A stretch of DNA of 64,000 bases from a virus. The DNA lies in IMG/VR virus record IMGVR_UViG_3300024261_000009, positions 1-64,000 of that record; one strand, 5' to 3'. Below the pieces are notes generated by a model that was not told where the DNA came from, ran no database searches, and was given only the letters and a program-made list of their open reading frames with translations. Positions 1-64,000 of this stretch are shown piece after piece (position 1 is the first letter of the stretch; every line of letters begins with the position of its first letter). A program made the translations under genes and the position numbers.

Positions 1-330
1 ATGGACCTACTCGCTTACAGAGCGCCGCCTCCAAGACTACCAATGAGGGGCGCAGCCGTCTCAAAGCCGAGCCCCCTAAAGGCTCAAGTTAAAGAGCCCC
101 CTGCCACAGGAAATACTGTTCCCGCTAGTCCCACACAATCAGCTCCAGCTAGTCCCACACAACCGGCTACCGTGGTACCCCAAACAGCGCCTAGTTTTGG
201 AGCTCGATTCGGAGTTCCCTTGGCTGCAGGCGGCCTAGCCGCAGGAGCAGGCGGAGCAGGATATATGTATGGTACTCGGAACCAAGACCAACCCCTTAGG
301 AACGTAGTGCGACACTACACGGGGTACTAA
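1..330 (+). CDS. Small Pro/Ala-rich protein, possibly cut by the left edge
   Basis: I do not recognise this 109-residue protein. An ATG happens to fall on the first base of the window, so the true start may lie upstream. The first half is rich in Pro, Ala, Ser and Thr and contains an 8-residue tandem repeat (ASPTQSAP then ASPTQPAT) encoded by a 15-base direct repeat at 124-138 and 148-162. Residues about 70-90 form a Gly/Ala-rich hydrophobic stretch that could be a membrane or virion-internal segment. The tail ends in aromatic residues. It is followed after 7 bases by another small plus-strand gene. A minor virion or membrane protein is possible, but this is inference. Confidence 0.5.
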   Translation: MDLLAYRAPPPRLPMRGAAVSKPSPLKAQVKEPPATGNTVPASPTQSAPASPTQPATVVPQTAPSFGARFGVPLAAGGLAAGAGGAGYMYGTRNQDQPLRNVVRHYTGY

Positions 331-337
331 TACGCGC

Positions 338-574
338 GTGGAGATCCTAATTTTTAGCCTTATAGGCTCGTTAATAGGCGTCTTGTGGGCACTTAGAGAA
401 GTCACCCGAAGAGTAGCTCGCTTAGAGGACACCTGCGCGGAGTTTCGCAAAGAGTGTGAGAAGCTGCAGACAAACAGCACGAGTAATACTCACAGTATCT
501 ACGCAATTCAGAATATGTCCTATCAACAGATAAGCCCCCGCTCTTACGGAACCCTGCCGCCTAACTGCTCCTAA
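338..574 (+). CDS. Small membrane-anchored coiled-coil protein
   Basis: A 78-residue protein starting with GTG. Residues 2-18 are hydrophobic (ILIFSLIGSLIGVLWAL), followed by a basic patch and a short charged heptad-like helix to about residue 45, then a polar tail. That is an N-terminal membrane anchor plus a short coiled coil. It lies 7 bases downstream of the previous gene and is probably co-transcribed with it. The function is unknown; small anchored proteins of this shape occur among phage lysis and virion accessory proteins, but nothing here proves either role. Confidence 0.5.
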   Translation: MEILIFSLIGSLIGVLWALREVTRRVARLEDTCAEFRKECEKLQTNSTSNTHSIYAIQNMSYQQISPRSYGTLPPNCS

Positions 575-605
575 TAATTGACCAATTTTTGATAGTCAAT
601 AATTA
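572..605. repeat. Inverted repeat after the first two genes
   Basis: A TAAT-A-ATTGAC arm (572-582) pairs with GTCAAT-A-ATTA (595-605): ten base pairs with one A-A mismatch and a 12-base loop. It is followed by a run of A on the plus strand, not T, so it is not a textbook terminator. It may act as a processing or end-protection hairpin. The rest of 606-693 shows nothing further that I can name. Confidence 0.4.
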
Positions 606-693
606 AAAAAAGACCTGAGCGCGCACTAACGCTGCCGATTAAAGGCCCCACGACCTACCTTTACCTTGGTAACACAACTATAAGGCGCAGATT

Positions 694-2097
694 GTGACCC
701 AGAACGGAAAAATAAAAGATGAGGATTCTTTAAGGGCGTTGGACCTGTACCTGGAGTACGGAAGCATGTCCGAGGTCGCACGAATTATGGGACTGTCCGG
801 GTACCACCGAGCTAAAACTCGGGTCCTAAAAGGCGCTGCTCTGCGAGGGGTAGAAATCCCTAGGGGCAAGGTGTCCGTTAAGCCTGCCCCCGACCGATCT
901 CGGTTGCGGGACCTAAAAAATAGAGAAGGCAAGTTCACAGACACCGTAACTGGAGATCTCTCTAGAGAAGTTTCCACCGTTAGCCGAAGAGTGCTTAATT
1001 TGGACGACCTTCTACTTAGCGCTGGGGTTGATAAGGGTGAGTGGAAAGTAGAGTCCTGGTCCGCTAACAAATGGGAAACCTTCTCCAAAACCGAGGGCGT
1101 AGTAGAGCTCTGGCAGATAAAAGCTAGCTTGATAAAGACGCCCGACTGGATAGTTAACCCAGTAGTCACAAGCCCTCCTATAAAGAGAAAAAGCAGAAGC
1201 AAAGCCTCAACCAAGACTTCTGGAATCGAGACTGTCTTGGTAATACCCGACAGCCAGAACGGATACACTTACGATCCAAAGACGCAGTACTATGACCCTT
1301 TGCATGACCGAAGGGCCTGGGATGTTTCTATCCAAATAGCCAAAGACATGAATCCTGACAAGGTAGTCCTACTGGGAGACATGCTTGATTTAGCCCCGTT
1401 CTCCAGGTTCCCAACAGGTCCGAACCTCAGACACACAACCCAGCCCTCGCTTCTCGAGTTGCACTGGTGGCTCTCACAGTTGAGAAAAGCTTGTCCTTCC
1501 CAGCCTGTAAAATTCCTCGAGGGAAATCATGAATCCCGCATATATAGGGCTATTATAGACCAGTTCGCGGGAGAGTTTGCTACCTTAACGCCTGCAGATG
1601 ATCCTGACGGGCACAGTCTTCTAAGTATTGAACGCCTACTTGGGTTGGACTCGCTGGACATAGACTATATTTCCCCCTACGGCAAAGCCTGGTGGTTATG
1701 GAATAAGGTTATGTTTCATCACGGAACCACCGTCAGGAGCAACTCCGGAGGCACGGTGGCTGCCGTGTTGAAAGACGCTAACCACCACCAGGTCTTTGGA
1801 CATATTCACAGAACGGAACTAGCTTCTAAGAGACTTCACGGCCCTAATGACACTTCTAGGGTTATATATGCCATGACTCCCGGAAGCTTGTGCCGGACAG
1901 ACGGAGTTGTACCCTCGGCTTCACCCCGCTTAAACTGGCAGCAGGGGTTGGGTGTCGTCCAGTTGGACGAGGCTACCGGGACAGTTCACATGAACGTTAT
2001 ACACATAGAGGACGGCGTAGCTCTATACGGAGGTAAGAGGTACGAGGGACGTGAGCGGCGGGAAGAGATAGCCGAGGGCACAGGGTGGCCTTTCTAA
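694..2097 (+). CDS. HTH-metallophosphoesterase (calcineurin-like)
   Basis: A 467-residue protein starting at GTG. Residues about 8-50 look like a helix-turn-helix (SMSEVARIMGLSGYHRAKTRV). After a linker comes a calcineurin-like phosphoesterase domain with the family's metal ligands in order: the Asp in IPDSQNG (about 184), GDMLD (about 226), GNHES (about 276), a His near FHHG, and GHIH (about 370). The family hydrolyses phosphomono- or diesters with two metal ions; the substrate here is not evident. The HTH fusion suggests action on nucleic acid or nucleotides, which is inference. It converges end to end with the sigma gene at 2098. Confidence 0.82.
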   Translation: MTQNGKIKDEDSLRALDLYLEYGSMSEVARIMGLSGYHRAKTRVLKGAALRGVEIPRGKVSVKPAPDRSRLRDLKNREGKFTDTVTGDLSREVSTVSRRVLNLDDLLLSAGVDKGEWKVESWSANKWETFSKTEGVVELWQIKASLIKTPDWIVNPVVTSPPIKRKSRSKASTKTSGIETVLVIPDSQNGYTYDPKTQYYDPLHDRRAWDVSIQIAKDMNPDKVVLLGDMLDLAPFSRFPTGPNLRHTTQPSLLELHWWLSQLRKACPSQPVKFLEGNHESRIYRAIIDQFAGEFATLTPADDPDGHSLLSIERLLGLDSLDIDYISPYGKAWWLWNKVMFHHGTTVRSNSGGTVAAVLKDANHHQVFGHIHRTELASKRLHGPNDTSRVIYAMTPGSLCRTDGVVPSASPRLNWQQGLGVVQLDEATGTVHMNVIHIEDGVALYGGKRYEGRERREEIAEGTGWPF

Positions 2098-2754
2098 TTA
2101 TACAGCGAGCAGTTCCCTTAGGGCACGCCTAGCCCTGTGTATGCGAGACTTCACAGCGGCCGGGGATAGGCCCATTCGTTCGCCTAGACTAGCTAGGTCT
2201 GTGCCTTCCATTATCTGACTCCACAGAGGAAACCTGTACCCCTCAGGAAGTTCTTCGATACCTGCGAGGGCTTTCCTTAGCGACTCCCTACCCATAAGCT
2301 GGTCTTCTAGAAGGTAGCTATTTTCAGTAATGCCAATAACGTCGTCTATAGACTGCTCCCCAAGCAGCTTAAGCTCTTTTGCCTCCCTACGCCTCCTAGA
2401 CCTAAGGTGCATTCTTATGGTGTTAGTTCCTATTACGTAGAACCAGGAGCTGAATTTACAGTCTCCTCGAAAACCGCCAATCTTATTAAAGGCTTTTATG
2501 CATGCTTCCTGAACGACATCATCCGCTCCGTTCAAGCCGACAGCTTTTACAGCACGCCACTTAAGCTTGGGTATCAGGGGTTTGATTAGTTTTTCGAAAG
2601 CCCTATGGTCTCCAATTTGAGCCAATTCTAGCAGGGGAGGTTCCACTTCTATCTCCTTAAGGTCCACATAATTAATGTGGTCCCTAAAAGAGTCGGCATC
2701 CATAGGTGGGGCACAGTTACCTACATCTTCGTACATTGGGGTCTTGGCTAACAT
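2098..2754 (-). CDS. ECF-type RNA polymerase sigma factor
   Basis: A 218-residue protein with a sigma region 2 at about residues 50-120 (DHRAFEKLI, then DDVVQEACIKAFNKIGGFRG, FSSWFYVIGTN) and a region 4 HTH at about 165-212 (LPEGYRFPLWSQIMEGTDLASLGERMGLSPAAVKSRIHRARRAL spans this helix set). The short linker between them is typical of ECF sigma factors, which bind core polymerase and direct it to specific promoters. The first 45 residues are an extension with no obvious domain. It reads away from the structured RNA locus at 2758-3486. It may serve the phage polymerase encoded at 56818 onward; this is inference. Confidence 0.85.
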   Translation of the reverse strand: MLAKTPMYEDVGNCAPPMDADSFRDHINYVDLKEIEVEPPLLELAQIGDHRAFEKLIKPLIPKLKWRAVKAVGLNGADDVVQEACIKAFNKIGGFRGDCKFSSWFYVIGTNTIRMHLRSRRRREAKELKLLGEQSIDDVIGITENSYLLEDQLMGRESLRKALAGIEELPEGYRFPLWSQIMEGTDLASLGERMGLSPAAVKSRIHRARRALRELLAV

Positions 2755-2757
2755 TTT

Positions 2758-3486
2758 TCCTCGGGGTTAGGCCCTTCGTTAAGGACACCTAGGTACTTAA
2801 CACTAATTCAATACCGAGAACCTAAAAAGACAACACGAAGTTGTTATAGTTGTTAGCAGACAGCAGAGTTCCTCGGAGTTCGTTTCCAAAGTTCTCTCCG
2901 AGAGAACGAGGAAAAGAATCCGGGAGCTTCTGCAGGCTCGAACAAACTAATAAATGGCTTAGAACCATTAAAACGTCCTACCAAAGAAACGTATCGTTTC
3001 CTACATAGGGCAGCTGTTGTCTTAGTCTTGGTGGGCTCTTAAGTCCCGATCTCTGGGACTTAAGATTTTAAGTTAGTAGAAGCCTGAAAATATCAGGCAC
3101 CAAAAATGACTAGAGATCTGTCTATTTGGATTTTTAAGACTCACGTATTTACGTTCGAAGTTCTACTGCAGAGTTCCGGGACTGAATTTCTTCCTTTCAA
3201 AGAATCTAATTTTGGAACCCAACATAACGTAAAAGGGTGGCGGAAGCCGCTCGTGGCGACCAGGCCGACCCCGGTTAGCACCGGGGAAACACTAAGAAGA
3301 CGTATCGTCTCCGATCCCAGAAGGATCTTAGTGCTGAGTCTAGAACCTCCATAATCACGAACGCGACTATCGGTGGGTTGTTGGATAAAAAACTAAAGAG
3401 AGGTACTATGCGAGAGGTAGACAGGACTTAATAAATTGTACGCGCGTACTAAGCCCCCTAACGACTGCAGGGAGGACATTTTTTAG
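2758..3486 (+). ncRNA. Large structured noncoding RNA candidate
   Basis: About 730 bases without a credible gene, dense in perfect inverted repeats. Those I can read are: 2778-2801 (6 bp); 2830-2844 (5 bp); a 7 bp stem 2869-2875/2907-2913 around a 7 bp hairpin 2891-2907; 2953-2969 (5 bp); 2986-3000 (GAAACG-TAT-CGTTTC); 3037-3065 (11 bp); 3082-3098 (6 bp); 3269-3286 (7 bp, TAGC loop). A three-way junction follows, closed by CACTAAG 3290-3296 and CTTAGTG 3327-3333, holding AGACG-TAT-CGTCT and GATCC-CAGAA-GGATC arms. A plus-strand intrinsic terminator sits at 3454-3484, which sets the strand. An open frame at 3106-3354 has no ribosome site. Known giant phage RNAs (GOLLD, ROOL) are of similar size; homology is not shown. 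A replication origin is an alternative. Confidence 0.7.
3454..3484 (+). terminator. Rho-independent terminator of the structured RNA locus
   Basis: CCCCCT (3454-3459) pairs with AGGG-A-GG (3469-3475), six pairs with one bulged A, followed within four bases by six T (3479-3484). It ends the hairpin-rich stretch and lies before the promoter-like element of the tail operon. Confidence 0.6.
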
Positions 3487-3558
3487 GTTTACCCTAGAGA
3501 GATCTCACAAGGCGGCCAACCTGATAAGAAATCTCTAGCATCAGACTGTTGTCTATTG

Positions 3559-3581
3559 CATACTCTTATACCTGCAAATAA
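3559..3581 (+). promoter_or_regulatory. Shared promoter-like element, tail operon
   Basis: The block from CATACTCTTATACC to GCAAATAA matches the block upstream of the portal (54032-54054) at 17 of 23 positions and resembles the one before the RNA polymerase gene (56757). It lies 75 bases before the chaperone ATG and directly after the upstream terminator. I infer a phage promoter class; no transcription start is known. Confidence 0.45.
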
Positions 3582-3633
3582 GCTAAATTTGCGCATTTAT
3601 GGTCACAACTACAGAAACCTTAAGGAGACTCCA

Positions 3634-4302
3634 ATGCCTCGAAAGTTATCGGATATCGGAAGTAACGGGGGCAGTATGGACCTTGGTTCCGAACTAACCT
3701 CTGACGCTAGTATTACCCCAGAAATAACTCCCAGGGATACTCAAAACCTACGGGGGGAAGTCGAGTCTGATCCCGATGTTTCTCCAGGATCCGAGTCCCC
3801 CGAGGCTTCTGGGACTGCAGAGGAAAACCTGAAAGAGTACCTGGACACGCCGAGGTCCCTGTGGCTAGAAGAGTTAGGGACGCTAAAAGTAACCCCGGAG
3901 GAAGCAGCAAACATCTTTGACGTGGTTATGTCTACCGGCAAGTACCTAGAGACTTACCGGGTTGGGAAAACCGTGGTTAAGATTAGAACACGGACCACAG
4001 TAGACGCTGATCGAACGATAGAAATACTTCAAGAGCAGCGCCCTGAGTCTGCCGCGGTGTACTCACACCTAGTTTCCAGGGTCAACCTTGCTTCGAGTTT
4101 GGTAGAGTACGGAGAAAGTAAATTTCCGCACACCGCCCCCTCGGAGGATAATCGGGAGAGGCTCGACTCGGAGTGGAGGGAGCGTTACCGCTTTTGCGCT
4201 GCTTTACCCGCCCCCGCGTTTTACGCCCTGAGTCAGATCTTACAAAAGTTTGACGAGAAGGTCTCTCTATCTTGTGACGCCAGGAGTCTGGAAAATTTTT
4301 AG
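3634..4302 (+). CDS. Tail assembly chaperone, short frame
   Basis: A 222-residue protein. I chose the ATG at 3634 because TTAAGGAG lies just upstream; the open frame continues further 5' without a ribosome site. The first 75 residues are acidic and low in complexity. Residues about 85-222 form an alpha/beta domain ending in a helix-rich part (ERYRFCAALPAPAFYALSQILQKF). Its position directly before the tape measure, with a slippery site at its stop codon leading into the next frame, is the classic layout of tail assembly chaperones (lambda G/GT type), which coat the tape measure during tail assembly. Assignment rests on context and frameshift rather than on sequence signature. Confidence 0.72.
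   Translation: MPRKLSDIGSNGGSMDLGSELTSDASITPEITPRDTQNLRGEVESDPDVSPGSESPEASGTAEENLKEYLDTPRSLWLEELGTLKVTPEEAANIFDVVMSTGKYLETYRVGKTVVKIRTRTTVDADRTIEILQEQRPESAAVYSHLVSRVNLASSLVEYGESKFPHTAPSEDNRERLDSEWRERYRFCAALPAPAFYALSQILQKFDEKVSLSCDARSLENF
4293..4299 (+). promoter_or_regulatory. Programmed -1 frameshift site A_AAT_TTT
   Basis: The last codons of the short chaperone frame read GAA AAT TTT TAG, so the heptamer A AAT TTT fits the X XXY YYZ rule exactly in frame and abuts the stop codon. Slipping back one base continues AAA TTT TTA GAG and stays open with no stop through to 4640. A small CCCCT/AGGGG hairpin (4350-4366) lies about 50 bases downstream. Confidence 0.75.
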
Positions 4303-4640
4303 AGACCTCTTGGGGAAGTGCTCGAGCGGAGCTCATCCTAGAAGGAGTTCCCCTCCCCCCAAGGGGTAGTGCTAAGAGCGCAGTTATGGAGGAGATGGTA
4401 AATAGAAGAAGAGTACGCGCTTGGAGGGCTCAGGAGATGGCACTTTTGGCTCAGGCGTACACTTCTACAAGAAATGAAAAACTTTTTGAGCGTTTAGGCA
4501 GTCAGGCGACTAAAATTATGTCAATGGTCCTCCACTTGCCGGGGGCCTATGAGCCTGAGCAGCTTCCAGAGCCTGAGACAGCGTCTCCCTCGGATGTAGA
4601 ACTCTTGGCTCTATTGGACAAGAACTTGCCGGATCTTTAG
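4299..4640 (+). CDS. Frameshift extension of the tail assembly chaperone (T part)
   Basis: This frame adds 113 residues to the chaperone after the -1 slip, giving a fusion of about 335 residues. An internal ATG at 4386 has no ribosome binding site, so separate translation is unlikely. The extension is basic then acidic, with a helical stretch (RAQEMALLAQAYTSTRNEKLFERL) and an acidic C-terminus. In lambda-like systems the minor fusion product (GT) links the tape measure to the tail tube subunit. It ends 10 bases before the tape measure gene. Confidence 0.7.
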   Translation, partial: LETSWGSARAELILEGVPLPPRGSAKSAVMEEMVNRRRVRAWRAQEMALLAQAYTSTRNEKLFERLGSQATKIMSMVLHLPGAYEPEQLPEPETASPSDVELLALLDKNLPDL

Positions 4641-4650
4641 GGGACCCTAA

Positions 4651-7600
4651 ATGGCTGATAATACTTTCTCTAGCATAGCCCAGGGATACTCTGGTGCCCA
4701 GGATGCCCTCAGAGGTCTGGGAATGCTCCCAGGGTCCTTTCGCCCTATGGACGGGGGAGGAGCCTCACTACAGGTTCCCACCATAGCGCCCATGCATACA
4801 CAACCCATGTTTATGCCGCGCCCTCCCATGAGCAGCACACTGCCCTTTCCTTCCCAGTCCCCCCAATTTGCCCCTCAGTCGGGTCCCGGGATCCCTGCTC
4901 CCATGCACCCGAGTATGATGTCGCCTCGCATGAGTGCCTTTGCACCTCAGCAAGGGACTTACCTCCCTCCGGTACCCGCGGCTCCTACCGCTATGGGGAC
5001 CCTTGAGGCTCGAAGAATCCTAATGGGGCAGCAGACTATAGGCACCAACCAGAACGTACTTAAGACTCGGGCCCAGGCAGCGGCCACGTACGGAGCCTTT
5101 TCAGACTCTCTGTCCGTAATACCAGGAGCCCTGGGCGCTGGGTTTGCAGGATCCAAACTGGGTGGAGCCGTGGGCGCTATGGCAGGCGGTGTCGGTGCCC
5201 CCGTAGGAGCCGCCCTTGGTGGTATTGCTGCTAGTATGGGGTACGCGGCGTTTCATAACTACGCGGATGACTACGCCCGGGAGCGGGAACAACACGCCGC
5301 TATGGGAGGGTATAGCCTCCGAGGAGTGACCTCAGGCAATATGGTGGGTGCCTTCGGAACCGGAATTAGTCCGATGAAGCAGATGCAACTTTCGAAGCAA
5401 ATGATTTCTCAGGCTAAGCAGTCTGGGTTTCACGAGACCTTAAAGGGAGGAGACTTCTCTACTACCCTAGGCATGGCTTCTGAGATGGGTCTTATGCGAG
5501 GCCACACAAACGATGTGGGCCAGACAGTTTCCCGTGTTAAAAATTTGGCTACCGTGGCTAGAGACATAATGCGCCTAGGAGAGGGGATTACCCAGCAGGA
5601 TGCCATGGAACTACAAGCGCTTACCCAAGGTTTGGGGGTTAGTACGGGCACTTTCCAAACCCACAACCTGGGGCAGAAATTGGTTACTGCCGCTAAGGTA
5701 GCGGGCGTATCCCCAGGTCAAGCAACTCAACAAGGCTTTGTGGCTGGGGCCCAGGCTTTTCAGCAGGCCGGGATGTCCTCTGTTCTTGGGGGACTTACAG
5801 GGTTAAGCACTCTTACTCAAGCAGGGTCAATAGCTAATTCTGGTAATCTAACCGCAAGCCAACTAGCCGCTCTCGGCGGGCAGAGAGGACTTCACCGAAG
5901 CCTTCTCGGAGCACATACCGGTTTTCTATCAAATAATATGGGATCTATGGCGTTGGGGTCTATAGATACGGATGGGAACCTTGACCTAGATTCTTTTCAG
6001 TCCAACCTGTTGGGGTCCGGAGGCTCTGTAAGAAGTATGAACCTTCGGGGTCGAAAAGCCCTGCGTGGGGACGACCTAACTTCGGGACAGATTGGGTTGA
6101 GAAAGCAGCTCCTCTTAGAAAAAATGCCAGATATGACGCGAAAGATGCAGGAGGAGATGACTCCTATGCAAACTAACGCGCTCATGGTTAGGCAGGTTAC
6201 CTCTAGGATGGAGGAGGCGATGAGCACGGGCCGATTTGTCACTGACACCCAGGCAGCGGCTAGTCTGGGCGTAGCTCCCGAGCAGTGGAGCGCCGTTAAG
6301 TCTTCAATGAGTAATATAGATTCTCAGGTAAGGGACATAAACCGTCAGGAGAGGCTGGTTAGCCGAGAGAAGCGTGCCCGGGGTGCAGCTGAGTATGATG
6401 ACATGACTCGGAAAACAGTGTGGCAGGAGTACGCCCCAGACTGGGCCCAGTCAGCGGCCTCCTCGACAGGAGAGTTCTTCTCTGATTTGACTACGGTCTC
6501 CGAATGGGACAACGATGTGGGAAGGATGGTCCGGCGCAGGACTAAGGAAAGAGCTGTCAGGTCTTCTTTAATTGAAGCGAATGCAGCAGGAAGTCGCCTA
6601 GGCCAGGAGAAAGCCAACACATCTTCTGTACGCTTTAACGAGGGTCAGAGAAAGCTGCTGAATGAGGAAGGTACTCAAGAGTTTCTCGATTCCTTAGGGG
6701 GGCTGGGAAATCTAGGTAAGGACGTCCGTACCAGTACCGCCTCTAGAGGGGGATTCAGAATGACTGCTCCAGAGTTGGGGCGTTTAGCGTCTGGTCAGGA
6801 GGAGACGTTTGGAGACGATTTCCAGGCAAGTGAAACCCTACAAAGAAACTTTAACTTCTTAGACCCCCAGGGCGGTGACGGTCTCGCTAAGTTTGCAATG
6901 ACGGCTAGTGAAGAGCGAGATTATATTTACGATAGTGCTAAACGCAACCTTAATTCGGCGGGTTCCCTCAAGTACTACTCCGAGACAGTAGGGGGCTCGA
7001 CCAACCGGTCTTATATAGGGGATGTTGACTTTTCCAGGACGGGCAGAGGCTTGGATAGTGCAAACCTGAGTGATAAAGAGCGAAGTCGTGTCGCCGCTCT
7101 TATAAAGAGCACTGTTAGGTCTACGGCTGGTAAGCAGTTTGATTTAGCCTTTAACGACGGGAAAGACCCTAGTCTTAAGGAGCTTACCAACATGAACCTC
7201 AAGGTAGGGCAAGATGTTGATGCCATTCTCAAGAGAGAGAATATCACTCTGACCGCAGAGGACCGAGAGAACCTTAGATCCAGAACAAGTGAACTCGCAG
7301 AGAGAAGCGCGGCCCAAAAAATGGGAGAAACAGAAAAAAGCCGAAAGTTCGGAGCTAAATACATATCCTCCGTCGAGGGCGTTATTAATGAACTAAGTAA
7401 TGAGGACTTTGCCTTTAATGACGGGTTCAAGAATGCCGACTCGGGCGCTGCGGGAATAAACACCTTCCTTAATAATGCTCGCCCCTCCGCGCAATCGAGG
7501 CCGGATGGCGGTATCTTCGAAGAGCTAATTCCGGGGCCTTGGGCGACGGAGGCGCTGCGGGAATACGGCCGTGATCTGCAGGTCCCGCACGACTTGGAAG

Positions 7601-8535
7601 ATTACAAGGGCAAGCAACTTTCCGCTCATTTTGAGGTCCTTGAGACTTCTGGCCTTAGCGGCAAGGATCAAAAGTTGGCCATGTTGGCTATGGGCTTCCG
7701 AGATGACCAGTTTGATTCTGGGCACCAGGAGACGGTCAAAAGAACCGGGTTTAATAAGGATCAGATCCAGAATATGCGCCGCCGTATGATGTCTGGGGAC
7801 CTCGCGTCTCTGGGCAAGAAGTATACAGATAAGGGGTGGGAAGAGGGAGCCGACGGAGTCTTTAGTTTGGGCGATAGTTTTAATAAGTCGAACTTATTCA
7901 AAGACGAAAACATGGATAAGCTTATCAAGGCTAAGGGAGGCCAGCAAGCCCGGTCCCACTTGAACATAGGTCTAGGAAACATAGGGTTTCACGGAGGCGG
8001 TAATACAGAAGGCCTAGACTCGGAAAACGACACTGTAGAGCAGTTGAAAGCCAAAGACTTCCTAAGTCCTGAGGAGATACAGGCGGCAGTAAAGCAGGCT
8101 ACTAAGACCGGGGTTTCCGTACAGGAGGCACTCCTTGGAAAAGAGGGGATGGCCGCTGATAAGGTCGCTAAAGTCATAAAAAGTGGGTCTAGTGTTGAAG
8201 GTCTCTTAAGAGAAAAGGCAAATCTAGCCCAGTACGGAACAGCGGAAGAAAAAGCCGACGCTGAGAAGGCTATACGAGCAATCGTACAAAGAACCTTGGT
8301 AGACGCTGGAGACTCCGCGGCCAGACAAGGGGAGAGTACCGGCAGTTCCGCTTCAGCCAACGCGGGTGATTTTGGTAACGCTGTTAAAGAGTTTAAGACG
8401 ACGATAAATTCCATGAATCAGTACGCTTCCGGGAAGTCTCTAGAGACAGTACTCTCGGGCCACTTGAGTGCTTTTCGTGATATTAGGGATTCTTTATCTG
8501 AGTTGAAAACAGCGATAGTAAAACTTAAGGACTAA
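4651..8535 (+). CDS. Tail tape measure protein
   Basis: A 1294-residue protein directly downstream of the frameshifted chaperone. Residues 30-115 are rich in Pro, Met and Ser. Residues about 157-202 form a Gly/Ala-rich hydrophobic segment (GAGFAGSKLGGAVGAMAGG within it) of the kind that enters the host membrane. The remainder is long, polar and mostly helical, as expected for a protein that spans the tail lumen and sets tail length. With about 0.15 nm per residue, a tail near 190 nm would follow from the family rule. No lytic transglycosylase or peptidase motif was seen. It is followed after 9 bases by a small gene. Confidence 0.85.
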   Translation: MADNTFSSIAQGYSGAQDALRGLGMLPGSFRPMDGGGASLQVPTIAPMHTQPMFMPRPPMSSTLPFPSQSPQFAPQSGPGIPAPMHPSMMSPRMSAFAPQQGTYLPPVPAAPTAMGTLEARRILMGQQTIGTNQNVLKTRAQAAATYGAFSDSLSVIPGALGAGFAGSKLGGAVGAMAGGVGAPVGAALGGIAASMGYAAFHNYADDYAREREQHAAMGGYSLRGVTSGNMVGAFGTGISPMKQMQLSKQMISQAKQSGFHETLKGGDFSTTLGMASEMGLMRGHTNDVGQTVSRVKNLATVARDIMRLGEGITQQDAMELQALTQGLGVSTGTFQTHNLGQKLVTAAKVAGVSPGQATQQGFVAGAQAFQQAGMSSVLGGLTGLSTLTQAGSIANSGNLTASQLAALGGQRGLHRSLLGAHTGFLSNNMGSMALGSIDTDGNLDLDSFQSNLLGSGGSVRSMNLRGRKALRGDDLTSGQIGLRKQLLLEKMPDMTRKMQEEMTPMQTNALMVRQVTSRMEEAMSTGRFVTDTQAAASLGVAPEQWSAVKSSMSNIDSQVRDINRQERLVSREKRARGAAEYDDMTRKTVWQEYAPDWAQSAASSTGEFFSDLTTVSEWDNDVGRMVRRRTKERAVRSSLIEANAAGSRLGQEKANTSSVRFNEGQRKLLNEEGTQEFLDSLGGLGNLGKDVRTSTASRGGFRMTAPELGRLASGQEETFGDDFQASETLQRNFNFLDPQGGDGLAKFAMTASEERDYIYDSAKRNLNSAGSLKYYSETVGGSTNRSYIGDVDFSRTGRGLDSANLSDKERSRVAALIKSTVRSTAGKQFDLAFNDGKDPSLKELTNMNLKVGQDVDAILKRENITLTAEDRENLRSRTSELAERSAAQKMGETEKSRKFGAKYISSVEGVINELSNEDFAFNDGFKNADSGAAGINTFLNNARPSAQSRPDGGIFEELIPGPWATEALREYGRDLQVPHDLEDYKGKQLSAHFEVLETSGLSGKDQKLAMLAMGFRDDQFDSGHQETVKRTGFNKDQIQNMRRRMMSGDLASLGKKYTDKGWEEGADGVFSLGDSFNKSNLFKDENMDKLIKAKGGQQARSHLNIGLGNIGFHGGGNTEGLDSENDTVEQLKAKDFLSPEEIQAAVKQATKTGVSVQEALLGKEGMAADKVAKVIKSGSSVEGLLREKANLAQYGTAEEKADAEKAIRAIVQRTLVDAGDSAARQGESTGSSASANAGDFGNAVKEFKTTINSMNQYASGKSLETVLSGHLSAFRDIRDSLSELKTAIVKLKD

Positions 8536-8544
8536 GGACGGATT

Positions 8545-8742
8545 ATGAAAAAGCCACCCACTATTACCATTCCCAGTGGAAGAAATTATCTAGAATACAT
8601 CTTGTCAGGGCTGATATCCAGCTTTAAGAAGGGGCGAAAGGTCGCTACTGTCGATGTGGTCAATATACATGCGAGAGCAGACTCCATGGACCGTCAGAAT
8701 GTTGTCTTAATACGTTCCGAGGAGGACCCCGATGCCCAGTAA
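8545..8742 (+). CDS. Small conserved-looking tail operon protein
   Basis: A 65-residue protein with ATG preceded by AAGGACGG. The start is basic (MKKPPTITIPSGRNYLEYIL) and the end acidic. Its 3' end overlaps the next gene by 11 bases and carries that gene's GAGGAGGA ribosome site, so the two are translationally coupled. I do not recognise it; its place between tape measure and baseplate genes suggests a small tail or baseplate assembly factor. Confidence 0.55.
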   Translation: MKKPPTITIPSGRNYLEYILSGLISSFKKGRKVATVDVVNIHARADSMDRQNVVLIRSEEDPDAQ

Positions 8743-9742
8743 GTTAGTAACTAAGGTCGGGGGAGTGTATAGCCCCAAACCCGCCACACTACCCAGGTAC
8801 TCTTCTCACCATGGGAGGGACATACTCGATAACCTTACCGTGGCAAGGATATACCTAACGGGTCTTTCTGAGGGGGGTATCTCGGGCAGTGACTTAGGTT
8901 TATCTACTGCGGGCTATAAAACTTTGACAGGCCTATTTTCTTTAAACGGGCAAGCTTCCAGGGCTTACGTGGGGTTTTTCTTAGAGTCTGTTACTGAAAG
9001 AAGCGAGGAAAAGGCACAGGTAACATCTCTTAACGGAGACCGCTTTGCTGCCTACTACCTAGGAGCCCAGCCCACCCAGTACGCGTTTAGGGGCAAGCTT
9101 CTAAATACTATGCATGACGACTGGAGCACTATTTTTTCTGAGCTTTATAGCAGCGTTTTCAGAGGGTCTGTCGTTGCCGCTCAGAGAAGGATGGTTCAAG
9201 TAGCTTACGGGGACAAGATAGTTACTGGGGCCATGTCGGGGTTTGAGCAGGTCATTGACTCCGGTAACGAGAGTGTAAGGCAGTTTAGCTTTTCTCTTTT
9301 GGTGTACCATGTTCTTCATACTAGCGAGCCAAATCAGGATAGGTTCTCCACAACCTTTTTGGGTGACGCTGCCAACTTCGAGTTGGTTGACGTACAATCT
9401 AGCACGGAGGACCCTAACTCCGTGGTTACCGCTTACGTGACGCCCCCGCCAAGACCCAGGAAACCCCGGAAGAGTAAAAAGACGCTGGCCTCTTGTTCCC
9501 CAAAGCACATAACGAACTCTAGGGGGGTCAAAACTTCGACCGGTAAAACGGAAGCCCAGGCGGAGAATATAAAGAAGTGCACTGCCGGGATAAAAACCTT
9601 GAAGGAGGCTCAGAGGTTGTACGCTGACAAAACCACGGCGCAGCCGCTTAAGCGCGCCCTCCTAGAATTAAACGGTACCCGCGGCTGGGCAGGTTCTGTA
9701 GCGTCTGTCAAAGCAGCCAAGGACAAGGAATCTACAAAGTAA
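8732..9742 (+). CDS. Baseplate or tail-tip structural protein (putative)
   Basis: A 336-residue protein with a strong ribosome site. Residues about 25-230 look like an alpha/beta virion domain (for example SAVFRG-like and FSFSLLVYHV strands). Residues 235-255 are a Pro/Lys/Arg linker (PPPRPRKPRKSKK), and the C-terminal 80 residues are Lys-rich and helical. Its place between the tape measure and the hub gene is where tail-proximal baseplate or LysM-type hub-binding proteins sit in contractile-tailed phages. No catalytic motif is visible. The assignment is positional. Confidence 0.55.
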   Translation: MPSKLVTKVGGVYSPKPATLPRYSSHHGRDILDNLTVARIYLTGLSEGGISGSDLGLSTAGYKTLTGLFSLNGQASRAYVGFFLESVTERSEEKAQVTSLNGDRFAAYYLGAQPTQYAFRGKLLNTMHDDWSTIFSELYSSVFRGSVVAAQRRMVQVAYGDKIVTGAMSGFEQVIDSGNESVRQFSFSLLVYHVLHTSEPNQDRFSTTFLGDAANFELVDVQSSTEDPNSVVTAYVTPPPRPRKPRKSKKTLASCSPKHITNSRGVKTSTGKTEAQAENIKKCTAGIKTLKEAQRLYADKTTAQPLKRALLELNGTRGWAGSVASVKAAKDKESTK

Positions 9743-9767
9743 GTAGTACCAGGAAGTAGGACCCAAA

Positions 9768-10673
9768 ATGCCCCAGGATTTCATACCGCCACTAATTTAC
9801 TCCGAGTCCCCCCTAGACGGGGACACTCGCGTCGGCAGAGCTTCCGGAATCCATCTCAAGTGTACGGACACGGGAACGTCGGACGCGGAGTTGGATCCCT
9901 CTACTCTGAGGGTCTCTGTCCATTACCGTCCTGAAGACGAAGCCCTCGTTAACCAGCCTTGGCCCCAGGTTGTGGTGTACGAGAACCAGGCTTTCCTTAA
10001 TACTGTCTGGAGCAACTCCTCCACGATAGACTTTAGGCCCTCACTGCCAGACATACCTACAGATATTGATCTTTTTCTTAGAAGAGATACTCTTGCCCCC
10101 TTTGGGCAAAGAATACGTGTAAGAGTTACCGTAGCTGACAAAGCTAATAACTCATCAACTCGGGAAATGAGTTACGGGTTCGTGGAGAACAAGATTTACT
10201 CTGGAGATGACCCCCATCCGCTAGAAGAGACCTTACTGGACACCTTTGGTGTACCCGAGATTGATGACTACATACTACTATTGTACACTTCTCTTATAGA
10301 CCCCACGGGGTTAGACGCCAATAAGATACCCTACTTAGCCACTAGAAGAGCGCTAGGTATACTCAGTGTGTTAAACATGAAGGCGGCTTTGCTAGGTCTT
10401 TTTGATGTAGACGAGTCTCTTATGAACCACAAGGTGGAAAATGCATTGTCCCTAAACGAGGTACTGGTCTCCCCGGAGATACTGAGATCCTCGTATGAGA
10501 ACTTAAGGTCCTTCCTGCTAAGGCGTTCTGATTTATGCCCCAATGGCTACCTTGAGTTTGCTAATAACAGTATATTAAGTACGAAACCACAAACGGTCCT
10601 CGGAGCTTACATAACCCTATGGTTAGTGTTGTGCGCCTACAGGATCTCAAGGGAGACAGTAAGTGCTGGGTGA
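9768..10673 (+). CDS. Putative baseplate protein with N-terminal beta-sandwich
   Basis: A 301-residue protein preceded by AGGAAGTAGGA. Residues 1-145 read as an Ig or cadherin-like sandwich (PLIYSESPLDGDTRVGR, then IRVRVTVADKANNSSTREMSYGF). The second half is helical with no recognised motif. It overlaps the start of the large hub-like protein by 11 bases, so the two are coupled. Most likely a structural component of the baseplate; the exact role is unknown. Confidence 0.55.
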   Translation: MPQDFIPPLIYSESPLDGDTRVGRASGIHLKCTDTGTSDAELDPSTLRVSVHYRPEDEALVNQPWPQVVVYENQAFLNTVWSNSSTIDFRPSLPDIPTDIDLFLRRDTLAPFGQRIRVRVTVADKANNSSTREMSYGFVENKIYSGDDPHPLEETLLDTFGVPEIDDYILLLYTSLIDPTGLDANKIPYLATRRALGILSVLNMKAALLGLFDVDESLMNHKVENALSLNEVLVSPEILRSSYENLRSFLLRRSDLCPNGYLEFANNSILSTKPQTVLGAYITLWLVLCAYRISRETVSAG

Positions 10674-13600
10674 TATTTTTCCAGCGCGGTTCCTCGTTTA
10701 TTTAAACGGAGTCCGTGTCCCCGCTTCCGCTGTCCAAGTGTCTTACCGGGCGGGAGACATAATGCAAGGTTCCGTCAGCCTGCCTCCCCATAAGCATCTG
10801 GCTAGGATGGGCGCTGAGGATAGACTCCAAGTGGCTGTGTTCTACCTGGACGTAAACCAGGGAGAGGGAACTCCTCAGGACCACCAGTGGAGCCTCTTGT
10901 GTGAGGGCGAGGTAACCGGGTGGCACTATTCCTCTAACCACTCCAGTGGGAGGCAGCTCCAACTAGTTTTTAGAAGCCACTTAGCCATACTCCATGAGCT
11001 GTACTTATACATGCTCTCGGGCGACACTGCAGCCAGGGGCAAGAGAGCTAAGTCTGATAGAAATTACCCAAACCAACTTAAGTTAAGGGGTAAGTACCCG
11101 GACCAGCTCTTTACTCAAGGCCTTAGTGGTAAAGGTAGTATTACTAGGCCCTTTGATATCATTGAGAACATTCTATACGCAGTCCTTGGTCAGCACCGAG
11201 AGAAGGGGCAGTCCTCAAAGGCAAAGAGTTCTGGAGGCCCCTCTGCTGCTAGTATAGATAAAAAGTTAAAGGAATTGAAAAAAGAGCAGGAGCTTAATGA
11301 TGGGCTCCTGATAAATTATCAGACTTCCGGAGACCCGGTTGATCCAATACTCTTCCAGACTACATTAGATGCTAACGAGTCAATAGCTGCCGAGATGGCA
11401 AAGTTGCGCTCTCAGAGAGCGGCTAGGATTAATCAAGCTACCCACGGAGGGGAGTTCGACAGACTCAAGAAAAACAGAGTTCTGAGAAGAGAGCGCCAGA
11501 TAAAAGCTAGAGCGAATTATCTCTTTGCATTGGATACCAACCCTTACGGTAATCTTGCTGATAAGGAAAAGGAGGTAAGGGCGGAAATAGAAGATAAGGA
11601 CAAGAAGTCTGCGTCTGAACTTCTTTCCTTTTATAAGTCTAAGAATCTAATTGGGAACTTCGCCCCTTCGGGCAAGTCCCTTGAGCAGCTTGAGGAGAGA
11701 CTCCTTACGCTTCAGGCTAAGAAAAACGTGTCACGCCGCGGTTTTCTGAGCAAGTCTGTAGCACAGACTGGGTTTTTCTCTAGGTACATGAGACTGACGA
11801 GATTCCTGGAGAAATGGATGGCCTCGCCCTACCTTGAGGGAAGACCCCGGGCTAAAGACCCTCTATCGGGCAAAATGGGAGGCGGGGTTTTCCCCATACT
11901 AAACGCCAGCAAGTCTAGAAAAGTTTTTAGAGCTCTGGCGAAACATTCCGGAATAAAGTACGGGCCTCAGGCAACTACCTTCAATCTAATCGCGGGGATA
12001 TTTGGGTCTTTATTCTACGAGGTGTCGGAGGTTTCTTCCCCGCCAGCTTTGGCGCTAGATAAGTATGGTCTCCCGAAGAGTTCCTTCTACAAAAGAGCTT
12101 CAAAGAACCCCGATACAGGTGCCTCTTCCCAGTTCGACCAGACTGAAAACGGCTACGTAAAGTGGGCGTTTGACCTGGCTAAAGCCAAGGAAAGACTGAG
12201 TTTGGGGACGTACCTTACTAAGCCTATCTCACCCTTTTCCCTACCTCCGAGCTGCAATGTCGTGTTCCCCTCTATGTGGACAGCATACTCTATTGGGGAA
12301 AACTATACGGGCCACCCTACTCGAGTGTATTATAATAGGAAGGGTGAGCTAAAAAAGCTTAGTTTAGGATCTAGTCTGCCCGGCTACTCTTACGATTCCG
12401 CTAGGGTAGGTTTCCCTGCAGTAGTAGAGCGGCACGTCCAAGACGCTAGTTCAGGAGTCAACGATCTAGAGCTCCTCGTGTTCCCGGAGGAGTACTACCG
12501 AGGACCGATGCCCGCGCTAAAAGACGCTCCTCTAATGCTCTCCAGTATTCAAAGTGTGGCTAACTCTGCTCGTTTTGGTAGGGGAGAGTTTAAAAGGGAA
12601 GACACGCCTGCTATTCAGGGAGGAACTAGGACTTCCAACAACCCCGTATACGCAGAAACAATGGCCTTCTCCTTAAAAGCTATCGAGAGAGCCAATAAAA
12701 GGGGACACTCCATGCAGGCCCTTTACTTCCTGCTGGCTGCGCAGGAGTACTATAACTCCAAGTATGTTGGGAGAAACGGTAGGGTGGAGATGCTCTTTAA
12801 CCCTTACATACTCTGCAACCACCCCCTAGCGGTCTTTGATAGTTCTGACAAGGGTGTTCATATGTTGGGACGCGTTGCCGAAGTGCAACACTCCCTTTCT
12901 GCAGACGGGTTCGGGACCTCAGTTAGTTTCACACACGGAAGAACTTTTGAGGAGATGTTCACGCAGATGTACGCTGATGGGCCGGGTCTAGACATGTCCC
13001 CTATGAGTCCTATTTCTGAGGAAAGAGATCTCCTCCAGTACATTCCCCAAGCCAATGCTTACTATACTCAGCTATTCTACCAAGATTCCTTGAATGACAA
13101 TGATTCGGATTCCGACATTCTTGACTATAGTGCCAACAACCACGACGAAACTAGGGCAGGCGTCGGGGTTTTTGATTACCGACAGTGGTTGGGCTGGGAC
13201 ACCGAAGCGGGTCCTGATAACGATAGGATCGTTAACCGACCCGATGCAGGAACAGAAATTGACTTACCTTCCGCTACGTATAACCCCCCACACATGGGAC
13301 TTATGCTTCACACTTCAGTAGCCCCACTAAGCAGGTCCACCCTTTTGTTTAGTAGCGCTGAGTACGCATTTCGGTTTGTAGCACGTCCTGTTTGCTCATT
13401 AGAGCAGTACATAGATCTATACGGCGTAGCTGGCCGGGGCGACTCCAATGCTGACCCGATAGGGCGAGGGCGAGGTATTCGAGTCAGAGTCCGTAAAGAG
13501 GACGGGCTGGAGCCTCTCTACTACGACATTATCAGACAGTTTGTTGGGGGGCCCGGTGTTGAGCCGGGGAGTAAGATTTCAGATGCTATAGCGGACCCAA

Positions 13601-13806
13601 GCAACCCAGATAAGGAACCGCTAGTCTTGACTGTCGTTTCAGAAGATTCCTTGGACTTGTTATTTTCAGAGGTTGCTGTAGGTCAAAAGGCACTTTTTCA
13701 GGACCTTCCGGACTCTAGGAGGGACTGGCAGCGTTTGCTTTTAGCGTACCTAAGAATAGTAGACGGTGACGGAGAACCAGGCACCCTGGCCCCTCCCTTG
13801 GAGTAG
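10663..13806 (+). CDS. Large tail hub-like protein
   Basis: A 1047-residue protein starting at GTG with AAGGGAGA upstream. The N-terminal 120 residues (FPARFLVYLNGVRVPASAVQVSYRAG... and a CEGEVTGWHYSS strand pair) resemble the first barrel of phage hub proteins of the gp27/gpD type, which join tube to central spike. Residues about 195-370 are Lys/Glu-rich and helical, probably an inserted coiled coil. A further beta-rich region near residues 690-760 could be the second barrel. No lysozyme or peptidase motif was seen. Position between the tape measure and gp25/J-like genes supports a hub. Confidence 0.62.
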   Translation: MLGDIFPARFLVYLNGVRVPASAVQVSYRAGDIMQGSVSLPPHKHLARMGAEDRLQVAVFYLDVNQGEGTPQDHQWSLLCEGEVTGWHYSSNHSSGRQLQLVFRSHLAILHELYLYMLSGDTAARGKRAKSDRNYPNQLKLRGKYPDQLFTQGLSGKGSITRPFDIIENILYAVLGQHREKGQSSKAKSSGGPSAASIDKKLKELKKEQELNDGLLINYQTSGDPVDPILFQTTLDANESIAAEMAKLRSQRAARINQATHGGEFDRLKKNRVLRRERQIKARANYLFALDTNPYGNLADKEKEVRAEIEDKDKKSASELLSFYKSKNLIGNFAPSGKSLEQLEERLLTLQAKKNVSRRGFLSKSVAQTGFFSRYMRLTRFLEKWMASPYLEGRPRAKDPLSGKMGGGVFPILNASKSRKVFRALAKHSGIKYGPQATTFNLIAGIFGSLFYEVSEVSSPPALALDKYGLPKSSFYKRASKNPDTGASSQFDQTENGYVKWAFDLAKAKERLSLGTYLTKPISPFSLPPSCNVVFPSMWTAYSIGENYTGHPTRVYYNRKGELKKLSLGSSLPGYSYDSARVGFPAVVERHVQDASSGVNDLELLVFPEEYYRGPMPALKDAPLMLSSIQSVANSARFGRGEFKREDTPAIQGGTRTSNNPVYAETMAFSLKAIERANKRGHSMQALYFLLAAQEYYNSKYVGRNGRVEMLFNPYILCNHPLAVFDSSDKGVHMLGRVAEVQHSLSADGFGTSVSFTHGRTFEEMFTQMYADGPGLDMSPMSPISEERDLLQYIPQANAYYTQLFYQDSLNDNDSDSDILDYSANNHDETRAGVGVFDYRQWLGWDTEAGPDNDRIVNRPDAGTEIDLPSATYNPPHMGLMLHTSVAPLSRSTLLFSSAEYAFRFVARPVCSLEQYIDLYGVAGRGDSNADPIGRGRGIRVRVRKEDGLEPLYYDIIRQFVGGPGVEPGSKISDAIADPSNPDKEPLVLTVVSEDSLDLLFSEVAVGQKALFQDLPDSRRDWQRLLLAYLRIVDGDGEPGTLAPPLE

Positions 13807-13809
13807 GAA

Positions 13810-14514
13810 ATGAATGACATAAAGAAAAAAGATGCCCTCATGTGGAGTACATGGAGAAGTGATCCCTCAAGGGAAAACTTATCAGCCCTTCTAGGCCAGG
13901 TTAACCCTATACTCCAGAAAGAGGTTAACAGGTGGTCCGGTGGGTCGGTATCTTCCCCGGTTCTAAACGTAAACGCTAAGAAGCTCGCTATCCAGGCCTT
14001 CGAGACGTTTGACCCAAACAAGTCCGCCCTAAATACGCACGTAACAAACAATCTCAAGGGGCTCTCCAGAGACCCCTACACCTATGTAAATCCAGCTCGA
14101 ATGCCAGAGCATAGGCAGATAAAGTTTAAAACTTTTACTGACTCTGAGGAGCGCCTCCTAGACACCCTAGGCCGACAGCCCACTGCTCAGGAGATGTCTC
14201 GAGATCTGCGGTGGAGTCTTGCGGAAGTTTCCCGATTCCGGTCTGAATTGCGGAGTGAGTTTTCTACTAGCCAACCAACACCGGCAGCTTTCGACTCGGT
14301 TGACAGGACCGGAGGCGTACTAGCCTACGTTTACCATGATTTGCCCGATGTGGACAAATTGGTGCTAGAACACTCAACAGGTTACGGAGGGGCTACCATA
14401 CTCCCCGCCAAGGACCTAACCAGTTTAACGGGACTCTCCCAGGGCCAGATATCCCACAGCAAGAGAAGAATAAGAAAAGCAATAGAGTCTGTGTCCGGCT
14501 TGGGGGGGTCTTAG
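13810..14514 (+). CDS. Sigma-70-like protein inside the baseplate operon
   Basis: A 234-residue protein. Residues about 55-100 (KKLAIQAFETFDPNKSALNTHVTNNLKGL) match the end of sigma region 2 in style. ARMPEHRQIKFKTF followed by LGRQPTAQEMSRDLRWSLAEVSRF (about 120-150) matches region 3. LTGLSQGQISHSKRRIRKAIE at the C-terminus reads as a region 4 HTH. The first part of region 2 is poorly conserved, so it may be a specialised or degenerate sigma. It sits three bases after the hub gene. A role in late transcription, or a virion-borne factor, is inference. Confidence 0.68.
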   Translation: MNDIKKKDALMWSTWRSDPSRENLSALLGQVNPILQKEVNRWSGGSVSSPVLNVNAKKLAIQAFETFDPNKSALNTHVTNNLKGLSRDPYTYVNPARMPEHRQIKFKTFTDSEERLLDTLGRQPTAQEMSRDLRWSLAEVSRFRSELRSEFSTSQPTPAAFDSVDRTGGVLAYVYHDLPDVDKLVLEHSTGYGGATILPAKDLTSLTGLSQGQISHSKRRIRKAIESVSGLGGS

Positions 14515-14985
14515 GTGGCGTCTGCAGTACAGTCGGACGGGTTGCTGGCGTTTAATAATGCGGTGGATGTAATAAACGCTCATTATGCCAAAGTAATGTT
14601 ACATTACAACTCGGATAGACACTACTCTTTGTATAAAGAAGACCTTAAAGCTTTATTTAGGGCTATAGACTTGCTTGAGGGGATGGTACGGACAGCCGTG
14701 TCCTCAGAAAGTATTGAGGAGGCTATACATATGAAGAAAATGTACGCTTCCATAGCCTCTGTTAGGAGAGCTCTCGTGCTCAGGAACGTTACGCGTGAAG
14801 AAGAGTGGGCACACGCAGAAGAGAGTGCGGAGAAGGAAGATGTACGTAGACGCCTTGTGTGGGCTCACGCTTCAGATTCTTATAAAGCCTCTCTTGGAAA
14901 CCTTTCCGAGGAGAATGCTCCTGAAGACGGGAGGGACTCGATGCCCACGGTTAATTTCGATACCGGGGCGGTAGAGGGGGACTAG
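14515..14985 (+). CDS. Helical protein of the baseplate operon, unknown
   Basis: A 156-residue protein whose GTG immediately follows the preceding stop codon. It is predicted to be mainly helical (residues 8-130, with many Ala, Glu and Arg) with an acidic C-terminus. No motif is recognised. It lies between the sigma-like protein and the gp25-like gene with one-base spacing, so it is part of the same transcript. A chaperone or small baseplate assembly factor would fit. Confidence 0.55.
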   Translation: MASAVQSDGLLAFNNAVDVINAHYAKVMLHYNSDRHYSLYKEDLKALFRAIDLLEGMVRTAVSSESIEEAIHMKKMYASIASVRRALVLRNVTREEEWAHAEESAEKEDVRRRLVWAHASDSYKASLGNLSEENAPEDGRDSMPTVNFDTGAVEGD

Positions 14986-14986
14986 C

Positions 14987-15415
14987 GTGGTTAAGGTCGA
15001 TATTCTTGTATACACAGACGGCTCAGGGAAGGACCCTTCCTTTATACTGGGTGAGGGTGATAATCCTTTGTTGCTGTCCTCTTCAGGGATTCAGGTGTTA
15101 GCGGGCAGAGTTATGCGGGAATTACTGACTCGTAAGGGCTCTAGTTTAACCAAGCCTAACCAGGGTTCGATTCTCGCAACGCTATCAGGACAACTTTTTG
15201 ATAAGAATTCTATTAGGTCGGACGTGGCTAGGTCTATTATATCTGTGTCTGAATCTATAAAGCGAAGTCAGGTGGGAAAGGCCATACCAGATTCTGAGCT
15301 CCTAGCTAGGTTGGAGGTCGTATCTATCGAAACGCCCACTCCGGATAGCTTAGTTGTTAGGATTCTTATTGTGAGTTTATCTGGAGAACAGGTACTAAGT
15401 ACCGTAGGAGTTTAG
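14987..15415 (+). CDS. gp25-like baseplate wedge protein (putative)
   Basis: A 142-residue protein starting at GTG. Length and order (directly before the J-like gene) match the gp25/W family, which nucleates sheath attachment in contractile tails. Residues 28-70 (SSSGIQVLAGRVMRELLTRKGSSLTK and the following LATLSG) resemble the family's helix and loop before its conserved Gly-rich turn. A C-terminal beta strand pair follows (DSLVVRILIVSLSG). The match is by context and general shape; the usual EPR motif is not evident. Confidence 0.5.
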   Translation: MVKVDILVYTDGSGKDPSFILGEGDNPLLLSSSGIQVLAGRVMRELLTRKGSSLTKPNQGSILATLSGQLFDKNSIRSDVARSIISVSESIKRSQVGKAIPDSELLARLEVVSIETPTPDSLVVRILIVSLSGEQVLSTVGV

Positions 15416-15416
15416 T

Positions 15417-17165
15417 GTGGCTAATATTGATATAGACATAGAAGAAGTCAAAAAAGCAGAGCTCCTAATCCAGTCTTTTCTTATGGATAAGCTGCCCGAG
15501 GCAAACTTCCGGGAAGGGACTCATCTCCACGATATAGTTGTTCGAGCGTTCGCCGCTGTATACGCACTTATAAAGTCGGAAGTAACTGAGGTTAGGTCAC
15601 GGCAATCTCTTCTCAAACTAGAGTCTCTATCTGACATAGCTTCGGATGAGGTGGTTGACGAAATTGCGTCGAACTGGTTTTTAACCAGGAAGACCGGTTC
15701 AAACGCTATGGGCACACTAACGGTCCACGTATCCGCAACGATAACTCAGGGGGTTTCCGTCGTAGTCCCCGAGAGTGCGGAGTTCATTTACACCAACGGA
15801 ATCTCTTATTTTCTTAATTCTGAACAGGACATGGTTTTCTCTAGGCAGGATATGACCCCAGTGTATACTGGAGGCGAGGAACCCTCCAGCTACCATTTCT
15901 TAATACCTGTTATAGCAGAGCTCCCGGGAGTCGCCGGGGAGTCCGCTTCCGGGGTATTCGAGTCATTTTCCTCCTTTGGAGATGGGCTGATAACCTCTGT
16001 TGAAGCAACAAGTGCCTTGACAGTATCGAGTGCGGATGAAACTAACGCGGAGCTAATTGCGCGAGCAAAAACGGCTGTAACTTCTAGGGGAACGGTTAGT
16101 GCTCGCGCTATTGACACCGTTCTTAGGGACGAGGTTCCTGACGTTCAGGAGGTAGTCGTAGTTGGGTCCGGAGATACGGAGATGTACCGGGACTATATAA
16201 CGGATGTCTCATCGGGCTTTTCGATACATGTTTTAGGACATGTAAATGTGTACGCTCACCTGCCCTTGGCACCAATAGCTATATACCCTCAAGCAAGCTC
16301 TATAGTACTATCGGGACTAACCTCTTTGGTGGTAGACGCCTCAAAAGTGTCTGATTTTCCTTTTATGAGGCTGAGGTCTGTTAGGAGCACTCACACCGAT
16401 GACCTAGGGGTTGAGGTAGTCTCTACTCTCGAGAGGGTGTCTTTCTTTAGTTACACGGATGCCTCCACGAACCAGGTTGTCTACAAGAAAGTAACGGGAG
16501 ACCTGAGTTCAACCTACGAGGATTACACGTTGGTGGCTGACCAAACGGAACCTGTTTTGGTAGAGGGTGAGTATTCAGTATCTTACACCGAACCCCTAAC
16601 GGCCTTTACCGCCGAAGAAGGGTTCCGTATAAACGTTCCCTCCTTGGGTTTCGATAGAATGCTTAGAATTGAGTACCAGGGTTTGTCCGGCCTGTCCTCG
16701 GCGGATTCCGTTCTCCAGGATCGGCAGAGAAGAACCGTTTCAAGCAACGTTAGGTCCTATGGGTTTTACCCCCTCACAGTTTCTATGCACATTAAGTACT
16801 ATGCATCGCCGGACGCTCTTGGAGATTTCCCGGTGGCTCTTGCGGTCTCAAGTCTAGCTACTTTCGTAAACACTTTCCCTCGAGAGAGAGCCTTAAGGGT
16901 AGGGGATATTATCCAGCATTTTCTTACAACGTTTTCCTCGTATGTTAACGGAGTAGGTCTTCCTACGGAGGTTAGGTACCACTTAGAGGGACCCGACGGT
17001 AAAGTTTCCGCCTTCAAGACCAACGACGTAATCTCTGTTACGAACCCTGCCCTTCTCGTCTCTCCGAACACGTACCCCTCAACAACTAGGATACCTCAAC
17101 AGGTCAGTGACAGGACTGTACGCCCTATTACTTTCGAGAACCTAGTTACCTTCGAGGAGATTTAG
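15417..17165 (+). CDS. Baseplate J-like wedge protein
   Basis: A 582-residue protein of the baseplate J/gp6 type. Features seen are an N-terminal helical part with GTHLHDIVVRAFA, a central sandwich (ITQGVSVVVPESAEF; FLIPVIAELPGVAGES), then the family's typical helix SADETNAELIARAKTAVTSR followed by TVSARAIDTVLRDEVPDVQEVVVVGSGD. J-like proteins form the wedge ring of contractile baseplates. It starts two bases after the gp25-like gene and abuts the next wedge gene with no gap. Confidence 0.85.
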   Translation: MANIDIDIEEVKKAELLIQSFLMDKLPEANFREGTHLHDIVVRAFAAVYALIKSEVTEVRSRQSLLKLESLSDIASDEVVDEIASNWFLTRKTGSNAMGTLTVHVSATITQGVSVVVPESAEFIYTNGISYFLNSEQDMVFSRQDMTPVYTGGEEPSSYHFLIPVIAELPGVAGESASGVFESFSSFGDGLITSVEATSALTVSSADETNAELIARAKTAVTSRGTVSARAIDTVLRDEVPDVQEVVVVGSGDTEMYRDYITDVSSGFSIHVLGHVNVYAHLPLAPIAIYPQASSIVLSGLTSLVVDASKVSDFPFMRLRSVRSTHTDDLGVEVVSTLERVSFFSYTDASTNQVVYKKVTGDLSSTYEDYTLVADQTEPVLVEGEYSVSYTEPLTAFTAEEGFRINVPSLGFDRMLRIEYQGLSGLSSADSVLQDRQRRTVSSNVRSYGFYPLTVSMHIKYYASPDALGDFPVALAVSSLATFVNTFPRERALRVGDIIQHFLTTFSSYVNGVGLPTEVRYHLEGPDGKVSAFKTNDVISVTNPALLVSPNTYPSTTRIPQQVSDRTVRPITFENLVTFEEI

Positions 17166-20100
17166 ATGTCTTTACGCAAGGTTCTTCTCTCGGGTATCTC
17201 CGATTTCTGGACTAGATACTTCGCGGACACAGATATCATTGAAGCCCTTCACGAGGGCACGCTCGAGATGGTCGCCGGAGCGTACAAGGAGTTGGTAGGG
17301 ACTGTATTGACACAGTCTTTCGACACAGTTCCTCTTACGGAGACAGTCCCTTGGGAACCCCTTTTTATATTTGAATCTGACGTGTATGAGTGCGTGAGCA
17401 GTGTCCCGGGCGAAACCCGGTACCTGGTCCAACTACCTTTCGATATTCGAGACTTATCACTTATACACAATAAGGTTCTAGACCCTACGGCCGCTTTAGA
17501 GGTGGGCTTTGATTTTGATATAATTAGGGATGACCCTCGTAGGTTTGAGGAGCTGCGCCTCTCGAGCCCCTTTGTCCCTGAAGAAGGATATTTTCTCGCC
17601 CTTAAGGATGACCCTTTTAGGGACTACTCTGAAAATGAGAGTAATCTTTACCGAAGATTCGCTACGAGAACCTTCATGGGAGAGTATAATGTCCGATTAA
17701 CAGACACTACCGTTGACTTTTCGGTCAATGGTTTAGGGGTAGCTGTTGGCGACGTCGTCTTGGCGGAAAGTTTCGATGGAGTAAGAACTCTCCATAAAGT
17801 GGAGTCGATCTCCACAAATTATCTAGAGGTTAGTTCTAGGACGCCGTTCATCCGTGTAGGGGACTTGGCTTCCTACTCTGTCGGAAGCTTCTCAGATAGG
17901 CCGAGTTATGACAATAAGTTATCGGCTACTGTGGCGGGCCAGCCTAGGACTACCGGGACTGTTACTAGTCGTTCTAAGGAATCCAGGGTCTTATCTGCCT
18001 GGGCACCAGACCCTCAGAAGGATTTCTACTCTCTGTACTACATGTACGGGCATTCGGTAAGCCTATCCGAGACTCCCTCAACAGAGGAATACCGGTCTTT
18101 TGTTAAGGGCATATGGAATCTTTACCTACGAGGACCCTCCCTAGAAAATATTGAGGGAGCACTCTCCGTGGTATCTGGGATCCCTGTGGTCCGGGATGAG
18201 GAAGAAACTATTGTAGAAGTAGATCTAAGGGACCCCCTGATTCCCAAGGTGACAACAGATCTAAACTACTACGAGTTTTCTAAGTATACCAAGGTTCGAT
18301 CCGACGTGATTCTTGCCGCCCCCAAGTTTAATGGAGAAACTCGAGCAGGACTAGTCCGGATTATTACTTCGGGGGAAGTAGTCAACGCAGGAGGTTTCAT
18401 TGACTTTCTGGGGGTCGAACCCGGTAACGTGCTAGTACCCCAAGACCCTCAGGAATCAGTCTCCTCAGTAATCTGGGCCACAGACACCTACCTCCTTGTA
18501 GCTGCTTCAGACGCTAGACCCGCAGGGTATCTAGTGAAGAATGGCGGGCCCGCCAGGAGTTACTCTGTTCAGGAGGCTGACAGTACCCCCATACCCGGCG
18601 CATTCTTTGGGAGCGGGGTTTGGCTACCCAATACGGCGGTCCCGCTAACGCTACCCGCGTACTCAACCCTGTCTGACGCTTTTGTTGTAACAGACCACGT
18701 TGAAACTCCCGACTGGTGGCACACCACAACTATCCCACACAACCTTACAACACTCCCTTTTCTGAGAAGAGCCGTTACTTCAGAAGTGTTCGAGAACTTT
18801 ATTGGATCCGATTCGGGACTTGTATCCGTGGGAGATATCGGAAAGATAGTCGGTAAAGACGAAGAGCTTTCTCAGTGCCTCTCCCTCTCGCCAGCAGGGC
18901 AAGGTGACCCCGCGGGCATGTTCCTTGCTTGTGCTGTTGGAGATCTTGTTCGTCTGTGGGTAGGTGGGGAACTAGTAGCCTCCACCGAGGTTGTTATGGA
19001 GTCGGGAACCCAGCTAGTCATCCAGAACTTCTCGGTGCTTAGTGACTCCTTTTCTTCAGACTTTGTTCAAGGGGACCCCAGCAGTAAGCGCGTTCTCTTA
19101 GCCTCCGAGGAGGACCCAATAAAGACTCGTGAGGTAGACGTAATCCGTCAGGACAAAGTGTCAAATTCCTCTCTAGAGATAGTGGCTAAGTTTAGCATCT
19201 ACGGTAACAACAACAGTGCTCAGTCTGTGGTAGGCGACAACCTATACTCCGCGTACTTAAGGTACCACCCGGGAGTCCATCACGGCATCGCTTGGCAGGT
19301 AATGGATAGGTATCTAAAGCACAACACGTTTACTGTGTCTTGGGATGCTAATACTCAGCAGTTTGAGAGGGACCGAGCCTTTTACCTAGATTTAATACTT
19401 TCTTCAAGGCCCGCGGGAGCCTACCCGTATGTTGAGCCGGGCTCTACTTTGGTTGATAGAATGCGCTCTCCCCAGGACGATCCTCCCGCAGGGGCAGATC
19501 CCCTATACGGCCCCCGTAACTTGTATAGACGTATCGTTATTCTTGACCACCCGCACCAGCGGGCAGACTTTGATGTAAATAAGATGTCTGTTGACGAGGG
19601 GTTCCCCCTTCAGATTACGGGTATGGAGAATCAGTACCTAATCGGAGAGCGTAAGCGAGAGTACCTACTTGTTACAGACAAGATAACACCCGTAGGCGGG
19701 GTCGGGGAGGCTAACTTACTAGGGCTAGATTTTTCTTTTAACGGAATACCCGCGGAAGAAGACTCCATTCAGGTTGAGTTTCAAGCCACACAGCACTTGT
19801 TTTCTGGTTTGGACAGCAACGGTGTTCAGGCCTCCACAGGGCAAGACTACGTGGTTGGGGTGGATTGGGTCAGCAGTTACCGTGAGGTTGACACCTCTGG
19901 AAACCCCATAGACTCCTACTCAGCACTTATAAAGTTGGATAATGAGCCCGGATCCTCTGAGGAAATGTCCTTAGTAGCTCAAGGCTGGAATAACCAGACC
20001 TTTAAGTTCCGGGTATTAGCTTCAAACGGAGTAGACTCTTTCTACCCAGTCTTCCCTAACGGAGCGGACCCTGTCCGGACGAATACGCGCGTAATCGGAG

Positions 20101-21086
20101 GAATAGGCACTACCCCGGGAGCTATAATCGGCGGACAGGACCCCATAGTAGGCTTCCACGAGACGCACCGAGCTAGCTGGGACGCCCTTGGAGGAGGCGA
20201 TGTGAGTACCTACGTCCCTCACGGTTTCCCCGAGGCCCTTAAGACAAAGCTGATGCTTGAAAGATCTCCCCTAGATGGGAACCAAGCTCACGTGTCAACC
20301 ACTCAGACCCTCCCTGGGGAGGCTACGCTTTTTCAGAGCATAGACCCCAATGACCCCTGGTACGAGGGAACAGGAAACCAGGCAGACCCCATCGGATCGC
20401 TTACGGTGGTTCCCATTGTTGACGATACTAGGCACATGCTCATTACCGATGAGACTATTGAGCTTAGAGTTATACTGGAGGACCAGAGCCCCGTGTTTCT
20501 AACCGACCCGGTAGTAAGAGCATCCGTAGACGTAGAGTTTATCTATGACGTGGCCGTATTTGACCCCAACGTTCACTCGGTAAGAGACTTCGGTATACTC
20601 CGACTTGGAAGCGCTGTCGTAGACTCCGTAACAATAACGACTAGCAACCTTCCGGGTTGGTTAACCCTAGTAGATAACAGCGATGGCACCGCCCTGTTGA
20701 GTGGAGTCCCCCCGGCAGGAGGAGATTTCTCGGTAACATTGTCTGCTTCAGACCAGTTGGCTAACATAGCCACCCAACAGTTTACGGTATCTGTTAACGA
20801 GAAACCTTCTTTTTCGTCAATCCCCGCCACCCTAATCGCGGTTCTGGGCCAGGTTTGGACTTACAACGTTGTGTGTTCAGATATCAACGGAACCGACTCT
20901 CTCAGAGTACTTCCAGGGTTCCTACCGCCTTGGTTAACGCTTACAGATAACGGAAATAGGACGGCTACTCTGCAAGGAACCCCCACGGGTAACGACTCCT
21001 TGGGCGGGTGGGACGTAGCTCTTATCGTGTCCGATTCTGCTGGACTAAGAACAACTCAACAGTTCACCCTACAAGTACAGAACTGA
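17166..21086 (+). CDS. Large baseplate wedge protein with C-terminal Ig-like domains
   Basis: A 1306-residue protein immediately after the J-like gene, the place of gp7-type wedge proteins. The N-terminal 700 residues show mixed alpha/beta structure with no enzyme motif. From about residue 1110 to the end there are two Ig/cadherin-like repeats of the putative Ig (He_PIG) type, recognisable by LPGWLTLVDNSDGTALLSG (about 1161) and LPPWLTLTDNGNRTATLQG (about 1251). Such domains often bind surface glycans. A degraded piece of a third repeat follows the stop codon in the +1 frame (21085-21252). Confidence 0.7.
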   Translation: MSLRKVLLSGISDFWTRYFADTDIIEALHEGTLEMVAGAYKELVGTVLTQSFDTVPLTETVPWEPLFIFESDVYECVSSVPGETRYLVQLPFDIRDLSLIHNKVLDPTAALEVGFDFDIIRDDPRRFEELRLSSPFVPEEGYFLALKDDPFRDYSENESNLYRRFATRTFMGEYNVRLTDTTVDFSVNGLGVAVGDVVLAESFDGVRTLHKVESISTNYLEVSSRTPFIRVGDLASYSVGSFSDRPSYDNKLSATVAGQPRTTGTVTSRSKESRVLSAWAPDPQKDFYSLYYMYGHSVSLSETPSTEEYRSFVKGIWNLYLRGPSLENIEGALSVVSGIPVVRDEEETIVEVDLRDPLIPKVTTDLNYYEFSKYTKVRSDVILAAPKFNGETRAGLVRIITSGEVVNAGGFIDFLGVEPGNVLVPQDPQESVSSVIWATDTYLLVAASDARPAGYLVKNGGPARSYSVQEADSTPIPGAFFGSGVWLPNTAVPLTLPAYSTLSDAFVVTDHVETPDWWHTTTIPHNLTTLPFLRRAVTSEVFENFIGSDSGLVSVGDIGKIVGKDEELSQCLSLSPAGQGDPAGMFLACAVGDLVRLWVGGELVASTEVVMESGTQLVIQNFSVLSDSFSSDFVQGDPSSKRVLLASEEDPIKTREVDVIRQDKVSNSSLEIVAKFSIYGNNNSAQSVVGDNLYSAYLRYHPGVHHGIAWQVMDRYLKHNTFTVSWDANTQQFERDRAFYLDLILSSRPAGAYPYVEPGSTLVDRMRSPQDDPPAGADPLYGPRNLYRRIVILDHPHQRADFDVNKMSVDEGFPLQITGMENQYLIGERKREYLLVTDKITPVGGVGEANLLGLDFSFNGIPAEEDSIQVEFQATQHLFSGLDSNGVQASTGQDYVVGVDWVSSYREVDTSGNPIDSYSALIKLDNEPGSSEEMSLVAQGWNNQTFKFRVLASNGVDSFYPVFPNGADPVRTNTRVIGGIGTTPGAIIGGQDPIVGFHETHRASWDALGGGDVSTYVPHGFPEALKTKLMLERSPLDGNQAHVSTTQTLPGEATLFQSIDPNDPWYEGTGNQADPIGSLTVVPIVDDTRHMLITDETIELRVILEDQSPVFLTDPVVRASVDVEFIYDVAVFDPNVHSVRDFGILRLGSAVVDSVTITTSNLPGWLTLVDNSDGTALLSGVPPAGGDFSVTLSASDQLANIATQQFTVSVNEKPSFSSIPATLIAVLGQVWTYNVVCSDINGTDSLRVLPGFLPPWLTLTDNGNRTATLQGTPTGNDSLGGWDVALIVSDSAGLRTTQQFTLQVQN

Positions 21087-21252
21087 CTTTAGTCGAGGGT
21101 CTCATCGTAAAGTAGAACTACAGGGAAGTTCTGCTGTGGGAGACGTAGGTACCTTGACTATAAGAGTAAAGGTGGGTGTGGCGGCTAGTCCCGCGGAGGC
21201 AACTCCTGGGAATCCCGTTTACCACGACATAACTATACAGGTTTTCTCCTAA
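21085..21252 (+). pseudogene. Remnant of a third Ig-like repeat, +1 frame
   Basis: The frame shifted +1 from the wedge gene is open for 55 codons past its stop. It encodes HRKVELQGSSAVGDVG then TLTIRVKV and VYHDITIQVFS before TAA. This lines up with the C-terminal half of the second Ig repeat (NRTATLQGTPTGNDSLGG, VALIVSDS, TTQQFTLQV). There is no start codon or ribosome site. Either the third repeat was truncated by deletion and frame loss, or a +1 shift at AAC TGA C adds it at low frequency; Ig domains are known to be added by frameshifting in phages. Decay is more likely because half the domain is missing. Confidence 0.5.
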
Positions 21253-21282
21253 GCAATTCTTACTATTGTTTTGCTTACAGCC

Positions 21283-21313
21283 GGGGTAGGGTATACCTTT
21301 CTTGTGGCTACCC
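21283..21313 (+). terminator. Weak hairpin before fibre genes
   Basis: GGGTAG (21284-21289) pairs with CTACCC (21308-21313) with an 18-base loop and is followed by TATGTTTAG. The stem is short and the T-run poor, so termination would be partial at best. A central GGTATACC palindrome-like stretch sits in the loop. Confidence 0.25.
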
Positions 21314-21346
21314 TATGTTTAGATTGCGGGGCTTAGAGGTCAATTT

Positions 21347-21934
21347 ATGATAGTGAACGATTCATTTGGGTTTCTCCGAGGCGAGGTACTTCTCCGAGTC
21401 TTGGACAAAAACGGCACCTGCCTACACAGGTACGAAGATAAGAACGCCATAACCTACATGGCACCTCTAGTCATAAAGGACCTTCTTGTGCAGGCGACTA
21501 GTCCTCAGATGGGCGTTGGTTCTAGTAATGACCATCCATTATTCGAGGGTTGGGGGATAACACAGAATGTTGCTTCTGATTTCTCGCCCACCAACAATGC
21601 GCTAAGGTACCTACAGATAGGAACCGGAGGGGCCACCCCCGCTGTTCGGCAGCAACAAGCCTTAGTGACGCCTGTAGCGTCCGTTGTAGTACCTACTATC
21701 CTCTACCCAACCGCTAGCTCGATTCGTTGCGTGGCCCAGGTTGACGCTAACACGGGAAATGTAGCGGCCCCTATAAACGAAGTAGGTCTACTTACAAAGG
21801 GAAGTGCTGCCTATAGCGCCACGCCTGATATATCGCCTGCAGGTAGTAAACTTTTCGCCCGCCAGGTTCATCCGGCAGTAACAAAAACAGAGCAAGTCGT
21901 CCTAGAGTATTCTTGGACGATTTATTTTACGTAG
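21347..21934 (+). CDS. Virion fibre or baseplate-associated protein
   Basis: A 195-residue protein with AGAGG upstream of ATG. It begins GEVLLRVLDKNGTCLHRYEDKNAITYMAP and ends LFARQVHPAVTKTEQVVLEYSWTIYF. This start and end pattern is common in small beta-rich proteins encoded beside tail fibres in large phages, with the last strand reading as (F/W)xWTIYF. It lies between the wedge protein and a fibre-like protein. Structural role inferred. Confidence 0.6.
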   Translation: MIVNDSFGFLRGEVLLRVLDKNGTCLHRYEDKNAITYMAPLVIKDLLVQATSPQMGVGSSNDHPLFEGWGITQNVASDFSPTNNALRYLQIGTGGATPAVRQQQALVTPVASVVVPTILYPTASSIRCVAQVDANTGNVAAPINEVGLLTKGSAAYSATPDISPAGSKLFARQVHPAVTKTEQVVLEYSWTIYFT

Positions 21935-21944
21935 AGAGAATCGT

Positions 21945-23747
21945 ATGTCGGTAAAATATAGTAGTACAGGTGTCCGTCACGTTCAAAATGGCGAAGCAGT
22001 TAACGAAACCGTTTTGAAAAGGCCTACCCAGGATTTAGAGACCCGCTCAGATGAGGCAAAGAGGTCTGTTAATCTTAACGAGGCTACAGACATCGTGTTC
22101 TCTGACTATGTTTTGTCAACGGGGTCCGGAACGGCCGCTATAGAAAGCGCCCAGGATTCCACCCTAACGGCTATCCCAGATCGCGGCCACCATCACCGAC
22201 TAACACTCACGGAAGACTTAAAGGTAGTAGGCAAGGCCGGGGAGTTTGAGCTAACAGTTAGTAGTGCGACTCTAATGGGACACTACAATGAGGCGTATAC
22301 GGATCCTAGTACGGGCAACGTGTACAACAAGGAAAACTGGTTGGCACAGATCTCTCCCTCGGCAGCGGTTGCGAATGTTACCGGGTTTGGTCACCCCTAC
22401 AAGGACCCCTCGACTTGCATCGTCTTAGACAAGTCTGAGTTTAGTACCGAGTACAGCACTTTTAGAAGGGGAGAGGGCCTACACTTAACGGAGGACCATT
22501 TATATAAGCTTCCCGCGTACAATAGGGTGCTTATTGATTCTTCCGCACAGGACGACTTTATCGAAAGAAATGGCCCTGGAGGCACGGGAGTACAGTTGTT
22601 TGACGCGGTCGGCGCAGATGGTTACTACCCTGTTTTGGATAGAGCAGCATCTAATTTTCAGGATCTTTACGCAGTTATAGAGTCAGTAACCCCCGCACAA
22701 GGCCAACCCCAGACATCCTTCTGGTATGCGCAGGGGTTTCGAGGCGGAAAGAACGTAGACGCTAATCAAGTAGTTCATAAGGACTATCTTAAGGTCGTTA
22801 AGGCTAACAATTCCGAGATAGTGTTAGCTGGAACCTCCGGTACCCGAGGAAACTGTTACGGCAACCCGCTCAACAGTGTGTCCCTTACCTTTTATACGAT
22901 TAATTTAGCTAACGGAAATCTGGTAGAAGCGGCAGATGCATCCCACCTTTTCACGAAGGTTACTCCTGCACCAATGGACCTTACTGATAAGGTGGTCATA
23001 CCCCTGGTAACTTTAGTCTCCGGAGAGAAGTTTATTTTTGGGACTAAGTCAGGGGTTTTGAAAAAACCTCAGGCTACGAGTCCCATGCCTGCAAACACTC
23101 CGCTGAGTGCTTTCAGCCTTCCCGTATGTCCTGTAGAGCAGTTTGCAGGCACCGCAGAGGGTTTCGCGGGAACAGACCTGATACACGCCCCTGCGTTGAG
23201 CTCAAACATATCAAATATAAGCATCCCCGCAGGGCCTTTAACGGGGGTTTTGGAGAAGATACTTACGGTTCTCTCTACGAGAGACATAACCACTCGTGTG
23301 GTGTACACCACCTCTGACTTAGCCTCCGCGGGAGGAGACGAGGTGTTAACCGAGAAGCACTTGTTCGGGTACGGATCTAATGATGCAGCGGTTAGCCCTA
23401 CGGTGGACGACCTTAACAACTACGCAAGGGTAAAGACCTTGGCTGTGGATGTGTTTAGTATCTTCACAGACAATACACTTGGTCCTATACAGGTCCTGGT
23501 TGATGTGGTGTCCACCGACCTGGGAGCTTCGCCCCTTATAGAAGGGCTTGTTGGTACCATAGACCCCCTTGTACCCGGCCGCACAGAGATAGGCATGACA
23601 ACCATGACTCATAATCAAGCGGTTGTTGATATATCAAACAAAAGAATAACTCGAGTAGTTCTCAGGCACGGATCTTTTAATGTTAACTCCACGGGGTCTA
23701 TTGCTCTAGATATCACTTACAACGCTATGGCTAACCTTGCCAGTTAG
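21945..23747 (+). CDS. Tail fibre-like protein
   Basis: A 600-residue protein starting ten bases after the previous gene. It begins with a short polar helix (KRPTQDLETRSDEAKRSVNL) and continues as a beta-rich, Gly/Thr/Ser/Asn-rich chain without catalytic motifs. The composition, length and position among fibre-type genes suggest a tail fibre or fibre-attachment protein. No chaperone or intramolecular peptidase domain is evident at the C-terminus. Confidence 0.55.
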   Translation: MSVKYSSTGVRHVQNGEAVNETVLKRPTQDLETRSDEAKRSVNLNEATDIVFSDYVLSTGSGTAAIESAQDSTLTAIPDRGHHHRLTLTEDLKVVGKAGEFELTVSSATLMGHYNEAYTDPSTGNVYNKENWLAQISPSAAVANVTGFGHPYKDPSTCIVLDKSEFSTEYSTFRRGEGLHLTEDHLYKLPAYNRVLIDSSAQDDFIERNGPGGTGVQLFDAVGADGYYPVLDRAASNFQDLYAVIESVTPAQGQPQTSFWYAQGFRGGKNVDANQVVHKDYLKVVKANNSEIVLAGTSGTRGNCYGNPLNSVSLTFYTINLANGNLVEAADASHLFTKVTPAPMDLTDKVVIPLVTLVSGEKFIFGTKSGVLKKPQATSPMPANTPLSAFSLPVCPVEQFAGTAEGFAGTDLIHAPALSSNISNISIPAGPLTGVLEKILTVLSTRDITTRVVYTTSDLASAGGDEVLTEKHLFGYGSNDAAVSPTVDDLNNYARVKTLAVDVFSIFTDNTLGPIQVLVDVVSTDLGASPLIEGLVGTIDPLVPGRTEIGMTTMTHNQAVVDISNKRITRVVLRHGSFNVNSTGSIALDITYNAMANLAS

Positions 23748-23758
23748 GGTATCCCTAA

Positions 23759-24115
23759 GTGACTCCTCCCATCCTAGATAAACTCACGGATAAGCTGGAA
23801 GCGTCTAGGACCTCCCCCGTAAAGATGTTCCTGCTAGGGGTCGCTGTTTCCATCGTCATTTGGTTGGTGTCCCGAACACGAAAAAAATTGGTTCACCGGA
23901 AAGAGTACCTAATTAAAAAATCTGAAGCGCTCTTGGTGGTGGACTTTGTCAGTAAGACCACCGACGAGCAGGCTCGGATACTAGATGCTATTCGCCTAAA
24001 TAGAAACGCTGCCAAAGTCATTGGCAAGAAGATAGCCTACTTGGACAAAAAGATTGAAAACACTGAGAATCGTATTAATTCTGCTCGTTCTTTTGACGAC
24101 CTCGAGGACCTTTAG
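23759..24115 (+). CDS. Single-span membrane protein with coiled coil
   Basis: A 118-residue protein starting at GTG. Residues about 24-40 are hydrophobic (MFLLGVAVSIVIWLVS), followed by RTRKK and then a long charged helix to the end. By the positive-inside rule the coiled coil would be cytoplasmic, which argues against an inner-membrane spanin. Its last 62 bases overlap the next gene in another frame. Possibly a lysis accessory protein; the role is unknown. Confidence 0.55.
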   Translation: MTPPILDKLTDKLEASRTSPVKMFLLGVAVSIVIWLVSRTRKKLVHRKEYLIKKSEALLVVDFVSKTTDEQARILDAIRLNRNAAKVIGKKIAYLDKKIENTENRINSARSFDDLEDL

Positions 24116-24527
24116 TAAGCCTAAGTGGTCTGTGCCCGAGGATCTTCTTCAGAACCTACCCCTATCTTTGCCCAACTGGACTCAGAGAGGCGAGCACGCC
24201 TGTTATGACCTGGAGTCGGCTAAAAAATTAAAGATCTACGAGGCCCGATGTATGGGGGCTCGTGATAAGCTTAACCTAGTCCAACCCCTGCTGATGGATC
24301 AGGTAGGGGCTCTAAACGCGTATTACGCGTCTATGATTCTGCTAACTACCGCACTTAAAAAGTCCAAAAAAGCGCTTGAGGACCAGATTAAGGTCTCGGA
24401 TAGTTCGGAGCGTCTTAGGCAGGATGCCGAGTACTGGTCTATTACCGGCGGTATGCTTCCTTGGGTTATAACAGGAGTATCCTCCGCGTTTATAGTAGGA
24501 TATGTAGCGGGAAGCGTATCTGACTAG
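24054..24527 (+). CDS. Exported protein with C-terminal membrane span, lysis-type candidate
   Basis: A 157-residue protein that starts at TTG inside the preceding gene. Residues 1-21 form a clear signal peptide (KTLRIVLILLVLLTTSRTFS), without a lipobox Cys. The middle has three Cys and a helical region (residues 60-125), and residues about 133-153 form a C-terminal membrane span (MLPWVITGVSSAFIVGYVAG). An exported, tail-anchored coiled-coil product embedded in the gene before it recalls the nested spanin or lysis regulator genes of phages, but orientation and lipobox do not match a classical spanin pair. Confidence 0.55.
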   Translation: MKTLRIVLILLVLLTTSRTFSKPKWSVPEDLLQNLPLSLPNWTQRGEHACYDLESAKKLKIYEARCMGARDKLNLVQPLLMDQVGALNAYYASMILLTTALKKSKKALEDQIKVSDSSERLRQDAEYWSITGGMLPWVITGVSSAFIVGYVAGSVSD

Positions 24528-25006
24528 GCGAGTGGGGTAGGTACTGGGGGAGCTCCGGGCACGAGATAGTGAACCCCCGCGGGCATAGCAGGAGTAATTC
24601 CCTTAGCCCACATGTCTATGGCTATAGCAACTTGGTTTAGAACCTGAGATTGGTCTATAGCACCAAAACCAGCAGCAAATAGGGGCATTAGTATCTGTGG
24701 TAGAAGACCCAGGGGCACCACAGGGGTAACGCCCGGTAGCGCTAGAGGTATCGCCTGGGTTAGTGCCGCCACTAGGCCCGCGTCTAGCGCCCTACAGAAG
24801 GTGTCTGGACTTGGGTTAGGTACTGCCATACTAGCAGAGAGGGGACCTCTTATAGCAGGGTCTAGGATAGCAGGGTTTAGCGGGGGAGTAGCCGCGCTAA
24901 GGTACCGCACTAGAGCCAGTGTCCAGATGTTAGCGGCGGTGGTCGAATCCGGAGCCGCTCTTGTAGGTTCTAATCCGGATATTAATGTTGCTACTACTAA
25001 GGGCAA
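24524..25006 (-). CDS. Hydrophobic Ala/Pro-rich protein, unknown
   Basis: A 160-residue protein starting at TTG with GAGGAA six bases upstream. It is rich in Ala, Pro and Leu (for example PLLPQILMPLFAAGFGA-like stretches) with Pro-rich ends. It overlaps the plus-strand exported protein by 4 bases at its 3' end and the resolvase by 10 bases at its 5' end, so it is coupled to the resolvase. I do not recognise it. Small Ala/Pro proteins of this style are often found beside fibre genes in phages. Confidence 0.5.
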   Translation of the reverse strand: MPLVVATLISGLEPTRAAPDSTTAANIWTLALVRYLSAATPPLNPAILDPAIRGPLSASMAVPNPSPDTFCRALDAGLVAALTQAIPLALPGVTPVVPLGLLPQILMPLFAAGFGAIDQSQVLNQVAIAIDMWAKGITPAMPAGVHYLVPGAPPVPTPLA

Positions 25007-25524
25007 AGTTCTTTCCTCATCTTCTGAACAACTTCCTCAGAAGCCCTGCGTCTAACCAGGGATGAACCCTCTAGGACATCCTGACCCAGCCTTGCTAGGT
25101 GCCAGGCGTCCGAGATATCTTCTTGGTTTGTCCGACACCCTTGCTCCTGAGCAGCCTTCATCATTAATTCTTTCTTTGCGGTTCCGACCCCAACCGCATA
25201 CTTTTTCAGAGTCTTCGGTGGGACTATAATCACTGGAATCTTCTTTTTGAAAAGAACCAGCTTGAAAGTACCGTATACCTCGCCCAAGGTGAAGGGTTTG
25301 TTTATAGACCTGTAGGAGGGTCCTTCCATGGCTGCCAGATCTATTTTCTTACCTTCTAGGGTTTTTAGGACGGCTTCCTCAATAAATGCTAGTCTTTCTC
25401 CTTCTTTTAAGTTTCCTGGTTTAATAACCTGCTCTATAGTAATCCTATCGGGGGATAGCAGTACTATCCCCGTAGACCTGGCACTTGCATCTATACCTAG
25501 GACGGTGGTTTGAAATGGCATCAT
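24997..25524 (-). CDS. RuvC-like Holliday junction resolvase
   Basis: A 175-residue protein from the ATG at 25524 (an upstream extension is open but lacks a ribosome site, whereas CGAGG precedes this ATG). The RNase H-fold pattern is GIDASARSTGIVLL (Asp about residue 12), AAMEGPSY (Glu about 66), and NQEDISDAWHLARLG near 135 with paired acidic residues. TLGEVYGTF and PPKTLKKYAVGVGTAKK match RuvC-family segments. It would cleave branched DNA before packaging. It is divergent from the plus-strand gene at 25515, overlapping it by 10 bases. Confidence 0.8.
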   Translation of the reverse strand: MMPFQTTVLGIDASARSTGIVLLSPDRITIEQVIKPGNLKEGERLAFIEEAVLKTLEGKKIDLAAMEGPSYRSINKPFTLGEVYGTFKLVLFKKKIPVIIVPPKTLKKYAVGVGTAKKELMMKAAQEQGCRTNQEDISDAWHLARLGQDVLEGSSLVRRRASEEVVQKMRKELCP

Positions 25525-25886
25525 TAAGTTTGCGCCTCGTGTGCTCAAATCAGGATTTGGGAGCAGCCCGTATGGTTGCAACGGTCACTAACCCTGTGGA
25601 CATCCCAGGTGAGATATTTGTATTAAAAGTAGGCTTAGCCGGTGCTGGGGACACGTATGACAGAATAGCTACCCCCTACGATATCCAGACTTTCCCCAGT
25701 ATTAAGGACGAGTCCCTTGGCTTTTATAGGGTTAGCACAGCTACTCTTGAATTTACAGATATAGATACAGCTTCCAAGGCTAGGGAGAGCATTCAGACCT
25801 CCGTTAAGCGACTCCTTGACGAGTACTCTACTGCTCAGACAAGCTTCGTCGGAGTTTTTGACCTCAACCTCGTATCGGGAGCTTAG
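25515..25886 (+). CDS. Tail fibre-region protein, paralogue of the 26699 protein
   Basis: A 123-residue protein starting at ATG 25515, inside the first codons of the divergent resolvase. Residues about 45-118 (RIATPYDIQTFPSIKD, FYRVSTATLEFTDIDTASKARE, VKRLLDEYSTAQTSF) align with residues about 60-135 of the protein at 26699 (RVATIADMDLVPTFRD, YRTANTTLRFVDLDTAIAAI, VNNLVDVYTTAVRDF). The shared domain suggests duplication within the fibre module. No enzymatic motif is visible. The start is uncertain; an internal ATG is possible. Confidence 0.6.
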   Translation: MASLSLRLVCSNQDLGAARMVATVTNPVDIPGEIFVLKVGLAGAGDTYDRIATPYDIQTFPSIKDESLGFYRVSTATLEFTDIDTASKARESIQTSVKRLLDEYSTAQTSFVGVFDLNLVSGA

Positions 25887-25890
25887 CCTC

Positions 25891-26706
25891 ATGTCGCAGA
25901 TAACCCTGACAAAGAGCATCTTCTTTGACGCCTCTGCCCCTCTTGAGATGGGTTGGAAGTTGTCTGTTCAAGCCTCAGGGACCTCCGGCGCTCCGGATAG
26001 GGTCTTCTTAAACAAGAGGTTCTTTGGGCCGAGGACCGGTTTCACGGGAACAGATTCTGATTATGTTCTTACGGGACAGTCTCAGAATTCCGTTCAGGAG
26101 TACGCCTCGGTCTATTGGTCGGAGTCAAAGTTCCTTCGAGTTGCGGCTGAGGAACAGCTCCCGGATACGGCTTCCAGTGACCCTGCTCTGTCTCACCCCT
26201 TTCCAAGGATTGGGTCAGGCCCTCTAACCATAGCCTCCTTTGGCTACCATGAGTTTTTGTCACGCAGTTTCGAGGAGCACCACTCTACTTGGGACTCGGC
26301 TAACTCCAGGTACCTAGAAATTAAGGCTGGGCTACTAGCTCTGGTTCAGGTCGAAGAGTCTCTAGCTGTTTCTAGCGTTTCCTTGGGCGTTCGGGGAGAT
26401 CCTCCGCTAAGGAACGGCACGCTGTATCAGGCCTACCCGGGGGATGTGATACACCTCGTTGCCTGGGGCGGGTCAGGTCAATACTCCTATGGGATACAGT
26501 CCGAACTGGGCGTGTCTGATAATAATTATCAGAGCTCAATAGATTCTTCTACAGGGAGGTTTGTTATGGGACCTGTGGTAGTTTCCGGAACCGCCAAGGT
26601 TGTCGTCTCTGTGACAGACGTTCCCAGTGCCCTGATAGCAAACTTAACTATAAACATGGTCCTCCCTCCCGAGGTCTCTGGTCCGGAGATAATACAAGAT
26701 GTCTAG
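25891..26706 (+). CDS. Beta-rich virion protein, fibre module
   Basis: A 271-residue protein. I chose the ATG at 25891 (start SQITLTKSIFFDASAPLEMGW), four bases after the previous stop; an open frame reaching further upstream overlaps the preceding gene. The C-terminal 90 residues (residues about 180-270) read as an Ig or cadherin-like sandwich (GDVIHLVAWGGSGQYSYGI, VSGTAKVVVSVTDVPSA). The N-terminal part has no motif. Likely a component attached to fibres or baseplate. It overlaps the next gene by 8 bases. Confidence 0.58.
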   Translation: MSQITLTKSIFFDASAPLEMGWKLSVQASGTSGAPDRVFLNKRFFGPRTGFTGTDSDYVLTGQSQNSVQEYASVYWSESKFLRVAAEEQLPDTASSDPALSHPFPRIGSGPLTIASFGYHEFLSRSFEEHHSTWDSANSRYLEIKAGLLALVQVEESLAVSSVSLGVRGDPPLRNGTLYQAYPGDVIHLVAWGGSGQYSYGIQSELGVSDNNYQSSIDSSTGRFVMGPVVVSGTAKVVVSVTDVPSALIANLTINMVLPPEVSGPEIIQDV

Positions 26707-27976
26707 TGTCACTAAGAGTGAGATCGTCCTTAAGCAGCGGCGGTATGCCGCAACGATAAACGGTCAGCCCTACTACAACATAGAGGTATCCGCGGAGCCT
26801 GGGGCTACTCCCGTAAGTTCTGATAGACCTATGGACAGTCACGTTTTCATAATGACCATAGGGACCACTTCCTCAGAAGACTCCTTTGCCCGGGTTGCTA
26901 CAATTGCAGATATGGACCTTGTTCCAACATTCAGAGACTTCTCTGTTTCTAGGGGCCAGACTGAGTATAGAACCGCTAATACTACGCTACGGTTTGTTGA
27001 TTTGGACACAGCTATAGCCGCCATCCCTGTTTTAAGAGACAGGGTTAACAACCTAGTGGACGTGTATACTACGGCGGTGCGTGACTTCCTTACTCCCACC
27101 TTGCCGGGATCTAATTTTCCCTCCGAGTTTTCTCTTCCGATGGGCGCTACTATCCTGTCGGTTAAGCAGGGGCTCATAGATTCTTACACTAAGGCTAGAG
27201 ATTCTCGAGCCGCGGTGGACTCTGACGTCGCAATAGTGCAGAGCGATTATGATAGTAACCTACTTTCCTTTGAGTGCGAGGCTCAAAAGAGCGCTATACA
27301 CTGTGATTACAGTTCTCAGTTTGTTGATATACACACGCAGCTGACCCCGCTGGTTAATCAGTTGAGCGCCGCTACTCTGGCCTTAGAGAAGGCTGCCGCA
27401 AACGCCAGCAGAAGTAGAGTCTTTAAGTTCTCCTCTCAGGAGGCTAAAGCCTCGGATCCCAACCTGGTTGATCCCAGTTGGTCCAGCGCTACAAGCGTAA
27501 CCTACTCCTTACCTGCTAATAGTGGAGTTACTCTGGGGGACCTTATAGAGGTAAGTGCTTCGGGCAGCGTTCAGATTAGAACCATCGTAGGGACAGCGGC
27601 CCCGGGACTCGAAGTCGCTCCCGCCCTAGACGGAATTCCTAATAACGTATCCCCTCACTTTAAAGTATACTCTATACTGGGGGCGTTCAATTTCTCAGAC
27701 TACGGGTCTACTGCCCAAGCCGCAGCCGAAACTCGAGCGGCCTACACTAAGTTTGTAAGCGAAACATTCGTCTCTGTAGGCTCGAAAAAGCAGGCTAGCG
27801 AAACGGAGTGCACTACTTCTAAGCAGGCCTCCGAGACCGCCTGGGGCACTGCGGAGACTTCCAAGGCCCTGGTACAGGCTAAGGACGCAGAGCTCACAAA
27901 AGCCCAAAGAGTAGAGACGGAAGCAACCGCGGAGTTAATTGCTTACTGCCCCACCCTAGACATATCCTCTCTATAG
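26699..27976 (+). CDS. Fibre-module structural protein with long helix
   Basis: A 425-residue protein. Residues about 50-140 carry the domain shared with the 25515 gene product. Residues 155-240 and 345-410 are Ala/Glu/Ser/Lys-rich and likely helical or coiled coil (for example SETAWGTAETSKALVQAK), flanking a beta-rich insert. It is the last gene of the plus-strand tail module and converges with the reverse-transcriptase operon, 38 bases away. Confidence 0.58.
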   Translation: MSSVTKSEIVLKQRRYAATINGQPYYNIEVSAEPGATPVSSDRPMDSHVFIMTIGTTSSEDSFARVATIADMDLVPTFRDFSVSRGQTEYRTANTTLRFVDLDTAIAAIPVLRDRVNNLVDVYTTAVRDFLTPTLPGSNFPSEFSLPMGATILSVKQGLIDSYTKARDSRAAVDSDVAIVQSDYDSNLLSFECEAQKSAIHCDYSSQFVDIHTQLTPLVNQLSAATLALEKAAANASRSRVFKFSSQEAKASDPNLVDPSWSSATSVTYSLPANSGVTLGDLIEVSASGSVQIRTIVGTAAPGLEVAPALDGIPNNVSPHFKVYSILGAFNFSDYGSTAQAAAETRAAYTKFVSETFVSVGSKKQASETECTTSKQASETAWGTAETSKALVQAKDAELTKAQRVETEATAELIAYCPTLDISSL

Positions 27977-27980
27977 GACC

Positions 27981-28011
27981 TAAAAAAAGAGAGGCCCCTT
28001 AAGGCCCCTCT
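27981..28011 (-). terminator. Rho-independent terminator of the reverse-transcriptase operon
   Basis: On the minus strand AGAGG and CCTCT arms (27990-27994 with 28007-28011) enclose an inner CC-TTAA-GG hairpin, and the transcript then reads C followed by seven T (complement of 27982-27988). It lies four bases past the last minus-strand stop codon and fits only that strand. Confidence 0.75.
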
Positions 28012-28014
28012 GTG

Positions 28015-29508
28015 TTACTGATTAACAGCCCTCTCAAAGAGGTTCTCTTGAGAGGACAGTATCTCGGCGGATCTCCGGCATCCGTCAACCTCTACGTTTG
28101 TTGCCAGGAACAGTGCTATACTCTCAGAAGTTTCGGGGTCTCTTTCTAGTACCGATTCGAGAAACCCGTCTTCCAACGCTTTTCTTATGTGCCTGAGTTT
28201 CAGACCGGAGTCTGAGGTGTTTGTGACGTTGTGTACCCAGGCAGACTCCTTATCACGACCCCTTTGTTCGTCTAGAAAGTCCTTCACGACCCGCAGCCCC
28301 TCTCTAATCCTGGGGGATGTTGTTACGCTACACAGTTTAGATATCACGGAGTCTAGCTTAGATAGGTTAGGCCCCCCTAGACTTTCTAGTATACGCAAGT
28401 TGGTCTCCCTGGAAGTTCCCGCCTTAAAAAGGTCTCCCATATCCAGTACTCCCGCCTGGCGAAAACACGCCTCCAGTTGCTCCGTGTTGTCTTTACCGGG
28501 TATTAACATTGATATTGCAAGCGCTGTGAAGGCAACATCAAATTGAGTCAGCTCTATGTACCTCTGTAGAGATAAGTTTCGGAAAGCCTCGACTTGCTTC
28601 CTCCCGTCCCTCATAACCTTCGTTCTATACCCTTTCCTGCCGGTAACAGAGGGGTCCCACTCTAGGGTGTCCGAGTACGTCTCGTTCTCTTTAAGAAGAA
28701 GATTCCAGTGGACATCATACTGCCACTGAGAAACTAATTCTAAGTATCTAGTAGCGACTTCTCTAACCTCCGGAAGTTCCGTAACCCTTTTGCCGTAGAG
28801 GGGGTCATTTGTGGTGGGTGAGATGTGTGCGAGGTCTATTAGGTATGACCCAACACGCGTGCTCCCTGACATAATATGCCAAAGCCGCTCGGAGAGAATT
28901 TCTTCGGAAGTGTTCTCGTTGGGGAACTCCACGCGGACTCTCAGGTGTGTGACGGATGTGGTAGCAACTCGAAGATCGTATATTGCTTTTAAACAAGCTC
29001 GAGCTACTTTTGAGGGGTCTAACGATTCCTTAGTCTCCTCTCGTACTGTACGCCTCCTCTCATTTTTTCCTGCGGATTTATTGACCGAACCCCAAAAGTT
29101 TACAACACTCTGGAGTTCGCTAGAGGCAGAACAATCCTCGGAGTCTAGAGAGTTAGTCCATGCTAGGGCCGGGAGAACAGTGTTCCTACCCGCTAGCAGG
29201 GAGCACCTGTGATCCCCTGTTAGAAGCAGCGCGGGTTTTGAATCTCCCCCCAGGAGTTTAGCCGCCTCGGATTTTGCCTTTCTAGAGGACATCCCAGGAG
29301 GCGCTACCGCCATTGCAAACCTTCTATCACGCCCGTTGTACCTGTCCAGCGGTGCCACAGTACCCAAGAGAACGGACACGCCTGGGTTTAGGTTCACCCA
29401 GATACTGTGTTCCCTGAGGTAGGCCACATTCTTAGTTTCGTCTACTACCCCGTTTTCCCAACGGAGTACCTTCTCAAGTTTTACCTCTTCAGGTATTACA
29501 ATTTTCAC
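28015..29508 (-). CDS. Unknown protein, last gene of the reverse-transcriptase operon
   Basis: A 497-residue protein starting at GTG with GAGGAG upstream, overlapping the preceding gene by 4 bases. It is mostly helical in its second half, with a beta-rich N-terminal 110 residues (IWVNLNPGVSVLLGTVAP; RRFAMAVAPPG; PALLLTGDHRCSLLAGRNT). I see no nuclease, helicase or polymerase motif and do not recognise the family. The coupled position suggests it works with the reverse transcriptase or its neighbours. It could equally be an unrelated early gene. Confidence 0.6.
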   Translation of the reverse strand: MKIVIPEEVKLEKVLRWENGVVDETKNVAYLREHSIWVNLNPGVSVLLGTVAPLDRYNGRDRRFAMAVAPPGMSSRKAKSEAAKLLGGDSKPALLLTGDHRCSLLAGRNTVLPALAWTNSLDSEDCSASSELQSVVNFWGSVNKSAGKNERRRTVREETKESLDPSKVARACLKAIYDLRVATTSVTHLRVRVEFPNENTSEEILSERLWHIMSGSTRVGSYLIDLAHISPTTNDPLYGKRVTELPEVREVATRYLELVSQWQYDVHWNLLLKENETYSDTLEWDPSVTGRKGYRTKVMRDGRKQVEAFRNLSLQRYIELTQFDVAFTALAISMLIPGKDNTEQLEACFRQAGVLDMGDLFKAGTSRETNLRILESLGGPNLSKLDSVISKLCSVTTSPRIREGLRVVKDFLDEQRGRDKESAWVHNVTNTSDSGLKLRHIRKALEDGFLESVLERDPETSESIALFLATNVEVDGCRRSAEILSSQENLFERAVNQ

Positions 29509-30836
29509 CAGTTTTTCTCCTCATCCCACGAGGTGGGTCTCCGTAACAACGACCAAAGATCCTGGTACTCTGGTACGTGAAGATCCGCTAAGCTTTTAAA
29601 CTCAAGCCCACGCCAGTTGGTAAGCCTAACCGACAGAGTCTTAGAACCGAGCACATCTATCGATGAAAAGTCTTCTTCCCAAGACCCGTAAAACATCTTA
29701 TTACGCGTGTATTTCCCACTACCTAGCACCCAAGCAAGAATAAGAGACTGCTCCTTAGTCAGGGGGATCTTGTCTCTTTTTAACCGGTGCTCTAGGTGAG
29801 GGTGCTCCTCAATGAATCTCTTTAGGGTGAAGGTCTGCTCTCTGTACGCCCCCCAAGAGCGTACAGTCTTCACCAGGTATTCTCCCTTGCGCTCACTGGG
29901 CGTAACTCGGACAACAGAGCCCTTGTGACCCCTAGGCCCGAGCGCAGAAAGGGTGGCGTCACATCCTATGAGCTGAATCGCGGCATGTATTCCTGGGTTC
30001 TTGTACGTGGGGATAACCTTCCATCGATTTAATACGGAAGCTTTCACAAAGGACTCCAATTCCTGCGGAGAAACCCCTCCTGAGCAACGCTGTCTCCGCC
30101 ACTTGCTGGAAGAATCCTCGCAGTAGCTACGGCCGTAAGAAGCCTCCGACAGAACACAGTTACGGCACTCGCGGTTCCCGAAAGCTCTGCTCTTGCCTGC
30201 GCTTACATTCCGGGCCTTCACTCTCGAGTAGGCTTTTTTTATCGACTGCTCCTTTAAGTCGATAAGCGTAATGCACGGGTACTCCTCACAGAACAGATCG
30301 TCAGTAGCTATAGACGACTTGACTAGGGTCATCCCGGCATGTTTTCCCAGAGAAGAGTCCCAGTCTTCAGTCCCCAAGTTGTTTCCGGTGACGCCCCAAG
30401 TGGTAGTATTAAGAAGCATTTCTGAGATGTCTAGTACTGACTTAGGGATGTTGTCTTGCAAACAGGTTTCCTGGACGTCGCAGGAAGTGCAGCCTTTGTC
30501 CGAAAACTTCAACATACTGGTACAGTTGTCCGTGAACTTTTTTAATTCGTATACATCTCCCATAGACACAACCGAGTAGAGTATCTCTGAGAGTTCCTTA
30601 ATAGACTCCTGTCGGGGCATAACGTCGGTCACTAAGCCGTTGTAGTATACCGCTAGTGGTTTCCCCAAGAAGATACTTAGTTTCTTGGCCGCTTCCACGG
30701 ACTTGTCTAGGGTCTCTCCTCCGTCAGCGTAAACTCCTGAAAGGGTAACCCTCTTTAAAGCGGGTCTGCCGTCCCAACCAACCCCGCTCCAGATGTGTAC
30801 CACTGAGGAAGCCTTAGTTATATTAAGAGTTGTCAT
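29505..30836 (-). CDS. Cys-rich unknown protein next to the reverse transcriptase
   Basis: A 443-residue protein whose ATG lies inside the reverse transcriptase gene (14-base overlap) with GAGGAGG seven bases upstream, so translation is coupled. Two Cys clusters are visible: CTSCDVQETC near residue 115, and a group around residues 227-258 (ECRNCVLS, SYCED, RQRC), which suggest zinc or Fe-S binding. Residues 290-345 contain a beta-rich module (KGSVVRVTPSERKGEYLVKTVRSWG) reminiscent of small KOW or SH3-like folds, but weakly. Nucleic acid binding is inferred only from the Cys clusters and context. Confidence 0.6.
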   Translation of the reverse strand: MTTLNITKASSVVHIWSGVGWDGRPALKRVTLSGVYADGGETLDKSVEAAKKLSIFLGKPLAVYYNGLVTDVMPRQESIKELSEILYSVVSMGDVYELKKFTDNCTSMLKFSDKGCTSCDVQETCLQDNIPKSVLDISEMLLNTTTWGVTGNNLGTEDWDSSLGKHAGMTLVKSSIATDDLFCEEYPCITLIDLKEQSIKKAYSRVKARNVSAGKSRAFGNRECRNCVLSEASYGRSYCEDSSSKWRRQRCSGGVSPQELESFVKASVLNRWKVIPTYKNPGIHAAIQLIGCDATLSALGPRGHKGSVVRVTPSERKGEYLVKTVRSWGAYREQTFTLKRFIEEHPHLEHRLKRDKIPLTKEQSLILAWVLGSGKYTRNKMFYGSWEEDFSSIDVLGSKTLSVRLTNWRGLEFKSLADLHVPEYQDLWSLLRRPTSWDEEKNW

Positions 30837-31923
30837 ACTTGTCCTCCTCTTCCCAGAGTCGTGTTTTTCTAGTATCTTCCTTATCCAGAGCGCGCTTAAA
30901 ACTTGCCTGAAGGCACTCGTTCCTTGCCGGAGCTAGGACTTGACCAACGTAGCTAAGTTTGCCTCTTAGGTGGGATATTAGGGCTTCTGTGGTGGTTATC
31001 TTAAAGTTTACCTTTTCTCCGGCTCTCTTGACCTGAGACTCGAAACCGTACTTCTCGCAGTTATTAAGGATGGCCCGGAGGTCTTTGTACTTTTCACGCC
31101 TTATATTGGCGTGTTCGTTAACTACTAGACCTAGAACTTCCTGCCTCCGCCATTTAGGCGCTACACGAATCTTGTGTACCCGCCACCCGGTTTTTTTAAT
31201 AATACTGATTACCGATTCTTTAAAACGGTCAACTTCTGTCCTTGGAAGAACTTGTGGGTGGGTCAGGTAGATATTATCGGAGTACCGTATATACTCCCAC
31301 CCCAACGACCGCGCGATTCGTAGTACTTCCTGGTCAAAGAAAAGGTCAGCCACCCGATTCGCGACCGTAGGGGATATGGGCGTGCCCTGGGGCATAAACC
31401 GTCTTCCCCTGGAGTCGGTACAACAGCACAGTTGTGCCATAAGGCTGGAAACCTGTCGGTTGTAGCCTACTGTTGTAAACATCTTCCTTACCTGGCTCAG
31501 TTTTATGGACCCGAAGAAATTCTTTAGGTCCATAGTTAGCAGTATACCCGCCCCCGCACATTTCCGAGCGGCATCGGCGGTACGCCGCCCCTTCTCGTAC
31601 GCCGCCACGTGGTCCCCAACAGGGATTTTCTTCACAAAGTTCCTGTCTAAGGACCGCTGCACCGCTTTGAGTCTCTCGTCCGGAACATGAATGGGTCGCC
31701 TCTTACCCGCCCGCCCAGACTTTCCCCGTTTGGCCACGCTATGCTCTTCATACATAGAACCGCTATGCCCCGCAGGTACTTGGGATCCTCTAATTAGCCA
31801 CCACAGCGTTTTATTTCGTATCCCCAGATTTAGGGCTAGAGTGAAGTCATCTATCGCTGTGGGAAGGCCCTCGTTAGGTCTAGTTAGACCAATCTCTTCT
31901 ATAACAGTGCTTTTGTAAGCCAT
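30823..31923 (-). CDS. Retron-type reverse transcriptase with YSDN motif
   Basis: A 366-residue reverse transcriptase with a GAGGAG ribosome site. Motifs in order: RRPIHVPDERLKAVQR (75-90), AYEKGRRTADAAR (108-120), the catalytic MDLKNFFGS with Asp132, MPQGTPISPTVANR (177-190), YIRYSDN with Asp216 (211-217), GWRVHKIRV, then RQEVLGLVVNEHANIRREKYKDLRAIL split over about 265-292, and LRGKLSYVGQV near 330. The last two blocks are typical of retron and related bacterial RTs. The usual YxDD reads YSDN: the second Asp is Asn217, so activity may be altered. No fused nuclease, maturase or integrase domain. No msr/msd-sized spacer flanks it; it sits in a coupled five-gene operon. Confidence 0.88.
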   Translation of the reverse strand: MAYKSTVIEEIGLTRPNEGLPTAIDDFTLALNLGIRNKTLWWLIRGSQVPAGHSGSMYEEHSVAKRGKSGRAGKRRPIHVPDERLKAVQRSLDRNFVKKIPVGDHVAAYEKGRRTADAARKCAGAGILLTMDLKNFFGSIKLSQVRKMFTTVGYNRQVSSLMAQLCCCTDSRGRRFMPQGTPISPTVANRVADLFFDQEVLRIARSLGWEYIRYSDNIYLTHPQVLPRTEVDRFKESVISIIKKTGWRVHKIRVAPKWRRQEVLGLVVNEHANIRREKYKDLRAILNNCEKYGFESQVKRAGEKVNFKITTTEALISHLRGKLSYVGQVLAPARNECLQASFKRALDKEDTRKTRLWEEEDKYDNS

Positions 31924-31934
31924 TACTACTCTCC

Positions 31935-31949
31935 TCAGCGTATCGCTGA
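31935..31949 (-). promoter_or_regulatory. Triloop hairpin in the reverse-transcriptase leader
   Basis: TCAGCG-TAT-CGCTGA (plus-strand sense) lies in the 27-base gap before the reverse transcriptase. In the mRNA the hairpin ends where the GAGGAG ribosome site begins, so folding or protein binding could control translation. The apical CG-TAT-CG is the same as in two hairpins of the structured RNA locus (2986-3000 and 3298-3310). Confidence 0.45.
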
Positions 31950-31950
31950 A

Positions 31951-32733
31951 TTACGCCCCTGTGTGCCAACTAACAAGCCTCCCAGCTTCCTTGATGGTTT
32001 CCTCAGGGTACATTTGTGTAGGCGCGTTGAAGGACATCTCAGAGAGACATACGTCTCCCCCCAGCTGGCAGTCTCCGTGCATATGTTCTAATAATCTAGG
32101 ACAAGCCCTGCAGGGCGGAGTGATGATATCATCAAGTATCTTTAACTCTGCGCTGTCGGGTACTATGGGAGCGCCTTTAAGAATCGCTTTGTGGGGCCAA
32201 TCTATATCCCTCGCCCTGGAACCTCCGTTTTCTTTAGCACCTCCCCAGGTCCACTTCTCATTTGCTAGGTATGAGGGCCTAGAGTGGTTAGATCCCCCCT
32301 TGCTAGATAGGTTCAATATGGGGATAAGAAGTCTCCAGTCCTCAGCGGTCCCGTCGTCTAAGGCCTGGCATAAAGCCTGTATCTCTGGAGATCCGCCCTC
32401 CAAGTGTGGGAGTATTGACCTCCCCACCCCCGTGCGGGATCTTCCAGCCGAACCTCGTTTTTCTCGCCTTTTGTATTCGTTCTCGTTGGTAAGGATAATG
32501 AAACCGGGAAGCTTTTTGGACGGACCTCTTCGACCCGCCTCTCTTGATACGGTTTCGTCAATGTGGAGCTTCTCCAGAAGGCTTCTAACAACCCCCTTAA
32601 TAGGCAACACGAGGTTTATAGGGGTTAGGCTTTGAGCCCTGATTGTCGCCTCCTTGCGGAAAATATACACCCTGTCGAAGGGAAACTTTCGTCCGGCAGC
32701 ATACCGCTTTATCTTTAGGCATATTATACTCAT
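31951..32733 (-). CDS. Unknown protein upstream of the reverse transcriptase, with Cys cluster
   Basis: A 260-residue protein whose ATG overlaps the preceding stop (ATGA). It is basic in the first 110 residues, with segments such as RRGPSKKLPGFIIL and KRREKRGSAGRSRTGVGRS, which could contact nucleic acid. Near residue 210 it has a Cys/His group (PPCRACPRLLEHMHGDC, then GGDVC) able to bind zinc or an Fe-S cluster. No known family is recognised. Its place directly before the reverse transcriptase in one transcript makes it a candidate partner. Confidence 0.6.
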   Translation of the reverse strand: MSIICLKIKRYAAGRKFPFDRVYIFRKEATIRAQSLTPINLVLPIKGVVRSLLEKLHIDETVSREAGRRGPSKKLPGFIILTNENEYKRREKRGSAGRSRTGVGRSILPHLEGGSPEIQALCQALDDGTAEDWRLLIPILNLSSKGGSNHSRPSYLANEKWTWGGAKENGGSRARDIDWPHKAILKGAPIVPDSAELKILDDIITPPCRACPRLLEHMHGDCQLGGDVCLSEMSFNAPTQMYPEETIKEAGRLVSWHTGA

Positions 32734-34151
32734 GTGTTTATCCTAACGACCCTCCCGTAGGAGCAGTCTTCGTCTTTTCTCCGAGAGCTCCAAGCGGACC
32801 CTGGAACGGAACCCGAAGGAGTAACTACCCACACCACAGGGCACGGAGCTCTATTCTCTCTTCGGGGGAGAGGGCACTCACCGTCGGTTCCGTAAATTAT
32901 AATGTCGGGTTTTAAGTCTTTAGCTCTTACGAAGACTTCGTTAAAGTCGGTTCCTCCACGCCCACTAAGAAGTGTTTGAGGAGTAGACCCAGGCTTCAAA
33001 GTATATTCCTTATGTATTCTAGTGTCCGCCTCTATCACCGTGATACTCATACACTCAGAGGCTTTTTGAACCCCCTGTATCTCGCTAAGACAGAGAAGCA
33101 TTTCCTCAACGCTCATGCTAGCGCTGGTATCGATGGCAAACAGTACATCAAACTTAGGACTCGTTTTTGTCCCTGGATAAGGGGACGCTTTCCCTCCAGA
33201 CTCTAGGAGTCTCCTCTTAGGCCGGGACATGCTTCTAACAGTACGAGTTTTCTTAGAATTAGTTATTAGTCTTCTAAGTAGATGATTCCAGGGGATAGTC
33301 GGGGGTCTAAGAAGGTCTTCAACAAGCTCCTGCACGTTCCCACTTAGCTTACCCCTGCCTTTTGTTGCTGCCTGAGCATTCTTGACAGTTTTCTTTATTT
33401 TCCTTTCTGATCTATCCGCAGCACCCTCTATCTCCGTAGTGGTCATTTTGGATAGTTCGGATTCAAGATCCGCGTGTGCGTTCAGGGGCGCTCCCTCCTT
33501 GTGGTACTCCTCTAGGATATCTGCCAGTTGGTCGGGAGTTAGGGTCACTTTTTGAGGCGGCGGTCCTTCCCCACCCTCTCTGTCCTCCGGACTAACCACG
33601 ATGCAATCCCCGAGGTCGGTTGTAGAGGCTCCCTCGCTCTGGTTCATCTGAGGCAAGTTGTGAACATTTTCTATTAGTTTGGCCGCGTACCATTCGTAGG
33701 ACTTGCCAAGGGGCAGCCCTGCGTCGGAGGGCAGTATGCCAGGCAACTTCCCAGGTCCCTCCTGACGAAATTGCGCCTCGGTACACTCCCTAGTGCTAAT
33801 TAGGAGGGAGTTTACCGCGTAGTCAGCAGCCACATTGCTGACCTTCATCAGTAGTTTTTTCCGGTGTTCCGGAGCCCCTGCGTAGAGTCTCATGGCTCGG
33901 GGGATGTGGTTTAGGACAAGATGTAAAACCTCATGGGTTATGATAAGAACCAGAGTATCAAAGTTAAGTTCTCGTATCAGTTTGGGGTTGTACATGAGTA
34001 CGTTAGCCCCTTCTTTGATTGTCACCGCCATGGTGCCTACGTCTGGGTCCTCTAGTTTAACCAAGCTATTAATAACCGTGGGGTAGAAAGTGTGTGTCTT
34101 TCCCCTCCCTGTAAGTAAATAGGCTAGAATCTGATCTAGACTAGCTTTCAT
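32730..34151 (-). CDS. VWA-like protein with N-terminal metallopeptidase motif (DUF2201 type)
   Basis: A 473-residue protein with AGGAGG upstream. Residues 70-82 give ITHEVLHLVLNH, the zinc motif HExxH plus a further His, as in the DUF2201 N-terminal metallopeptidase-like domain. The middle (190-300) is charged. Residues about 338-470 form a von Willebrand A-like domain with the metal-ion site DTSAS (in FAIDTSASMS) and a later TDG. Such proteins usually pair with MoxR AAA+ ATPases; one is encoded at 37604. Together they are thought to remodel protein complexes. It is the first gene of the operon that contains the reverse transcriptase. Confidence 0.78.
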   Translation of the reverse strand: MKASLDQILAYLLTGRGKTHTFYPTVINSLVKLEDPDVGTMAVTIKEGANVLMYNPKLIRELNFDTLVLIITHEVLHLVLNHIPRAMRLYAGAPEHRKKLLMKVSNVAADYAVNSLLISTRECTEAQFRQEGPGKLPGILPSDAGLPLGKSYEWYAAKLIENVHNLPQMNQSEGASTTDLGDCIVVSPEDREGGEGPPPQKVTLTPDQLADILEEYHKEGAPLNAHADLESELSKMTTTEIEGAADRSERKIKKTVKNAQAATKGRGKLSGNVQELVEDLLRPPTIPWNHLLRRLITNSKKTRTVRSMSRPKRRLLESGGKASPYPGTKTSPKFDVLFAIDTSASMSVEEMLLCLSEIQGVQKASECMSITVIEADTRIHKEYTLKPGSTPQTLLSGRGGTDFNEVFVRAKDLKPDIIIYGTDGECPLPRRENRAPCPVVWVVTPSGSVPGSAWSSRRKDEDCSYGRVVRINT

Positions 34152-34199
34152 AAGTAATACCTCCTAGTATTAGCTCGACTGTTGGAAAGGCGAGCCGTG

Positions 34200-35174
34200 A
34201 TGATTGACCAGAATACTGATCCTACTTTTGACCTCTTTAAGAAGATTGTAGAAGAACGTCCTTCTTTGGGAGAACGAGTTAAAACTGCGCAAGTTGGTAG
34301 CGAGGTTAGAAACAGCCTTCCGGATTCTTCTTTTGCGAATCCTTCGGATAGGATCTTTCCCATACATACGCCTGAGGATGCCTTACTATCCATGGCGTAC
34401 GCTACAAAACAGGCGGGTGTCTCTTCTGAGACTTTGAACAAGATAGAAACCGCGATGGATCTCTACGGAGTAGAACTACCCGACCCCGTTGAAGTAAAGC
34501 AGGCTTCCTCTAACGTCAGGTATTTAGTACCAAACCAGAAGTTGTTCCCTATAAAGACTGCCGCGGATATTTCTGGGGCGGAGATAGCTCTCCACAGGAA
34601 CTCAAAAAAGCTTTCGCCAGATAGTATGGCGGTTGCGTCCGTTACGCTTATAAAGCAGGCGGCTTCCTACGGAATGAATGTCTCCAGGAAAACTCTTCAG
34701 GCCGCGGGTTTGATGCAGTGTGACCGGGATAAAGCTGCTGAGTGGATCGAGGCCCGTGCCATGGCTTCGGACACTAGTTCAGAGGCCTACCTCAAGTTAG
34801 CATCTGTGGTCCGGGGCTGCCCGGAAGACTCAACCCGAGAGGACTTGACAAAGATAGCAGGGGCTCTACAAGAGCTTGATTATAACGCAGGACTCACGAG
34901 ACACTATGGTAAGACCCTTCCCAGTCCGCAAGATACAGTCTTCAACTCCAAGGTGGCGATGGGGTCTTCCCTTGAGCTAGCAGGAGTCCCCATCCCCGTG
35001 AATAAGTTACTAGATATCTCCCCGGACATGTACGGAGACATTTTGGGAGAAGATATCGTTTCAGAGATATCTTCTGATGGGGAAGTTGATTTAGAAAACC
35101 TTCTAGCCATACTTCCAACCCTACCTTCAGACCTACAGGAACTCCTAGTCGGTAAACTAGGCCTAGATGGTTAG
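34200..35174 (+). CDS. Helical phage protein of unknown function
   Basis: A 324-residue protein from the ATG at 34200, with GGAAAGG upstream; a TTG 18 bases earlier is also open. It is mostly helical and rich in Ala, Ser and Leu, with repeated phrases such as FPIHTPEDALLS and LFPIKTAADISGA that suggest two related helical units near residues 55-75 and 120-140. There is no enzymatic motif. It is divergent from the VWA operon (48-base gap) and overlaps the next gene by 8 bases. A virion or head-assembly role is possible but unproven. Confidence 0.6.
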   Translation: MIDQNTDPTFDLFKKIVEERPSLGERVKTAQVGSEVRNSLPDSSFANPSDRIFPIHTPEDALLSMAYATKQAGVSSETLNKIETAMDLYGVELPDPVEVKQASSNVRYLVPNQKLFPIKTAADISGAEIALHRNSKKLSPDSMAVASVTLIKQAASYGMNVSRKTLQAAGLMQCDRDKAAEWIEARAMASDTSSEAYLKLASVVRGCPEDSTREDLTKIAGALQELDYNAGLTRHYGKTLPSPQDTVFNSKVAMGSSLELAGVPIPVNKLLDISPDMYGDILGEDIVSEISSDGEVDLENLLAILPTLPSDLQELLVGKLGLDG

Positions 35175-35820
35175 TTTAGACGCTAAGAGACTCCTCACGT
35201 CTACAGATGCTCACGGATTAACTTTAATGGTTGCCTGCGACGTCCTCACGTCTGGAGCTTGCTTTGCTTGGGAGACCGACACCTTGCTTACTTACCTGGA
35301 GTCGGAGAATTGTTTGCCTGATGAAGATAGTAGGGATCGACTGCTAGCAATGCTCGCGATAAGACTAAACCCAGCTCATCTATGGGACGGGTTTGTATTT
35401 TCTAATGTTGCCACGGCTCTTGCGGGCACTGCGTGTTTTCCAGAAATAATGGAGGAGTGCTCTGTTGCTGAGCTGTGCTGGGCCGTAACGGAGCTCCGAG
35501 AAATGTCAAATCAGTATACCCTATCCCACCCCGAGTACGGAGACGAGCCCGCAGTATACGCCGCAGCCGTGTGCTCAAAGAACAGCTTGGTGGTAATACC
35601 CCCCGAGCTTTCCTTCTGCGAACAATCTCTGGGGAGCATGCCCTCGGTGGAGGACCCCGCTTCCCTTAGAGAGAAGGTTATCCAGAAGTTATCCCAGGAT
35701 ATAGAGGTAGATGAGGAGTGTCCAGCTTGCACCCAGGCGATGGTCTTAAGAGAAGCTGGACACTATGTAGAGGTCAATAGGAGTAAGTTACTCTCGGACC
35801 TGGCTTTATTACGCGCGTAG
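35167..35820 (+). CDS. Unknown protein coupled to the helical protein
   Basis: A 217-residue protein overlapping the previous gene by 8 bases. It is helical and acidic, with scattered Cys (including ECPACTQAM near residue 187) but no clear zinc pattern. Its last codons contain the palindrome TACGCGCGTA (35810-35819) and it overlaps the convergent helicase gene by 12 bases. No family is recognised; the pair with 34200 probably acts together. Confidence 0.58.
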   Translation: MVSLDAKRLLTSTDAHGLTLMVACDVLTSGACFAWETDTLLTYLESENCLPDEDSRDRLLAMLAIRLNPAHLWDGFVFSNVATALAGTACFPEIMEECSVAELCWAVTELREMSNQYTLSHPEYGDEPAVYAAAVCSKNSLVVIPPELSFCEQSLGSMPSVEDPASLREKVIQKLSQDIEVDEECPACTQAMVLREAGHYVEVNRSKLLSDLALLRA

Positions 35821-37593
35821 TTTCCACCGTCCCGCGTCCCATTTCCATTTACCCACGAAAGAGTTACCCCAGGCCTGCATAAACCAGGCGGGCAGGTACT
35901 TTGAACTCTTAGAAATAGCTCGAGCGGCGTTCGAGTCTAGTATATAGGTACTGCACCAGTCCTCCTTGTGGCGGCAACCTCTACCGTAGGCCTGAACTAG
36001 TGTTTGAGCCGCCTTTAAGTTGTACCAAGTATCTCCGTCTCTAAGTGCTCTCCGGGCATTAACCTTGCTGTCCCCCAGACTTGCGTAGGGTGTCTTGAGC
36101 AAAACCTGAACCCGAACTCGATCATCGATACCGTTCAGGCCTTCGGTAACGCTAGGTGATACTAACCAAGAATCCTGAGAGGCGAAAAATTTCTCTAACA
36201 GGTGATCCAGATCATCGTCTCTTTCATGCCAGATAAACCTGGCAGCTGCTCCGGGAGACATAAGCTCCTTTAAAGCGGCGGCATTAGAAAAGGAGTGAGT
36301 ATGTATAATCCCCTTGTTTCGTCCGTGTCTCTCAAGGATACCCTCTATAATTTTAGCTGCTTTTGGCAGAGTTTTTTCTAGAGACTTTCTTGACAAGCTT
36401 CCACAAAACTCAGCTATAAGAGGTCTGTTCTCCAGTTCAAAGGTGCTAGGAACGTCCAGAAAGCAAGCTATATCTCTCCCTCTAATCCCGAGGTCTCTTA
36501 AAAACGGGCCTGTGTCCACTGTAGCAGACATTAAGAGAACCCTACCTCCAAAGGAAAACAGGTACTTGTGCGCCAGGGACCCTGCGACTACAGGTTTAAA
36601 AGTCACCCTACCTTTCTCTAAGTAGTACACCCAGTTTTTAGGACTCTCTTTAACGGAGGCTATTAACCACCTAAGGTTGTCTATTAAGCACCCGATTTTT
36701 ATCAACCGGGTTTTGGTGTCATCGGATATCTCTACAGGTTTATCGGCCTCTACAAGAAGGCTGGGATTATCTTCTCTTAGAGATACCAGGGACTTGTCCA
36801 ACCCAGCCCCGGAGCCCTCCACTAGAATACCGAGCTTGCTGAACAAGTACGCGGACTTTCCGATAAGTTTCGGTAAGAGGAGCTCTTCTAGGTACTGACT
36901 CAAGTCGGTAACGGAGGGATCCGTTAAGCTCAGTATTTCTTTTACATGCCATTTCTCTAAATGCTCCCCCAGCCTAATGTTGACGCTAACGAAATCAGAC
37001 ACCCGGCTCTCGACTAGATGAGCCTCGTCAACTATTAAAAGATCTCGCTTATCAAAGGTGCCCGCTAAGTTAGCGTGAGTTAGGAAGCTTGCGTAGTTGT
37101 TAAGACTTAGAGAGGAGTTAACCGCCTCTCTCTTTGCCTGTATGTAGAGGCATTGGTCTCCGTCGTAGCGTTCTTTCGCCCTTGAAGAGCAGTTGTCTCG
37201 TATAAAGGAGAGTCGATCACTTGGAGTCGGTTCTTCGTCTGCTAAGCATCTGGAACAGTCCCTACGAGGGTTACCCCTTTTTACAGCGGTAGTGCAGGAG
37301 TAGTTAGCCTTTCCCCACAGGGAAGAAAGTCCCAAGGACTTGAAGTCCTCTACGTACTGATCCTGTAGGAACCGGTGAGACGCCAAAATGTGAACCTGAC
37401 CGCCAGACTCCCGCACCTTCTGGGCCAAACTAATAGCGACGGCTGATTTTCCGCAGCCTGTAGGCCCTCGAAGGACCATAAATTTTTTTTCTTTTGGTGC
37501 TTCTAGCCCCTCCTCAAGAGCCAGAAGCACGTCCCGTTGGTGAGCGTAAGGTTTCTTACCCTCCAACGGGAAGTGCTCTAGTATACTCTTCAT
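35809..37593 (-). CDS. XPD/DinG-like Fe-S helicase
   Basis: A 594-residue superfamily 2 helicase. Walker A GPTGCGKS is at 43-50 and the DEAH box at 189-192. Between them Cys100, 113, 116, 135 and 148 form the Cys-rich segment that holds a 4Fe-4S cluster in XPD and DinG helicases. Later motifs include LLMSATVD (about 350), VSPSVTEGLNGIDD (about 495) and QAYGRGCRH (about 560). This family unwinds DNA with 5'-3' polarity. A role in phage replication or recombination is likely. It follows the MoxR gene by 10 bases. Confidence 0.86.
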   Translation of the reverse strand: MKSILEHFPLEGKKPYAHQRDVLLALEEGLEAPKEKKFMVLRGPTGCGKSAVAISLAQKVRESGGQVHILASHRFLQDQYVEDFKSLGLSSLWGKANYSCTTAVKRGNPRRDCSRCLADEEPTPSDRLSFIRDNCSSRAKERYDGDQCLYIQAKREAVNSSLSLNNYASFLTHANLAGTFDKRDLLIVDEAHLVESRVSDFVSVNIRLGEHLEKWHVKEILSLTDPSVTDLSQYLEELLLPKLIGKSAYLFSKLGILVEGSGAGLDKSLVSLREDNPSLLVEADKPVEISDDTKTRLIKIGCLIDNLRWLIASVKESPKNWVYYLEKGRVTFKPVVAGSLAHKYLFSFGGRVLLMSATVDTGPFLRDLGIRGRDIACFLDVPSTFELENRPLIAEFCGSLSRKSLEKTLPKAAKIIEGILERHGRNKGIIHTHSFSNAAALKELMSPGAAARFIWHERDDDLDHLLEKFFASQDSWLVSPSVTEGLNGIDDRVRVQVLLKTPYASLGDSKVNARRALRDGDTWYNLKAAQTLVQAYGRGCRHKEDWCSTYILDSNAARAISKSSKYLPAWFMQAWGNSFVGKWKWDAGRWKLRA

Positions 37594-37603
37594 ATAGTCT
37601 CTC

Positions 37604-38806
37604 CTAGAGACCTATTTCAGACTCCACAGCCTCCAGGGTCTGGCTTTGGTTCTTAATAGCCTCTATATAGTCTGGCGTTGTAGCCAGCCTTTTATTTAGT
37701 AACCGAAGATACTGTCGGTCTTCCTGAGACCCACAGGCTTGGTGAAACTCAGAGAACAGTTGTCCTCGAATTTGGTCTGGTAGATCCAGGCAGAATTTAC
37801 CTAGATTAGCGGCCAAACTCTTGCTTGGGTTGGGTTTATTGCTAACCATGACGCGGGCGATGTTTCCCACTAAGGTGGTCACCTTGTCTACCCCACCTTC
37901 CTCCAAAGCTAACTTAACTCTTTTTGGAAGATCTTCCTTGGAGCAATAATCTTCGATTATTTCCCGAGGCCCGATAACCATCTCCCTGTGCCGGATAAAG
38001 TCGAATAGACTATCGGTCATTCCCTGACCTATTAGGGACACCATGACAGTGTCTATTTCCGACAGGCTATCCCTAACTGCGCCTATTTCGCAATCAGTAT
38101 GCTGCATAAGAATACTTACGTCCTCCCACGCGGCAGGGTTTGAGTAAACTTGCTCAGCAGCTCGAGCGGCCGTGTCCAGCAAGTGGTTAGGATTAGTCTC
38201 GATATAGTCCACCACTATCGGGTGAAACTCATTCTCCCGAGCGTATTCAAGCCAAGCCCTGCTGTCTTCTCTAACACATAACCACTTGACCCTGCGTCGA
38301 AATGCGTGGTCAGTTTCCAGCTCATTGACTGAGTAGTCCCCACCACTTGGGTTCTGAGCGATTGCTATGTGCCACCCGTCAGGCAGCTTGAAGCTGCCCG
38401 TTCCACGTTGATCCATGAACGCGAATACCGCCGCAGCGGTGGGAGCGGAGGCTCTGTTAACCTCCTCGAAAACCAAGATGCCCTTGTCATGTTTCTTGGT
38501 CATCTCATGGAGACGAATGTCGATCAGGTTTTCGTAGTAGTTACCGTTCTCGGATCTCCAGGGAAGACCTGCGATATCCTCGGGGGGGACCACCTGGGAG
38601 TAGTAGTCAAGGTACCCCCAGCTGTTCTCCTCACAGATCTGCTTGTAAAGCTGGGTTTTGCCTATCCCAGCCTCACCGACTAAGCAGGGAACCTTATCAA
38701 TAGCAAATAGCTGTAGAACAGCCTTCTTTGCCTGCGGTAAACTCTTGATTCCCACGCCGAGTTTTTCCCAGAACTTGTTAACTGAGTCGCCATTTAAGTT
38801 AGACAT
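37604..38806 (-). CDS. MoxR-type AAA+ ATPase
   Basis: A 400-residue AAA+ protein. Walker A is GEAGIGKT (44-51), Walker B ILVFEEVNRA (about 109-118), sensor 1 IAIAQNP (about 148) and an arginine-finger region follows near FRRRVKW. This is the MoxR subgroup, which works with VWA-domain proteins; a VWA partner is encoded at 32730. The C-terminal 200 residues are helical without a known domain. AGAGAGGAA lies before the ATG. Confidence 0.85.
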   Translation of the reverse strand: MSNLNGDSVNKFWEKLGVGIKSLPQAKKAVLQLFAIDKVPCLVGEAGIGKTQLYKQICEENSWGYLDYYSQVVPPEDIAGLPWRSENGNYYENLIDIRLHEMTKKHDKGILVFEEVNRASAPTAAAVFAFMDQRGTGSFKLPDGWHIAIAQNPSGGDYSVNELETDHAFRRRVKWLCVREDSRAWLEYARENEFHPIVVDYIETNPNHLLDTAARAAEQVYSNPAAWEDVSILMQHTDCEIGAVRDSLSEIDTVMVSLIGQGMTDSLFDFIRHREMVIGPREIIEDYCSKEDLPKRVKLALEEGGVDKVTTLVGNIARVMVSNKPNPSKSLAANLGKFCLDLPDQIRGQLFSEFHQACGSQEDRQYLRLLNKRLATTPDYIEAIKNQSQTLEAVESEIGL

Positions 38807-38827
38807 TTATTTATTCCTCTCTTGGAG

Positions 38828-38983
38828 TTAGAATATAGAACCGATTACTTTGAAAAATAGCCAAGCTATTTGACCCAGTATCGCGGAAACAACCAGGGGA
38901 AACTCGGACCCCATAGTTAGGATTAAAAGTAGTATGGAACCGAAGATAACGTCCCATGGCCAATGATTATCTGATGAAAACAC
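38828..38983 (-). CDS. Possible small two-span membrane protein overlapping terL
   Basis: A 51-residue frame starting at GTG, with GAGGAG eight bases upstream. It has two hydrophobic segments (DVIFGSILLLILTMG and PLVVSAILGQIAWLFFKVIG). It ends 21 bases before the MoxR start, in the same direction, so it could head that operon. Its first 28 bases lie over the first codons of the terminase on the opposite strand. The good ribosome site and hydrophobic pattern support it; its small size leaves real doubt. Confidence 0.4.
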   Translation of the reverse strand: MFSSDNHWPWDVIFGSILLLILTMGSEFPLVVSAILGQIAWLFFKVIGSIF

Positions 38984-40584
38984 CTAAAGTCTCCTCGGAG
39001 AAGGGGGAGGATATCCCTCTTGACAGAAAGACTCTGGCGTCCAAATTGTTTCGTTTGGATGGAAAAGATTTTTCCCTAGCGAACTACCCTATGTATGACG
39101 CTATATACAAGGGCACGTGGAAGTCCACACTACTTAAGTGTGGGCGTCAGGTGGGTAAGAGCGTATCAGCAGCTAACTTTACTATTGCAGATAGCATAGC
39201 GATACCCTACTTCAAGACTTTGTACGTTTCGCCAACGTTAAAACAAACGAGTGGGTTCTCGAACACCAGAATCGCTAAAATCATGCGTCACTCGCCTCTA
39301 GTTAAGCATAATTTTATGGGCGACTCCCAGACGGATAATGTTTTCTTAAAGATATTGTCAAACGGAAGTGAAATGATATTCACCTACGCTTTTGATAACC
39401 CCGATAGAGCTCGAGGTTACACCGCGGACCGAGTTCATTACGACGAGGTCCAGGATATACTATATGACGAGGTGGTACCCGTCATTAACGAGTGCATGGC
39501 CAATTCTGACTATGCATACGTTGGTTACACAGGAACTCCTAAGACCATGGAAAACACCATTGAGTATATATGGCAGAATTCCACACAGTCGGAGTGGTGT
39601 ATTAAATGTGATTCTTGCGGGTCTTACTCCTTTTATATTGATGATAAGGGGCTCGGTAAGAAGGGGCTGGAGTGCATAAAATGCAGGAGCCAAGTTAATC
39701 CCAGAAACGGAACTTGGGTTGACATGAATCCCGTTCCTAAAGATACGGATCCGGCTGACCCCGCGTTCTACAGAACTAAGGGGTTTCACATACCCCAGTT
39801 AATACTTCCACTTAATAGTGAGTACCCCGATAGGTGGGCGCGCATACTAGATAAACACGACACCTACAGCCAAAACAAGTTTAAGAATGAGGTTCTAGGT
39901 GTATCTGACTCCATAGGAGCCCGGTTAATATCCCTAGAGGAGCTACATTCCTTCTGTACCCCACATTCTTTTGACTGGGCTCCTACCAAGCCTGTGGGGG
40001 TGGATACTCCTATCGTTGTAGGAGGGGTTGACTGGTCGGGCGGAGGATCCGCGGGTAAGTCTCGTACTGTAGGATGGATCTACGGAGTCCGTGGAGACAA
40101 GCTGAAAACCTTATGGTACAGAATTTACGATGTGGCAAACCCTGTTGATACCGTAGACGAGTTGGCCCGTGTGTTCAGTCTCTTTAATGTCTCCCTCGTT
40201 TTCGGAGATGCTGGGGAGGGGGCTTTAGCTAACAGTGTGCTCAGAAAGAAGCTAGGGGATACTAGGGTATTCCAGGTTCAGTACTCAGGGACGTCCTCCA
40301 GGGCTCCTATATACTGGAATAACCAGGACCGCTACATGGCGGACCGAACAGCGTGTATAGACAACTTTTTATTTGATGTGAAGAGCGGGAAGGTTACCTA
40401 CCCTACAGAGAAAATATCTAAGTTCGCTTTTAGTGACATGTTAAATGTCTTCGAAGAAGTAACCGTGACGGGAAGAAAGGTGTGGAAACACCCTCCAGGC
40501 CTTCCTGACGACGCTCTCCACGCCCAGGTATTCGCTTGGATTGCCGCCAGGGTTACTACTAAGAATCTCAAGTTCTACGCTTAA
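38956..40584 (+). CDS. terL: Terminase large subunit with zinc-ribbon insertion
   Basis: A 542-residue packaging ATPase-nuclease. Walker A GRQVGKS is at 63-69 and Walker B VHYDE ends at residue 164. A Cys insertion follows the ATPase domain: Cys215, 218, 221 with Cys240 and 243 (CIKCDSC ... CIKC), a likely zinc ribbon. The RNase H-like nuclease has Asp358 (GGVDWSGG), Asp417 (VFGDAG) and a late PDDALHA pair near 520. TerL cuts genomic concatemers and pumps DNA through the portal. No small terminase subunit is seen nearby. The ATG at 38956 has only a weak ribosome site; 38974 is an alternative. Confidence 0.9.
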   Translation: MANDYLMKTPKVSSEKGEDIPLDRKTLASKLFRLDGKDFSLANYPMYDAIYKGTWKSTLLKCGRQVGKSVSAANFTIADSIAIPYFKTLYVSPTLKQTSGFSNTRIAKIMRHSPLVKHNFMGDSQTDNVFLKILSNGSEMIFTYAFDNPDRARGYTADRVHYDEVQDILYDEVVPVINECMANSDYAYVGYTGTPKTMENTIEYIWQNSTQSEWCIKCDSCGSYSFYIDDKGLGKKGLECIKCRSQVNPRNGTWVDMNPVPKDTDPADPAFYRTKGFHIPQLILPLNSEYPDRWARILDKHDTYSQNKFKNEVLGVSDSIGARLISLEELHSFCTPHSFDWAPTKPVGVDTPIVVGGVDWSGGGSAGKSRTVGWIYGVRGDKLKTLWYRIYDVANPVDTVDELARVFSLFNVSLVFGDAGEGALANSVLRKKLGDTRVFQVQYSGTSSRAPIYWNNQDRYMADRTACIDNFLFDVKSGKVTYPTEKISKFAFSDMLNVFEEVTVTGRKVWKHPPGLPDDALHAQVFAWIAARVTTKNLKFYA

Positions 40585-40767
40585 TACGAATTTTGTTGGA
40601 TCAGAGAACTCGAGCTCGGATCTAACCTATATTCGGGGCCCGGACGAGGCGAAGCCGAAGTCGCCTTACGGGCCCCAGTACTACTAAGGGAAAGTTACTT
40701 TCCCGGTATGGGAGTTAAAGCTATTAAGCACTTACTTATACCATAATAACGTATGTTATTACGGTCT
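40585..40767. other. Hairpin cluster between converging terL and DNA polymerase genes
   Basis: Three strong hairpins in 130 bases: GGGGCCCG 40635-40642 with CGGGCCCC 40669-40676, enclosing AGGCGA/TCGCCT; GGGAAAG-TTA-CTTTCCC at 40688-40704; and TAATAAC-GTAT-GTTATTA at 40744-40761. None is followed by a clean T-run, so they may be bidirectional transcript-end structures or part of another small RNA. A promoter-like GCACTTACTTATACC (40728-40742) points rightward into antisense of the polymerase gene. Confidence 0.5.
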
Positions 40768-43700
40768 CTAAAAGTCTTCCGTTTCCCCGTAAGACACTCC
40801 CACTAAGACATCGTAGGGCATGGGAACTATTATGTCCGGAAACTCTTTTTCTATATGCTGTGTTATGGACCTTTCCAGGAAGGAGCTTAAGTTGTCTAGC
40901 TCGCTCTCAGGGAACTCTGCGCAAATAGAGTCGTGAACAGTTAGCAGAAGCCTCCCTCTAATCTCGGGTAGCATTGTTGATATGTTCTTTAAACAGGACA
41001 TAACTATGTCGCTACAGTAGGACTGAACCAGGAAGTTAACTCCCTGTCTCTGGTTCTTGTTCCTAATTGATCGGTCCATATTTACCATGGGGAATCTTCT
41101 AACCCTGCCGTAGGGAGTAGACACCCTTTTATTAAGCATAATTTCCTTATGAGTCTCGTTTATGTACTCTCTTATTTTCGGAAACCTAGTCATTAGTTTG
41201 TCTATTATTTCTTGGGCCCACTGCTCCTCGAAGCCCATCCTGTCATGTAGTCCTTGAGCAGTGATCCCGTACAATGTGCCAAACACCACCTGCTTGGTCT
41301 CCTTGCGAAGTTTTACGAAGTTAGAGCCCGCTACCTTTCTTCCCTCGTTAACCTCCTCGTAAGAGTATCCGTGGATCTCTGCGGTCATCCAGGAGTGAAC
41401 ATCCAACCCGTCCCTAAGAGCACGTATCAAGCCTTCGTCTGGTGCGAATCTTGTCAAGACGCGCACCTCCGCGCCTGCAAAGTCGAAGTCTACCCAGATG
41501 AGCCTATCTTCCCTAGTCCAACCGTACTTACTGGCCAGACCTACGTTGTAAGCACTGCCCCACCAAGATTCCTTGTGGACGGGTGCGGGAATGAACAGCT
41601 TCTTTATACTCCTCTTTCCTTTTCTACTAGCCACGCTTGGAGGAGTGTTCTGTAGGTTGGGCGAAGAACTAGAGCTTCTCCCTGTCGCTGTTCCGTTTAA
41701 GTGTATAGACCCGTGTATCCTACCGTCTTCCGCGGACAGAGTTTTTAGTCGGTCAACGTATGTTGATTTAGCCTTGGAGACCTTCCGCAGCTCTACTATT
41801 TTTCCGGCTATCTCATAACCCTCTTCGGAGTATTCCTTAAGGACGTCCGCGGTCATCGAAGCCTGGCCCGTAGCGGTTTCCTTTTTTCGTGGCAAACCAT
41901 AGCCCCCGATAAGTACGTCCCCTAGAAACCGAGGGTTGTTTATAACCATGTCCTCCTTGGGTATCCCTAAGTCTTTATTTATCTGAGTCTTTATCTCTTC
42001 TTCGAGAACCAGGGACTCTTCCTGGAGATCCTCTGCTAGGGAAGTGGCGTACTCCTGGTCGAGATAAACTCCTTCAGACTGCATATCCGCAAGGACTTCT
42101 GTTAGGGGTAGGTAGTGCCTGTCCATAAGAGATATGAGATTATGTCTCCCAGTAATCTCCCTCCGCGTAGGATCTTCCTTATAAGCTCTTACCCTCTGCA
42201 TAACGGAGATGGACCTAGTTATGTCCGCATCTATCGCGGCGTACAGGCTTAGTAAATCTACATCCAAGTCCTCGTAGGTGGTCTGCTCTCCTTCTAAGGC
42301 CTGAGAAGATTTAACCTCCATTTTAGCCTCCTTCTCGTAGACCTTGGCCTCCTTCTTCAGGTGCCTAAGCCTCTTCCTGTAAGATTTTAACCATTGGTCG
42401 ATACCATTACGAAGCTCTCGTAGGTTGCTTAAGTTTACCTTTTGTTCCGGGGTTTTATTCTTCTCCTTAGTCAACTCTGATACTGACTTTTTAACCCGGT
42501 CCAGTTCTACCTTTCCGAGGCGAGCGACCTCTCCTTCTGAGGATCCCCTAGGGTATGAGAAAGAGGGCTCCCCTAGTTCGGAAGAGCTAGCTATAAATAC
42601 GGGGTCAACACTACTGGACAGATCCCCGAGTATCTTCTCGTTAGCCAGGGCGTTAAACCCCTCTTTTATGGACTCCTCGTACCCCGCGTACTCAGGTAGG
42701 TAGTTGGTAACTACGCTTTTAAGACTGTAAAAACCCTTACTATCTTCATTTATCATGTGCTCGCCCAGGAGCCCGTCCCACCGAGTATTATTGACACCGC
42801 TTTTTAGCAGTATGGTCTCGTAAGAGACTCCCACCACTCTCTCCAAATTATCCCGATACTGGTCGCTCGTACAAAGATCCCTGAGTTTCGGCATTAGAGC
42901 GTATTTAAACATCTGGTAGTCGTACTTCCAATTCCACCACCCTTTGGGGTGCCTGGACATCGTCATCTTTAGGACGTGCGGAAGAGCTTTTCGCCAGTCG
43001 TATTCTGCTTCTCGGTGGTTTAGCAGTATGGCGCACGCTTTCTTCTCCGCTACGCTGGCGGACACCATTATAATCTTGGCTTCCTGACTCCAAGGTTTCA
43101 GAGTGTTGGTTTCCGTGTCTAAAGCCATTAGAGTATTCCCTATACTCTTTCCGGGGAGAGAGTATGAAGAGTACGCGTCACAGACCGATTCCACTTCTTC
43201 TAGCGTTTTCGGGAGGTCATACCTCTCCCGGAGATGTTCTGGGTCCACAGACTCTAGATTGTCTTTGGCCGCCGCCTCCATAAATGCGGTTCTCATATCA
43301 GACTTAAACATCTCGTAGAGCCCCGCGCTGTCCTTAACCAGCTGTATGGGGGATATAGTCGGGATAACCGTGAAGGAACTCCCGCCAATACTAGCGGACA
43401 TAGCTTGACCCCTTATCTTACGGACACTGCCCGCTATGCCCAATGACTTTATGGGCGCGGATCCCATAGCAAATATAATCTTTGGAGATGCCTTTAAGAT
43501 GCTTCCGTGGGTCATACTTCTAGCGCAGTGAGATATTATCTCCTTATCTAAGGCTCCTGCAGAGCAGTGGACCGCGTACATTAGACGCTTGCCCTTGCTC
43601 ACTGCCTGGATAGGTCCCATCCGGTTAGTATACCGGGGGTCTCTTTTTTCTTCAGAAACTAGATCCTCAATGGCCCCTCGAACGATCCTTCCGGACCGGT

Positions 43701-43839
43701 CGGTAAAGAATCCTCCCCACCCCGGAGGAGAACCTCCCAGGATTAATATTGAGCAAGGGGAAGCCCCTTGACTTAGTTCCATGTTTTCTGATCCATACTC
43801 CCTACATCCAATGCAGGAGCTTGGTTTTATAACTCTCAT
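40768..43839 (-). CDS. Family A DNA polymerase with N-terminal UDG-like domain
   Basis: A 1023-residue replicative polymerase. Residues about 1-190 resemble a uracil-DNA glycosylase of family 4/5 type (CIGC near the start, LILGGSPPGWGGFFTDRSG, then IIFAMGSAP). A 3'-5' exonuclease follows with MALDTET (about 241), NWKYDYQMF and YAAIDADI. Polymerase motifs are VDFDFAGAEVRV (motif A, about 780), RKETKQVVFGTLYG (motif B, about 846) and TVHDSI (motif C, about 968), where the usual HDE reads HDS. UDG-PolA fusions are known in some large phages such as SPO1-like ones. The start overlaps the primase-helicase by 4 bases. Confidence 0.9.
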   Translation of the reverse strand: MRVIKPSSCIGCREYGSENMELSQGASPCSILILGGSPPGWGGFFTDRSGRIVRGAIEDLVSEEKRDPRYTNRMGPIQAVSKGKRLMYAVHCSAGALDKEIISHCARSMTHGSILKASPKIIFAMGSAPIKSLGIAGSVRKIRGQAMSASIGGSSFTVIPTISPIQLVKDSAGLYEMFKSDMRTAFMEAAAKDNLESVDPEHLRERYDLPKTLEEVESVCDAYSSYSLPGKSIGNTLMALDTETNTLKPWSQEAKIIMVSASVAEKKACAILLNHREAEYDWRKALPHVLKMTMSRHPKGWWNWKYDYQMFKYALMPKLRDLCTSDQYRDNLERVVGVSYETILLKSGVNNTRWDGLLGEHMINEDSKGFYSLKSVVTNYLPEYAGYEESIKEGFNALANEKILGDLSSSVDPVFIASSSELGEPSFSYPRGSSEGEVARLGKVELDRVKKSVSELTKEKNKTPEQKVNLSNLRELRNGIDQWLKSYRKRLRHLKKEAKVYEKEAKMEVKSSQALEGEQTTYEDLDVDLLSLYAAIDADITRSISVMQRVRAYKEDPTRREITGRHNLISLMDRHYLPLTEVLADMQSEGVYLDQEYATSLAEDLQEESLVLEEEIKTQINKDLGIPKEDMVINNPRFLGDVLIGGYGLPRKKETATGQASMTADVLKEYSEEGYEIAGKIVELRKVSKAKSTYVDRLKTLSAEDGRIHGSIHLNGTATGRSSSSSPNLQNTPPSVASRKGKRSIKKLFIPAPVHKESWWGSAYNVGLASKYGWTREDRLIWVDFDFAGAEVRVLTRFAPDEGLIRALRDGLDVHSWMTAEIHGYSYEEVNEGRKVAGSNFVKLRKETKQVVFGTLYGITAQGLHDRMGFEEQWAQEIIDKLMTRFPKIREYINETHKEIMLNKRVSTPYGRVRRFPMVNMDRSIRNKNQRQGVNFLVQSYCSDIVMSCLKNISTMLPEIRGRLLLTVHDSICAEFPESELDNLSSFLERSITQHIEKEFPDIIVPMPYDVLVGVSYGETEDF

Positions 43840-46800
43840 CTAGATACTCCTGTGTCCCACTCCTCTAGCATTGGGCCGACGTCGTACACGGTGTAGTCTG
43901 AAGTGGCTACGCCTACCTTTAGGTACCTCTTTATACCTCCAGGAACGCGCCTTACGATGTCTTCAGACACGACCATTTCCACGTCAGAGTCTGCCAGTTG
44001 TTTTAGTCTGTTGGGAGTCTCCCTTCTATAAGTGGAAACTCCCCTAAGAACTCCGTGGAGCGCGTCTGCCCAAATAACCACTAACCAGCGATTGTCCTTA
44101 GTACCGTCCTTAGAGTCAAACTCTACGTATCTGACACCACTCTCAGTTTCGTTTAGCAGACTCCTCTCTGTGGGGTCGCTTAGGATAGACCTTACAGTAG
44201 AGTGCCTTATCTCGGAGGTGGGTCTGCTGTACTCGATTGGCGCGCTTAATATGTGCTCGAAAAGAGCATGCTTTTGCGTCCCCTGTATGACCTTCTTTAG
44301 GTACTCGGACTTCGCAATAACAAAGTCTCGTATGAAAACGTGGGGGTTTCTACCGGACAGCCACACCATTGCAGCAGCGATTATAACTCCGTCTAAGAAC
44401 CTACTAGGGATCTCTACCCCCGAGCTTCTCCCGAGCATATTCATGGCTAGGGGGTTGCTATAGGTAACTCTGAGTTCATGTATGTTTTTCAGTAGGTCTG
44501 GGGTGTGTCTAAATACCCCCGTTGTTATCTTTCGTCTAAATTCCCGAAATAAATCCGATCCATATTTTTCTCTAAGCACGACCTTAGGGTTCGGATGGCC
44601 TTCCCTGAGAACCGTGTGGATCTGTATGAAACGGGACACATCAGCTTCATCTCTGAGGTACTGAATTGCAGCGCACCAGAGTTGGCATCTCAGAGTATAA
44701 GACGTAACTTCTTTATTCTCTATATTGCCTCGGACGATTCGAGCTTCGGGGTTTGAAGTTAAAGATCTAACATCCCTCAGTATACCTCTAACGTGAGCAC
44801 TTTGTGCGTTCGACCCCGTGTCCTCGAATTCATCTAAAACAGCACCTAAGGAGCAATTATTCATCTCCTTTCGAAAGCCTGCGGTTGTATAGTTGTCCAT
44901 ACCGAAGGCTGATTCTAACAACCGGTGGTCACCGTCTGCTCCCGTAAGAAGCCCAAGGAACGAGCTTTTTCCGGATCCTCGGGTGCCATTTATTATAGTA
45001 TATAACTGGCGGGGTAGAGCAGAGCAGACGGGGTTTAGCATTATTGCCGCCGCTAAGTACTGACAATCGACGTCCTGATGTTTAAAGCACCACCCTGTGG
45101 ATATTGCTTCTACAAGAAACTCAAAAAGCTTAGGTAAGTCTGATTCGTTTCCCCCTTGAAGGTCCACCACACTAGACAGTTCTTCAGACCAGGAAGGCCT
45201 AATAAGATTAAAATAGTGCTTACCAAGTTTGGGTCCGTCCAGCCTATTCCACCGCAGTGTTCTATCAGTTTGTGACGACTCAGTCCCAACGTAGACATCG
45301 CTGCCGTTTACGATGCACCACCTGTTCTTCGTGGACTCCGCATCTTTATAGGGTATGTAGTGGCAACCGGCTTTCAGTTCTTTCAGCTCACTTAGAGGAG
45401 ACATCTCCTTGATGATCTCTTCGACCGCGATTTTAACGTACTTTTCCTGAAGGGCTTGTTGTTCTAGTAGTGTTAGTTCCCGGATACCATTAGCGGTTAT
45501 CCGCTGCGTTAGGAACTGAGGAACCCCCACCTGCTCTCGAGCCCAGAAGGTAATATTACCTAAGTCACTGCTCAGAGCCGCCTGAAGTTCTGCCGCTCGA
45601 GATGCGTTCCAGCTCCGCATCTCTCTCTTAATTTTATGCCATGCCAGGATTCTACCAACGCCTCCGGCAGTGTCTGTTCCAATAAACATGTATATTGTTC
45701 TTAAGGCTGTAGTAAGCCTACGCACGTACCCCTCTTCAGACTCTTCCTGCCCTATTATAAGCGCACTTATCTCCCCCTTGGAGATATCTGTAAGGATAGC
45801 AGCCTCTTCTACGTACTTGGCTTGCTCTGAAGGGTCCAGTAGGCAGGACCCTTCGTCTATTATGACTTCCCTAACAGCCCTAAGATCGTCTCTGTCCACA
45901 GACCCGAGTCGGTCGTGAAGCCTTTCCAGCACCCACTGATACGCGTACTGGTAGTTCCTTCTATGGCCCCCATCGGTTGCTCTCGCCATCGTGGCGTCTA
46001 ACCACTTAACGCCCCCGTACTTTACGATGGCCTCATCGGGATCCTTGGCACCGACACAGTCCGGCCACGTGAAAACGTGCATAGGTATTCGGTTGTTCCT
46101 AAGCAGGTTTTTTACAATAACGTCCCCGTTGTGCTCCGGTGAGTCCGCTGTCAGTAGACAGGTCTTTATGCCAAAATCTTTTAGTTTATCTAAGTTGGAT
46201 TCCGCAGCCCCCCCAGTAGCCAGGACTATATCGTACTGCATGCCCGCTTGGATTTGGTAGGCCATGTTCGCTATAGAGTCAAACTCGCCTTCCACAATTA
46301 TGGCACTAGAATTAACGGAACTATTAGTTCCTAGTTTAGCTATGTAGTGTTGGAGACCGAAAAACCCCAGGGCGTCATCGGTTTGATCGGACACTTTAAC
46401 AAAGTCTTTTCTCCCGTCGGGGCGTAAAAAATCCGCTCTAAGTTTAATAGCGGATATTTCCGTAGGGGTGCTGTGATACACAAAGGCTAAGGACCCTGTG
46501 TACTCCGCGGTGGTCCACTGTTTTAGATATTCCCGACACCTGTCTGATTCTAGTCCCAGAACCTCGTTCATTATCTTTATAGGAGGAACAACCCCGATAG
46601 GTAAGTGCCTCAGAATTTCGATGTCGTTTCGACAAGGAGCCGGACTTAACACGCCTCTCTTTCTCAGGTAATCTAAGCAAGGCTTAGCAAAATTAAAGGT
46701 GGGGTCCGCTTCCTCGTCCAAAGAAGCTTCAGCCGCCATTCTGAGACAAGTCTTAAGAGCATACTCTGTCGCCTCCCGGGTCTTCTGCATATCTTCGCGC

Positions 46801-47159
46801 TTTTGCAGTTCCTCCGTTACAGCGTTACTTATTGACTTTATTCGGTAGATTCTTTTTAGGTCTAAGGCTACGGAGGACCAATCCTTATTAGCTACCTTGG
46901 ATAGGAACTTTATGGGGTCCGCTTCGAACAACCCGGTAGAAAAACATTTTATAAACCCCTTAGTTGTTACTATATGGCAAGAGGGGGTGTTGTCCAACGT
47001 AGGTGAGTAGGGGCTGTGTCCTACTAGTGATTTACCCTTAACTTGCCACCCGGATCCTGGAGAATACCTTTCCAGAAGGGAGGCCCAATCGGACGTAGAT
47101 AGGGATCTCCACACGTCCTTGTATTTATACCCTCTTCTAGGGCTTCTTTTTTCCGCCAC
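43836..47159 (-). CDS. Primase-helicase fusion
   Basis: A 1107-residue protein starting at GTG with AGGAAG upstream. The N-terminus has a DnaG-like zinc-binding pattern, reduced to CHIVTTKGFIKC around residues 61-72. A TOPRIM domain follows (SAIIVEGEFDSIANM near 290; VLATGGAAE; CLLTADSPEHNGD). The C-terminal half has a P-loop IINGTRGSGKSSF (about 731) and Walker B LGAVLDEFED (about 775), in the style of D5/SF3 primase-helicases. It would prime and unwind the phage replication fork. It is coupled to the polymerase downstream and lies 6 bases after the nuclease gene at 47166. Confidence 0.82.
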   Translation of the reverse strand: MAEKRSPRRGYKYKDVWRSLSTSDWASLLERYSPGSGWQVKGKSLVGHSPYSPTLDNTPSCHIVTTKGFIKCFSTGLFEADPIKFLSKVANKDWSSVALDLKRIYRIKSISNAVTEELQKREDMQKTREATEYALKTCLRMAAEASLDEEADPTFNFAKPCLDYLRKRGVLSPAPCRNDIEILRHLPIGVVPPIKIMNEVLGLESDRCREYLKQWTTAEYTGSLAFVYHSTPTEISAIKLRADFLRPDGRKDFVKVSDQTDDALGFFGLQHYIAKLGTNSSVNSSAIIVEGEFDSIANMAYQIQAGMQYDIVLATGGAAESNLDKLKDFGIKTCLLTADSPEHNGDVIVKNLLRNNRIPMHVFTWPDCVGAKDPDEAIVKYGGVKWLDATMARATDGGHRRNYQYAYQWVLERLHDRLGSVDRDDLRAVREVIIDEGSCLLDPSEQAKYVEEAAILTDISKGEISALIIGQEESEEGYVRRLTTALRTIYMFIGTDTAGGVGRILAWHKIKREMRSWNASRAAELQAALSSDLGNITFWAREQVGVPQFLTQRITANGIRELTLLEQQALQEKYVKIAVEEIIKEMSPLSELKELKAGCHYIPYKDAESTKNRWCIVNGSDVYVGTESSQTDRTLRWNRLDGPKLGKHYFNLIRPSWSEELSSVVDLQGGNESDLPKLFEFLVEAISTGWCFKHQDVDCQYLAAAIMLNPVCSALPRQLYTIINGTRGSGKSSFLGLLTGADGDHRLLESAFGMDNYTTAGFRKEMNNCSLGAVLDEFEDTGSNAQSAHVRGILRDVRSLTSNPEARIVRGNIENKEVTSYTLRCQLWCAAIQYLRDEADVSRFIQIHTVLREGHPNPKVVLREKYGSDLFREFRRKITTGVFRHTPDLLKNIHELRVTYSNPLAMNMLGRSSGVEIPSRFLDGVIIAAAMVWLSGRNPHVFIRDFVIAKSEYLKKVIQGTQKHALFEHILSAPIEYSRPTSEIRHSTVRSILSDPTERSLLNETESGVRYVEFDSKDGTKDNRWLVVIWADALHGVLRGVSTYRRETPNRLKQLADSDVEMVVSEDIVRRVPGGIKRYLKVGVATSDYTVYDVGPMLEEWDTGVSR

Positions 47160-47165
47160 GATTCG

Positions 47166-47984
47166 TCACTTCCTTGCTTGTCTAGCTTTTTCACGTCTTG
47201 CTTTTCTTTCTTCTAGGCACATAATCTTATATTGGCACCAGGAGCAATGCTTTCCTGGGAGTATCTCACCTGTCCCGGCTTCTGTCGCCGCTTTATTTAT
47301 AAACTCTACGGTGGGATGCTCTTCCCAGCCCCCGAAGGAGTTTCTCAGTATTTTATCTCCCCATAGAAGGTCTCCCGTAGAGGTAAAGTACAGGCCGGTT
47401 CTTACGGTATGAACAAAGTCCCAGGTGGTAAAGGCGAGGAGTGAATACGCGTCTAGTTGGTCCTTGGCGTACTTAAGGCTGGGGAATTTTCCTGTCTTAA
47501 GGTCTATTATTACGGCGACTCCGTCCTCAGTTATCAGCGCTCGGTCCATGACGCCTCTAAAGAAGACATCCTTACCGAAAAACCCTGTTGGAGTAAGCTC
47601 CGAGGTCATCCCGAGCCTTACTTCAACAAGGTCCTTCACGACTTTACTTGTTTTCTTGAAGGACTCTATTTTGTCGTTAAAAGCGTGGACGTTGTCCAGC
47701 ATCGATTTGAAATCGTCTTCCTCTTCGTGGACTAGTTGACCTTCCTCTAAGGCTATTATCTCCGCTATTGAAGCCTCCCTACCCCGGGCGGTTTCTTCAG
47801 CGTACTTATGAACCGAGGAACCAACGCGCAACTTAGCGTCATCCAACTCGAAGATTTTTTCTTTTGGGACCACAGTCTTATCTAAGTACTGGTTCTTGAA
47901 CTTCCAGGGGCACTGGATCCCGGTTTTTGCTTTTGAAAGGGACCACGGCGCAAAAGCGGTCGCTTCTGGTGTAAAGAAGGGCAT
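47166..47984 (-). CDS. Cas4/RecB-like Fe-S PD-(D/E)XK nuclease (first copy)
   Basis: A 272-residue nuclease from the ATG at 47984, which has GGAG seven bases upstream; a TTG 12 bases earlier is less likely. One Cys lies near the start (TGIQCPWKF), a His in VGSSVHKYAE, the catalytic part FFRGVMDRALI with IIDLKTGK, QLDAYSLL, and a C-terminal triple HCSWCQYKIMC. The one-plus-three Cys layout holds an Fe-S cluster in Cas4 and AddB. Such nucleases resect or process DNA ends. It is upstream of the primase in the replication operon. Confidence 0.82.
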   Translation of the reverse strand: MPFFTPEATAFAPWSLSKAKTGIQCPWKFKNQYLDKTVVPKEKIFELDDAKLRVGSSVHKYAEETARGREASIAEIIALEEGQLVHEEEDDFKSMLDNVHAFNDKIESFKKTSKVVKDLVEVRLGMTSELTPTGFFGKDVFFRGVMDRALITEDGVAVIIDLKTGKFPSLKYAKDQLDAYSLLAFTTWDFVHTVRTGLYFTSTGDLLWGDKILRNSFGGWEEHPTVEFINKAATEAGTGEILPGKHCSWCQYKIMCLEERKARREKARQARK

Positions 47985-48148
47985 TATTATCTCCAATTTG
48001 TGGGGGAAAGTCTAGGTTGCCTCTGCGGAAGAATTTTGTCCAGACCTTCTTCCTATGCCGGACATTTTTTACCTTACGCGCCCTGAAGTTAGTAAGTTGT
48101 TGTAAGTGTCCCTATTACTATGTAGGTATATAACCACAGTGTAGTTTC

Positions 48149-48178
48149 TTGCGTTACCTGGTAGGTTACTGTAAGCAA
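48149..48178 (+). promoter_or_regulatory. Hairpin in the leader of the sigma-70 gene
   Basis: TTGC-G-TTAC (48149-48157) pairs with GTAAGCAA (48171-48178), eight pairs with one bulged G; a competing ACCT-AGGT hairpin lies inside. It sits between a TATATAA-rich stretch (48125-48133) and the sigma gene. The remainder of the 47985-48201 gap shows no gene. Confidence 0.35.
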
Positions 48179-48261
48179 ATCTTGCCAGGGGAAAAAACTT
48201 CCTGTACGGGGGCAGCATCAAGTCTTTTGAAGATACCATCTTAGACACCTACTACAAGGCC

Positions 48262-49002
48262 TTGTCTACCGTAAAGGTTCTTGGAAGATCCGAAGAGATA
48301 TCCATGTTCCGTAGGTACAGGTCTTCTAGGGATCCTAAACTTAGGAGACTTCTTGTGGAGAGCTGCTTAAAGCTTGTCTTCTCCTTAGCCCGTAAGTACT
48401 GGCTAGACAGGGATCCTGAGTCTCTTCAGGCGTTAATATCCGCAGGAAACGTAGGGCTCATGGAGGCGGTTGACAAATTTGATCCTGACAGAGGAGCTAG
48501 GTTTGCTAGCTATGCTTCCTTCTGGATACTCATGCACGTTAGAACAGAGCTTACGACCCTGCACGACGTTGTTATTCCTTCTTCAAAGGCAAGAAAACTT
48601 CGCATGAGGGCGTCTTCAACAAGGAAAGAGATGGGGATAGAGGAAAGTCCTAGTCCTAGCTCAATGTACTCAAAGCTGGAAGATGTACCTGAGGCTCTGT
48701 CACGATCTACTTGTTCCGACCAAACCACAACTAGTAGTTACGTGCCCGGGCATTCTATACCCGGCGCAGACGTAACCAAGTTGTTTTCCCGTTGGTTTAG
48801 GTTCCTAACTGTCCGGGAACAGTTTGTACTCCGAGCCTACTACGGCCTTCTCGGAGAAGGAGAGGGTTTAAAGCTACGACAAATATCCTCACATTTAGGA
48901 CTCTCGAGTGAGCGGGTTAGGCAAATTAAGGCCTCTGCGCTAACTAAACTTCGCAGGTGGTTTTCCTACGATGGTGTGGATTGTCCTAGTGACGTCATTT
49001 AG
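48262..49002 (+). CDS. Sigma-70 family factor, true start probably upstream
   Basis: From the TTG at 48262 this is a 246-residue sigma factor. Region 2 is clear (LRRLLVESCLKLVFSLARKY, LISAGNVGLMEAVDKFDPDRGARFASYASFWI), and region 4 ends in LRQISSHLGLSSERVRQIKASALTKLR. The reading frame stays open upstream to 48172, and the added residues (SFEDTILDTYYKAL) complete sigma region 1.2, so the TTG start would cut that helix. No ATG, GTG or TTG lies in that upstream stretch; CTG at 48202 has AGGGGA before it, and ATC at 48217 has GGGGG. It would direct core polymerase; the only plus-strand gene among the replication genes. Confidence 0.85.
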   Translation: MSTVKVLGRSEEISMFRRYRSSRDPKLRRLLVESCLKLVFSLARKYWLDRDPESLQALISAGNVGLMEAVDKFDPDRGARFASYASFWILMHVRTELTTLHDVVIPSSKARKLRMRASSTRKEMGIEESPSPSSMYSKLEDVPEALSRSTCSDQTTTSSYVPGHSIPGADVTKLFSRWFRFLTVREQFVLRAYYGLLGEGEGLKLRQISSHLGLSSERVRQIKASALTKLRRWFSYDGVDCPSDVI

Positions 49003-49351
49003 TCTCGCACAGCTCCTTAACAAGGAGCCGTACTTGGTCTTCCGGCACCGGGTGATCCGGGTCAGAAACACATCGGACGGACACATCCGATGTAGAACTG
49101 ACAGTAAAAGACTCCCCGGGAACTAGGACCAGGTTTGCTTTAGCCGTAACCTCCAAGGGGCTCAGGCAGGTAGTACACACGGACGTGGCGTCAGCTATAT
49201 CAACCACCTCTGTAGCTTCCTGAATCAGTCGGGCAGTGGTTTTAAGTTTCTCCCACACTTCGTCAGGGTTGGTGCTCTCCAGTTCTTCCTCGGATTTGGC
49301 AGCAACAATCCCTACCCGTATTCTATGAACGGTTACCTGAAATAGTTTCAT
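48995..49351 (-). CDS. Unknown small protein
   Basis: A 118-residue protein whose ATG overlaps the previous stop (ATGA). It starts with a beta-helix pattern (KLFQVTVHRIRVGIVAAKSEEEL), contains CTTCLSPLEV near residue 60 and a final acidic helix. It converges with the sigma gene and overlaps it by 8 bases. It is not recognised. It is the last gene of the minus-strand operon that includes ParB and RNase H. Confidence 0.55.
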   Translation of the reverse strand: MKLFQVTVHRIRVGIVAAKSEEELESTNPDEVWEKLKTTARLIQEATEVVDIADATSVCTTCLSPLEVTAKANLVLVPGESFTVSSTSDVSVRCVSDPDHPVPEDQVRLLVKELCETK

Positions 49352-49608
49352 AGTTGCTCCATCTGGCTAAGGAAGGTGCTCTCCAGTTCTTCCGTAGTAA
49401 TGAACCCCAAACCTACGTCCTTCGCATATTGTTTAAGCATTTCAAAATCCATTGGTTGGGGGAGGTTTTCTCCGATAAGAGCTCTAAGAAGCCACAGGTC
49501 CTCTTGTTCCAGCACTCGTTTGCGCATGTAAGCTAAGTACTCAGGGTCAATTTCCTGAAGGGCTTCCAAGAGCCGGGTTCCCGCCTCAAGTTCTTTTTCT
49601 CGAGTCAC
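49348..49608 (-). CDS. Small acidic helical protein after ParB
   Basis: An 86-residue protein. I chose the GTG at 49608, which has AGAGGA six bases upstream and shares one base with the ParB-like stop codon; a longer frame to 49656 overlaps ParB without a ribosome site. The sequence is acidic and helical (EIDPEYLAYMRKRVLEQEDL). No family recognised. Coupling on both sides makes it a genuine operon member. Confidence 0.55.
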   Translation of the reverse strand: MTREKELEAGTRLLEALQEIDPEYLAYMRKRVLEQEDLWLLRALIGENLPQPMDFEMLKQYAKDVGLGFITTEELESTFLSQMEQL

Positions 49609-50489
49609 TAGTTCCTCTTCTCTGAAGAAAGTATATTCTTGTCTACTAGGGCCCACTGAAGTCCTTCTATGTAACCCTCCACCCTCGCTTTAACTTTTCC
49701 GTCAGTGATTAAGACCAGGTCCTTCTGGGAAGCTTCTATCTTAGATACCACCTCGGACACCGTTCTCATCCCAACGGATACGGCAGGTTTTTGCTTCCTA
49801 GGTTTTTTTCGCCGGGAAGTCGTAGCTCCCTCGGCTATAGCTTTATCTGCTAGCTCGGAGGCTCGGAGTTCTACCTGCCGAGAAGACAAGCCTTCCGTAA
49901 CAGCCTCCCGAACCAACTCTTCTCTAAGGGCCTTATCTGGAACAGAAATTATAGCTCTTGCGGAGCTGAAACTCAGCTCTTGCTCCACGAGCGCGTCCTT
50001 AACAAAGTCGTCCGCACTTAGAAGAGCCAGTCTCTGCTGTATAGCTTGTGCTCCAAGACCCATCTTGTCCTGGATATCCGGGGAATCCACCCCACCGTCT
50101 AGCAGTTTTTTAATATGTAAGGCCTGCTCATAGGCTGTCCAGGAGTTCTGAGAGGTATTTAGAGCCAACTGAGTTAACAGCCTTCTATCTCCATCGGAGT
50201 GTTCCGGCAGAACCTCAGCCCAAACGCTATGTAAATTGTGCCCCAAGTCGTCAACAGAAACCCCCTCTTCTAGAAGGCTCTCCAGCGCGGCTAAGCGTCT
50301 GTGCCCATCTTCTAAGGTATACTCTTTACCCTCAGGGTGATCAGCGACTTGCCGGACTCTAATTATGCCCTGAAGTCCAAAACTTTTTATTCTGAGAGCT
50401 AAGGTCTCTATGTCCCCGTAGTCCTTGCGGCTATTCTGGTGTGGATTCGTGTCGATAGATTCTATCTTTATTTCCGTTCGTGTAATCAT
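49608..50489 (-). CDS. ParB/Spo0J-like DNA-binding protein
   Basis: A 293-residue protein with the ParB N-terminal layout: IESIDTNPHQNSRKDYGDIETLALRIKSFG (spread over residues 9-38), IIRVR, and EDGHRRLAAL near residue 60, which matches the family's ERR box loosely. A central HTH follows (SPDIQDKMGLGAQAIQQRLALL), then a Lys/Arg-rich linker and a C-terminal segment. Such proteins bind specific DNA sites, and some hydrolyse CTP. In a phage it may act as transcription regulator or in genome handling. No ParA is visible in the window. Confidence 0.78.
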   Translation of the reverse strand: MITRTEIKIESIDTNPHQNSRKDYGDIETLALRIKSFGLQGIIRVRQVADHPEGKEYTLEDGHRRLAALESLLEEGVSVDDLGHNLHSVWAEVLPEHSDGDRRLLTQLALNTSQNSWTAYEQALHIKKLLDGGVDSPDIQDKMGLGAQAIQQRLALLSADDFVKDALVEQELSFSSARAIISVPDKALREELVREAVTEGLSSRQVELRASELADKAIAEGATTSRRKKPRKQKPAVSVGMRTVSEVVSKIEASQKDLVLITDGKVKARVEGYIEGLQWALVDKNILSSEKRN

Positions 50490-50803
50490 GTTACCTTCTT
50501 TCTTGGAGTTTTAACTCTTGCGTCTTCAATAACGTTGTCGCAGTTAGTCTGGGTTTCTGTTCCCATTTCAGTTTCAGTTTCAGTTTCTATTCCAAGTTCA
50601 TCCTTCTCCGCGTCCTCAAGAGCTCGTTTTAATAAAGTACTCAGGGCGGGGGCAAGGAACAGGTTGGCCGCTCTTACAACAGGATTAGACTTAGCCAGTA
50701 AGCTGCCGCCTAGTTTAGCAGCAGCCACTATAATAAGGACTAAAGTCTCCCGAGGTATCTTCTTGAGGGTGAGGTATCTCTTCAAATCTTTTTCCCTCTG
50801 CAC
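50486..50803 (-). CDS. Small protein with Glu-Thr repeat tail
   Basis: A 105-residue protein starting at GTG within the end of the upstream nuclease gene (22-base overlap). The N-terminus is basic; residues about 20-55 are hydrophobic to amphipathic (LVLIIVAAAKLGGSLLA, ANLFLAPALSTLLKRAL). The tail has ETETETEMGTETQT, encoded by a 6-base AGTTTC tandem repeat near 50565-50590 on the plus strand, which is prone to length change. Function unknown; membrane association is possible. Confidence 0.5.
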   Translation of the reverse strand: MQREKDLKRYLTLKKIPRETLVLIIVAAAKLGGSLLAKSNPVVRAANLFLAPALSTLLKRALEDAEKDELGIETETETEMGTETQTNCDNVIEDARVKTPRKKVT

Positions 50804-51612
50804 TCAGACCAGTGCTGACAAAACCTCTCGCTGCACCACCAATTATCAGGACTGGTCTTTGGAAAAACCCCCGCGCTAATGCTTTCTGCTGCGTCCCGGA
50901 TAAGTTCCCCGGACCAGGTTACCTGCTGAGGGGTTAGGGTTGTTCTAACCTTATTAAACCTGGGAACTTTGCCCTTAATTATATTGTCGTACCCAACAGA
51001 AGCGCAGCCCTCCACATTTGCGTACAAGGCGAGCTGGAGGCTGTTCTCCGCGTCCCTGTCGGGCTTTTTCCTTTTGGTCACTTTAGTATCAATGACCTCA
51101 ACCCCGTTAGCTCCGTCTATCAAGTCTATAACTCCTCGAGTTAGGACTCCCTTAACAGGAACCTCAAAGCTTTTCTCAACGGCTAGAGGCACTATCTCTG
51201 GAGCACGGATCTTATGCCACAGTTTATACGCGGCCCTAACTTTGTCGAGCCAGTGGCCTACGGGTTTCTGTTCCCCGGTATCCGGGTCCTCAAGGGAGTC
51301 CAGTTCCGAAAAGTCAGCACTTACGATAGTGCTGGCTTCGTCCAAGGCTTCCTCTAACTCTCTAAGGGTATTAGTTTCCTGCTTAACTCTGAGAGTGTCT
51401 TCTATGATCTTATGTACGCTACGCCCCGTAGCGGTGGCTACACTACCGCCCCCTCGCTTACCTAGGACATAGGTATGGTAGTATCTCCACCCGCACATAT
51501 AGTACTGACTAACCTGGCTAACAGATATGTAGCCTCGGGGTAGGTTTAGCGAGGAGTCTACCTCGGGCGTGTCTAGATCTGATAATTTTATCTTTTTGAA
51601 GTGTTCTGACAT
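50782..51612 (-). CDS. Cas4/RecB-like Fe-S PD-(D/E)XK nuclease (second copy)
   Basis: A 276-residue nuclease from the ATG at 51612, preceded by GGAGG; an upstream extension overlaps RNase H and lacks a ribosome site. Signatures are ISVSQVSQYYMCGWRYYH (first Cys), GRSVHKIIED, VLTRGVIDLID followed by VEVIDTKVTKRK, SLQLALYA, and a C-terminal CSERFCQHWSEC. This is the same one-plus-three Cys plan as the protein at 47166, but the sequences are otherwise dissimilar. Likely processes DNA ends in replication or recombination. Confidence 0.8.
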   Translation of the reverse strand: MSEHFKKIKLSDLDTPEVDSSLNLPRGYISVSQVSQYYMCGWRYYHTYVLGKRGGGSVATATGRSVHKIIEDTLRVKQETNTLRELEEALDEASTIVSADFSELDSLEDPDTGEQKPVGHWLDKVRAAYKLWHKIRAPEIVPLAVEKSFEVPVKGVLTRGVIDLIDGANGVEVIDTKVTKRKKPDRDAENSLQLALYANVEGCASVGYDNIIKGKVPRFNKVRTTLTPQQVTWSGELIRDAAESISAGVFPKTSPDNWWCSERFCQHWSECRGKKI

Positions 51613-52031
51613 AAATCCTCCAGTACTTTTGCCGCTCGAGGTCCGCCCTCTGCCAGTGCGTCTGCCCACTTTGCTTTGGGAGACTCTCTAGGGTGCCAAC
51701 GAAATCGGACTTGGTTTAAATTACGGACACGGTCTAACGCTCTCTGGTGTAGGGGTTTTAGTCCCTTGCTCTTTACGCGGTATACCCCACGAAGTTGCCT
51801 ATCCACCAATTGGCTATCAGTGTAGAGAGTAACTGTCTGGGCTCCTAGAGACTTTGCTTCCTCTAAGCCCCGTATTACGGCTAGGTACTCTGCTACGTTA
51901 TTAGACCCTACTCCGGCTTTCTCGGAGATAGCCGCCATAACGGTACCCTCCGAGTCTCGTATTAAAACGCCTATCCCCATTTTCCCGGGGTTAGGTTTAG
52001 CCTCCCCATCCGTTATAATTTCTAAGTGCAT
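51588..52031 (-). CDS. rnhA: Ribonuclease HI
   Basis: A 147-residue type 1 RNase H. The four acidic catalytic residues are seen: ITDGEAKPNPG (Asp8), NNVAEYLAVI (Glu about 48), LYTDSQL (Asp about 72) and KWADALAEGG (Asp about 127). It would remove RNA primers or RNA-DNA hybrids; the reverse transcriptase elsewhere in the window makes hybrids a possible further substrate, which is inference. GGGGAGAG precedes the ATG. It overlaps the downstream nuclease frame slightly. Confidence 0.9.
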   Translation of the reverse strand: MHLEIITDGEAKPNPGKMGIGVLIRDSEGTVMAAISEKAGVGSNNVAEYLAVIRGLEEAKSLGAQTVTLYTDSQLVDRQLRGVYRVKSKGLKPLHQRALDRVRNLNQVRFRWHPRESPKAKWADALAEGGPRAAKVLEDLCQNTSKR

Positions 52032-52097
52032 ACTCTCCCCTTAAGGTCTTCTGTCATTTTTTGGTACCTGTTTTTTGTTACCAACAAGTCCGCTCCT

Positions 52098-53984
52098 TTA
52101 TATTTTGTTCGTGCTTACCGTCGCTTTAGACGCGCTTTTAGAGAACTTGCACGCAGGTTCGTAGGGCTTTACCCCTGCAGCTAGGCACTCCAGGGAACGA
52201 TCACAACTAACGCACTCCGGGGTCCGGGTGACCATAGCCGCCACATCTATCTTGGCCGTTAGTAGTTTGCGCGTTGCATCCATAACCGACCCTCGGATTG
52301 CAATAGTTTGAACTAGAAGTTGTTTAAACCCCTTGGCGCGTATACCAAAGTTTCTGTCTAACGACTGTAGCCAGTGATCCAGTCTCCAGTCTAGTTCGGC
52401 GTATATCATAGCAGGGGCCTTAAAGGTCACCCCTATCCCCATCGATATCTGTCCCACCAGAACTCGAGTCTTAGAGTCTTCGTTAAAAGACTTCTCTGCC
52501 GCCTTTAAATCTGGAGTAGTGCTATCATACCGCACCGAGTTAAGCCCCAAGGGATCTAGTACGGATTGTGAGAGCTCGTGAAGGGCATTAAGCATGGCTA
52601 CATGTTTTGCCCAGATAATTACTTTCCTTCCTTCAGCAAGATGGCCTTCTAGAAGCTCCCTAACGGCGTCCACTACAGGGTTTTTTCCGGAGAAGGTTAT
52701 GAGAGAGTTTCCAGGATCCCTTGTCTCCACCTTGCAAGCCTTAGTGTAGGGCTTTACCCCCTCCGCCACGCACTGGTTTAGCCTGGGACAGCCGTCACAT
52801 ATCGTGGGGTTCTTTTTAGACAGGTACAAAAAGCCGCTAGAAAGTTGCGACAACTTACTAAGTGCTACTATTTTTTCCTCTACGTTTAGAGTCCTGTTTT
52901 CTCCGGCAGAGTCTTTTATCTTGACCACTTTTCCGTCTACAATCTGGTTGTACACTTTCCTTAGCGCAGGCGTGGGCTCTATAGTTATGTGGTCAAAACT
53001 TCGTGGAGGAAGCTCAAGGCAGTCTTCAGCCTCTAAAGTTAGGGCTAAGGTTTCGACTTGCTTAGAAAGCAGGTGCATATTCTTAAAGCCTGAGACGGCA
53101 TGCTCGTGGTACCGGGACGGTATAGTGTACCTAGACTTAAAATCCCAGTAACTCGGAACTACGAACTTCCCGAGAAACCTTAGTTGGCCCCACAGGTGGC
53201 GTGGGTCTCCCAAGGACGCGGTCCCGGTTAGTAGCAACCTTCTGGAGGCCTTTTTAGCTAAGTAGTGGACCGCCTTGGTCTGCTGTGACTTGTAACCTCT
53301 CAGCCGATGAGACTCGTCTGCAACTATCATAGTGTAGGGGACCTGCGCGTATATTAGCTCGGAGGCTACTCGAGCCGTGTCATAGGTTATGACTAGAATG
53401 TCGGGAGGGTCTTTTAGTATATCTTTTAGCTTCTTAGCTCTCTGCTTAGGCCCGCTAGCAACCAAGGGTTCCGCCCTAAGCTCTCCTGCAGAATGAATGT
53501 CAGCTTCCTCTTTCCAGGTGTAGATGTTTACGCGTAGCGCGATTACCAAGCAAAGCTGTCTTCGAGAAGGGTCCTTGTTCTTTAGGTGCCTAACGAGGTC
53601 TACCACAATCTTTGTTTTACCGAGGCCTCTTCCTAGAAAGAGCCCATACCGTAGATTCCACAAGGCGTGGCAAAAGGCTGTCTTCTGGTGCGGATAAAAC
53701 GGCGTAACAGGCTCATACCCGTCCGTGTCTTCTCGCTCCATCAATAGAGGCACTCGGTCCTCTTTGGAGACGTGGTCTAAGACCTCCTCGGGGATAACCA
53801 CCGCAGGCAAAACTTTTCCTATATCCTCTACTACCTTTTGGTGGTAAGGGTAGAAAGCTGGGTACGCCCACCTTCCAGAAGGGGTTCGGACGGCACCGTA
53901 TATTTTCTTTTGGGCGGGGGACAAAGCCTCCATTATTATTACTGGAAGGCCGTTATTAAGCATTTCTACTCTAATAGTAGTCAT
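52098..53984 (-). CDS. SNF2-like SF2 helicase with duplicated Cys4 motif
   Basis: A 628-residue helicase with GAGGAGG upstream. Motif I GRGLGKTK is at 118-125, motif II DESH at 223-226, motif III LLTGTAS near 251, and C-terminal motifs include KVIIWAKH and LVGQISMGIGVTFKAP. Two Cys modules with identical C-x2-C-x5-C-x11-C spacing occur: Cys396/399/405/417 between the helicase lobes and Cys591/594/600/612 at the C-terminus, both containing GVKPY. They probably bind zinc or Fe-S. It is the first gene of the leftward replication operon, divergent from the portal. Confidence 0.82.
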   Translation of the reverse strand: MTTIRVEMLNNGLPVIIMEALSPAQKKIYGAVRTPSGRWAYPAFYPYHQKVVEDIGKVLPAVVIPEEVLDHVSKEDRVPLLMEREDTDGYEPVTPFYPHQKTAFCHALWNLRYGLFLGRGLGKTKIVVDLVRHLKNKDPSRRQLCLVIALRVNIYTWKEEADIHSAGELRAEPLVASGPKQRAKKLKDILKDPPDILVITYDTARVASELIYAQVPYTMIVADESHRLRGYKSQQTKAVHYLAKKASRRLLLTGTASLGDPRHLWGQLRFLGKFVVPSYWDFKSRYTIPSRYHEHAVSGFKNMHLLSKQVETLALTLEAEDCLELPPRSFDHITIEPTPALRKVYNQIVDGKVVKIKDSAGENRTLNVEEKIVALSKLSQLSSGFLYLSKKNPTICDGCPRLNQCVAEGVKPYTKACKVETRDPGNSLITFSGKNPVVDAVRELLEGHLAEGRKVIIWAKHVAMLNALHELSQSVLDPLGLNSVRYDSTTPDLKAAEKSFNEDSKTRVLVGQISMGIGVTFKAPAMIYAELDWRLDHWLQSLDRNFGIRAKGFKQLLVQTIAIRGSVMDATRKLLTAKIDVAAMVTRTPECVSCDRSLECLAAGVKPYEPACKFSKSASKATVSTNKI

Positions 53985-54031
53985 ATCGGTAAACCTCCTC
54001 TATAGTTATCGGGAATACAGTGTGTACCAGT

Positions 54032-54054
54032 CATATACTTATGCCAGCAAAAAC
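54032..54054 (+). promoter_or_regulatory. Shared promoter-like element, portal gene
   Basis: CATATACTTATGCC followed by AGCAAAAAC matches the element before the tail operon (3559-3581) at 17 of 23 positions. It lies 47 bases before the portal ATG in the 94-base divergent gap. A GGAGG ribosome site follows at the expected place. Confidence 0.5.
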
Positions 54055-54078
54055 GCTTTTATTTAAGGAGGTTTTACC

Positions 54079-55815
54079 ATGCCCTTAGCTGACGATCTGC
54101 TCGGCGTTTCTATAAACACGGCCCGACAGTACCAAGACCCCTTTAAGCTGTGGTCTGGCAATAACACGCCTAAGGATCTTAAATCCCTGTTTAAGTGGAC
54201 TGAATACCTCTACTACAATAGTGCCCAAATATACGCGGGCGTGAAGAAATTCGCTGAATACCCCATTACAGAAATACGTTACTTAACGACCAGTCCAAAA
54301 ATACGCGACCGCTACAAAGAGCTCCTGGAAGAAGTTATTGGGATAAAGAGCTGCTTAATACGCTCCTCCCTAGACCTCCATGTGTACGGGAATAGTTTTT
54401 CTTCCGTCCACATCCCGTTTAAGAGGTTCCTTGTCTGTGACTCCTGCGGTCATAAGTCAGATATAAGAAGCGTTGATTACACGCTAAAGTTAGATAAGCT
54501 AGCTTTCAAGGGACACTGCTCCTCCTGTAACAGCACTCGAAAGATGACCGTTGAGGACCAGCGCATCTTGGACGTGGAAAAAGTTAACCTGATACGGTGG
54601 GACCCTAAGTGCATCACTATCTCCCACAACCCCGTAACGGGGGACAGTCAGTACTACTTAGACGTACCCGAAGACTTGGTCTCCTCAATAAAGAAAGCCG
54701 ACGAACACCTTATAGCGTCAACTCCTTACAGCATACTGCAGGCCGTTTCTGAAGGATCGACTTTTAAGTTCGCTTCCGGGGAACTCTTTCACATGAAGTC
54801 AGATTCCCCCGCAGGGGTTGAGGGCGGGTGGGGCTACCCAAGTCTAATGGCCGCTATGCACCTTTTTTATCACGCGTCAGTTATGCGAAAAGCGAATGAG
54901 GCCATCGCGCTTGAGAGAATTGTTCCTATGCGAATACTTCACCCGGCAGCCACATCGGGTAATGGGGATCCCATCATGTCAATGTCCATCTCTAGTTGGA
55001 TAGACGATATGAAAACTTCTGTAAAAGAATGGAGGAAGGACCCTAACCACATGGTTTTCGCTCCTGTGGCTGTTGGAGTATCTCAGATCGGCGGCGATGC
55101 CCGGGCTCTTATGGTAGACTCAGAAATACAAAGAGCCGAGGACAACATAATAGCATCCATGGGGTTACCTAAGGAGTTCATCTACGGAGGACTGTCCTTT
55201 ACAGGATCCGGAGTCACACTTAGGATGCTAGAAAACCAGCTTGAGAGCTCCCTATTTCAGATAAACAACCTTCTTCAGTGGACCACGGACAAACTCTCTA
55301 AATACCTTAGTTGGGACAGCTGCAAGGTAGCTCTGGGAGACTTTAAAATGGTGGACGATGTGCAACAGAAGGGAATCTTTCTCAACTTGTGGCAGAGCGG
55401 AGTTGTCTCAAAAACAACTCTGGCGGAGGCCAACGGGATAGACCTCGCTGAGGAGCGGGAAAGAATGAAACAAGAGCAGCTTGAAGACGCTCAGTTGCAG
55501 AGGGAGATCCAGATGTCTATACAGGAGATGCAAAACACCTTAGCGGACCAAGCTCGAGCAGAGGTCCAAATGGGTAATCCCGGGCAGCAAGCTCAAGGTT
55601 CTCAGTACGACCAGCAAGCGGTAATAGCCCAGGCAGAGAATATAGCCCTTCAGATGCTACAGATGGACCCCAATATGAGAAGATCTCAGCTGTCCTCACT
55701 GCAGTCAGAAGACTACGTTATGTACTCCGTGGTCATCCAGAGATTAGAACAACTTCAACTGGACCAGAAGAACCAAGCAGCGCAGGCCAACCTGCAGCAG
55801 ATGGGAGTAAACTAG
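54079..55815 (+). CDS. Portal protein with zinc-ribbon insertion
   Basis: A 578-residue portal with an ideal AAGGAGG ribosome site. The order matches portals: N-terminal wing (KWTEYLYYNSAQIYAGVKKFAEYP), stem and clip (AMHLFYHASVMRKANEAIALERIVPMRIL split over 255-285), then the crown helices and a Gln-rich helical tail (about 470-578). A Cys insertion at Cys120, 123 with Cys147, 150 (CDSCGHK ... CSSC) suggests a zinc ribbon. Portals form the dodecameric DNA gate of the head. The terminase lies 14 kb away, so packaging genes are not clustered. Confidence 0.85.
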   Translation: MPLADDLLGVSINTARQYQDPFKLWSGNNTPKDLKSLFKWTEYLYYNSAQIYAGVKKFAEYPITEIRYLTTSPKIRDRYKELLEEVIGIKSCLIRSSLDLHVYGNSFSSVHIPFKRFLVCDSCGHKSDIRSVDYTLKLDKLAFKGHCSSCNSTRKMTVEDQRILDVEKVNLIRWDPKCITISHNPVTGDSQYYLDVPEDLVSSIKKADEHLIASTPYSILQAVSEGSTFKFASGELFHMKSDSPAGVEGGWGYPSLMAAMHLFYHASVMRKANEAIALERIVPMRILHPAATSGNGDPIMSMSISSWIDDMKTSVKEWRKDPNHMVFAPVAVGVSQIGGDARALMVDSEIQRAEDNIIASMGLPKEFIYGGLSFTGSGVTLRMLENQLESSLFQINNLLQWTTDKLSKYLSWDSCKVALGDFKMVDDVQQKGIFLNLWQSGVVSKTTLAEANGIDLAEERERMKQEQLEDAQLQREIQMSIQEMQNTLADQARAEVQMGNPGQQAQGSQYDQQAVIAQAENIALQMLQMDPNMRRSQLSSLQSEDYVMYSVVIQRLEQLQLDQKNQAAQANLQQMGVN

Positions 55816-55816
55816 T

Positions 55817-56176
55817 ATGTCCTCTAACGACCCTATAAAGGATTTTTCTCAGAGTATAGGGGGAGGACTTGACGCACCGAACCCTTTTAAAGAGGGTTTA
55901 GGGAAGACTAATGGTTTTGAAAAAGACCTATTCGAAGGAACTCCCCATGAGGCTAGTAAGCCTGCGACCCTAAAGTGGCGGCCGAAAGCGCGGGTGTTTA
56001 TCATTGATGAAGACGGCAACGAGGAGTACGAGGACATATTGGCGCAGGGGGCCAACGGGGAAGTCATGTTGGGCCGAAAGGAGATAGTGGATCTTAAAGG
56101 TTCTATTTCCTACAAGGTGTACTTGGAGTGGATGATACCTATTCGACCAGCTAAAAAGAAGCAGACTAACTCGTAG
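55817..56176 (+). CDS. Small protein coupled to the portal
   Basis: A 119-residue protein starting one base after the portal stop. The N-terminal 50 residues are polar and probably disordered. The rest is beta-rich (KARVFIIDEDGNEEYEDILAQ) and ends SYKVYLEWMIPIRPAKKK. I do not recognise it; immediate coupling to the portal suggests a head or head-tail connector function. The 3' end overlaps a terminator hairpin read from the opposite strand. Confidence 0.6.
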   Translation: MSSNDPIKDFSQSIGGGLDAPNPFKEGLGKTNGFEKDLFEGTPHEASKPATLKWRPKARVFIIDEDGNEEYEDILAQGANGEVMLGRKEIVDLKGSISYKVYLEWMIPIRPAKKKQTNS

Positions 56177-56182
56177 TCTGCT
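56153..56182 (-). terminator. Rho-independent terminator of the 56262 gene
   Basis: AGCAGACTA (56160-56168) and TAGTCTGCT (56174-56182) form a perfect nine-base stem with a five-base loop. Read leftward the hairpin is followed by TCTTTTTAG, so it terminates minus-strand transcripts. It lies 80 bases past the stop of the 56262-56774 gene and inside the end of the convergent plus-strand gene. Confidence 0.6.
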
Positions 56183-56261
56183 CCTCAAGGACGTCCTTAC
56201 TTTCTTCTCTTTGGCTTAGAACTTAGTTTCTTTAGCGCGCTTCTCTTTGTGTATATTGGTC

Positions 56262-56774
56262 CTACTCGCATCTTAACTCCGTTAAATTATTATTAAGTGC
56301 CTCGGGACTACTAACTGCCGCCTTAAGCAGTTTCCGAGACGTTTCCTCTTTAAGGTCCGCGGTTCTCCTCTGTTTTCTGGACTTTCTACAGGGAGTACAC
56401 ACGGGCCTAACCGCGAGACTACGAAACTTGTTTCCCCGAGCCGAAGCCACGGCGTTGTACCTCTCGACCTGATTTTTCCACCGGAAGAGCATCCCGATGG
56501 TTATGTCTATAAGTGCCTTTTCTCCGGGACACCTAACACAACTAGCCATCCCAACTATAACGTCGGTAGGATCCAGATCTGAGGTTCTTCTATCTATCCA
56601 CTCCCCGCTAGGAGGTTCTGTCATCAGGCCTTCTTCACAGCTTTTCGGAGCGCCCTGCTCCGCAAGAATTCTCGCCAGATAATTATATAAATACACTATT
56701 TTTTGCCTTTCTTTATTGTGGTTAGTGCTATTTGCATGAACACTACATGTGCCTTGCATATACTTGTGACACAA
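56262..56774 (-). CDS. Cys-rich small protein, unknown
   Basis: About 170 residues from a TTG at 56774; an ATG at 56759 is an alternative start. Two CxxC pairs (CVRC near residue 79, and CTPC near 127, the second in VCTPCRKSRKQRR) could make a zinc ribbon with basic flanks, which suggests nucleic acid binding. It is transcribed away from the RNA polymerase gene. No family recognised; a small transcription-associated factor is one idea, without proof. Confidence 0.55.
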   Translation of the reverse strand: MCHKYMQGTCSVHANSTNHNKERQKIVYLYNYLARILAEQGAPKSCEEGLMTEPPSGEWIDRRTSDLDPTDVIVGMASCVRCPGEKALIDITIGMLFRWKNQVERYNAVASARGNKFRSLAVRPVCTPCRKSRKQRRTADLKEETSRKLLKAAVSSPEALNNNLTELRCE

Positions 56775-56775
56775 T
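56757..56775 (+). promoter_or_regulatory. Weaker copy of the shared promoter-like element, RNA polymerase gene
   Basis: GCATATACTTGTGACACAAT matches the portal element at 14 of 19 positions from CATATACTT onward. It lies 61 bases before the ATG of the polymerase fusion gene, and overlaps the first codons of the minus-strand gene. Confidence 0.35.
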
Positions 56776-56817
56776 TAGGGGCGGTATTTTTGCTCCGATG
56801 CCCGCTTGGAGACCCTG

Positions 56818-59800
56818 ATGAAAGATTTAACCCCCGTTGTAATGAACCCCTACGACCGTAGGGATAAAATCAGAACCTCCGCCATCCAAGGAGTGGAAAG
56901 CCTATTTCCAATTCTAGGAGACCATAGAGATCTAGAGGTAAACAACCTTCGGGTAGATAAGAAAGACTACTCCGCTTCAGATATAAAGGACGCTGTTTTA
57001 TCTGGGAGAACTCTTGGGGAGCAACTGAAAGCGGACGTGACTATCCGGGATAAAAACGGGCAGGTTATAGACGTAAAAAAGAACCACTCTCTAATGAGAG
57101 TACCCTACTTCACCCCGCAGAACACTTTCGTGGTCAAGGGAAACGAGTACGTAGTTAGACACCAGCTGAGGACTATGCCTGGGGTATACACTCGAAAAAG
57201 AGGGAATGGTGAACTTGAGGCTAGCTTTAACTTAGCTAAGGGCTCCAATTTTCGTCTTAGTATGGACCCGGAAAAAGGTCACATGAACATGGAGTACGGA
57301 TCTTCGAAAATACCCTTGTATCCGGTACTTAGAGGCATGGGAATGACTCACACGGATATATCAAAGCAGTGGGGTTCTGGTGTAGCCAACCAAAACCAGG
57401 ATGCGTTTGACCCTAAGAGGGACAAACACGTAGACCGGCTGTATAAGAAACTGGTACCGCAGAGGAAGGTGGACTCTTCCCTAAATACAGGGGAAAAGGT
57501 TTCTGTTATACTGGATAAGTATTCCAACACACTCTTAGATAAAGAGACTACTAAGAAAACTTTGGGGGAAGCCCACACTAGCGTCACTCCCAGGAGCTTA
57601 CTCGCGGCAAGCAAAAAATTACTGCGAGTATACAAGGGGGAGGCGACCTCGGACGAGAGAGACAGCCTCGAGTACCAGACTCTCCACTCCCCTGAAGATT
57701 TCATCAGGGAACGCTTAGAGCATTCGGGCAGAAATATGCGGTGGAAGTTGAAATCAAAGCTAGACTTAACGTCTAAGCCGGAAATTAGTAAGGTTCTGCC
57801 CTCGTCTACGTTCACAAAGCCTGTGGACTCCTTCATAACCACCTCTCAGATAACCACCTCCCCGACTCAGATAAACCCCATTGCGTTAATTAACGATGCC
57901 AGCAGCATTACCCGATTCGGGGAAGGGGGTATCGGAAGTGAGAGAGCTATCCCCGCGGACGTCCGAACTTTACACGCGTCCCACCTGGGAGCTTTGGACC
58001 CCTTCGGCACTCCAGAGAGCAGCAAATCCGGAGTAGATGTTCGGGCGGCTCAGCATTTATATAAGGATGATAGGGGGCGTCTTCACACCATACTCAAAAA
58101 CGTCAGGACTTCTAAGAACCAGTTTGTTCCCGTGTCGGAAATACCTAGGTCCACTGTGGCGTTTTCTAACCAGAACACCCTTTCGGGTAGTGTGGACGTA
58201 CTGCACAAGGGCAAGGTAACCAAGGTGTCCCCGGGTAAGGTTGATTACCAGGTACCCCACTCCTCGGTTCTATACGGAGTATCGACTAATCTTATACCTT
58301 TCCTAGATTCTACTCAGGGGAACCGGGCAATAATGGCCTCAAAACACGTAGCCCAGGCTGTGCCTCTGATCGGACGAGAAGCGCCTTTAATCCAGGTCGG
58401 GGCCCCCGAAAACAGTGGGTACTCCTCGATAGAGGAACTGGTGGCTAAAACTATCGTCTTGCCCACATCTCCGGTGTCGGGAAGGGTTACGCGCGTAGAC
58501 GATGATTTCATCCATATAAGAGATTCAAAAGGATCTCCCCACAAGGTTGTCCGATTCAAAGACTATCCCCTTGCGTCAAAGACGCATATAAACGAAACAC
58601 CTGTGGTCCGCAGGGGTGATAAAGTAAAGAAGGGCCAGGTTCTTTCTGACAATAACTACACGGTAGACGGGGTCCTAGCCCTGGGCAAAAACCTAAACGT
58701 GGGCTACATGGCCTACAGAGGTTTAAACTCAAATGACGCAGTGGTTATCTCAGATGCAGCCGCGGATAAGCTTACCTCGGAGCATATGGTCAAACGAGTC
58801 CTAGTGCTGGATAACGACCTCTCCCTAGGGGACAAGAAGCACGCGGCAAACTTCGCTTCGAGGTTTACTCGGGATCAGTATAGTAACTTGAAATCCGGCG
58901 TTGTTACTCCAGGAACCGTCTTGAGAAGTGGGGACCCTATAGCAACCGCAGTTAGAAAAGCCCCTCCTAGCGTTGAAAATGAAATGTTTGGTAGGATACA
59001 TAAGTCCTTGAGAAGAGAGTACGTGGACGACAGTCTCGTCTGGGAGGATCCCGAAGACGGAGAGGTTGTTGATGTAAAACAAACGGGCAACAGGTTAGCA
59101 GTAACTATAAAGTCCAAAAAAAGGATGAAGGTTGGTGATAAACTAACGAATCGGTACGGGGCTAAGGGCGTAGTATCTAAAATAATTCCCGATGCAGAGA
59201 TGATCCAGGATGCTTCGGGGAGCCCTATTGACCTACTATGGTCTTCCTCGGGTGTCATAAGTCGAATAAATCCAGGCCAGATTGTGGAGACCGCTGCCGC
59301 TAAGGTGGCTAAGAAGCAGGGCAAACCAATCGTTGTCCAAAACTTTTCCAACAGAGATAACGTTCAGTGGGCCAAAAAGTTACTAAAGGATAATGGCCTA
59401 ACCGACAAGGAAGAGGTTACCGATCCAATCACGGGAAAGAAGATACCAAATATCATGGTGGGTCCTCAGTATGTCTATAAGGGCTTTAAGTCTACGGATA
59501 CTAATTTCTCTGCTCGAGGGGCGGGAGGGTCGTACGACATTAACCAGCAGCCTGGGAGAGGAGGCATCTCTGGTGCCAAGGGGATGGGCAGGATGGAAAT
59601 TAACGGACTGCTTGCACACAACGCACGAGACATCCTAAGGGAAAATGCGGTTATAAAGGGCACCAGAAACACTGAGTACTGGAATGCGGTTAGACTCGGG
59701 CTACCCATCCCTTCTGCGACGGCTCCTTTCGCGCACAATAAGTTTGTTTCTATGCTTACCGGAGCCGGTATGCGAATGAATCGAGAGGGAAACCAGGTCA

Positions 59801-61167
59801 GCATGGCCCCTCTGACAAATAGAGATATAAGGAAGATGTCTTCCGGGGTTATTACTTCCGGGAAGATGGTTCGAGCCAAGGACCTGCGTCCCGAAGCGGG
59901 AGGACTCTTTGACCCTGGCGTGACAGGAGGGTTAACGGGGCAGAAGTGGTCTCACATAGAGTTAGACGAGCCCGTAGTCAGTCCTGTTTACCGGGACAGT
60001 GTCCGAAGAATACTGGGCTTTACTAACACAGAGCTCCAGGATACCGTGGAAAAAAAGGGCGGGGGGTTCATTAGAGAATCTCTTAAGTCTATAGATATCG
60101 ACGGTAAGATAAAATCTCTCACTAGGGAAGTTAGAACCAGATCTCCTGGGTCCTCTCAAGATGATGCTCTTAAGCAACTCAAGGCGTTTAAGGCCTTGAA
60201 GTCCCGAGGCGTTCGGCCCGAGGATGCCTACATTCTGGACGCGTTTCCCGTTTTGCCTCCTCAGTTTAGGCCTATAGTGCCAGGGCCTAAAGGAGACCTC
60301 TTAGTATCCGACGTTAACCACCTGTATAAGGACCTAGCCTTAGCTAATGAAAAGATGAAGGAAGCTAAGTCCTTAGGTCTTCCTGATAAAGATATAGGGG
60401 CCATGAGAGCCCATCTTTCAGACGCTGTTGGAGCTGTCGCGGGGCTTAACGATCCCGTTACCGACAAATCTCGTGCCGCGGCCAAGAAGGGGATTATTAA
60501 TACAATAGCGGGAACAAAAAGAGGCTTTTATAACGGGAAACTTATTAGTAAAAGATTAGATCTAACTGGGAGAGGAACCGCTGCACCAGACCCTTCCCTA
60601 GGTCTGGATGAAGTGGGTCTTCCCGAGGAGATGGCTTGGTCTATGTACCAGCCCTTTACGATAGGTAACCTGGTTAGGAGAGGGCACAAAGCTGTCCGGG
60701 CTAAAGAACTCGTAGAAAATAGGGACCCTATAGCCCGGGAGGCTTTATCTAGAGAGATTTCTCAAAGACCCGTGATTCTTAACAGAGCTCCCAGTCTGCA
60801 TAAGTACAGCCTAGTTTCCGCGTACCCCAAGATGATCCCCGGAAAAACTATAAAGGTTAACCCCTTCATTGAGGCGGGCATGAATTTGGACTACGATGGG
60901 GACGCGCTTCAGTTGCACCTACCAGCAACTCCTGGGGGAGTATCTGATGCTAAGAAGATGTTAATATCGGAAAACATCATGGGAACAAGGAATCGAGACT
61001 CTGTTCAGGTATTTCCAGAACTAGAATCCGTTATTGGACTGTATAAGGGGACAACGGGAACCTCCAGCAGGCCTATGCAAACGTTCTCTTCGCGCCGGGA
61101 GGCACTGGAAGCATACCGTAAGGGAGATATTTCTTTAAAAGACCCTGTAAGGCTAGTAAACGATTAA
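56818..61167 (+). CDS. RNA polymerase beta / beta-prime N-terminal fusion
   Basis: A 1449-residue protein from the ATG at 56818 (GGAG seven bases upstream; a TTG 12 bases earlier is also open). Residues 1 to about 990 are beta-like: NDAVVISDAAADKLTSE, KVGDKLTNRYGAKGVVSKI (about 770), DLLWSSSGVISRINPGQI, and INQQPGRGGISGAKGMGRME. From about 1000 it is beta-prime: GGLFDPGVTGG, AFPVLPPQFRPIVPG, VILNRAPSLHKYS, and the metal-binding NLDYDGD at 1356-1362 with all three catalytic Asp. It ends 87 residues later, before the bridge helix. The rest of beta-prime is a separate gene at 63071. This is phage core polymerase; no alpha subunit is seen. Confidence 0.93.
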   Translation: MKDLTPVVMNPYDRRDKIRTSAIQGVESLFPILGDHRDLEVNNLRVDKKDYSASDIKDAVLSGRTLGEQLKADVTIRDKNGQVIDVKKNHSLMRVPYFTPQNTFVVKGNEYVVRHQLRTMPGVYTRKRGNGELEASFNLAKGSNFRLSMDPEKGHMNMEYGSSKIPLYPVLRGMGMTHTDISKQWGSGVANQNQDAFDPKRDKHVDRLYKKLVPQRKVDSSLNTGEKVSVILDKYSNTLLDKETTKKTLGEAHTSVTPRSLLAASKKLLRVYKGEATSDERDSLEYQTLHSPEDFIRERLEHSGRNMRWKLKSKLDLTSKPEISKVLPSSTFTKPVDSFITTSQITTSPTQINPIALINDASSITRFGEGGIGSERAIPADVRTLHASHLGALDPFGTPESSKSGVDVRAAQHLYKDDRGRLHTILKNVRTSKNQFVPVSEIPRSTVAFSNQNTLSGSVDVLHKGKVTKVSPGKVDYQVPHSSVLYGVSTNLIPFLDSTQGNRAIMASKHVAQAVPLIGREAPLIQVGAPENSGYSSIEELVAKTIVLPTSPVSGRVTRVDDDFIHIRDSKGSPHKVVRFKDYPLASKTHINETPVVRRGDKVKKGQVLSDNNYTVDGVLALGKNLNVGYMAYRGLNSNDAVVISDAAADKLTSEHMVKRVLVLDNDLSLGDKKHAANFASRFTRDQYSNLKSGVVTPGTVLRSGDPIATAVRKAPPSVENEMFGRIHKSLRREYVDDSLVWEDPEDGEVVDVKQTGNRLAVTIKSKKRMKVGDKLTNRYGAKGVVSKIIPDAEMIQDASGSPIDLLWSSSGVISRINPGQIVETAAAKVAKKQGKPIVVQNFSNRDNVQWAKKLLKDNGLTDKEEVTDPITGKKIPNIMVGPQYVYKGFKSTDTNFSARGAGGSYDINQQPGRGGISGAKGMGRMEINGLLAHNARDILRENAVIKGTRNTEYWNAVRLGLPIPSATAPFAHNKFVSMLTGAGMRMNREGNQVSMAPLTNRDIRKMSSGVITSGKMVRAKDLRPEAGGLFDPGVTGGLTGQKWSHIELDEPVVSPVYRDSVRRILGFTNTELQDTVEKKGGGFIRESLKSIDIDGKIKSLTREVRTRSPGSSQDDALKQLKAFKALKSRGVRPEDAYILDAFPVLPPQFRPIVPGPKGDLLVSDVNHLYKDLALANEKMKEAKSLGLPDKDIGAMRAHLSDAVGAVAGLNDPVTDKSRAAAKKGIINTIAGTKRGFYNGKLISKRLDLTGRGTAAPDPSLGLDEVGLPEEMAWSMYQPFTIGNLVRRGHKAVRAKELVENRDPIAREALSREISQRPVILNRAPSLHKYSLVSAYPKMIPGKTIKVNPFIEAGMNLDYDGDALQLHLPATPGGVSDAKKMLISENIMGTRNRDSVQVFPELESVIGLYKGTTGTSSRPMQTFSSRREALEAYRKGDISLKDPVRLVND

Positions 61168-61219
61168 CTGGTAATGCAAACCTCGTAGTCCTATTTTAAA
61201 ACAGTCAGGAGAATATGAA

Positions 61220-61693
61220 ATGTCGCAACCCAAGTTAATACCACTAGTCCTGCTTTTCGCAACCCTATCGGTCCCTTTCGTAGCCACATCCCAAGACGGG
61301 GGCGCTAATGATTCCGGTACAGCCTCCTCTGCGGGCGAAGAATCTCCAGTGACAACAGCGCTTGGAGATCCCGAAACTGTAGAGCAGGCAATCCAATTAG
61401 TGTCTCAAGCCTTTGACATGGCCCTAGCGGGCCAGTGGCTCTTGCTAGCAATACTCCTGATACAGCTGGGGGTGTTCCTCATCAAAAGATACGCTCCGAG
61501 CGGTTACATGAAGGCCTGGGGGTCCGTTACTGTGGGCGCTCTGGCGGCTTTGATAGCAGTCCTATCCGGCTTATCCGGGGGATTGTCTTGGCAGGAATGC
61601 CTCGTAGTGTTCCTCTCGGGCCCGGCCTCGTCTCTAGCAGTAGACTTCTTGCACGCTATGGGCTGGCTTAAAAGAAAGACTCTCGATGCTTAG
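61220..61693 (+). CDS. Exported multi-span membrane protein, holin-like candidate
   Basis: A 157-residue protein with AGGAGA upstream. Residues 1-24 form a signal peptide or first span (PKLIPLVLLFATLSVPFVATS), followed by a polar loop, then spans at about 75-92 (WLLLAILLIQLGVFLI), 103-122 (VTVGALAALIAVLSGLSGG) and 128-150. Size and topology are holin-like, but similar small membrane proteins also occur in virions. It is the first of four small genes separating the two polymerase genes, and its stop overlaps the next start. Confidence 0.6.
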   Translation: MSQPKLIPLVLLFATLSVPFVATSQDGGANDSGTASSAGEESPVTTALGDPETVEQAIQLVSQAFDMALAGQWLLLAILLIQLGVFLIKRYAPSGYMKAWGSVTVGALAALIAVLSGLSGGLSWQECLVVFLSGPASSLAVDFLHAMGWLKRKTLDA

Positions 61694-61943
61694 TACTGCG
61701 TATAAAATCGGTAGTGTCACCGCTGTTGCTGACTTTCTAGCTAAGGCAGCCTCCTCGGAAACCTCTGAGTCGGGGGTGGCGGAAAACTTCATTGCCCGGA
61801 TCAACCAAATAACAGTGGGCTCTTCTGAAGAAGATGCCTCTCAGGCCAAACGAACGGGGAATGAGGTGTCTGCCTCAAGCCCCTCAACACGTCAAGCGGT
61901 AAGCTGGACGTCTCCCACGATAATTCATTCTGGAAGGCCTTAG
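61686..61943 (+). CDS. Small protein with ML-x2-AYK-x-GS N-terminal tag
   Basis: An 85-residue protein whose ATG overlaps the previous stop. It starts MLSTAYKIGSVTAVADFL, the pattern shared with the next two genes. The rest is polar, Ser/Thr-rich and likely disordered. The tag could form a short amphipathic helix; by analogy with T4 capsid-targeting peptides it may direct cargo into the virion, which is inference. No other motif. Confidence 0.6.
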   Translation: MLSTAYKIGSVTAVADFLAKAASSETSESGVAENFIARINQITVGSSEEDASQAKRTGNEVSASSPSTRQAVSWTSPTIIHSGRP

Positions 61944-61946
61944 TAA

Positions 61947-62720
61947 ATGCTTAGTAGAGCCTACAAAGCCGGAAGTTACGAAGCTGAAGAGGCCTTTCTC
62001 GAGCGGCTATCCGGGGACCCGTCCTTTGAAAAGGTATCGTGGGCGGCACTCCGTACTATAGGATCCTCCCTCATGGGTACTGGGGCTAGGGCAGGGACAT
62101 CCTCAATAATGTCCGGCGTGGGCTCCGGAGCAAGGGCTGCTTGGGGTGCGGGCATGGCATCCAGACCCGTGTCTGCAGCTAAGTTCATGTTAGGCATGGG
62201 CGGAAAAACTAGGCTTGGAAAGAACCTCTCTTTTTGGGGAGCTTCTCCACTAACCTTCGGGGGTGTTGGTGCCGCTACGGCCGAAGAGGGAGAGAGGGGC
62301 GAAGCCTTCATGAAGGGTGTCGCTGGCGGCCTACTGTTCAACGTAGGTATGCGCGGAGGGGAAAAACTAGTGGGTGGGGGCTTACTGAAGGCCCTGAAAC
62401 CTAAGGCGGGCATTGGGTTGAACGCTTTTACAAAGCACACCGCAAAGAGTGTAAAAGCACACAAGGGTCTTATGCCAAAGGGGGTCCCGCCCCCGCAAGC
62501 AGGAGAATACGCCGTTGGTTTTAAACAGCTGGGAGCGGCGGATAAGTTACGGAGAGGCTCGGTAGCTACGGGCACCGCTCTCGGCGGGATGGCAGGCGGC
62601 TTCGGACTTTCGATGGCAGCAGACCCCCTGGTGAACATTTTCTCTAAGAAGAACGTTCCCTACAAGGTCCCTCCAATGACACACGTAAATAACCCGTATA
62701 ACCCGGTATACTACAGGTGA
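61947..62720 (+). CDS. Gly/Ala-rich tagged protein, probable virion component
   Basis: A 257-residue protein that starts MLSRAYKAGSYEAEEAFLERL, the shared tag. Residues 50-160 are rich in Gly, Ala, Met and Ser with short hydrophobic stretches (GGVGAATAEEGERG, GVAGGLLFNVGMRGG), and residues 200-225 are another (ATGTALGGMAGGFGLSMAADP). The C-terminus is Pro/Tyr/Asn-rich. This composition resembles internal virion or membrane-penetrating proteins. It starts three bases after the previous stop. Confidence 0.6.
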   Translation: MLSRAYKAGSYEAEEAFLERLSGDPSFEKVSWAALRTIGSSLMGTGARAGTSSIMSGVGSGARAAWGAGMASRPVSAAKFMLGMGGKTRLGKNLSFWGASPLTFGGVGAATAEEGERGEAFMKGVAGGLLFNVGMRGGEKLVGGGLLKALKPKAGIGLNAFTKHTAKSVKAHKGLMPKGVPPPQAGEYAVGFKQLGAADKLRRGSVATGTALGGMAGGFGLSMAADPLVNIFSKKNVPYKVPPMTHVNNPYNPVYYR

Positions 62721-62724
62721 GTAG

Positions 62725-63081
62725 ATGTTAGATATTGCATACAGGATAGGTTCTCGAAGGGCAGAAGAGGAGGCTCTTTTAAAGCATTCCTCGCTGGCTA
62801 AGAGTTTAGCAGCAGCAGGCGTGTCCGGGAGCGTTATAGGTTCCGTAGGAAGCCAGTTGAGTTCCAGAGATGACGGTTCCCTATTCCTAGACCCCAAGCA
62901 GGTGTCCGGCCAGGCTATCACAGAGGGGGCCGCTACAGGACTAGGCGCAATGGGGGGGTTAGCCGCGGGTAGAACCTTCGGAAAAGGCTTTTGGCCCAGC
63001 GTTCTGGGAATGGCTCTGGGAGGTACTATAGCCCCTACCGCTGTAAGAAACCTAGGTTCGAGTAGAAACAATGTCTATTAG
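62725..63081 (+). CDS. Third tagged small protein, overlapping beta-prime
   Basis: A 118-residue protein that starts MLDIAYRIGSRRAEEEALL, again the shared tag. Two Gly/Ala-rich segments follow (AAAGVSGSVIGSVG-like near 30 and GAATGLGAMGGLAAG near 72). It overlaps the start of the beta-prime C-terminal gene by 11 bases, so translation of the polymerase subunit is coupled to it. Function unknown. Confidence 0.6.
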   Translation: MLDIAYRIGSRRAEEEALLKHSSLAKSLAAAGVSGSVIGSVGSQLSSRDDGSLFLDPKQVSGQAITEGAATGLGAMGGLAAGRTFGKGFWPSVLGMALGGTIAPTAVRNLGSSRNNVY

Positions 63082-64000
63082 TGGGCCTCTAGGGAGTGTA
63101 TTGGTCAACTCACTGCTTCCCGAAGTTCACCGAATTTCGGGGCCTCTGGATAAGAAAAACCTTCGGACCAGTTTAAAAGAGTACGCGCGTAAAGACCCAA
63201 GAGGGTACGCCGAAAAAGTTACGGATATTAAGAATCTGGGGGATGAGTTTGCTACTTACGAGGGCGTGTCCGTCGGCCTAGACGATATAGAACCTCAGTA
63301 CAGGGTCCGGGACCCTATCCTGAAGAACGCTCGAAAACAGTTCTGGTCGGCAAAGTCCGAGGACGAAAAGACTAAGGTGCTCCTAGCAACGCAAGATAAG
63401 CTGAAGGGCATAACTGGGTCCCACCCGGGCGACTTGGGTCTTATGGCTCGTTCCGGGGGTCGGGGAAACTTGGCTCAGATGATGAAGGCAACAGCCTCCC
63501 CTGTGGTGATTGGCGATTACCACGGAGCGCCGGTTCCCTACTTAATATCGAGGGGCTACTCGGAAGGACTAGCTCCAGCAGAGCATTGGATAGCGGGAGA
63601 CGAGAGTCGCGCTCAGGTTATTAAGGGTCAGTTAGGGACGGCGGACCCTGGGGAACTTGGGAATATAATGGCCGCAATGATGTCCTCTCAGGTTATCTCG
63701 TCAGAAGACTGTGGGACAGACAATGGGCTTCTACTAAAGTCTGGGGATACAAACTCTCTAGGCCGGTTTGAGGCGGGAACGAACAGAATAGTAGACTCCC
63801 GGATATTAAAAGCTGTAGGTAGGACCGGGGGCATTAAAGTTCGCTCCCCAATGACCTGCGAGCTCCCCTCTGGAGTGTGCAAAAAGTGTCAGGGAACGAA
63901 CAACTACGGAGAACTCGAGGAAATAGGTTCCAACGTAGGAGTAGCTTCTGCCCAAGCTTTGGGTGAACCTCTAACCCAACTAACGCTGTCTTCAAAGCAC
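63071..64000 (+). CDS. RNA polymerase beta-prime C-terminal subunit, cut by window end
   Basis: Open from the ATG at 63071 to the last base (310 codons seen), so the stop lies outside. It continues beta-prime where the fusion gene ends: GSVLVNSLLP matches the VGRAILWMIVP segment, MARSGGRGNLAQMM is the bridge helix, ISRGYSEGLAPAEHWIAG matches the N-FREGL-EYFIST segment, VISSEDCGT and RSPMTCELPSGVCKKCQG give the zinc site (four Cys seen), and VGVASAQALGEPLTQLTLSS enters the trigger loop. The split lies at about E. coli beta-prime residues 575-605, similar to the cyanobacterial rpoC1/rpoC2 break. Confidence 0.92.
   Translation, partial: MSISGPLGSVLVNSLLPEVHRISGPLDKKNLRTSLKEYARKDPRGYAEKVTDIKNLGDEFATYEGVSVGLDDIEPQYRVRDPILKNARKQFWSAKSEDEKTKVLLATQDKLKGITGSHPGDLGLMARSGGRGNLAQMMKATASPVVIGDYHGAPVPYLISRGYSEGLAPAEHWIAGDESRAQVIKGQLGTADPGELGNIMAAMMSSQVISSEDCGTDNGLLLKSGDTNSLGRFEAGTNRIVDSRILKAVGRTGGIKVRSPMTCELPSGVCKKCQGTNNYGELEEIGSNVGVASAQALGEPLTQLTLSSKH

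Follow-up and report, generated by a model that had tools for sequence, protein, structure and literature searches.

A stretch of about 730 bases near one end of a phage genome record is crowded with inverted repeats and holds no apparent gene, which raises the question of whether it gives rise to a large structured RNA and, if so, from which strand and between which ends. We examined it within a window comprising the first 64 kb of a 117,232-bp IMG/VR virus record. The analysis leans, somewhat beyond even chances, towards a discrete structured noncoding RNA of ~735 nt that would be transcribed early from the minus strand and act in trans or as a scaffold.

A gene-free, hairpin-rich gap at a module junction

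The record carries genes of a tailed phage (terminase, DNA polymerase A, a primase-like protein, and a baseplate protein) together with a 1,453-aa protein that resembles RNA polymerase beta and beta'. Among named phages, Salmonella phage Arash and Vibrio phages D69/D181 come nearest. The locus lies between a sigma-factor gene (minus) and a divergent tail operon (plus), where the early module (minus) meets the late one (plus). No tRNA genes were detected within the 64-kb window, leaving the locus without a tRNA neighbour, and the sole tRNA detected in the record was a tRNA-Met at ~105.3 kb. The genes that matter below are the following.

2098-2754, minus: sigma-70 family (ECF-type) factor gene with its ATG at 2754, downstream of the predicted RNA
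3634-4302, plus: g3634, which opens the divergent tail operon and is conserved in relatives
30823-31923, minus: retron-like reverse transcriptase (RT), a core gene of the lineage (NCBIfam match at E 3e-43, under the curated cut-off)
56806-61167, plus: single protein with similarity to RNA polymerase beta and beta', common to Salmonella phage Arash and Vibrio phages D69/D181

A late-module protein at 13810-14514 (plus) showed weak similarity to sigma-70 region 3, has homologues in three related phages (G027, G002, and G014), and is possibly a second sigma-like factor. Elsewhere in the record, perfect tandem duplications were seen at 78268-78393 and 69133-69236, with offsets of 60 and 54 bases.

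The gap between the two divergent genes (2755-3633) is the longest stretch of the 117-kb record to lack a credible gene, and noncoding gaps elsewhere in this phage are few and short. The ORFs inside it scored -0.21 to +0.01 bits/codon in codon usage, versus a median of 0.14 for real genes, and resembled wrong frames. These scores agree with the first-pass annotation, which had seen no credible gene in 2758-3486. A coding remnant was considered separately and was ruled out by codon usage. Structure was in excess. Perfect hairpins of at least 6 bp numbered 8 in the 879-nt gap versus a genome mean of 2.3 (S.D. 1.7), and folding of 2758-3486 surpassed that of dinucleotide shuffles on both strands, with z values of -4.2 (plus) and -5.8 (minus). 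The unusual hairpin richness that had been read from the letters was borne out by both measures. Its companion claim, that coding windows are free of such hairpins, held nearly throughout, as the gap ranked second among 266 windows, with window 72436 holding 10.

Promoter, strand, and ends of the predicted RNA

Searches of viral contigs with the sigma or g3634 protein alone returned no relative, and a search with the MPE protein returned distant relatives only. A syntenic lineage emerged once TerL and sigma-region-3-like protein alignments were used instead. Two of its members, G002 and G014 (190 and 180 kb), encode a terminase 48% identical to that of our phage. G027 (161 kb; terminase 62%), in which most core genes are collinear with ours, is the one close relative with the locus, and G028 is an identical fragment of G027. 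The locus was absent from a 7.4-kb contig (L010; TerL 62%), and further scans and GTDB genomes added no relatives with the locus. No homologue of the sigma-factor gene was found in the relatives searched.

The upstream regions of G027 contained a motif, CGCAAATC-N13/14-GGCATAAGT, on the minus strand ahead of early genes, and one copy lies just upstream of g3634, pointing leftward through the structured stretch; the syntenic G027 promoter is at 79212-79242 (minus). A promoter matrix was built from G027 promoters only and then applied to the genome of the window's phage. The top two matches each fall in intergenic DNA and precede a gene on the minus strand, the strand they lie on themselves: one is at 54037, upstream of the SNF2 helicase gene by 53 nt, and the second-best is at 3564, within the locus. 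The latter scored 18.4 versus 17.9 for the best match in three shuffled genomes, and because this is barely above chance, the case for the promoter rests on its position, its orientation and strand, and its synteny. The -10 part of the motif, GG[CT]ATA[AG]G, is lineage-wide, and its intergenic copies fell on the minus strand in 12/12 cases in G027, 13/14 in G002, and 5/5 in G014; our own phage has 4 on the minus strand and 0 on the plus strand. From the strand and the gene content served, we infer that these promoters act early. A scan for sigma-70-type promoters found none in the stretch. The features of the predicted RNA and its flanks are listed here.

3564-3593, minus: predicted early phage promoter, CGCAAATT - 13 nt - GGTATAAGA, fitting the G027 promoter consensus
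2822-3557, minus: predicted discrete structured noncoding RNA of ~735 nt, from the promoter, U-tract terminator, end-to-end helix, and fold z
3547-3554, minus: 5' strand of the closing helix P1, AGACAACA, pairing with 2828-2835
2828-2835, minus: 3' strand of P1, UGUUGUCU, continuing into the U tract and pairing with 3547-3554
2823-2849, minus: terminator-like hairpin with U5 (ACAAC-UUCGU-GUUGU C UUUUU A) and a weak stem
2850-2945, minus: long imperfect hairpin near the 3' end, 75% self-complementary
2984-3002, minus: triloop hairpin CG(AUA)CG, copy 2, 7 bp in the MFE, -5.7 kcal/mol
3037-3065, minus: 11-bp perfect hairpin with loop AGAGAUC, complementary to GAUCUCU at 3112-3118 and 3498-3504
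3269-3286, minus: 7-bp hairpin CCCCGGU-GCUA-ACCGGGG, similar to CCGGUGCAAACCGG in G027
3290-3333, minus: three-way junction in the minus-strand MFE and centroid
3296-3312, minus: triloop hairpin CG(AUA)CG, copy 1, 7 bp, -6.5 kcal/mol
2785-2826, minus: 42-nt element past the terminator, a 74% match to G027 38636-38677

The predicted 5' end (3557) was placed ~7 nt past the -10, and the 3' end at the minus-strand U tract (2828-2824). P1 comprises 8 bp with a pair probability of ~0.95 and p of 0.003-0.005 versus shuffles and random 30-mer pairs, and the hairpin at 2823-2849 reached -4.0 kcal/mol (z -3.3). A U tract followed by AG likewise closes the G014, G012, and G002 117611 loci described below. 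Transcription would run leftward, early in infection, from a promoter of the phage's own early type (3593-3564) and would end at the U-tract terminator at ~2822; the 5' and 3' ends would pair as the 8-bp helix and close the whole molecule.

The fold also differed between strands. The z value on the minus versus the plus strand was -6.2 versus -4.8 for 2755-3555, -3.2 versus -0.9 for the promoter-proximal 331 nt, -5.4 versus -3.3 for the G027 counterpart, and -5.3 versus -4.4 between the predicted ends (2822-3557). G-U pairs extended 5 hairpins on the minus strand and 2 on the plus strand. Each of these strand and end signals is modest, and jointly they favour a minus-strand RNA of ~735 nt.

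Within the predicted RNA, the three-way junction proposed earlier at 3290-3333 was present. A pseudoknot is possible between the loop of the 11-bp hairpin and GAUCUCU at either 3112-3118 or 3498-3504; the loop match at 3048-3054 was spotted by eye, and the automatic loop-pairing scan found no partner that was unpaired in the MFE. The 42-nt element gave the best match of the locus anywhere in the G027 genome, its target being another noncoding hairpin-rich locus, with p < 0.01 versus within-locus shuffles and ~0.1 genome-wide by score alone. It may serve the sigma gene as a promoter or control site. An 18-base pattern derived from the element matched only G027 plus one unrelated coding site. 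G027 38100-38700 (reverse-complement orientation, within L119) is noncoding and AT-rich and forms a very long imperfect self-complementary rod, which includes a 20-bp perfect helix and has no Rfam match.

A shared promoter motif opens long noncoding gaps across the lineage

In G002 and G014, g3634 abuts an opposite-strand gene, and no such locus or repeats were found there. G027 has 330 nt of noncoding, hairpin-rich sequence ahead of g3634. This counterpart is shorter than our locus and barely alignable, and sequence alignment failed; used as a DNA query, the locus had no match in phages. Short matches collinear with G027 were GAGATCTCT, TTAGTTTTT, and CCGGTGC.AACCGG (minus strand), and similarity to the counterpart gave p of 0.02-0.09 by chaining, which is only suggestive of homology between the two RNAs. 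The first-pass annotation had proposed building a covariance model from related phages and looking for compensatory changes; none of the homologues aligned closely enough to reveal such changes, and model R1, comprising the hairpin and the three-way junction, returned no match in G027, G014, G002, or G012. A candidate plus-strand terminator in the 330-nt stretch of G027 was rejected, its T7 being the A7 of the minus-strand -35 region.

Gaps longer than 400 nt opened with an inward-pointing motif in 7/43 cases in four genomes, versus 0.6 expected. Among these 7 were our own gap, one in G014 (1,132 nt), and two in G002 (535 and 886 nt), and motif-started stretches were likewise found in G012 (529 nt) and G027 (~300 nt). 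The promoter sites of the long noncoding loci in these relatives are as follows.

G014, 94874: lineage motif at a long noncoding locus, the one of 1,132 nt
G002, 118836: lineage motif at a long noncoding locus
G002, 117611: lineage motif at a long noncoding locus
G012, 90595: lineage motif at a long noncoding locus

The G014 locus closes with a strong terminator (-12.6 kcal/mol), and the G012 locus folds with a z of -6.2. The G014 stretch at 93734-94874 (L065 13734-14874, minus) is ~1,100 nt long and hairpin-rich, with 4 or 5 copies of a CG(UAC)CG triloop hairpin. The G002 stretch at 116717-117611 (L075 16717-17611, minus) contains tRNA-like pieces interrupted by a repeated ~70-nt stretch (TTTGCTG.CCGTTTAAGTTTTGG...). 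These pieces were not called as tRNA by ARAGORN and are possibly an intron-bearing or decayed tRNA array. Since this locus holds tRNA-like pieces, the promoter-linked loci need not form one family. Group I introns were seen among the tRNA genes of G002 (L073 3462-3912 and 7531-7713, minus). The loci of G014, G002, and G012 occupy different genomic places, and their sequences do not align with our own. Because the shared promoter opens long noncoding gaps in G014, G002, G012, and G027, early RNAs of ~300-1,100 nt with unrelated sequences seem to be common in this lineage.

Known RNA families and competing explanations

At the gathering score, Rfam gave no match in the window, GOLLD and ROOL included, and a search of 2600-3700 on both strands at E <= 5 gave only chance-level microRNA and small-RNA matches far below the gathering score. 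The loci of the relatives returned nothing beyond tRNAs and group I introns. The covariance-model search for known giant RNAs that had been suggested at first thus ended without a matching family. The stretch has the general character of a large structured phage ncRNA, being noncoding, longer than 300 nt, and better folded than its shuffles. GOLLD and ROOL, to which the first-pass annotation had likened the stretch, are alike in length (659 nt for a ROOL example, often over 800 nt for GOLLD), in being phage-encoded, in an elaborate fold (predicted here), and in having no established function (PMC12286853). GOLLD often lies beside tRNA genes in phages or prophages, whereas the present locus is in a phage and has no adjoining tRNA. 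GOLLD is a homo-oligomeric RNA cage, and high transcript abundance has been reported for ROOL in one strain; the RNA described here is a prediction. The likeness extends to size and phage origin, and not to an Rfam match or a tRNA neighbour. Of the giant phage RNA envisaged earlier, a large structured RNA is the best-supported part; its strand (minus instead of plus) and its ends (2822-3557) differ. Phage K encodes the long intergenic early RNAs lnc001 and lnc002, which lie beside tRNA genes and were detected by RNA-seq, whereas the locus RNA is predicted and belongs to an unrelated phage lineage (PMC9241854).

The main rival, which we hold to be possible though clearly not the better bet, is that the sigma mRNA itself starts at 3557 and, after read-through of the weak terminator, carries the stretch as a very long, structured 5' leader that controls translation or termination of the sigma gene. 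Promoter and sigma ATG (2754) are on the same strand with no gene between them. In the G027 counterpart, which enters its downstream gene, the closing helix takes up the whole Shine-Dalgarno (AGGAG) of that gene; pairing of our own sigma Shine-Dalgarno is partial (unpaired 0.11-0.57). However, the terminator-like hairpin and the shared 42-nt element separate the RNA from the sigma gene, and leaders from this promoter mostly measure 4-65 nt. The downstream genes also differ, sigma in our phage versus a zinc-ribbon-like gene in G027, the former having no homologue in the relatives searched, and a downstream gene that is not conserved argues against a gene-specific leader. A trans-acting or architectural early RNA is favoured over the leader. 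It would exist as a stable transcript, made early, whose action is in trans or as a scaffold and not that of a leader only, for example by binding a protein or the ribosome or by self-assembly as in GOLLD and ROOL.

We also considered, with considerable doubt, that the RNAs of the lineage partner its retron-like RT in trans, as template, cofactor, or titrating decoy. The closest solved structure to this RT is the Ec86 retron RT, and one further hairpin lies next to its gene.

31933-31951, minus: CG(AUA)CG triloop hairpin immediately ahead of the RT gene's Shine-Dalgarno

CG(AUA)CG hairpins whose stem reaches 5 bp or more occur 3 times in the genome, twice in the predicted RNA and once before the RT, all on the same strand, as if, speculatively, bound by one protein. 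The 7-mer of the hairpin is not over-represented (5 in the window versus 3.9 expected). At the equivalent place before the RT of G027, a UUG triloop hairpin is found. Like retron msr-msd RNA, the predicted RNA has end-to-end inverted repeats (a1/a2 in retrons, the 8-bp helix here) and triloop hairpins, and the phage encodes a retron-like RT. However, a retron ncRNA adjoins its RT gene, whereas 2822-3557 sits 27 kb from the RT at 30823-31923, and a retron partner RT has a YxDD active site, whereas that of our phage, as in G027, reads YSDN (YADD in G014 and G002). Typical retron RNAs are several times shorter than the predicted ~735-nt RNA. When the phage genome was compared with itself, no template/variable repeat pair such as a diversity-generating retroelement would have turned up near the RT. 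The RT link is a lead rather than a result.

It is unlikely that the inverted repeats work as DNA, as a replication origin, in recombination, or as protein-binding sites, with the RNA incidental. The locus does lie at the early/late junction and most of its hairpins are nearly perfect inverted repeats, yet G002 and G014 lack such repeats at this junction, the fold is strand-asymmetric, and a promoter stands at one end with a terminator at the other. A giant RNA from the plus strand, terminating at 3486, is quite improbable. Plus-strand folding beats shuffles too, and a GGAA tetraloop hairpin (3235-3252) found on that strand only and a T6 at 3480 would suit it, but the intrinsic terminator formerly placed at ~3455-3486 was not supported: the terminator scan found none there, and a gap of 3 nt separates the T run from the stem, which is bulged. 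The bias of the early -10 motifs, a z of lower magnitude, and an ensemble more diffuse than that of the minus strand also argue against it. That the stretch is degenerate or spacer DNA whose structure is not under selection is the least credible reading, for although an alignable homologue is absent outside G027, the z of -5 to -6, the hairpin excess, the promoter, the end pairing, and the scarcity and shortness of other noncoding gaps in this phage all stand against it.

To our knowledge, few large phage RNAs have been described, and none has an established function. The predicted early ~735-nt RNA would be a new case among these large, unexplained RNAs. Several phages with a long early RNA behind one promoter, their sequences having diverged beyond alignment, would form a comparative system for function, and our results suggest that promoter-anchored searches may find RNAs missed by sequence and covariance searches.
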